From Pigoraptor vietnamica (lineage: Eukaryota; Opisthokonta; Filasterea): a stretch of 33,494 nt of DNA. Positions 1-33,494 of this stretch are shown here, in pieces. The stretch spans positions 1 through 33,494 of the forward strand of contig CALSCQ010000976.1 of NCBI GenBank assembly GCA_943704525.1, written 5' to 3'. How positions within the stretch are numbered: the first letter of the stretch is position 1; the number at the start of each line of letters is the position of its first letter. The notes beneath the pieces were generated by a model. The model searched no databases. It was not told the DNA's origin and worked only from the letters and a program-made list of their open reading frames with translations. A program made the position numbers and the translations under genes.

Positions 1-1695
1 CCCCCCCCAATTGCCGACCGACGCCCCGTAACTCACCCGCACCATCGCGCAGTCCGCAAGATCGCGCCCCTTCCCGAGGACGAGGGCGTCGTGTGTTACG
101 CGCGCGCTCTCTTCGATTACGAGGTTGTGGGCGGCGGCGAGGACGACCTCAACTTCTTCGAGGGTGACGTCATTGCCATTCGCGCCAAGAGCACCGACGG
201 GTGGTGGACGGGCGAGTTCAACGCACGCACTGGCCAATTTCCGTCGTCTTTTGTGCGGGAGCTTGAGCCCGGGGAGTCGCGCGAGTGCAAGAAGAAGACG
301 CTGACCGTCGGCCCTGTTGTCTCCGTCTCGTCGCGCCCGCCGTCGTCCCCCGCCATGTCGCGCGTCAACACCTCGGGCCATCGCCGCTCATCGTCTGCGG
401 GCAACTTGCTCGAATCGAAGAGCCCTTCGATGACTGGCCACCGCCCGCCGTCGTCCGCCGGGGGCTCTGCGGCCGCTGCACCCGAGTCGCCGAAGGGTGC
501 GCGCCCGACGTCTGAGGCGGCGAAGGCGGGCGAAGGGATTTCGTTTGAGAAGATGAAGCGCGCCATGCACACGCGGACGAAGAGCAGCGAGGGACTGCCC
601 GTCGGCGGGAAGGGCCGCATTGACAAGTCGATGATATCCCTCCCGCGTCAGGACAGCTTTGAGCACGTGGCGCACCTCGGCTTCGACGTGGAGAGGGGGA
701 CGTTCGATTCTCGCAATTTGCCGCAGGAGTGGGTGAACAAGATTGAGGGGAGGAGCGAGGGGTCAGGGTCGGCGCCGACAACCCGTGAGTGGCAGCGTGC
801 CTTGTCTCGATGTGTGTGGTGGTGTGACTGCGTCTTTGGACAGCCGTATGCTTCGTGTTCGAATTGCAGGCTGTGCTCGTGTCAGTGCGATGTCACTATG
901 CGTCAGTCTCCGCAAACGCCCATTTGTTGACCATCCTTCTCTGCCGCAGCGACGATGCCGCGCTCCCCCATCCCACACAACAGGCCCCCGCCACCTGCGC
1001 CCGTCAATTCGCCGAACAGGGCACCTCCGCCGCCCCCTCCCGGCGCCGCCCACCCCACGCGCGCAGCACCGCCGCCACCCCCTTCGTCCTCCGCGGCCAG
1101 TGCGCCCAAACGCCCGCTGTCGACCGACCTCTTGAACATGCCACCGGTGCCGACGAAACCGCCGCCGCAGCCACCCGCCGAAGGGGAGGAGTCGCACGCA
1201 CCGAAGCCCGCCGCGCCGCCCCCGCAAGTTTCCCGTAAAGCGCCGCCGCCGCCCCCGCCAGAAGACGACGAGGCGCGACGGCACAAGATTGAGCAGAAGC
1301 GGCGGCAGATGATGCTGGAGGACCAGGCGAATTCGGCGAACGCGTCCCCTTCGCAGAGTCCGCGCACATCGGCACACGAGGGCTCCGCAATGCCCAGTGC
1401 ACGCACGTCTGCGCACGAGGGATCCGCCGCCCCATCGCCCCGCACGTCCGGACACGAGGGAGGTGGGCATTTGGCCGCGCACGCATCGACGGCGAAGCGA
1501 AAAAGCGCCGAGGGCGAGCGGTACAAGGTGCTGTTCGACTACCATGCGGCGCGCGACGACGAGTTGAGCCTCACCGCGGACGAGATTGTGCTCGTGACGT
1601 ATGTCGGGACGGACGGGTGGATGAAGGGCTCGCTGCCCCAGAGCGGTGCCGTGGGCATGTTCCCTGGCAACTATGTGGAGAAGTGTGGCGAATAA
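1..1695 (+). CDS. SH3-CRIB-polyproline-SH3 adaptor, 5' partial
   Basis: Two exons are visible: 1-784 (open in frame to the window edge, so the true start or an upstream exon is missing) and 950-1695, joined across intron 785-949 (GTGAGT...GCAG) without loss of frame. Order of parts: an SH3 domain (ALFDY near base 105, paired tryptophans, PSSFV near 250); a Ser/Pro linker; a CRIB/PBD-like GTPase-binding motif around bases 630-740 (ISLPRQDSFEHVAHLGFD); proline runs of 5-7 residues in bases 970-1260; a 12-residue segment repeated three times (SPRTSAHEGSA-type, bases about 1355-1465); and a C-terminal SH3 (VLFDY, GNYV) ending in TAA at 1693-1695. Known biology: CRIB motifs bind GTP-loaded Cdc42/Rac, SH3 domains bind proline motifs, and proline runs bind profilin or SH3. 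I infer a cytoplasmic scaffold linking Rho GTPases to actin. No kinase domain is visible in this part. Confidence 0.85.
785..949 (+). other. Intron of the SH3-CRIB adaptor gene
   Basis: Donor GTGAGT at 785 and acceptor CTGCCGCAG ending at 949. The exon before ends one base into a codon, and the next exon supplies the other two (Pro), so the reading frame carries directly into the proline-rich region. Confidence 0.85.
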
Positions 1696-2041
1696 GAACA
1701 TTTCACCAGCGACGGGCCCTGTTTGAAGGTGAACGAGTAGGCTGCACGCGCGTGAAGCGTTTTTGCAGAAGGCCTTATTAAGTAAGGCCGCGATAACGTT
1801 GTCGGCGTGCGCCGTGGCAATCGTCGCTAACACGTGACATCAATCTGTTTTTTGTTATATGTTATATATTCCAACAGTGGTAATCAAGTGGGGCCGTGTC
1901 GATGCGCCATTGCCGGACACCCTTCCCACCGACCCATTCTCAAATTAGCACGCGTCACAGACGCGAGAATACGAAAGACACGCAAAAGCGCACTCGCGCT
2001 TCTATCGCATCGCTTGCTCCCGGCGCGGTTACGCGCCGCCC
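1696..2041. other. Intergenic region between convergent genes
   Basis: 346 bases lie between the stop of the adaptor gene (+) and the stop of the membrane-protein gene (-), so this should hold both 3' UTRs. I see no canonical AATAAA on either strand. The AT-rich stretch near 1845-1875 and one CACGTG at 1831-1836 are the only notable points. Confidence 0.6.
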
Positions 2042-4993
2042 TCACACGTCCTCCATCTCCGGCTGTCCCTCCGTCTCGGGCTGGCTGCTGCCTGCCATCG
2101 CGAGATCGTACGCGTCCCAATCGCAGTCGTCCGTGTTGTCTGCCTTGGCCGAGACAGGCACGGCGTCCGCGCGGTCCCCGGACTCGCCACCCTGCTCCGC
2201 GTTGGGTAAAACGAGCGTGTGGAGCGACAGGGCCACCGACAGGCGACGCATGAGCGATGCCTTTGACTTGACGCTCTGCAGCGAACGACGGCCTACGAGG
2301 AACGGCCTCTCGCCCGCTTCCGTCGGCGACGTGGCGTGCTCTCCGCGGCGCATGTCCTCAAACACGTTCGTTGGGATCGTTACGAGGGGTCGCGGATCGG
2401 CGGCTTCGCCTTCTTCTGCCCATGCGGTGGTCGCGTGGGCGGGCACCGACGGCGCAGTTCCTTGCACAAGCTTCAGCGACGACGTCGCGAGCTTCTGCGA
2501 GGATGCCGAAGTCGCGAGCTTCTGCGAACCGGCCGCCAGCTTCTGGGAGCTCAGCGCAGGCGGCTGCGTGACCGACGACTTCTTCTTCGTCCGGTGAACG
2601 GCCGCTTCTGGGTCAATCTCGCGCGTGAGGATGCAAGGTGCGACGAGGATGAGCAGCGCCGTGCTGTCGCGCGCCGACGTGTAGAAGTACTTTCCGTAGA
2701 AGAGCGCGATGACGGCGAGGCGGTTGCAGAGGAGGAGGCGCACGTCGACAGAGAATCCGGCGCCCGTTACGGTGAGGTCGGACTTGTCGAAGAGGCGGAG
2801 GTAGATGGCGACAAACGCAAACGAGCACGCGACCAACCCAAGCAGGATGGCGTACTTTGTCGACTTGCGCATCTTGGCCGACTGCGCGTCAAAGCACGTG
2901 CACATGAGGTGCCCCGTCGACGCGAAGAGGACGTACCACACGCGCACGTCCTGGCGAAAGTAGAAGATGAAGCCGACCATCTGCCCGATGTTCTCAAACA
3001 GCATGAAGTAAAACTCGAACGTGCGCGCGACGAGTCGCATAATGTCGAGGTTCGACTTGCAGACGATGGCGGCGTGCAGGAAAATCCCAAACGCGGCGAC
3101 GGAGAGACACGCAGGGTGCCGCACAAACTGCACGTCCGCCACGGCGAGGCAGGACAACAGCGCGCCCGAGAGCCACAGCATCGACAGCACGAACGACACG
3201 GCCGGAATGCGCATCGTATTCCAAATAAGGTTGATCGCCCGCTTGCCAAATATGGCGTGCCCGAGCATCCGCGACATGTCAATTTTGTGCTCCACCGCCA
3301 GCGACTGCAGGTAGTAACGCCGGCGTGTCCCTGCGGACGGCCCGATCATCGGGTTCGGCACGGGCGCGACGTTCCTCGCCGACCCGCCGGTCCCCTTCCC
3401 ACTCCCCGTCGCAAGGCTCTTGCCGCTGCGCATGGGACGCCCACTTCCGCCATTCGCGGTCGTTCCGGTCGCCGACGACGCCTGCTCCGCCCTTTCGCCC
3501 TTCTCGGCCCTCTCCGCCCTCTCCGTCCTTGACGAGGGCTTAGGCGTGCCGTCGTACGTGCTTGTCTCCGCCATGCGCTCGTCCTCAACGACGCCCGGCA
3601 GCGTCGTCTCCGTTGTCAGCGGAGGCCGCGCGACGGGAAAGAAGATGGTGTCCGATTCCTCGCTCGACAAGCGCTCGCGGTCAAATGTGAGGCCGCTGTC
3701 GTCCGAGAGCACGCGGTGCCCGTCCATGTGCAACAGCCCCGAATCCTGCCGCGACTTCATCGACAGCGCGCTTCCCTGTCGTCCGTTCAAGCGCGCGACG
3801 GCAACGACTTCGGCCGGCTGCGAAGGCGGGTTCGGAGCCGCGCCATCTGCCTGTCCGCGGGCGGGAAGGGCACCGTCCGCCGTGCGTTGAGCACCTGCAT
3901 TACCCGTGGGGACACTGTCGGGCGACCCGACACTTGCGAGGCCTTCAAAAAGCGACGCAGACGGCACAGCGGAGAGCTGCGGCCGTGCGAGAGAGGCATT
4001 GCCGCTTGCCTTGAGCGCGTCCTGGATCATCACGGGGAGCCCCTTCGGGAGCGTCGCAGAGACGTCAACGTCGAGCTTTGTCGACACGAACGCCGCCTCC
4101 GTCTTGGGGATGGACGTGTCCGTGCCCATCGGCATGCGCTGCAGCTTGAAGCCGCCGTGCAGAAGAATCACGTTGCGGCGGTCCTTGTAGAGCGTCACGG
4201 CGTATTTTGTGAGAAAGATGATGATGTTAAGGCAGAAGTCGAGCGCGATCACGCGAATGTCCACGTAGCCGTCCGCCACGCCCACCCGCGGCGCCGTGTC
4301 GTACTGCGACCCCAGCCGAGCTCCCACCACGACGTACGCGACTATCAGCGGCAGGATGGCAAACGCGAGCCGCTCGAGCACGCGCGCGCGGAGTCCAAGG
4401 GCCATGGCGTCCGCAACGAGATAGTGTAGTATGCCGAACTTGAGCGCGGTGACGGCCGTGAGCATGCGAAAGTCCCAGCCCCACAGCCACGACAGCGCAT
4501 AGACAAAGCCGACCATCTGCGTCGCAATGAACCAAAACTCGAACGACCGCATCAGGCGCAGCGTGACCGTGCGCGTCGTGCAGAGGTCCCACACGAGCGC
4601 GTAGAACGTTGCCGCGGCCGAGAGGATGGCCGTCAGCGCGATGCCGACGGGCCCAAACTTGACATGGCTGCACGAGAACACGCTGAAGAGCACGACGGCC
4701 GCCGACCACACGACGTAGCCGCATATGTTAAACGCCGGTTTGCGGAAGACGCCGTAGATCGCCTTCCACCGCCGCCCAAACACAGCTCGTCCAAAGATGT
4801 CGTCGTTGCGCAGCTCGTGGAGCACGGGGCGAGCGACGAGGTACCGCACGTACCTCAGCCCAAACCCGGCGGGCGTCGAGAGGATCTCGTGGTCAATCGG
4901 CGTTGCATTCGCGTCATGAAAGTCCACGGCGTCCACTGGCGCGACCACATCGACCTGAGCGCCCTCAGCGGGCGGACACTCGGCGTCGGCCAT
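2042..4993 (-). CDS. Two-module polytopic membrane protein, unknown family
   Basis: A 983-residue uninterrupted frame. The ATG (4993) is preceded directly by an in-frame TAG, which fixes the start. Two homologous hydrophobic modules lie at residues about 50-287 and 560-792, each with roughly six membrane segments. Shared landmarks: IFGRAVFGRRW versus HAIFGKRAINL; RSFEFWF...QMVGFVY versus RTFEFYF...QMVGFIF; and a closing Lys-Tyr segment near 262 and 768. Between them is a 270-residue Ser/Pro/Ala-rich, probably disordered cytosolic linker containing a repetitive ERAERAEKGERAEQ stretch. The C-terminal tail is also disordered, carries four SSQKLA-like repeats and an acidic end. I recognise no transporter, channel or receptor signature. 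It is intronless while most neighbouring genes carry several introns. The two-fold repeat suggests a carrier- or channel-like fold, but that is inference. Confidence 0.85.
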   Translation of the reverse strand: MADAECPPAEGAQVDVVAPVDAVDFHDANATPIDHEILSTPAGFGLRYVRYLVARPVLHELRNDDIFGRAVFGRRWKAIYGVFRKPAFNICGYVVWSAAVVLFSVFSCSHVKFGPVGIALTAILSAAATFYALVWDLCTTRTVTLRLMRSFEFWFIATQMVGFVYALSWLWGWDFRMLTAVTALKFGILHYLVADAMALGLRARVLERLAFAILPLIVAYVVVGARLGSQYDTAPRVGVADGYVDIRVIALDFCLNIIIFLTKYAVTLYKDRRNVILLHGGFKLQRMPMGTDTSIPKTEAAFVSTKLDVDVSATLPKGLPVMIQDALKASGNASLARPQLSAVPSASLFEGLASVGSPDSVPTGNAGAQRTADGALPARGQADGAAPNPPSQPAEVVAVARLNGRQGSALSMKSRQDSGLLHMDGHRVLSDDSGLTFDRERLSSEESDTIFFPVARPPLTTETTLPGVVEDERMAETSTYDGTPKPSSRTERAERAEKGERAEQASSATGTTANGGSGRPMRSGKSLATGSGKGTGGSARNVAPVPNPMIGPSAGTRRRYYLQSLAVEHKIDMSRMLGHAIFGKRAINLIWNTMRIPAVSFVLSMLWLSGALLSCLAVADVQFVRHPACLSVAAFGIFLHAAIVCKSNLDIMRLVARTFEFYFMLFENIGQMVGFIFYFRQDVRVWYVLFASTGHLMCTCFDAQSAKMRKSTKYAILLGLVACSFAFVAIYLRLFDKSDLTVTGAGFSVDVRLLLCNRLAVIALFYGKYFYTSARDSTALLILVAPCILTREIDPEAAVHRTKKKSSVTQPPALSSQKLAAGSQKLATSASSQKLATSSLKLVQGTAPSVPAHATTAWAEEGEAADPRPLVTIPTNVFEDMRRGEHATSPTEAGERPFLVGRRSLQSVKSKASLMRRLSVALSLHTLVLPNAEQGGESGDRADAVPVSAKADNTDDCDWDAYDLAMAGSSQPETEGQPEMEDV

Positions 4994-5966
4994 CTACTTG
5001 AGGATGCCGTCCGTCGCCGCGGGAAAGCGACGGGGTGCTAGGAGCTCACTCCATGCCTATGGAACTACGCAATCATGTGAGAGAGGCAGGCATCTGCGTG
5101 AGTCGCGCACAGCACGGTGTCCGACAACAATGGCCGGTTGCGTAGACGTGTGTGTGTCCAAGCGTCGCACGCTCAAGGGACTTGCGCTCCTTTTCTGTGA
5201 ATGCGCACACACAAAAGACACACACGTGCACACACGCGCACATACATACACACACACACGAGGGAAAGCGGAGAACGCCGGGTGTATTCGGCACATGGCT
5301 GTTGTTGGTTGGTCCCCTCATCGATGCCGTCCGCCGAACATCGACCGGTCACTAGGTGACGGAAACTGGGTGTCTCCCAATTCTGCCCCCTTTTTTCCCA
5401 CTTTTCAAATTAACAAACAGTCGAATGCGTTACTAAAGTCCGAAGTGTCTTGTGAAATTTCCCCGTAATGTCTAATCCGATACATTTCTGTGGCTAAATT
5501 TGAAATTAGAGTAGGTTTTGCCACGTGCCATGTTACTTGGAACACCCGACAAAATTGCGGAAACGGCTCCCCGTTTCCCTCTCACACGTGCATTCAGCCC
5601 GCGCGGCACGTGCTAAAGGGCATACATGAAACACACGTGTGTTGTGGTTTATAATTCGTCATCTTTCTCTCTCGTGCAGCCTACACACGACAATGCTTTT
5701 GGTCGCATCAGTCCTTTCTCGGGGTACCCCTGTTTCTCACCACGACGGAGACGGCGCGTGCTGTGTGTCGTCATGCTGCATACACACTCTTTGTCCCAGC
5801 TGGGTTCTCAACTACAAGGGTCAGTACTGAAAAGTGCAACCAAAGGGGGGCAAAGGGGCTGCGCGAAATGAACTTTCATTCGGAGACAGACGGGTTGCAA
5901 GCAAAGCACACGCTTGCGTTGAAGGACGCAAATAGGAAGGCCATGCGATGAATGCCATTGTCCGGC
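4994..5966. promoter_or_regulatory. Upstream region of the membrane-protein gene
   Basis: 973 bases without a supported gene. The gene on the left reads away from it, and the EGF-repeat gene on the right ends at 5967, so it holds the promoter of the membrane-protein gene and the 3' UTR of the EGF gene. It contains a CA-rich stretch (5217-5262), an AT-rich stretch (5395-5520), four CACGTG palindromes in 5522-5639, and a partial copy of an intronic repeat motif at 5465-5480. Short frames here have no coding character. Confidence 0.6.
5522..5639. promoter_or_regulatory. Cluster of four CACGTG palindromes
   Basis: CACGTG occurs at 5522-5527, 5585-5590, 5607-5612 and 5634-5639. This is the G-box/E-box core bound by bHLH and bZIP factors in many eukaryotes. 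The cluster lies about 530-650 bases upstream of the membrane-protein start. That it is bound here is inference. Confidence 0.45.
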
Positions 5967-8900
5967 CTACTTCTGGCAGACAACCTTGCGGCACATCGAC
6001 TGGCAGCCAAGGATGCCGCACGAGCGACTCCACGAGTTGAAGACCGTGTAGCACGAGTACTGAAAAGGAGTCGGAAAGAGGACGGGTAAATAACAGACTA
6101 TGCAAAAGTACGGCACGATGCAATGCGCGAGGTACATCCGCTAAGGGGGAGCGCAAACTCACCTGGCTGATGAGCTCGCCGCCGTCCGAGCACGTGCGGG
6201 CGTACGAGTCGCTCGAGAGGCCGAGGTCGGCGATGCCGCAGTTGGACGACCAGTACTCCTGGTACCCGCAGTTGCAGGGCGCGTTCGTGACAATGCGGCA
6301 CTCGAGCTGGCAGCCAGTGTAGGCGAAGCCGCACGACTTGGCGCCGTCGCGGAGCACGCCCCCGAGGCCGCTGCAGGCCTCGGGGTTGGTGGGAGAGCCG
6401 CCAAAGTTGCACGACGGCTGCCCAAAGACTGCGCGGAGGGATGACAGACGTCAATGTAAGGCACACGGGCACCGTTGTGGTCTTGCGACAACACGGTAGA
6501 AAAGGAAGGACAACGAACGTAGACGACAGTGGCGCAACATGAATGATGCGGCTAGACGCACCCTGGCAGTCGCTCCAGTACGTCGAATACTGGCACGAGA
6601 TCGACTTGCACGACGTCTGGCCCGTGCCGGTGAAGCCGGCGGGGCACGGCGTGCACGAGTAGCTGCCGACGTTGTTCACGCACTGCAGCGAGGGACGCGG
6701 GTCAGTTCCTTAGAGCTTCAACGTCGCAAAGTCCTCGTTGCGCACCCAAGTCACGGGGACATGACGCGCAAGCTACTCACCGTCGTGTACTGGTCGCAGC
6801 CGGCGGGCGTGTTCTTCGTGCCGTCGTACGTAAGGCGCGCAGTGTCGCACTCGTTGACGTCCTGCACAATCACCGTGCGCGTGACGCGCGTGGCGGCGTT
6901 GCCGGCGGCGTCCGACACGTCGAAGTTAATGCGGTACGTGCCCACAGTGCGCACGTCGACCGAGCCCGAGCGCACGATCTTGTTCGTGATCGTGCCGTCA
7001 AAGTTGTCCGACGCCGTCGCGCCAGCGTCGACGTAGGCATTGGCGGGGAGCCACGAGATGGCCTGCGTGATCGTGACCGTGCTCTGGCCCAGAAGCGAGA
7101 TGGTGGGCGCCGTCGTGTCTGCGTGCGGGCGAACGGGACGTTGAGATCCGTGTTCGAGGGCAATACGACAACAGGTTCATGCAACAGTGGCCCAAATTGA
7201 GCGCAAATACGCACCAACGCACGAGCGGATGCCGTCGCCAGTGAAACCGGTAGCGCACGTGCACGTGTACGAGCCCTGCGTGTTGCGGCACTGCAAGCGA
7301 CAAATAGGAACGGGTGAGGCTTCGATGCATGACCACACGCCCACACAAACCAACATCAACAAGCGAAACGAACAGGGCCAGAGAGGCACGGTCACTCACA
7401 ATAGCCTGGGGGTGGCACGACGGGTAGATGGCGGGGTTGGGGATCGCGCACTCGTCAATGTCGGTCACCGTCACGCTGATGCGCTGGGAAGCGGCGGCGT
7501 TGCCGGCGGCGTCCATGACGTCATAGCGAATGCTGTACGTGCCGACCACCTTCGTGTTGACCGTGTTCGAGACGGCAATCTTGCTCGAAATGTCGCCGTC
7601 GAGGTTGTCCGAGGCGCGCGCGACGGGGACCGTGAGGCTCGAGTACTGGCGAATCGAAATGGGCGTTGTGTCGACCGAGATGATCGGGGACGTCACGTCG
7701 CGGCACGTCTTGCCGTTGCCGCTGAAGCCGACGTTGCACGTGCACACAAACGAGCTGATCGTGTTCGTGCACTGCGAGCGAATAACACACATAGCGTCAG
7801 CATCACATGACAGGATTGCGAGGCAACAGACGGGACTTGCGAGTTATACAGAAAGTGCAAGTTGCAACACGCAGCGAAAGTGTGAGAGACTCACCGTCGC
7901 ATAGGGCGAGCAGTCGTGCTTGCGGGCATCGGTGCGCGTGCACTGCAAATAAGGGGCAGCACGTAAGTAAAGACACGCACACAAAAAGACGGCACTACAC
8001 ACGGGCCGAGATAGTATGCGCGCGCTTGTCACCCATCGCCACAGCACGTGACTCCCTTTCGGCCCGGGTCAACGCACCTCGTCAATGTCGCGGACTTCAA
8101 TGTCGATCGTCTTGTCCTGCGCCTGGTTGCCAGCGGCGTCCGTGACGCTGTACGTCACCGTGTACCACCCGGCGAGGGCCGTGTTGACGTTGCTCACGAC
8201 CTTAATCTTCGACGAAATGTCGCCGTCGTAGTTGTCCGTCGCGCGCGCGATCGGGACAGTGAACACGTCGTACTGGTTAATGTGGACCTCGAACGTCGAG
8301 GGCACAATGACGGGGGGCGTGACGTCGGCGCACGTCTTGCCGTTGCCGGAGAAGCCGTCGTTGCAGATGCAGTCGTACGTCGACTTGCGGTTGACGCAGT
8401 AGGCGTTCCGGTCGCACTTGGCCGCGTGGAGGTTCGCCTCGGCGAGCGTGCACTCGTCAATGTCCTGCACCGACACGACGCGCGTCGTCGTCCCGACGTT
8501 GCCGGCGGCGTCCGTCGCAGAATATGTGAGCGTGTAGTCACCGGCCGTGTTCGCGTCGACGGAGCCCTGCACCGAGATGCTCTTCGAGACGTCGCCGTCC
8601 TTGTTGTCGCGCGCGGTTGCGCCGGGGTCCGAGAACGACGTGAACTGCTCGACGACGATGGTGGCCTCGCCCTTGAGCTCAACCTCCGGCGGAGTAATGT
8701 CGTCGCAGGTCACACCGTTTCCACGGAAGCCATCGTCGCACTTGCACTGGTGACGCAGACAAAATGCGTTAGCACCACGCAGGCGCGCACGCGCACGTGC
8801 AGAACGCACACGCACGGACATGCAGTGCACACCCGCGACTGTCCGACGTACCTCAAAGCTGCCGATCGTGTTCTTGCACGACGCAAAGTAGTTGCAGTTG

Positions 8901-9255
8901 TTCTTCCACGTGGCGGTCTTCTCGGCGCACTCGTCGACGTCCGTGACAATCGCCTTGACGGTGAGGATGCCCGTGTTGCCCGTCGCGTCCGTCGACGTGA
9001 ACGTCAGCGTGTACTCGCGAGGGACAGTCGTGTCGACGCTGCCCGAGCGCTTGATCGACGCCGTGATGTCGCCGTCGAGGTTGTCCGAGGACGTGACGCC
9101 AAACATACCGGCAATAATGGAAGAGTCCGAATACTGGGACACCGACACGACGGGCACAGCGCTGCGGACGACGGGAGGGGTGATGTCTGCCGGAAAACGG
9201 ACGAAGGCGAGCGTGTGAGTAGATTGACACGCGCACCCGTCCACACACACACAAG

Positions 9256-9300
<45 letters not shown>

Positions 9301-9779
9301 GCGCGCGCGCACACACACACACACACACAAGCGCGCGCACACACACACACACCCATACACACACACACACACACACACACCACACACACACACACATACA
9401 GAACATCTACGGCGAACACAGACAGAGAGCGGAGTGCTGGAGAGATCGCTCACCGACGCAGTTGAAGCCGTCGCCAGAGAAGCCGGCGTTGCACGCACAC
9501 GTGAAGCTGCCGATCGTGTTGGTGCACTTGGCATAGTCGCTGCATCCCCGGATGTTCAACTTCTTGTCGTTCTTGAGGAGGCACTCGTCGATATCGACGA
9601 CCTCGACGTTGAGCGTCGCAGTGGCCTGGTTGCCGGCCGAGTCCGACGCCGAGTAGACGACCGTGTACTTGCCGGGCACCTGCACGCAACAAGCACTGTC
9701 AGCACTCAGCGAGCGTGTAACGGAGAGGTTGAGGGGCAGAGGGGTGTGGCTATGCATTACGTGCCTGCTTGTTTGTGTT

Positions 9780-9841
<62 letters not shown>

Positions 9842-10147
9842 CGCGCGCGCACTCCACCAACCTTCGCGTCGATGTTGCTCTTGCTCGAGACGACAATCGC
9901 CTCGCCAGAGTTGTCCGTGGCCGACGCGTCGGGCGTCATGTAGGGATCGTACTGGAACAGCGTCACGTCGCTGAGCGAGTTGATCGTGATGATCGGCGCC
10001 ATGATGTCCTGGCAGGCCTTGCCGTCGCCAGAGTACCCAAACTGGCACGTGCACTTGTAGCCGCCGTTCGTGTTGGCGCACTGCGGGCGAGAGATGGGTC
10101 ACGTGGTGGGCATACGATGCGCGTATACATATAGAAGGTAAGGGACA

Positions 10148-10185
<38 letters not shown>

Positions 10186-11068
10186 ACACGCAAACACACT
10201 CCCACACAACAGGGAGGATCACTCACATCGGCATGCGCGTGGCACTGGTGGTGGTAGGGGTTGTCGGCGGGGAGCGCGCACTCGTCCACATCAGACACAA
10301 TCACGGTGCGCACCGCCGTCGCCTTGTTCAGCGCCGCGTCGGTCGACTGCAAAGGGAGGATATGGAGATTAGGCGCGCGAATGCAGACTCACGGGAACGG
10401 TAGGTATGGCAGGACAGGGGGAAGACGAGATCGAAACATTACACGCGACGTGCAGTTACACTGGCCAAGCGAAAGTTTCGCGTACGCCACACTCACCACA
10501 AACGTGACAGTGTACGAGCCGGGGAAGTGCGTGTTGACGTTGTTCGTCTGGACAATGGCACCCGAAATGTCGCCGTCGAGGTTGTCGACGGACGTCGCGC
10601 CGAGGTCGTCGTAGGCAGAGTACTGGGGGATCATCACGGTCGAGTCGCCCTTGAGGGTGAGGACGGGGGGCGTCGAGTCTGCATGCGCGCGCGTGCGGTT
10701 AGAGAGGCAAAGTCACGCGACGCTTGGAGTGACACACACGCACACACGCACGTACTCACGCGCACACGCAGCGCACGAATGGAACAATAACACGGCACAA
10801 TCAATGTCATATAGAGCGATCACAAGCGCCATTGCATAACCCACCGCGGCACTCAAGGCCGTCGCCGGAGAAGCCGTCGTTGCAAGTGCAGGTGCGGTCG
10901 CCGAACGTCTGCGTGCACGTCTGCACACGGGAACACAGCCGCATTAGTGAGGAACAAAGAATTCTCGCAAAGCCGGCGCTTGTGAAGAACCCCCTCAAGG
11001 GCCGCATGCAGTAACCGGGAATTGTTACGATGATGCGGTACGGTGGACAGAGGTAAAACGACAACACA

Positions 11069-11101
<33 letters not shown>

Positions 11102-11102
11102 G

Positions 11103-11150
<48 letters not shown>

Positions 11151-11473
11151 ACGCACGGCGCGCGCCCGACACACAGTTTAAGAATACAGTCATGGACACC
11201 CACCGCGTGCTCGTCGCAACCGCCGTTGTACGCGGCGCAGAAGTCAATCGAGTACTCGCAGCACTTGCCAAAGAAGCCCGGGTCGCACGCGCAGAACACG
11301 CGCGCGTGAATCTTGCCGTGGCCGCTGCAAGGCTGGGGCGCGTTTGCCGCATTCGAGATCACGGCAGGGCCGAAGAACTTTGAGTTGTCGGGGCACGCCT
11401 CGTACGGGGGAGGCGCCGCAATAACAGCCACCACGCAGGCGGCGAGGACCGCCGCGACGGCAATGGAGCGCAT
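5967..11473 (-). CDS. Secreted DUF5011/calcium-binding EGF repeat protein (paralogue A)
   Basis: Fifteen exons on the minus strand: 11204-11473, 10845-10920, 10497-10678, 10227-10346, 9862-10080, 9454-9679, 8852-9186, 8078-8746, 7895-7942, 7400-7771, 7215-7290, 6781-7118, 6562-6682, 6163-6428, 5967-6059. They sum to 3411 bases (1136 residues plus stop) with every junction in frame. An in-frame TGA just upstream supports the ATG at 11473. A signal peptide (MRSIAVAAVLAACVVAVIAA) is followed by a short Cys-rich segment, one EGF, then seven units each of a DUF5011-type Ig-like domain (xxPP..., [17 protein letters not shown]) plus an EGF of the calcium-binding type (D-I/V-D-E-C, then C-x-N-T-x-G-S-Y/F). 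The C-terminus is a Cys-rich module of about 140 residues. No membrane anchor is visible, so it is probably secreted or part of a matrix. Its function is not known; adhesion is inferred from the domains. Confidence 0.9.
9187..9453 (-). repeat. Intron dominated by CA/GT microsatellite
   Basis: This intron of paralogue A is mostly (CA)n on the + strand, with short GCGCGC insertions, from about 9238 to 9402. Alternating purine-pyrimidine tracts of this kind can adopt Z-DNA. Donor GTGAGC and acceptor CCGGCAG flank it and keep frame, so the repeat is spliced out. Confidence 0.85.
9785..9837. repeat. (GT)n microsatellite in an intron of paralogue A
   Basis: An uninterrupted run of about 26 GT units lies on the + strand inside intron 9680-9861. 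On the sense strand of the gene it reads as CA. Confidence 0.9.
11065..11150. repeat. (CA)n microsatellite in intron 1 of paralogue A
   Basis: Imperfect, then perfect, CA repeats within intron 10921-11203. On the sense (minus) strand this is (GT)n. The intron uses donor GTGGGT and an acceptor in GTGTGCAG. Confidence 0.85.
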
Positions 11474-12313
11474 CTTTCAGTTCCGTCTATTCGCGCACAG
11501 GCACGCGAAACTACAGAGGTCGACGTAGAGCACGAGAGTGACGACAAGGCAGCTCTTGTTCCCTTGTACCTACAGAGTGTCGCAGGGAGAGAGGGGAGAG
11601 AGGGAGGGAGAAAGGGAGAGAGGGAGGGAGAGGGGAGGTGAGGGAGAGCGTGGGAAGAGCGAAGTGAGCAGCACGCGCCACAAACATGGCTCTGAAAAAT
11701 AAGCCGGCTGTGGGGGTGCGACCGACAAGTGTTAAATTGCAAGTACCCTCCAAACTTTGGCGAAATTATGCGTCGATTTCAGATTATTTGCACCGGGTGA
11801 GGAAAACACACCAATCGCAGCCAAGGAACACGCGAACCAAGCGCTCTGATTGGTCCGCATTGCAAAATTTGGCTATGGAAAAAATGGCTTAGAATGTCCG
11901 ATCCCTGCTTACTGGCTCGCACACGGACACAATACATAATCCATAATCAACGCTCAATAGAACATTATTCTACTGAATTGCCAGGAACAATGAATGTGTG
12001 TATGGGTCCCATACATTGTCCATAGTGAAGAGCGGCAGTGCGCTGCGTGGGCCGCGGCTCAAAACAACGGCCACGCGCTCTCTTTCGCCTCAGGCTCAGC
12101 CACTCTACTCACACGCACACACACACACACACACACGCACACTGGCACACTGTCCCTCTCTCTCTCTCACGCCCCACCCTCTTGCCACCTCAGACTTCGC
12201 TCCTCCCTTCGATTCCTCTCGTCGCGGCAAGTTTTTTTTATCTGCCGTTCGCATTCGCGCTTCCGACAGCGCACATTGGTCCCTTTGTGTGTGGCGCGTT
12301 AGGTCGTTCGAAG
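11474..12313. promoter_or_regulatory. Divergent promoter between the two EGF-repeat paralogues
   Basis: 840 bases separate the two start codons, which point away from each other. The region holds a polypurine stretch (about 11585-11650, GGGAGA units), a pair of facing CCAAT boxes (CCAAT 11811-11815 and ATTGG 11849-11853), an AT-rich stretch (about 11930-11985), and CA and CT runs (12113-12180) in the probable leader of the + gene. The arrangement suggests a shared bidirectional promoter; that is inference from position and CCAAT boxes. Confidence 0.6.
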
Positions 12314-15300
12314 ATGGCGCGGACGACGCTCGTTGTGCTCGTGCTTGCGGCGGCGTGCGCGGGGGTGCTCGCTGCGCCCCCCAACTACCCCGTCTGCCAG
12401 GACCTGCTCGACATGTTCCAGGGCAAGCAGGTTCTCACGGGTGCGTGTGCGCGCGCGTCGATGCGCACTCGCTATTGAATGTTTGTGTGCGATGCGGTGA
12501 GAAACTGGGCGATTTAGGAGCAACGAAGGCGACTGTGTTCGCTTGAGTTGTCTTTGACTTGACAGGCACTTCTGTTTTGTATCGTGCACTCCCCGCTTGT
12601 CATGTGCGCATGCCGGTGACAGTTGTCGGTGTATTTTGGCGCGTTATGCCGACTCTGTGCGTCTATTTTGTGCGCAGACCCCTCGAAGGCTCCCGTCGTC
12701 TGCAGTGGTCACGGAAAGGTCCACGCTCGCCTTTGGTGAGCACATGTGTGTGTGTGAGTGTGTGTTGTGTGTGCGCACTCATAAATGGGTGAGATGACTT
12801 TTGAACGGTGAGCACGGCCTTTTGTATTTCGACTCATTTAATGCCCTGTGTCTTTAGGTGCGCGTGCGACGAGGGCTTTTATGGCCCTTGCTGCGAGTAC
12901 GACCTTGATGAGTGCGGTGTCCACGGCACGTGCGACGACCATGCCCAGGTTCGTAAATTGCCCGGTGTAATGTGTGTGTGGTGCGTGCGTGCGTATGAGC
13001 GTGCGTGCCTGCATGCATGTGTGTGTGTGTGTGCGTGTGCGTGTCGTGTGTGCGTGTCGTGTGTATGTGCGTGTGTCTGTGCGTGTGCGTGTGTGTGTGC
13101 GTGGATGTGTGTGTGTGGAGTCCTGTGAAACTTGGCCTTTTCTGACCCGAGTGTCATCTTGCGCAGTGCACGAACACGCTCGGCGACCGCCAGTGCGCCT
13201 GCATTGAGGGCTTCTCTGGCGATGGCCTCACGTGCAACGGTGAGCCACTAATGTTAGCACTTCCGCACACAACGCACACACACACAGAGCACGCACGCAC
13301 GCATGCACGCACTCGTCACACATGCCCTAACCGTGTTCGCCTCGCAGACATTGCGCCGCCCGTTCTCGCGCTCGTTGGCGAGACGACCATCTCCCTCCAC
13401 CAGTACGACTCTTTCAACGACGCCGGCGCAACGGCCAACGACAACCTCGACGGCGACATTTCGTCGCGCATCTCTGCGTCGTCTGACGTGTCGACGGCGT
13501 CTCCTGGCTCGTACTCTGTCACTTACACGGTACGCATGCGCGGTCGCCTTTCTTGCTGTAATCCTTTGTTGTCTTTGCGCGAGGATAGCCGTGACTCATG
13601 CGTGCGCGTTTTTGTGTGCTTGCAGGTGAGCGATGCCGCCGGCAACAAGGCGACGATCAAGCGCGGCGTGGTCGTGCTCGACATTAACGAGTGCACGCTC
13701 CCCCGCGACAGCCCCTACGCCGACAAGTGCCACGCGAAGGCGTCGGTGCGTATTGCGTGCGTGCGTGCATGTGCGTGCGTGCATGTACGTGCGTGCATGT
13801 GCGTGTGTGTGTGCATGCGTATGTGTGATATCACGCATGTGCGCCAGTTCGTTGCCGTAACACGGGAGTCAACGTGCGCAGTGCGACAACACGGATGGCT
13901 CGTACAAGTGCACGTGCAACAAGGGCTACCAGGGCGACGGCAAGTCGTGCGTCGACATTGAAGCCCCCGTGATCACGGTCGAGACGGACCAGGAGATTAC
14001 GATCTTCCAGTACTCTGGCTTCAACGTCCCCTCTGCCTCGGCCACCGACAACTCGGACGAGACGATCTCGGTCAAGACGACGTACAACATTGACACTAAG
14101 GTCGGTGTGCAGTAGTGCGTGCCTGCATGTGTGATTGTGTGTGTGTTCCTGTTGCTGAGATGGCCGCGTCCCTTGACGCAGGTCCCTGGTCGCTACCCCA
14201 TCGCCTACACTGCGTCGGACTCTGCGGGCAACACGGCGACGGTCACGGTCATGGCGGAGGTGTTTGACGTCGACGAGTGCATGCTGATGAACTTTGGAAA
14301 GGCCAATTCGAAGAACCCGCTCCCCTTTGCCGTGTGCTCTCGGTGGGCCAAGTGCACCAACACGATCGGATCGTACGTGTGCGAGTGCAACACTGGCTTT
14401 GCTGGCGACGGCTTCCAGTGCAACGGTACGTCCTCTCGCCTGCTTGCGTGGATTGCCCCTGCGCGCGCGTATGTACGCGTCTGCAACTCGTGGCGTTCGC
14501 ATGTGTACGTGTCTATGTTGAGCACGTACTTCTCTCTCAACCGCCTTCCACCCCTCCCGCAGACGTCATGCCCCCTGTGATGCTTCTCAAGGGCAACCCC
14601 GTCGAGCGCCAGCCGCAGTTCACCAAGTACGTGGACGACGGCGCCACGGCCTCCGACAACGTCGACGGCGACATTTCCTCCAGCATTCAGATCTCTGGAA
14701 CGGTCGACGTGAGCACGCCCGGCACGTACACCGTCACGTACTCTGTGCGCGACGCCGCCCTCAACGCCGCCAGCATCACGCGCGAGGTCAACATTGACGA
14801 CGTCGACGAGTGCGTCCTTCCCCCCTCGAACCCCAATGCCCACAAGTGCCACGCCTACGCCTCGGTGGGTCTCTCGCTGGCAGCCGTTCGTGCATGCGAC
14901 GTGAGCGCTGTATTGTTTGTCGTTGCGTGTGCCTATGTGGTGTATCTTGAGAAAGCCAACTGACTCGCGTTCTGTCGGTCGTGCGCAGTGCGCCAACACG
15001 ATCGGCTCGTACACGTGCAAGTGCGACGTTGGCTTCAGCGGCGACGGGTTCAACTGCAAGGGTGTGTGTGCGGCCGCTCTAACAGTCCCCGTCGTTTCAT
15101 CACACGCGCGAATGTCATATTTTCCTCTCACTCTGTTAACCGCCCCCCTCCTTCCTCCCAGACGTCACGCCCCCCGTCATCACGGTGAAGGGTGCGTCGG
15201 TGGAGCGTCAGGAGCAGTTCACGGACTACGCCGATGACGGCGCGACCGTCCTGGACAACCTTGACGGCGACATTACTCGCCTCGTCTCGCTCTCGGGCTC

Positions 15301-17282
15301 GGTGGACGTGACGGTCCCCGGCGACTATGTCCTCACGTACTCGGTCGCGGACGCCGCGGGCAACCAGGCCACTGCGACGCGCAAGGTGACGATTGTTGAT
15401 GTCGACGAGTGCAACTTCCCCGCTGGCGCGCCCCACGCCGACAAGTGCGACGAGTGGGCATCGTGCGAGAACACGGTTGGGTCGTACAAGTGCAAGTGCG
15501 ACGACGGCTTTGTGGGCGACGGCTTCACGTGCAAGGGTGCGTGCGGCCGATTGCTGTGTTCTCTTTCTCGTCATTTCATTTTGCCTAGAGCCATACTTTG
15601 CGCTGTACCGTGTCTACCTGCACGCACTCACCGACATCTTTCTGCGCAGACGTCACCGAGCCTCACGTTGAGCTCAAGGGCGCGGCGACGATGACGGTCG
15701 ACCAGTACTCGACGTACACGGAGAGCGGCGCCATTGCGACCGACAACAAGGACGGCGACATTTCCGCGCGCATTACGCTCACTGGAAGCGTCGACACTCG
15801 CAACGTGGGAACGTACACGATCACTTACACGGCGACGGACGCCGCCGGCAACTCTGCGTCGGCCAAGCGCACGGTCACTGTCCAGGACATCAACGAGTGC
15901 ACTTCGCAGAACGAGAACGCGGCCAACTGCGACCCGAACGCGTACTGCGTCAACCTCCAGAACTCGTTCCAGTGCATCTGCAACGACGGCTTTGCCGGCA
16001 ACGGCAAGACGTGCAAGGACGTCACGCCCCCGATCATCTCGACGCTCGTTCAGGGCACGTACATCAACCAGTACGACACGTTCACGATCCCCGCTGCGTC
16101 GGCGTCTGACAACTACGACGGCGATCTCACGTCGCGCATTGCGGCCGTGAGCAACGTCAACCCCAACGTCCCCGGCTGGTACGCCGTCACTTACGACGTG
16201 AAGGACGCCGCTGGCAACGCCGCGACGACCAAGACGATCGAGGTCGAGGTCCGCGACATTGACGAGGTGGGTCTTGTCGAAGCATCTTTGCTTGCGCGAG
16301 CGCCTGCCATACAACGGCGTGTTGTCTTGCGCGATTTTGTTGCGAATTGTGGGCACTATCAATCTAATTGTCAATTAATTATCGGCACTATCAATCTCAC
16401 CCCCCGAACGTGTCTCGCTTGCCGCAGTGCACGCGCACGGATTCGCGCAAGAACAACTGCTCGCCGCAGGGGTGGTGCCTCAACACGGTCGGCTCTTTCA
16501 AGTGCACGTGCAACGACGGGTTCACCGGGGACGGCGTCAAGTGCCGCGACACGACCGCGCCCGTCATTACGGTCAACACGGCGCCCCTCGCCTTTGATCA
16601 GTACTCGACCGTCACGCTCCCCGTGGCCACCGCGACGGACAACTTCGACGGCGTCATCACGAGCCGCATCCGCGTCACGTCGTCCGTCAACAACAAGGTT
16701 GCCGGCACGTACGTCGTTACGTACGATGTTACGGACGCGGCCGGCAACAACGCCGTCCGCAAGTCTGTGACGGTGGACATCCGCGACATCAACGAGTGCA
16801 CGAGCCCTGTGGTCAAGCACAACTGCTCGCCCTATGGCTTCTGCACGAACACGTTTGGCTCGTTCACGTGCGGGTGCAACGATGGCTTCCGCGGGGACGG
16901 CGTCACGTGCGCGGACGTCACGGCGCCCATCATTACGGTGTCTGTGGCGTCGACGAGCGTCAACCAGTTTTCGCAGTTTGTGGTGCCCTCTGCGACGGCC
17001 ACGGACAACCTCGACAAGGACGTCACTGCCAACATTCGCATCACGAACCCCGTCGACACGCGCACGGTGGGCACGTACACTGTCCGCTACGACGTGACGG
17101 ACCGCTCCGGCAATGTCGCGACGCAGCGCACGGTGGTTGTGACCGTCAACGACATCAACGAGTGCACGATCTCGGACGCCACGCTGCGCAACAAGTGCCA
17201 CAAGTATGCGACGGTGAGTCAAGCCCGTGAATCGTCTGTCGAGACACTCGCCCGCTGCGTCTTTGTCGTGTGTGGCTTCCGG

Positions 17283-17359
<77 letters not shown>

Positions 17360-18497
17360 GTGTCTTTTAACTTTGAATACTGTTGTCTTCCGCAGTGCAC
17401 CAACACGGTCGGCTCGTATTCGTGCGCGTGCAACACTGGCTTTGCCGGCGACGGCTTCAGCTGCACGGACGTGACGCCGCCCGTCATTACGCTCGTTGGC
17501 ACCGACTCGATCACGATCAACCAGTTCTCGTCGTACAAGGACGCCGGCTTCACGGCGTCGGACAACCTCGACGGCGTCATTACGTCGAAGGTTGGCGTCG
17601 CCGGCTCGGTCAACACGAACGCCGTTGGCACGTACACGCTCTCGTTTAGCGTCCGCGATGCCGCCGGCAACGCTGCCCGCACGATCACGCGCACGGTCAT
17701 TGTGCAGGACATTAACGAGTGCCTCACGGCCAAGACCTCGCCCGACGGCACGCTCACGCCCAACGGCTGCGACAAGCGCACGACGGTGAGCGTGCCACAT
17801 GTGTGCTGTGGTATGTGCGCTTCAACCACGTTTCTCATTGCCTCCCCCTTCGTCCTACCTCCTCCACTCTAGTGCGTCAACACGGTCGGCAGCGCGTACT
17901 GCACGGGCTGCCCCGCCGGCTTCAGCGGCGACGGCGTCCGCGGGTGCTCTCCCATCGCCTGCCAGTACCAGGACTACTGGTCGACCGCGTGCGGCGCCAT
18001 TCTCTCGTCCGAGTCGAGGCGCTGCTCTGACGGCGGGAACCTGATCAACCCGAGCTCGTGCACGACGCACTTTTACTCGAACAGCCGGGGCTGCGGTTTC
18101 CTCAACCTCGGCTGCCAGTCGCAGTGCCGCAAGGTGCTCAACGCGCCCTGCAACTGCGGGTACCAGGAGTACTGGTCGTCCAACTGCGGCGTCGCCGACC
18201 TCGGCATCAGCTCGACGTCATTTGCCCGCACCTGCTCGAACGGCGGCGAGCTCATTTCGCCGGTGCGTGTTGACCCTCTTGCGCGGCTGCTGCCCGTTGC
18301 CGCCTTTTGTTTTTCAGTCTGTACAATGTGTGTCCGTGTGTGCGTGTGTGTGTGCGTGCTTGGGACTTCATGCCTTACAATTCCCCTTCTCCCCGCAGTA
18401 CTCGTGCTACACGGTGTTCAACTCGTGGAGCCAGGCGTGCGGCACGCTCGACCTCGGCTGCCAGTCCAAGTGCCGCAAGTACGCGTGCCAGTACTGA
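12314..18497 (+). CDS. Secreted DUF5011/calcium-binding EGF repeat protein (paralogue B)
   Basis: Sixteen exons: 12314-12440, 12678-12735, 12858-12948, 13167-13239, 13348-13529, 13626-13745, 13882-14100, 14182-14425, 14563-14864, 14989-15061, 15162-15536, 15650-16266, 16428-17213, 17396-17785, 17873-18262, 18399-18497. They sum to 4146 bases (1381 residues plus stop), all junctions in frame. A signal peptide ([20 protein letters not shown]) is followed by a Cys-rich segment, one EGF, nine DUF5011 plus calcium-binding EGF units, and the same Cys-rich tail as paralogue A. Units 3 and 4 share a VERQ..QFT motif, and units 7 and 8 have similar NCSPxGxC EGF starts or flanks, suggesting recent internal duplications that explain the two extra units. 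Three consecutive exons (182, 120 and 219 bases) match paralogue A exactly in length. No membrane anchor is visible. I infer a secreted matrix or adhesion protein with calcium-rigidified rods. Confidence 0.9.
12996..13116. repeat. GT-rich intron sequence in paralogue B
   Basis: Imperfect (GT)n with GTGC variants inside intron 12949-13166. The donor here is GTTCGT, one of the less usual donors in the window. Confidence 0.8.
17284..17353 (+). repeat. T70 homopolymer in an intron of paralogue B
   Basis: Seventy consecutive T residues lie in intron 17214-17395, ending 42 bases before the acceptor CCGCAG. Exons on both sides (ending KYAT, resuming CTNTVGS) join in frame and match the EGF pattern, so the run is intronic. 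The exact length may be unreliable because homopolymers are hard to sequence. Confidence 0.9.
17877..18497 (+). other. Tandem cysteine-rich C-terminal modules of paralogue B
   Basis: After the last EGF come two copies of a module of about 65 residues. Each begins C-x-Y-Q-x-Y-W-S (ACQYQDYWS, then NCGYQEYWS), continues with RCSDGGNLI or TCSNGGELI, and closes with LGCQSxCRK. The second copy is split by intron 18263-18398. Paralogue A has the same two modules, the first more diverged. I do not recognise it as a named domain. Confidence 0.75.
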
Positions 18498-18967
18498 GCG
18501 AGTTTGACTCGACGGGCGTGCGCAAAGGCTGCTTTGGACCATTGCGCAAGCCCTCCCTCATGTTTTCTTTTTTGCCCCATTAAAACTGTCGCATTCTTTC
18601 CGAAGCAATGGCGCAGAGACGCAAGCTGCTTGTTTTGTGCGTGACTCCACCCCCTTTGGAGGCTGCGTACAAGGACCCTGATTTACAAATGTAATTTCGG
18701 GCCCTTAGGCCCTTGCTACATGGTGGTAACCTGTCGTGCATGTTACACGTACCTGTGTGTGCGAGCCGTTAGTACCCCTGGTGCGAGTCCTATCGCGCAT
18801 TCGATTTTTAGAAAGCGTGTCTTGCGGCGTCACGAGGCCTCTAGGGACTGCGTTCTGCAGGGTGAGAGATATGGGGAAGAAGAGGGGTGCTTCGATCATG
18901 CGGAAATCAGATCCAAATAGATTTCGGTGGACTTGCGTCTATGTGTCCGTGTGGTGTGGGGTGTGTG

Positions 18968-18999
<32 letters not shown>

Positions 19000-19089
19000 T
19001 GCGTGTGTGTGTCGTGTGCGTTTGTGTGTGTCGTGTTTGTGTGTATGTGTGTGTGTGTGTGCGTGCGTGTGTGTGTGTGTGTGTCAGTG

Positions 19090-19136
<47 letters not shown>

Positions 19137-19381
19137 ATGCGTGCGTGCGTGCGTGCGTGTCAGTGTGCATGTGTGTGTGCGTGTGTGTGTCGCGTGTGTG
19201 TGCGTGCGTGCGTCTATGTGTGTGTGGGTGTGTGTGTGTGTGTATGGTGTCGTGTGAGTGCGCGTGCGTGTGCGTGTATGTGTCAATGTGTGTGTGCTGG
19301 TGCTGTGTGTGTGTGTGTGTGTGTGCTGTGTGAGTGTTACCTTGCGTGCACAAACTGTGTGTGTCGCATTTCTTTTTATTA
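18498..19381. other. Intergenic region with GT-rich low complexity
   Basis: 884 bases between paralogue B and the F-box gene. From about 18957 to 19330 it is almost entirely (GT)n/(GTGC)n. This is like the interiors of introns in this window, so it could be a 5' intron of the F-box gene, with a possible acceptor GCCGACAG ending at 19409. Frames translating to Cys-Val or His-Thr repeats here are artefacts of the repeat. A T-arm-like GGTGCGAGTCC near 18780 does not fold into a tRNA. Confidence 0.6.
18579..18584 (+). terminator. Possible poly(A) signal ATTAAA of paralogue B
   Basis: The common hexamer variant ATTAAA begins 82 bases after the stop codon, with a T-rich stretch just before it. Suggestive only. 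Confidence 0.4.
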
Positions 19382-20287
19382 ATGTCTCTCGTATCCCTGC
19401 TGCCGACAGCTCACACCTCCCTATCGATCGTATCGAGTGACTACGATGCGTATGGCGAGGGCAGAGGTCCCGTTGCGTGCCCTCCTTCGCCAAACCTCGA
19501 CACGCTTGCACCCGAGTTGATTGTCGTCCACGTGCTGCCATATCTGACGAATGGCGAGAAGGGCGCGCTGGCCAAGACGTGCGGTCGTCTCGTGCGCCTC
19601 CTTCGCCACGAGCGCGTGGACCGCCTGTCGTCACAGTGCACCCGCAAGTACTTTGAGGACGCCGCGTTCTGCGAGGAGGTGAAGTTGCGCATTCCCGCGG
19701 GAAAACTTGTGCTGCGCCCTGAGTGCGCGATGCGGGCGTTCCATTTTGCGCCGTTTGAATTCAAGCGCGCGCGGTCGCTCTTCGAAGACGTGCTCGCGGA
19801 CGAACGTGCAACCGAAGTGGAGGAGGCGCGCGCCCGCTTAAACCTCTTCGTGCTCGACGGTTGGGTCCCAGGCTCTATTGACAGTGTTGCGCTCCGAAAT
19901 GCTGCGGATGCGAGAGCACTTCTTCTTTGCGCCGGCGACGACTGTGACCCCGTGCGTGCCTTTGAGATGGGCATGTGCCACTTTTACGGGTTCAGGTGGT
20001 CGATACGGGACTCGGCGCACTCGCTCTTTGTCTCTTCTGCGAACGGCGGATGTGCGGCGGGGATGTACCTCCTAGGCGTTTGCCTGTTCTGTAAAATCGG
20101 CGTGGCACGTGACGTACCGGCGGCTGTTGCGCAGGGGGCGAGGGCGGCTGGGATGGGCCACTTTGGGGCGATGCTTGAGTTCGGCGATTGCCTCGCCACG
20201 GAGTGTCACGTGACGAGGCGAGGGGCGTTGCATTGGTTCGGAGCGCGGCAGTGGACGAGGGCGATCGGCGTGCGAGAAAGTGGCTAG
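19382..20287 (+). CDS. F-box and Sel1-repeat protein, frameshifted near its 3' end
   Basis: The first ATG in the frame is 19382. Residues about 40-75 fit an F-box (LAPELIVVHVLPYLT...KTCGRLVRLL), which normally binds Skp1 in SCF ubiquitin ligases. Residues about 205-270 resemble Sel1/TPR-like repeats seen in F-box proteins of plants and algae (AAGMYLLGVCLF, GARAAGMGHFGAMLEFGDCL). After GDCLAT the frame gives ECHVTRR and ends at 20287, losing the pattern. One frame over, the sequence reads GVSRDEARGVALVRSAAVDE and continues through KWLER to a TGA at 20323-20325, which is a good Sel1 continuation. A single-base change around 20200-20205 (real or a sequencing error) is the simplest explanation. 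The first exon may lie further upstream if 19409 is a splice acceptor. The target of the protein is unknown. Confidence 0.7.
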   Translation: MSLVSLLPTAHTSLSIVSSDYDAYGEGRGPVACPPSPNLDTLAPELIVVHVLPYLTNGEKGALAKTCGRLVRLLRHERVDRLSSQCTRKYFEDAAFCEEVKLRIPAGKLVLRPECAMRAFHFAPFEFKRARSLFEDVLADERATEVEEARARLNLFVLDGWVPGSIDSVALRNAADARALLLCAGDDCDPVRAFEMGMCHFYGFRWSIRDSAHSLFVSSANGGCAAGMYLLGVCLFCKIGVARDVPAAVAQGARAAGMGHFGAMLEFGDCLATECHVTRRGALHWFGARQWTRAIGVRESG

Positions 20288-20325
20288 AGAGGAATAAGGA
20301 CGAGCTGGTGCGAAAGGGGCTCTGA

Positions 20326-20636
20326 ATGAAGAGAGTGGAAGTCATACTCAGAGTGCGCGTTTTTACATAATTGCCAGAGCCTTCGCCGCCATTTCAATCT
20401 TTTATCGAACGCAATTAACCGGTATAGCGCCGCCGCGGTAACCAGTCCAGACAGCCGGCGCGGTTGCGTTCCCGGCCATAGTCACTCTTTGCGACTTCGG
20501 GAATGTCATGGCCTAATGTAACTGCACCTGCACACCCTCAAGAACAACACGTGCATCCATCCCATCGACCAACTAGTTCGCTTTATCGAAGGCCCATGAC
20601 CTGACGGGCTCAACGGCGACGCAGCCAGCCAAGCGA
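20326..20636. other. Intergenic region between convergent genes
   Basis: 311 bases between the 3' ends of the F-box gene (+) and the MYND gene (-). It should hold both 3' UTRs. I see no AATAAA and no other recognisable element. Confidence 0.55.
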
Positions 20637-21878
20637 TCACGCGCGCCCATCGCCGCGCTGCCCGCATTCCTTTCGATGCTGTGTCCACGCGGCCTTTTGG
20701 CAGTCGCGGGAGCAGTAACGCACGGCATGGCAACCCCCGCACTTCAGCAGCTTGCCGTCACCCTTCCCACACATCGCGCACGTGCGCTGCGCCAGTGCAT
20801 CCAGGTTGCCGCCGGACGGTGTGGGCTGCGCAGGTTGCGCGGCAGAGGGAGCAGGTGCAATGATAACAGGGCTCGCGTCCGTCGCTGCGGCCTTCGAGCC
20901 CGTTCTACGACTACTCTCCTGGGCGGACGGCGGCGCGGCTTTTGTCAAAGGAGACGGCGCAGAGCGGCCGGTAAACGCAGCCGCGGCGTTCGCATCCGGC
21001 GCGGAATTGACCGCTCTTGGAGGCACGGACAGCTTGCAAACCGCTTCTCCTGACATGGCTGCCATAATATTATGGGACGTCAGACAGATGCCGGACCAGC
21101 TTAAATCATGGACGCTTGTTCATCGACTCCATAGACGTCAGAGAGAGTGTGTGCCGCCCAACCGGCTTTGAGAATCACATTGATCGACAAGAGGCACATG
21201 CACGCGCACGCACACACACACGCACGCACGCACGCACAAATTGCAGGAGATGCAGTGCTTGCACAACGCACACACGATGAATAATAGGGCTGCCGTGCAC
21301 AGCACTCACCCTTAGGGCACATGTGAAGCCTGTTGAAATAGACGGAGGAGGAAATGACCGGGTGGTGCTCAAAGTGGCATGCGCAGCAGCCTACGTTCGG
21401 ACGCGCCGCCATATTGGACGGGGAGAGGAATTCGAGTCCCTGTCGGCATACACCTCACGTGAGACACGGGCGAGGAGTCGTACTCGATGTACGAGAGATG
21501 CTAGAGTGCAGACAGTACTAATTCAATGCAGAGCGCAAGGAACGCAGGGAGAGAGGAGAACACATGCAAAAAAAAAAAAAACGTGAGGACGCGAGCACGA
21601 GCGGCATAAGCAGAGTGCGATCGGCTTTTCCTCACCAGCCGGCGCAGGTGCTTGTCGTAGTCTCCGTATTGCTCGGTTGACATTACGTCGAGGATAGTCA
21701 CCCCCGCGGCGTCAAACATGGCGGCTACTTTGTGTTCGCCCTGATGCGAGAAATCCATGCGAATTTCAGCACACTCGAATTAGGAACTTGAAAGTGCCCC
21801 TTTGCGTTTGTGGTCACAGAGAGCCCTTACTACAAGCGTCGTTGGAAGACTTTACACACATAGCGTTCAGCGAATGGG

Positions 21879-21940
<62 letters not shown>

Positions 21941-24432
21941 ACGTTCGCACTCGCATACGTCACAAGGGCGCACAGGGAACCCACCATCAGTGTTTTGGTC
22001 GTGCGGATTGCGGTACCGATAACATCAAAAACACACGCGCGCTCTCGCATAGGGGCGGCCATGGCGACAACAGCGCCGAGAGTGACGAACCGATTGGAGA
22101 TGAGATGGCTCATCGACTCGCTGGCGACGCCACAAATGCGGTGGTCGATGGAAACGTGCGTGAACAGCAGCTCAAACCTGCGCACGCGAGAGGTGGTTGT
22201 GAGAAGACAGACATTACCTGCCGAAGTTTTTTTGTGTGTGTGTGTGTGAGTGAGTAAGTGAGTGAGTGAGTGAGTGAGAGTGTGTTTGTGTGTGTGTGTG
22301 CATGTTTGTGTGTTTGTGTGTGTGTGTGTTTGTGTGTATGTGTGCGCGTGTGTGCGTGTGTTTGTGTGTGTGTGTGTGTGTCCGCGGCAATGAACCACGC
22401 ACCCGCGAAGGACATTCTCGGCAGTTAGCACGCCGAACCGCGGCAGGGGGACCAAAAGAGCTCGGTTGAGGGCGTTCTCGATGAGGCAGTGGCTCCACGC
22501 GAAAAGTGCGTCCCGTCGATACCGTGCCGTGGCGTCATCCAGAGATTCAAACTGCGCGGTTTCCCCCTCCGAAAGGTAATCCAGGAGGGCGGTTATGGCC
22601 TTGCTAACCCAGTCCTTTTCCTCGGCCGACAGCGGCCCATCCGGCGCATCGCCCCTGCCGCCCATCGTCGCCGCACGCGCCTTCTTCACGAGTAGCTCCA
22701 ACAGTCCCCGCTGCTTCATCGCAGGGAGACCGGCAACGCTGACTCCGCTACGGCACTGGACCCACTCGAACACGTAACGCCCGTCGAAAAAGTCGCCGCC
22801 CTCCGCCCACAACGCCATGGCCAAAGGGAGCAAGCCCTCGCAAATGGCGGGGCTAGTGTCCGAATTGTCGACCAACTTGGCGCCGCCGTACACCCTCCCA
22901 AAGCATGCCGCCACGCGCACGATACACCGCGCGGTGTCGATGAGGGTGCGCTGCAGCGCGTGGGCAAGGTGCCGAGTAATCATCGGCGCAATGTTCGGCC
23001 AGTAGCAGCACAGCTCGTGCTCCATGAACGGAGCTGCGCGATCCACGAGACGGGCGACAACTCGCAGGAGAAGCATAATGTCGAAATCCGTCCGTTCGAC
23101 ACCGTTCCTGAGCGCGTTCTCGCAGCCACGCAGATGGCACACGAGGAGGACCGCCAACCCAGGACCGAAGGCCGGAAAGAAGAGCGCATCGAACGCGGGC
23201 GTGCGGCGCGGGTCGTCGAGTATGGATTGCAAGAGCTGCACGAACGCGCCCCTGTCTGTCAAAACGCCGTCGCACGTAATGAGCGTCGCGAGCAGCGGAT
23301 TCAAGCGCCCGTCGCGCACGCAAGCGAGGTCCAGCGCGGCCGAACGCCCCCACTTTTCCTGCGCGAGCATTGCATACACGCTGAGAGTCCACAAGCGCGT
23401 CCACACGGGACTTCGCCCCGTTTCGGCGCCCATTTCGCGCGTGAGAGTTGACTTGAGAACGTCCCAGAGAATAGGCTCGCGCCCCTTCGACGCACTGTCC
23501 GTCGAGGCTCCCTTGCGGCAACCCACAAGTAACGGCAACAAGGGCCGCTTGCTGCCATGCGCATTCCCACCCCTCCCCTCCGCTTTGCCGCTCGGTGTTT
23601 GCGCGCCGGCAGCGGGGTCACAATCGTGCTCGTTGCAGCAGAACGCGTCCCTCTGCTCCAACAGCGCCTCCTGCATGGCGATGGACAATTGGAGGCTTCC
23701 CATCAGGAACACGTGCTCCGTCTCCACGCCTTCGTTGCGGTCCTGCTCGAGCTGTGCGATGCGTCCGCGAAGCACGACGTCGAGTTCGGTGCGAATGCGG
23801 CCCACTTTCGCGACCTCGCGGAGGTATTCGAGGACCTCGGTGATCGTGATCCACTGTTTGTCGACGACCGACAGCGCACACCGCAGGTACATCGCGGGGA
23901 ACTCGGCGACATTCCGATAGAGATGGAGCAGCGCCGTGCACATGACCCCCGCGCGACGGGTCGGCTCTGACGTCGGGACTTCCCCCGTGCCTCCCACGGC
24001 GGCGAAGACGGTCGCCCTAAGCGCTTTGTTTGCGCGCAGCCTGTCGTGCACGGGCTTGGGACAGAGCTGCGGGAACCGGCAGAGGGAGAACACGGGCATG
24101 ATCAGGTACGTTGCCGAGTTCCACCATACGTAGTCGGGCTCGTCGTCGGTGTTGACGGTGTGCAGCGCGAGCCCATCCCACACGCGTCCCCATGCCTTCT
24201 CGTCGACGACGATGCCCGCGAGATCACCGCGCAAGCCCCGCTTGTTAACGGCACGCGCAAGATTGGAGGCGTAGTCCCAAGACTCGTTGATGCGCCGCGC
24301 GCCCTACAAAGTAGCCGAGGGAATGGATCTCGTAAGCATGCGCTCGTATACCCAGGCAACAAAAGCAAACACAGTGCCGAGGGAATGGGTTCCGCAAGTG
24401 TGTGCCCATGCAGCCTACCCCCCCCCCCCCCC

Positions 24433-24471
<39 letters not shown>

Positions 24472-24719
24472 GGCGATCGCAGAGCGATGTGCTCTATCAA
24501 CTCGACCCAGCCAGAGAACAGTTGGGCACTCACAGCGGCGTCAGTACTTGCAACCGCGCGTTCCGGCGCTCCCTTGCTCCAAATCTGCTCATACGCCATT
24601 TCGAGCGCTATTCGCAAGGCCTCGACCATTTGTGCGATGGGTCCACACCGCACACTCTCGAGCGACTTCTCGCTGGCAAAAACCTTCAAATACTCGGACG
24701 CGACCGAGCCGCGCGCCAT
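20637..24719 (-). CDS. Large helical protein with C-terminal MYND zinc finger
   Basis: Six exons on the minus strand: 24534-24719, 22403-24303, 21985-22177, 21636-21740, 21310-21439, 20637-21049. They sum to 2928 bases (975 residues plus stop), with all junctions in frame. An in-frame TAA lies 24 bases upstream of the ATG at 24719. Residues 1 to about 780 are leucine- and alanine-rich and probably form a helical (HEAT/armadillo-like) body; I see no catalytic motif there. A small C/H-rich segment (CCACHFEHH, then HMCPKGEAVC) precedes an Ala/Pro/Ser-rich linker. A canonical MYND finger closes the protein (CAMCGKGDGKLLKCGGC, then RYCSRDCQKAAW, H, C; residues about 929-967). MYND fingers bind proline-rich peptides. 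The weakest joint is intron 21440-21635, whose acceptor (GCCGACAG) lacks a pyrimidine tract; without it the MYND part would be a separate two-exon gene starting at 21412. I favour one gene. Confidence 0.75.
21879..21939 (-). repeat. Poly-A on + (T61 on sense strand) in an intron of the MYND gene
   Basis: Sixty-one A residues on the + strand inside intron 21741-21984, reading as poly-T on the gene's own strand. The flanking exons (ending TKTLM, resuming GEHKVAAMF) join in frame. Confidence 0.9.
22235..22382. repeat. GT-rich microsatellite in an intron of the MYND gene
   Basis: (GT)n with a (GTGA)n block at about 22246-22280, within intron 22178-22402. The downstream exon resumes at FELLFTHVS in frame. 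Confidence 0.85.
24314..24388. repeat. Imperfect direct repeat in intron 1 of the MYND gene
   Basis: GCCGAGGGAATGG occurs at 24314-24326 and again at 24376-24388, with weaker similarity continuing about 18 bases further (CGTAAG versus CGCAAG). Both copies lie in intron 24304-24533, 62 bases apart. Confidence 0.7.
24418..24468. repeat. C16-A35 compound homopolymer in intron 1 of the MYND gene
   Basis: Sixteen C (24418-24433) directly followed by 35 A (24434-24468) on the + strand; T35 G16 on the sense strand. It lies in intron 24304-24533. Confidence 0.9.
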
Positions 24720-25408
24720 TTTTCCGCCCCTCAGTTCCACTTACGCACACGGCGCCCAACGCACAGACGACGTTGCGCAGAGAGAGAGACACGGTTTCAA
24801 TTTACCTCTCAGTTGGCGCGCAGACGGCCCGCCTCGTGACGTCATGATCACGTGATATTTAAACGATCACGTGACCACCAATATGCGACGAGTGCTGGTA
24901 AGACCCCACAAAAGGAAAAAGCCGTAAAAATCACAAGGGAAAAAACACGACTGGACATTTATTAGCCGCTGCTTGTGCCATACATTTTTCATAGTGCCGC
25001 GCATTTATTACGCGCACTTTAAAAGTGTTCCACGAATATTACTAAATTCACTTCGTACGATTTTGAGTTTTTGCGGCTTTTTTTTTTTGCACTTGTGTGC
25101 CTGCTTGTGCTTTCGTCGTTTTACACACACGCACACACACACACACACACACACGCACACACAACGACTGCAAGGCTTCCTTTTTTGCCGTCAACGTAAC
25201 CCATTCGGGGGGCAGTGGCGTCTTGCTTGAAGCGCATCGTGTTTTATAATTGACGACGTTGTTGCGAACACAAGTGCGCGCGGCGGAGGGCGTTGGCAAG
25301 CAGAGGCGACATACGCGTTCGCCGGCACTTGTTCCGTTGATCCATCTCGCCATCGGTTAGTTTGTGCTGCAGTTTTAGCGGATTTGCGGCGCGTGCCGCG
25401 GCGGAGAG
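24720..25408. promoter_or_regulatory. Divergent promoter between the MYND and RegA-like genes
   Basis: 689 bases between two start codons pointing away from each other. It contains two copies of ATCACGTGA (cores 24849-24854 and 24868-24873), an AT-rich stretch with ATTTAAA between and after them, a T-run (about 25079-25088) and a (CA)n tract (25122-25161). In-frame stops before both ATGs (24741-24743 on -, 25376-25378 on +) show that neither coding region extends into it without splicing. Confidence 0.65.
24847..24875. promoter_or_regulatory. Paired ATCACGTGA palindromes, 19 bases apart
   Basis: Two identical nine-base sites with CACGTG cores start 19 bases apart, close to two helical turns, about 130-150 bases upstream of the MYND-gene ATG. 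This is a typical bHLH-type site; binding here is inference. Confidence 0.5.
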
Positions 25409-29995
<4,587 letters not shown>

Positions 29996-31040
29996 GCTGC
30001 CGCCCTCGTTGCGTCATCGCTCAAACGCGCCTCTATTGTCTCTGCGCGGAGTGTGCTCGCGAACGAACGACGGCGGTGCCCGGCAGGCTGGCCTTGCTGG
30101 GTGGCGTGTGTTGCGCTATGTAATATGTGCGTGTGCGTGAGAAATCTCGCTCGACAAATGCTCTCGAGTCGGTTTTCGCCGAGAGAGGCTGCGTCTCCAC
30201 ATGCGTGCGCTCGTTGCGTGCGGCGTTCTCTTGCGTTTGCGCGCCGCTGTCTCTGTGCGTTGTAAAGGCATCCGCAGTGTTGTTCATGTGTGGACGCAGT
30301 GCCACTGCCTCACTGGTGTGTTCCACAGACAGAAATCGGCGGCTCCAGCCCTAGACACGTCCTGCCCACAAGCACGGCACTTTTATTTCAAGCCGCGTGC
30401 GAGGCATTCCATCAACCGCTGCGCACCACGTGCACTGAGGCAACAATTGCCTCGCGTGTTGCGTCGACCCACCCTTCGCGAAAGCTGGTTGTCTTGCCTC
30501 GTCGATTTCATTTTTTTTTTTTTACAAACACCGCTTTCCAACAGCACCAGTTTTTAACACTCTGCCAGGGTACTCATGGTACCCCTGACTCTGCAAAGCA
30601 ATTCTGTCTTCTCGGAAAATACAGAAGAACTGACGTTGTGTAACGAACGGCCAGAAGAGGGCGCCAATCGCGCGCGCACTAATTTTGGCGCGTGATTCAT
30701 TTTTGATTTTCGCGCCACTTCAGTGTGACCACTGGAGTGCGCCGACTGAGTTCGCGTGGGCACACGAATCTGCAGGCGATTTTCACAGCAGCCGATTCCA
30801 TTCAACCAAACAAAAAGTGTACCCACTTTTCATGTGCACGCGCATACTTGCACAGGTGCTCTTCGTCCGCCAACATTCGTCCAGGCGTGCATCTTCCTCG
30901 GCATCGAACGCGGGCCACAACCCACACACATGCCTGGCCTCGCATTTCATGCGTAAGTGGCCCAACGAGGGTCGCACGCCAAGGGACCCACCAGTAACAC
31001 TCTCCGGAATTCGCCGCCCGCACAAGGGCCGTCGTGAAAA
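29996..31040. promoter_or_regulatory. Region between the RegA-like and PIP-box phosphatase genes
   Basis: 1045 bases without a supported gene: the 3' UTR of the RegA-like gene on the left and the promoter of the phosphatase gene on the right. It contains a T12 run (about 30511-30522), a CCAAT at 30664-30668 and two E2F-like sites at 30684-30691 and 30708-30715. Short frames across it lack codon bias, recognisable motifs and splice-compatible neighbours. Confidence 0.6.
30684..30715 (+). promoter_or_regulatory. Two E2F-like sites upstream of the phosphatase gene
   Basis: TTTGGCGC (30684-30691) and TTTCGCGC (30708-30715) both match the E2F consensus TTTSSCGC, in the same orientation and 24 bases apart, about 330-360 bases before the ATG at 31041. 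E2F/DP drives S-phase genes in animals, plants and many protists. Activity here is inferred. Confidence 0.5.
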
Positions 31041-33217
31041 ATGATGTGCCGTCGCCCTTCCGTCGGTTCGGCGGCGCTGGCGAATGGGGGCGCTGTGGAC
31101 GTGCGCAAGCTGTCTGCATCCCTTCGCGCCTTCATCACCCTCGCCGACGACGCGCTTGACGCAGTTCCGCTCGTTCCGGAGGTATGAAGCTGCCGGCGCT
31201 TGATGTCGACGCTGCTTGCGACAGAGTCGAATAATGTCACACTCACCGCATCGCTTGCCGTTCGTTGTTAACAGTACTCTGAGGGTGCCGGTAAGAAAAC
31301 GCCGACGAAGCAGCCGTCAGCGGCCAAGCGAAAGCCCGCGCCCATAAGTGGCCGCGGTTCAAAGAAACGTGAGTAGGCGAAAAAACTGTGTCCTGGCACT
31401 TTCTCAACGCACGAATGCGTGTATTGATGTCTCCGCTCCCTCGCGCCCCCCAGGAAACAAGACGCCGTCGCCCACGCAGCGCAGTTTGCTCTCCTACTTT
31501 TCGCGGAAGGACGTGACGTGCGTGGACGACGCGGATATGGACATGGGTGCGGACGGCGAATCTCTTAGCGATGGTCCGTTGATTGCGGGCGAAAAGGTCA
31601 GTCGGCGCCTGTCGTCGGCGTTTTCGATGGCGGTGGACGACGACGAGCCCAGCGAGCCGTTCGATCTCATTGATGAAACTATGCGAATATGCGACGAAGG
31701 TGGGAACGACTGCTGTCACTCGCTACACTCTGCCAAGCGTCCTCTATCTTGAGTTCGGGACCCCCCCCGTACGCATGAAGACTTCATATCGCCCTCCCTA
31801 GCCCCATTCTTATTCACTCATCCCCTCTGTTACTTCGCAGACATGGATGATGCCGTGGGGAACTCGCGTGCGGGCGCAACGACGCCGGTCGCATTCGACA
31901 TGGAGGAAAGCATGTCCCTGTCGTTCGTGCAGAGCAACCCGCCCACCGCGGCACTGCACCTCGAGCAAGTCGGCGTCACTTTCGGCATTCCGGCGACGCA
32001 AAGCACGACGAGTTCCCAGTCGGACATCGACGTCGGTGTCTCGTTCGACAGCGACGAACAGCGCGCCAAGCAGCGAGAGTGGCTGCGGCAAGAGGAGAGC
32101 GATTTCCTAATGGGCCTTCTCGAGCACACGTCGCTCGACTTTGCGGACCCTCCGGCTGCCCCGTCGCAGGCGTCCACGGGCGCGCTTGATGCGGACGGCA
32201 ACCCGCGCGTGTGTGACCTGTCCCAGGGTGACCTGTCTCGCCGTGACCTGTGCCCGGGTGACGTGGAGGTGAAGGAGCGCGCCGTGCGTGGAATAGGGGG
32301 GCTGGTATCGGCCGCCGAACGGATCGAGAGCGCGGTGGACGCCGCAAACAACGCCAACTTTCGTAACATCGTTACGTCGATTGCGAAGCCTGTTGCGGCT
32401 GGCGATGACGAGGATGAGAACGACTGGAAATTGTTCGCGTGAGTGTTCAGATTGGCCCCTCTGACGAATGGGGCTTGAGTCTCTTGTGTGCGGCGTCGAT
32501 TGCTTCGGTCGGGCTTGAACTGCGTGTCACTCTGCGTGAGCGTGCGTGAGCCTAGTGTGTCCTCGTTGTGAACTATCTTGTTACGTTTTTGCCGAAGTCG
32601 CCAGTGCCTTGCAATTGACTCCCACGTGTCATAATCTCAACGCGCAGCTATCAATTCGTGAAGAAGTGCCGCGACAAGGGCGACTTCCCGCCGTTGGGGA
32701 ACGCGAAGAGCAAGCCGTTACTCCCGCCGAAGTTGCCCACGGCGCCACGCATCACGCTCGTGCTGGACCTCGACGAGACGCTCGTGCACTGCGCGTCCAA
32801 GTACCAGCCGGTGCCGGAGGGAAAGAAGCCGTCGACAGTCCTCACAGTCGAGAGCGAGATGGGCGAGCAGAAGGTGCGTACTGTTGTGTCACGCGCACGT
32901 TTTGTGTCATCATCGCTCTCGTTGACGAAATTAACACTTCGCTTCCATTTATTCACTGCATCTCTGTCGCTGCCCTCTCCCTCTCGCCCTGTGTCTCTGT
33001 CAATAGAGGCGATGGACACACGTCTGTAATGTAAGCTAATCCGACCCACGCTCTCTCTCCCCCCCCTCTCTCTCCCACGCACACAGTTGAACATGTGGCG
33101 CCGGCCGTTCGTGAAGCAGTTTATGCAGCGAGTGGCAAAGCTGTACGAAGTGGTGATATTCACTGCATCGCTGCAGGTGCGTGCTTGCGTCACTCTCCGC
33201 AATGACGTACAGCTTAC

Positions 33218-33260
<43 letters not shown>

Positions 33261-33384
33261 TACATACACACACACTCATACACACACATATACGCGCTCA
33301 CTCTTTTTGCTCGTTCCGTCGGACATTGTAGCCGTACGCAGAGGCCGTCCTCGACGACATCGATCCCAAGCGAGAATACGTGAG
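31041..33384 (+). CDS. FCP1/SCP-type HAD phosphatase with N-terminal PIP box, 3' partial
   Basis: Seven exons are visible: 31041-31181, 31275-31368, 31454-31699, 31841-32438, 32648-32873, 33087-33176, 33332-33384. They give 482 residues in frame; the last ends at a GTGAGT donor and the gene leaves the window. An in-frame TGA at 31035-31037 fixes the start. Residues about 50-85 are Lys/Arg-rich (KKTPTKQ, KRKPAP), a likely nuclear signal. Residues 87-94 (QRSLLSYF) are a complete PCNA-interacting PIP box followed by SRK. An acidic, disordered region of about 260 residues follows. From about 390 the catalytic domain starts: VLDLDETLVHC (nucleophile near D400, general acid near D402), then RPFVKQF, YEVVIFTAS and YAEAVLDDIDP, closest in my reading to CTDSPL2-type Ser/Thr phosphatases. 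I infer a nuclear phosphatase recruited to replication or repair sites. The missing 3' end holds the remaining HAD motifs. Confidence 0.88.
31477..31500 (+). other. PIP box (PCNA-interacting peptide) codons
   Basis: These codons encode QRSLLSYF, matching Q-x-x-(L/I/M)-x-x-(F/Y)-(F/Y) exactly, preceded by TPSPT and followed by SRK. It closely resembles the PIP box of DNA ligase I. Confidence 0.75.
33006..33045 (+). repeat. Intronic repeat element, copy C
   Basis: 40 bases in intron 32874-33086 of the phosphatase gene. It keeps GATGGACACACGTCT and GCTAATCCGAC, the latter with an A in place of the G of copies A and B. Both versions contain a CTRAY branch-point-like core. Confidence 0.65.
33217..33290. 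repeat. (CA)n microsatellite in an intron of the phosphatase gene
   Basis: CA repeats with CATA interruptions in intron 33177-33331. The flanking exons (ending FTASLQ, resuming PYAEAV) join in frame. Confidence 0.85.
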
Positions 33385-33494
33385 GTGAGTGCCACTAACG
33401 ATTACTCCTGCACCTGTTGCACTCGCAACAACATGTCGACTTACCGAGAACGAGAAACATACTGACCCTTCTCCCCTCTCCCCCTCCCACCCCC

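Follow-up and report, generated by a model that had tools for sequence, protein, structure and literature searches.

Two divergent genes of one domain plan

The window, i.e. the whole 33,494-nt stretch of DNA that was analysed, carries two genes, here called A and B, which are transcribed divergently with 840 bp between their ATG codons. Gene A has 15 exons and encodes a protein of 1136 residues; gene B has 16 exons and encodes 1381 residues. In both, the reading frame is unbroken after splicing, and all introns (14 in A and 15 in B) are of the GT-AG type. Scanning the window for Rfam families and tRNA genes gave no hits.

5967..11473, minus strand: gene A; signal peptide (predicted), N-terminal cap, EGF1, 7 x (DUF5011-EGF), two tail modules
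11204..11473, minus: A exon 1; signal peptide, N-cap, EGF1 start
10845..10920, minus: A exon 2; EGF1 end
10497..10678, minus: A exon 3; most of DUF5011-1
10227..10346, minus: A exon 4; DUF5011-1 end, EGF2 start
9862..10080, minus: A exon 5; EGF2 end, DUF5011-2 start
9454..9679, minus: A exon 6; DUF5011-2 end, EGF3
8852..9186, minus: A exon 7; DUF5011-3, EGF4 start
8078..8746, minus: A exon 8; EGF4 end, DUF5011-4, EGF5, DUF5011-5
7895..7942, minus: A exon 9; EGF6 start
7400..7771, minus: A exon 10; EGF6 end, DUF5011-6, EGF7 start
7215..7290, minus: A exon 11; EGF7 end
6781..7118, minus: A exon 12; DUF5011-7, EGF8 start
6562..6682, minus: A exon 13; EGF8 end, start of tail module 1 (degenerate)
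6163..6428, minus: A exon 14; rest of tail module 1, most of tail module 2
5967..6059, minus: A exon 15; tail module 2 end and stop
11474..12313: 840-bp stretch between the A and B ATGs
12314..18497, plus strand: gene B; signal peptide (predicted), N-terminal cap, EGF1, 9 x (DUF5011-EGF), two tail modules
12314..12440, plus: B exon 1; signal peptide, N-cap start
12678..12735, plus: B exon 2; N-cap
12858..12948, plus: B exon 3; N-cap, EGF1 start
13167..13239, plus: B exon 4; EGF1 end
13348..13529, plus: B exon 5; most of DUF5011-1
13626..13745, plus: B exon 6; DUF5011-1 end, EGF2 start
13882..14100, plus: B exon 7; EGF2 end, DUF5011-2 start
14182..14425, plus: B exon 8; DUF5011-2 end, EGF3
14563..14864, plus: B exon 9; DUF5011-3, EGF4 start (exons 9 and 10 make up a single 375-nt unit with phase-1 introns on both sides)
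14989..15061, plus: B exon 10; EGF4 end
15162..15536, plus: B exon 11; DUF5011-4 and EGF5 (375 nt, phase-1 introns on both sides; the DUF5011 domains of this unit and unit 3 are sisters)
15650..16266, plus: B exon 12; DUF5011-5, EGF6, DUF5011-6
16428..17213, plus: B exon 13; EGF7, DUF5011-7, EGF8, DUF5011-8, EGF9 start (the piece used for fold prediction)
17396..17785, plus: B exon 14; EGF9 end, DUF5011-9, EGF10 start
17873..18262, plus: B exon 15; EGF10 end, tail module 1, most of tail module 2
18399..18497, plus: B exon 16; tail module 2 end and stop

Gap-free alignments to transcriptome proteins of Opistho-2 (Pigoraptor chileana, a filasterean) cover 27 of the 29 splice junctions; for A introns 8–14 the comparison is possible only with the B-like half of one such protein, P0002, where five of seven junctions are gap-free. 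Because these transcript-derived proteins of another species have the same domain plan and match the junctions in this way, chance and gross model error are very unlikely. The idea that A and/or B are pseudogenes or wrongly joined exon chains also has to contend with frames that stay intact across 31 exons and with consensus splice sites, and we give it almost no weight. The head-to-head arrangement of 15 and 16 exons around an 840-base gap, proposed in the initial annotation, is thus borne out by the spliced models and the Opistho-2 proteins.

Both proteins have a signal-peptide-like start, as had been predicted, and would be secreted. The signal peptide and N-terminal cap are followed by EGF-(DUF5011-EGF)x7 in A or x9 in B and then by two Cys-rich modules. 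The DUF5011/EGF alternation is strict along both proteins, with a repeat of ~124 residues and no linker within the repeat. Pfam finds 8 EGF_3 stretches in A and 10 in B, and 7 stretches of DUF5011 (PF16403) in A (whole-protein E-value 1.3e-97) and 9 in B (2.2e-139). The originally described plan of 7 and 9 alternating units therefore stands in its alternation and Pfam counts, with the correction that each protein has one EGF more than its number of DUF5011 domains.

The motif D-[IV]-[DN]-E-C is found at the start of 7 of the 8 EGFs in A and 9 of the 10 in B; the first EGF starts with DLDEC in B and SIDFC in A. The full EGF_CA pattern (D/N-x-D/N-E/Q before Cys1, and D/N and an aromatic residue between Cys3 and Cys4) is present in all internal EGFs (6/6 in A, 8/8 in B), while the first and last EGF of each protein do not match it. 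Judged by motif, nearly all EGFs are probably of the calcium-binding type, in line with the earlier assignment.

The "same Cys-rich tail" of the initial annotation is indeed common to A and B, but it consists of two copies of a ~60-residue Cys-rich module, the first of which is degenerate in A. This module scores above the cut-off of no family in Pfam or NCBIfam, has no sequence match in the PDB at E <= 10, and its predicted fold has a mean pLDDT of 30. It may represent a new family of small domains. Elsewhere in the same genome the module occurs as a single copy, and a mushroom protein contains another.

Identity of the Ig-like units

PF16403 (DUF5011, Bact_surface_Ig-like) was judged unit by unit against its curated cut-off of 27 bits. 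It is the top Pfam family in all 16 Ig-like units, with scores of 38.9 to 85.1 bits. HYR is weaker than PF16403 in every unit and the top family in none, although six units (A2, B1, B2, B4, B5 and B8) reach its own cut-off, B1 exactly. No unit reaches the cadherin (PF00028) cut-off of 28.8 bits, which is exceeded only by scores summed over each whole protein (29.3 and 30.6 bits), and cadherins are present among the lower-ranked fold matches. An HYR or cadherin identity is rejected at the level of single units, and the assignment to DUF5011 survived this profile check, which had been set beforehand.

By sequence and fold, the nearest solved relatives of the Ig-like units are accessory domains of a bacterial chitinase (4hmc), a Bacteroides lipoprotein (5fq3, 5fq8), a Bacillus protein (2kpn) and adhesins of bacteria, SraP and internalin K among them. 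The fold comparison of the B exon-13 model covered residues 42–244. The model has a pTM of 0.49, so that its inter-domain geometry is untrustworthy and a stiff rod cannot be read from it.

Relatives and origin of the DUF5011 part

The best of 2420 database matches are the Opistho-2 proteins P0002 and P0003, which are 60 and 65% identical to B. Both have the domain plan and calcium motifs of A and B, and P0002 has the tail as well. Among the best 120 of the 2420 matches to B, two combine DUF5011 with EGF_CA, and the alternating plan is found in one related protist only among the matches listed. Literature searches brought up no named family with strict DUF5011/cbEGF alternation, in agreement with the initial annotation. 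A "DUF5011 super family" domain and EGF_CA are reported in loose co-occurrence in a jellyfish polydom-like protein (PMC8748825).

These matches bear on the possibility that the DUF5011 part entered the lineage from bacteria and was recently joined to resident EGF modules. Of the 120 listed matches of B, 117 have no EGF_CA and the named ones are bacterial, Opistho-2 aside; in a 231-row domain tree (one best domain per match, with many matches unnamed and "bacterial" being the analyst's label) the 29 A, B and Opistho-2 rows fall among the B-match rows. The tree cannot place the origin of DUF5011, because it has 81 columns and 119 of its 223 forks are open, and a single origin of the 29 rows is compatible with it. 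A and B carry 29 introns, the genome has a third DUF5011 gene (on C911), and DUF5011 is reported for choanoflagellate transmembrane proteins (PMC5043372). We regard a recent bacterial entry as unlikely.

Duplication history

Across 1115 codons, the identity of A and B is 57.6%; at shared four-fold sites it is 62.8% (203/323) vs 41.7% expected by composition. A recent inverted duplication is rejected on these values. Ten of the 14 A introns coincide with B introns in place and phase, so that the pair goes back to an old inverted duplication of the whole gene with later gains of units. The head-to-head pair described earlier is supported as a duplicated one.

In a tree of the units, A1–A4 pair with P0002 units 1–4, and B1, B3 and B4 pair with P0003 units; A1/B1 and A3/B3-B4 do not come out as pairs. 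Concerted evolution within a gene is rejected, since units pair across genes and species, except B3 with B4. Unit 5 of P0003 does not pair with B5: it is closer to A4 (84/74), which speaks against a clean orthologous relation here. At about residue 630, P0002 changes from an A-like to a B-like sequence, and it has 78 identical residues in common with the end of P0003; this mosaic is either a chimeric assembly or a recombinant.

A candidate shared element between the genes

The 840-bp stretch contains a 14-bp element upstream of each gene.

11652..11665, minus strand: ACTTCGCTCTTCCC, 179 bp 5' of the A ATG
12194..12207, plus strand: ACTTCGCTCCTCCC, a 13/14 copy, 107 bp 5' of the B ATG

Its orientation relative to its own gene is identical for A and B, and a genome-wide search finds these two as its only occurrences. 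The element is a lead and the one sign of shared regulation of A and B; the shared promoter, the co-expression and the joint function in one filament put forward in the initial annotation are conjectural. A second 14-bp repeat, TGTKTGTGGCGCGT, was dropped as a shared element because it has fewer genome-wide copies (12) than its reversed control (29).

Proposed role

On the gene models, domains, calcium motifs, relatives and duplication established at the sequence level, we propose that A and B are probably old paralogous secreted rods of the matrix or cell surface, stiffened by calcium and anchored or cross-linked by their tails, and that the head-to-head pair predates the split from P. chileana. 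A Pigoraptor-type filasterean near P. chileana would fit as the host. The signal peptide would export each protein as a long chain in which an EGF cap is followed by 7 or 9 DUF5011-EGF repeats. Calcium at the DUF5011/EGF boundary would stiffen each joint in a fibrillin-like manner, and the two Cys-rich modules at the C-terminus would tether the rods, or link them to one another, within a matrix, a cell coat or an aggregate. The whole-gene duplication would have created the pair before the P. chileana split, with unit number changing afterwards via duplication of single DUF5011-EGF units. Co-regulation of the two genes, together with a matrix or adhesion function, is what we infer for the pair.

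Chains of EGF and Ig-like domains are also known in soluble ligands and receptors. A and B might instead serve in the recognition of prey or partner cells, as soluble or surface molecules rather than structural matrix, with DUF5011 domains as spacers or sugar-binding units and the tail as a binding head. The DUF5011 matches found here include bacterial surface proteins and glycoside hydrolases, the solved relatives named above (4hmc, 5fq3, 5fq8, 2kpn and the adhesins) fit such a role, and Pigoraptor is reported to eat large eukaryotic prey and to form aggregates (PMC7147346). The Pfam families listed for A or B include no catalytic or known lectin domain, and the tail, with no family above cut-off and no PDB sequence relative, does not speak for a binding head; we consider recognition a possible but clearly less probable function.

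B could also be an integrin ligand, with an RGD in EGF8 bound by the host's own integrins. The RGD lies at residue 982 and is retained in P0002 at 855, and integrin beta stretches above cut-off occur on three contigs. This conservation is weak evidence because the compared stretches are ~75% identical (45/60 columns in two blocks). A and P0003 have no RGD (the P0003 sequence ends before that EGF), and in B it is part of GFxGDG, a string common in EGFs, in which changing one residue is enough to give the R. A ligand role for this RGD is improbable.

If the host is a filasterean, as it seems to be, A and B are candidates for matrix or adhesion proteins in a unicellular organism that is among the closest relatives of animals; they mix a domain best known from bacteria with the EGF type typical of animal matrix, and the pair gives a concrete, testable entry to the composition of filasterean aggregates and coats. 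More speculatively, a Pigoraptor-type filasterean lineage may have used a bacterial-type Ig domain to make a fibrillin-like matrix of its own, in which co-regulated calcium rods come in pairs of unequal length and end in a Cys-rich assembly module that is undescribed. The two genes would recombine, as the Opistho-2 mosaic might indicate. If true, an elastic or adhesive matrix would have been reached independently, by a route older than animals.

Comparison with known systems

Within the same genome, the receptor-like gene on C911 resembles A and B in having four PF16403 domains with EGF-like stretches between them. Unlike A and B, it has a single long exon that encodes a hydrophobic segment and a PPxY-like tail (by eye); an exon upstream of it encodes hemopexin and fibronectin type II domains, and no tail module was seen. 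Used as a query, it gives 83 matches, with PF07645 in none of the rows listed and one named eukaryote, Cymbomonas. Bacterial surface proteins with tandem DUF5011 (e.g. Oleiphilus P0019) are long and share the Ig-like domain of A and B, but no EGF family is listed for them.

Hyalin and other HYR proteins and polydom (SVEP1) likewise place HYR-type Ig-like units and EGFs in one secreted protein. A and B differ from the former in the stronger PF16403 scores of all 16 units, and the polydom hallmarks vWFA, sushi and pentraxin are absent from both at E <= 0.01.

Fibrillin and LTBP are secreted chains of cbEGFs with the calcium motif, directly joined to another domain. In A and B that second domain is DUF5011 and the tail is different; the 8-Cys TB domain (PF00683) is absent from the families of A and B at E <= 0.01, and genome-wide TB and Cadherin_3 searches were silent, as were their controls. 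A and B nevertheless resemble fibrillin and LTBP in being putatively secreted cbEGF chains joined directly to a second domain.

Gene models and domain organization

The window carries two divergent genes, both real as reconstructed in the initial annotation, and all 29 of their introns (81 to 283 nt) are GT-AG.

11473 down to 5967, - strand: gene A, 15 exons, 1136 aa
12314 to 18497, + strand: gene B, 16 exons, 1381 aa
9264-9380, 9784-9837 and 11107-11148: TG/CA repeats of 20 to 54 bases in A introns
17284-17353: run of 70 T in B intron 13

Elsewhere in the window are the following.

1-1695, + strand: ORFs with an SH3 domain, a P21-Rho-binding stretch and a second SH3
2042-4993, - strand: single-exon ORF of 983 aa, multipass-membrane by eye, no Pfam family
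20637-21119, - strand: MYND finger
26529-28385, + strand: a response-regulator end, then a phosphodiesterase-like HNxxH stretch (by eye); single exons without Pfam match

Each protein opens with a hydrophobic stretch, after which comes AAP, and neither contains a second hydrophobic segment of equal strength. A short Cys-containing cap and a first EGF domain precede the repeats, in which DUF5011 (PF16403, a bacterial-type Ig-like domain) alternates with EGF. Pfam bears out the proposed seven and nine units, finding seven PF16403 domains in A and nine in B, along with eight and ten EGF_3 stretches, respectively. The EGF start reads D-[IV]-[DN]-E-C in 7/8 cases in A and 9/10 in B. The full calcium-type pattern is present in all internal EGFs (6 in A and 8 in B), and EGFs with this pattern follow DUF5011 with no linker. 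The signal-peptide-like start, the extracellular-type domains and the even Cys numbers of the mature chains (70 in A and 82 in B, with the first 21 residues removed) say that A and B would be secreted, disulfide-bonded proteins.

Relatives in the protein database

The search with B, among proteins of 760 to 2417 aa and the 7994 candidates richest in common exact words, returned 2420 matches; relatives outside this length range or with strongly diverged sequences could escape it. Closest among the best 120 of these 2420 are P0002 (1254 aa, 60% identity) and P0003 (789 aa, 65%), both from the transcriptome of Opistho-2, which is Pigoraptor chileana (PMC9492541, in excerpt). The search for the alternating architecture suggested earlier found PF16403 together with PF07645 (EGF_CA) in these two only, again among the best 120; in the same set, P0028 has EGF families without PF16403, and there is no Opistho-1 protein. 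No gap occurs in the alignment around 12 of the 14 A junctions (against P0002) or around any of the 15 B junctions (11 against P0003, 4 against P0002). Introns 1–7 of A map to the A-like half of P0002 (7/7 gap-free) and introns 8–14 to its B-like half (5/7); one of the two misses is a single residue, and the other lies in the divergent first tail module.

The tail module

The Cys-rich tail is common to A and B, as initially described, and can be refined to two copies of a module of ~60 aa in each protein.

A, residues 1005 and 1069: starts of the module copies
B, residues 1247 and 1312: starts of the module copies
Contig C196, L017:1488-1763, - strand: module in a short protein, membrane segment probably in front
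P0122 (Tetrapyrgos nigripes), residues 272-332: module copy from a basidiomycete

Seven Cys are invariant in an alignment of eight copies. The module matches no Pfam or NCBIfam family over the cut-off and, by sequence, no PDB entry. The single copy on C196, another contig of this genome, is 49% identical to the B tail, and the ORF preceding it looks like a membrane segment by eye. A protein-database search with the tail query found two proteins among 74 candidates: P0002 (83%) and the mushroom protein P0122 (46% over 60% of the query, E 5.7e-14), which also carries EF hands and a PAN domain.

A putative extracellular rod

In fibrillin and other cbEGF proteins, calcium sites stiffen the joints between domains. 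In A and B, calcium would bind at the N-terminus of each EGF, i.e. at its joint with the preceding DUF5011, and the chain of 15 (A) or 19 (B) domains may form a rod with a length of several tens of nm, with the tail as the likeliest part for anchoring or cross-linking. Pigoraptor forms aggregates and takes large eukaryotes as prey (PMC7147346, in excerpt), so A and B may act in matrix, coat or adhesion.

N-x-S/T sites are almost absent, as measured against shuffled sequences, in A (0 vs 12.9), B (2 vs 17.1), P0002 (3 vs 17.0) and P0003 (0 vs 6.8). The bacterial repeat proteins P0004 and P0005 have 18 vs 40.5 (low) and 36 vs 38.0, and the ectodomain of the DUF5011 gene on contig C911 has 5 vs 5.1. 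The scarcity is no more than a lead, given the non-independence of the repeats and the low value of one of the two bacterial controls; a rod that is smooth and free of glycans would lend itself to close packing. An RGD is found in EGF8 of B (residue 982; window 17041-17049 region, position fixed in the protein only) and also in P0002 (residue 855).

Genome context

The genome assembly (32.5 Mb, 1395 contigs) contains a third DUF5011 gene.

Contig C911, L016:3123-6383 and 7045-7917, - strand: four PF16403 with EGF-like stretches between

By eye, this gene has a hydrophobic segment and PPxY-like strings in its tail. An upstream exon encodes hemopexin and fibronectin type II domains, and the gene may code for a membrane counterpart to A and B. 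Integrin beta stretches over the cut-off occur on three contigs and the genes are intron-rich, which, together with the closeness to P. chileana, fits a filasterean. At 60–65% identity P. chileana itself is very unlikely to be the source, whereas P. vietnamica would fit.

The intergenic region

A spacing of 840 bp, as between the A and B ATG codons, is ordinary here: the long ORF beyond the 3' end of A lies about 970 bp away. The 840-bp region contains a 14-bp element twice, 13/14 identical and in the same orientation relative to each gene.

179 bp 5' of A: 14-bp element
107 bp 5' of B: 14-bp element

Two non-simple inverted 14-bp pairs were seen vs 0.03 per dinucleotide shuffle, and 0/100 shuffles gave two. 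The second pair is TG-rich with many copies genome-wide, and was discarded as evidence; this leaves the first pair, which by itself is only modestly significant. Genome-wide, the first element occurs at these two sites only (reversed control 1); since it was chosen from these sites and about one chance copy is expected, the count says no more than that the element is no general promoter motif. A common promoter of A and B is possible.

Duplication history

Ten of the 14 A introns agree with B introns in alignment column and phase, and several units pair across the genes by position (A2/B2 100/99, A4/B5 98/96, A5/B6 91/69, A7/B9 83/84; clade support), so A and B arose by duplication of a whole gene. 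The unit tree does not resolve A1/B1 and A3/B3-B4. Units B3 and B4 are sisters (99/99). Phase-1 introns bound both, and each measures exactly 375 nt (exons 9+10 and exon 11), which fits a duplication of one symmetrical exon unit.

Units A1–A4 group with P0002 units 1–4 (92/49, 90/68, 100/100, 98/91), and B1, B3 and B4 with P0003 units (98/98, 98/93, 94/80), which puts the A/B duplication before the split from P. chileana. However, P0003 unit 5, just before the stretch common with P0002, is nearer A4 than B5 (84/74), against a clean picture. P0002 is A-like until about residue 630 and then B-like, one change fitting 247/317 informative sites, and at this change a stretch of 78 residues is identical to the P0003 end. 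P0002 is possibly a real recombinant; the mosaic is most simply read as a transcript chimera, assembled across a stretch of gene conversion.

Comparison with known proteins

Except for the tail, the parts of A and B are known. A literature search found no named family with strict DUF5011/cbEGF alternation, as initially surmised. DUF5011 itself is not confined to bacteria, as excerpts of two studies show: it is present in choanoflagellate transmembrane proteins (PMC5043372), and a jellyfish polydom-like protein combines the DUF5011 super family with EGF_CA (PMC8748825).
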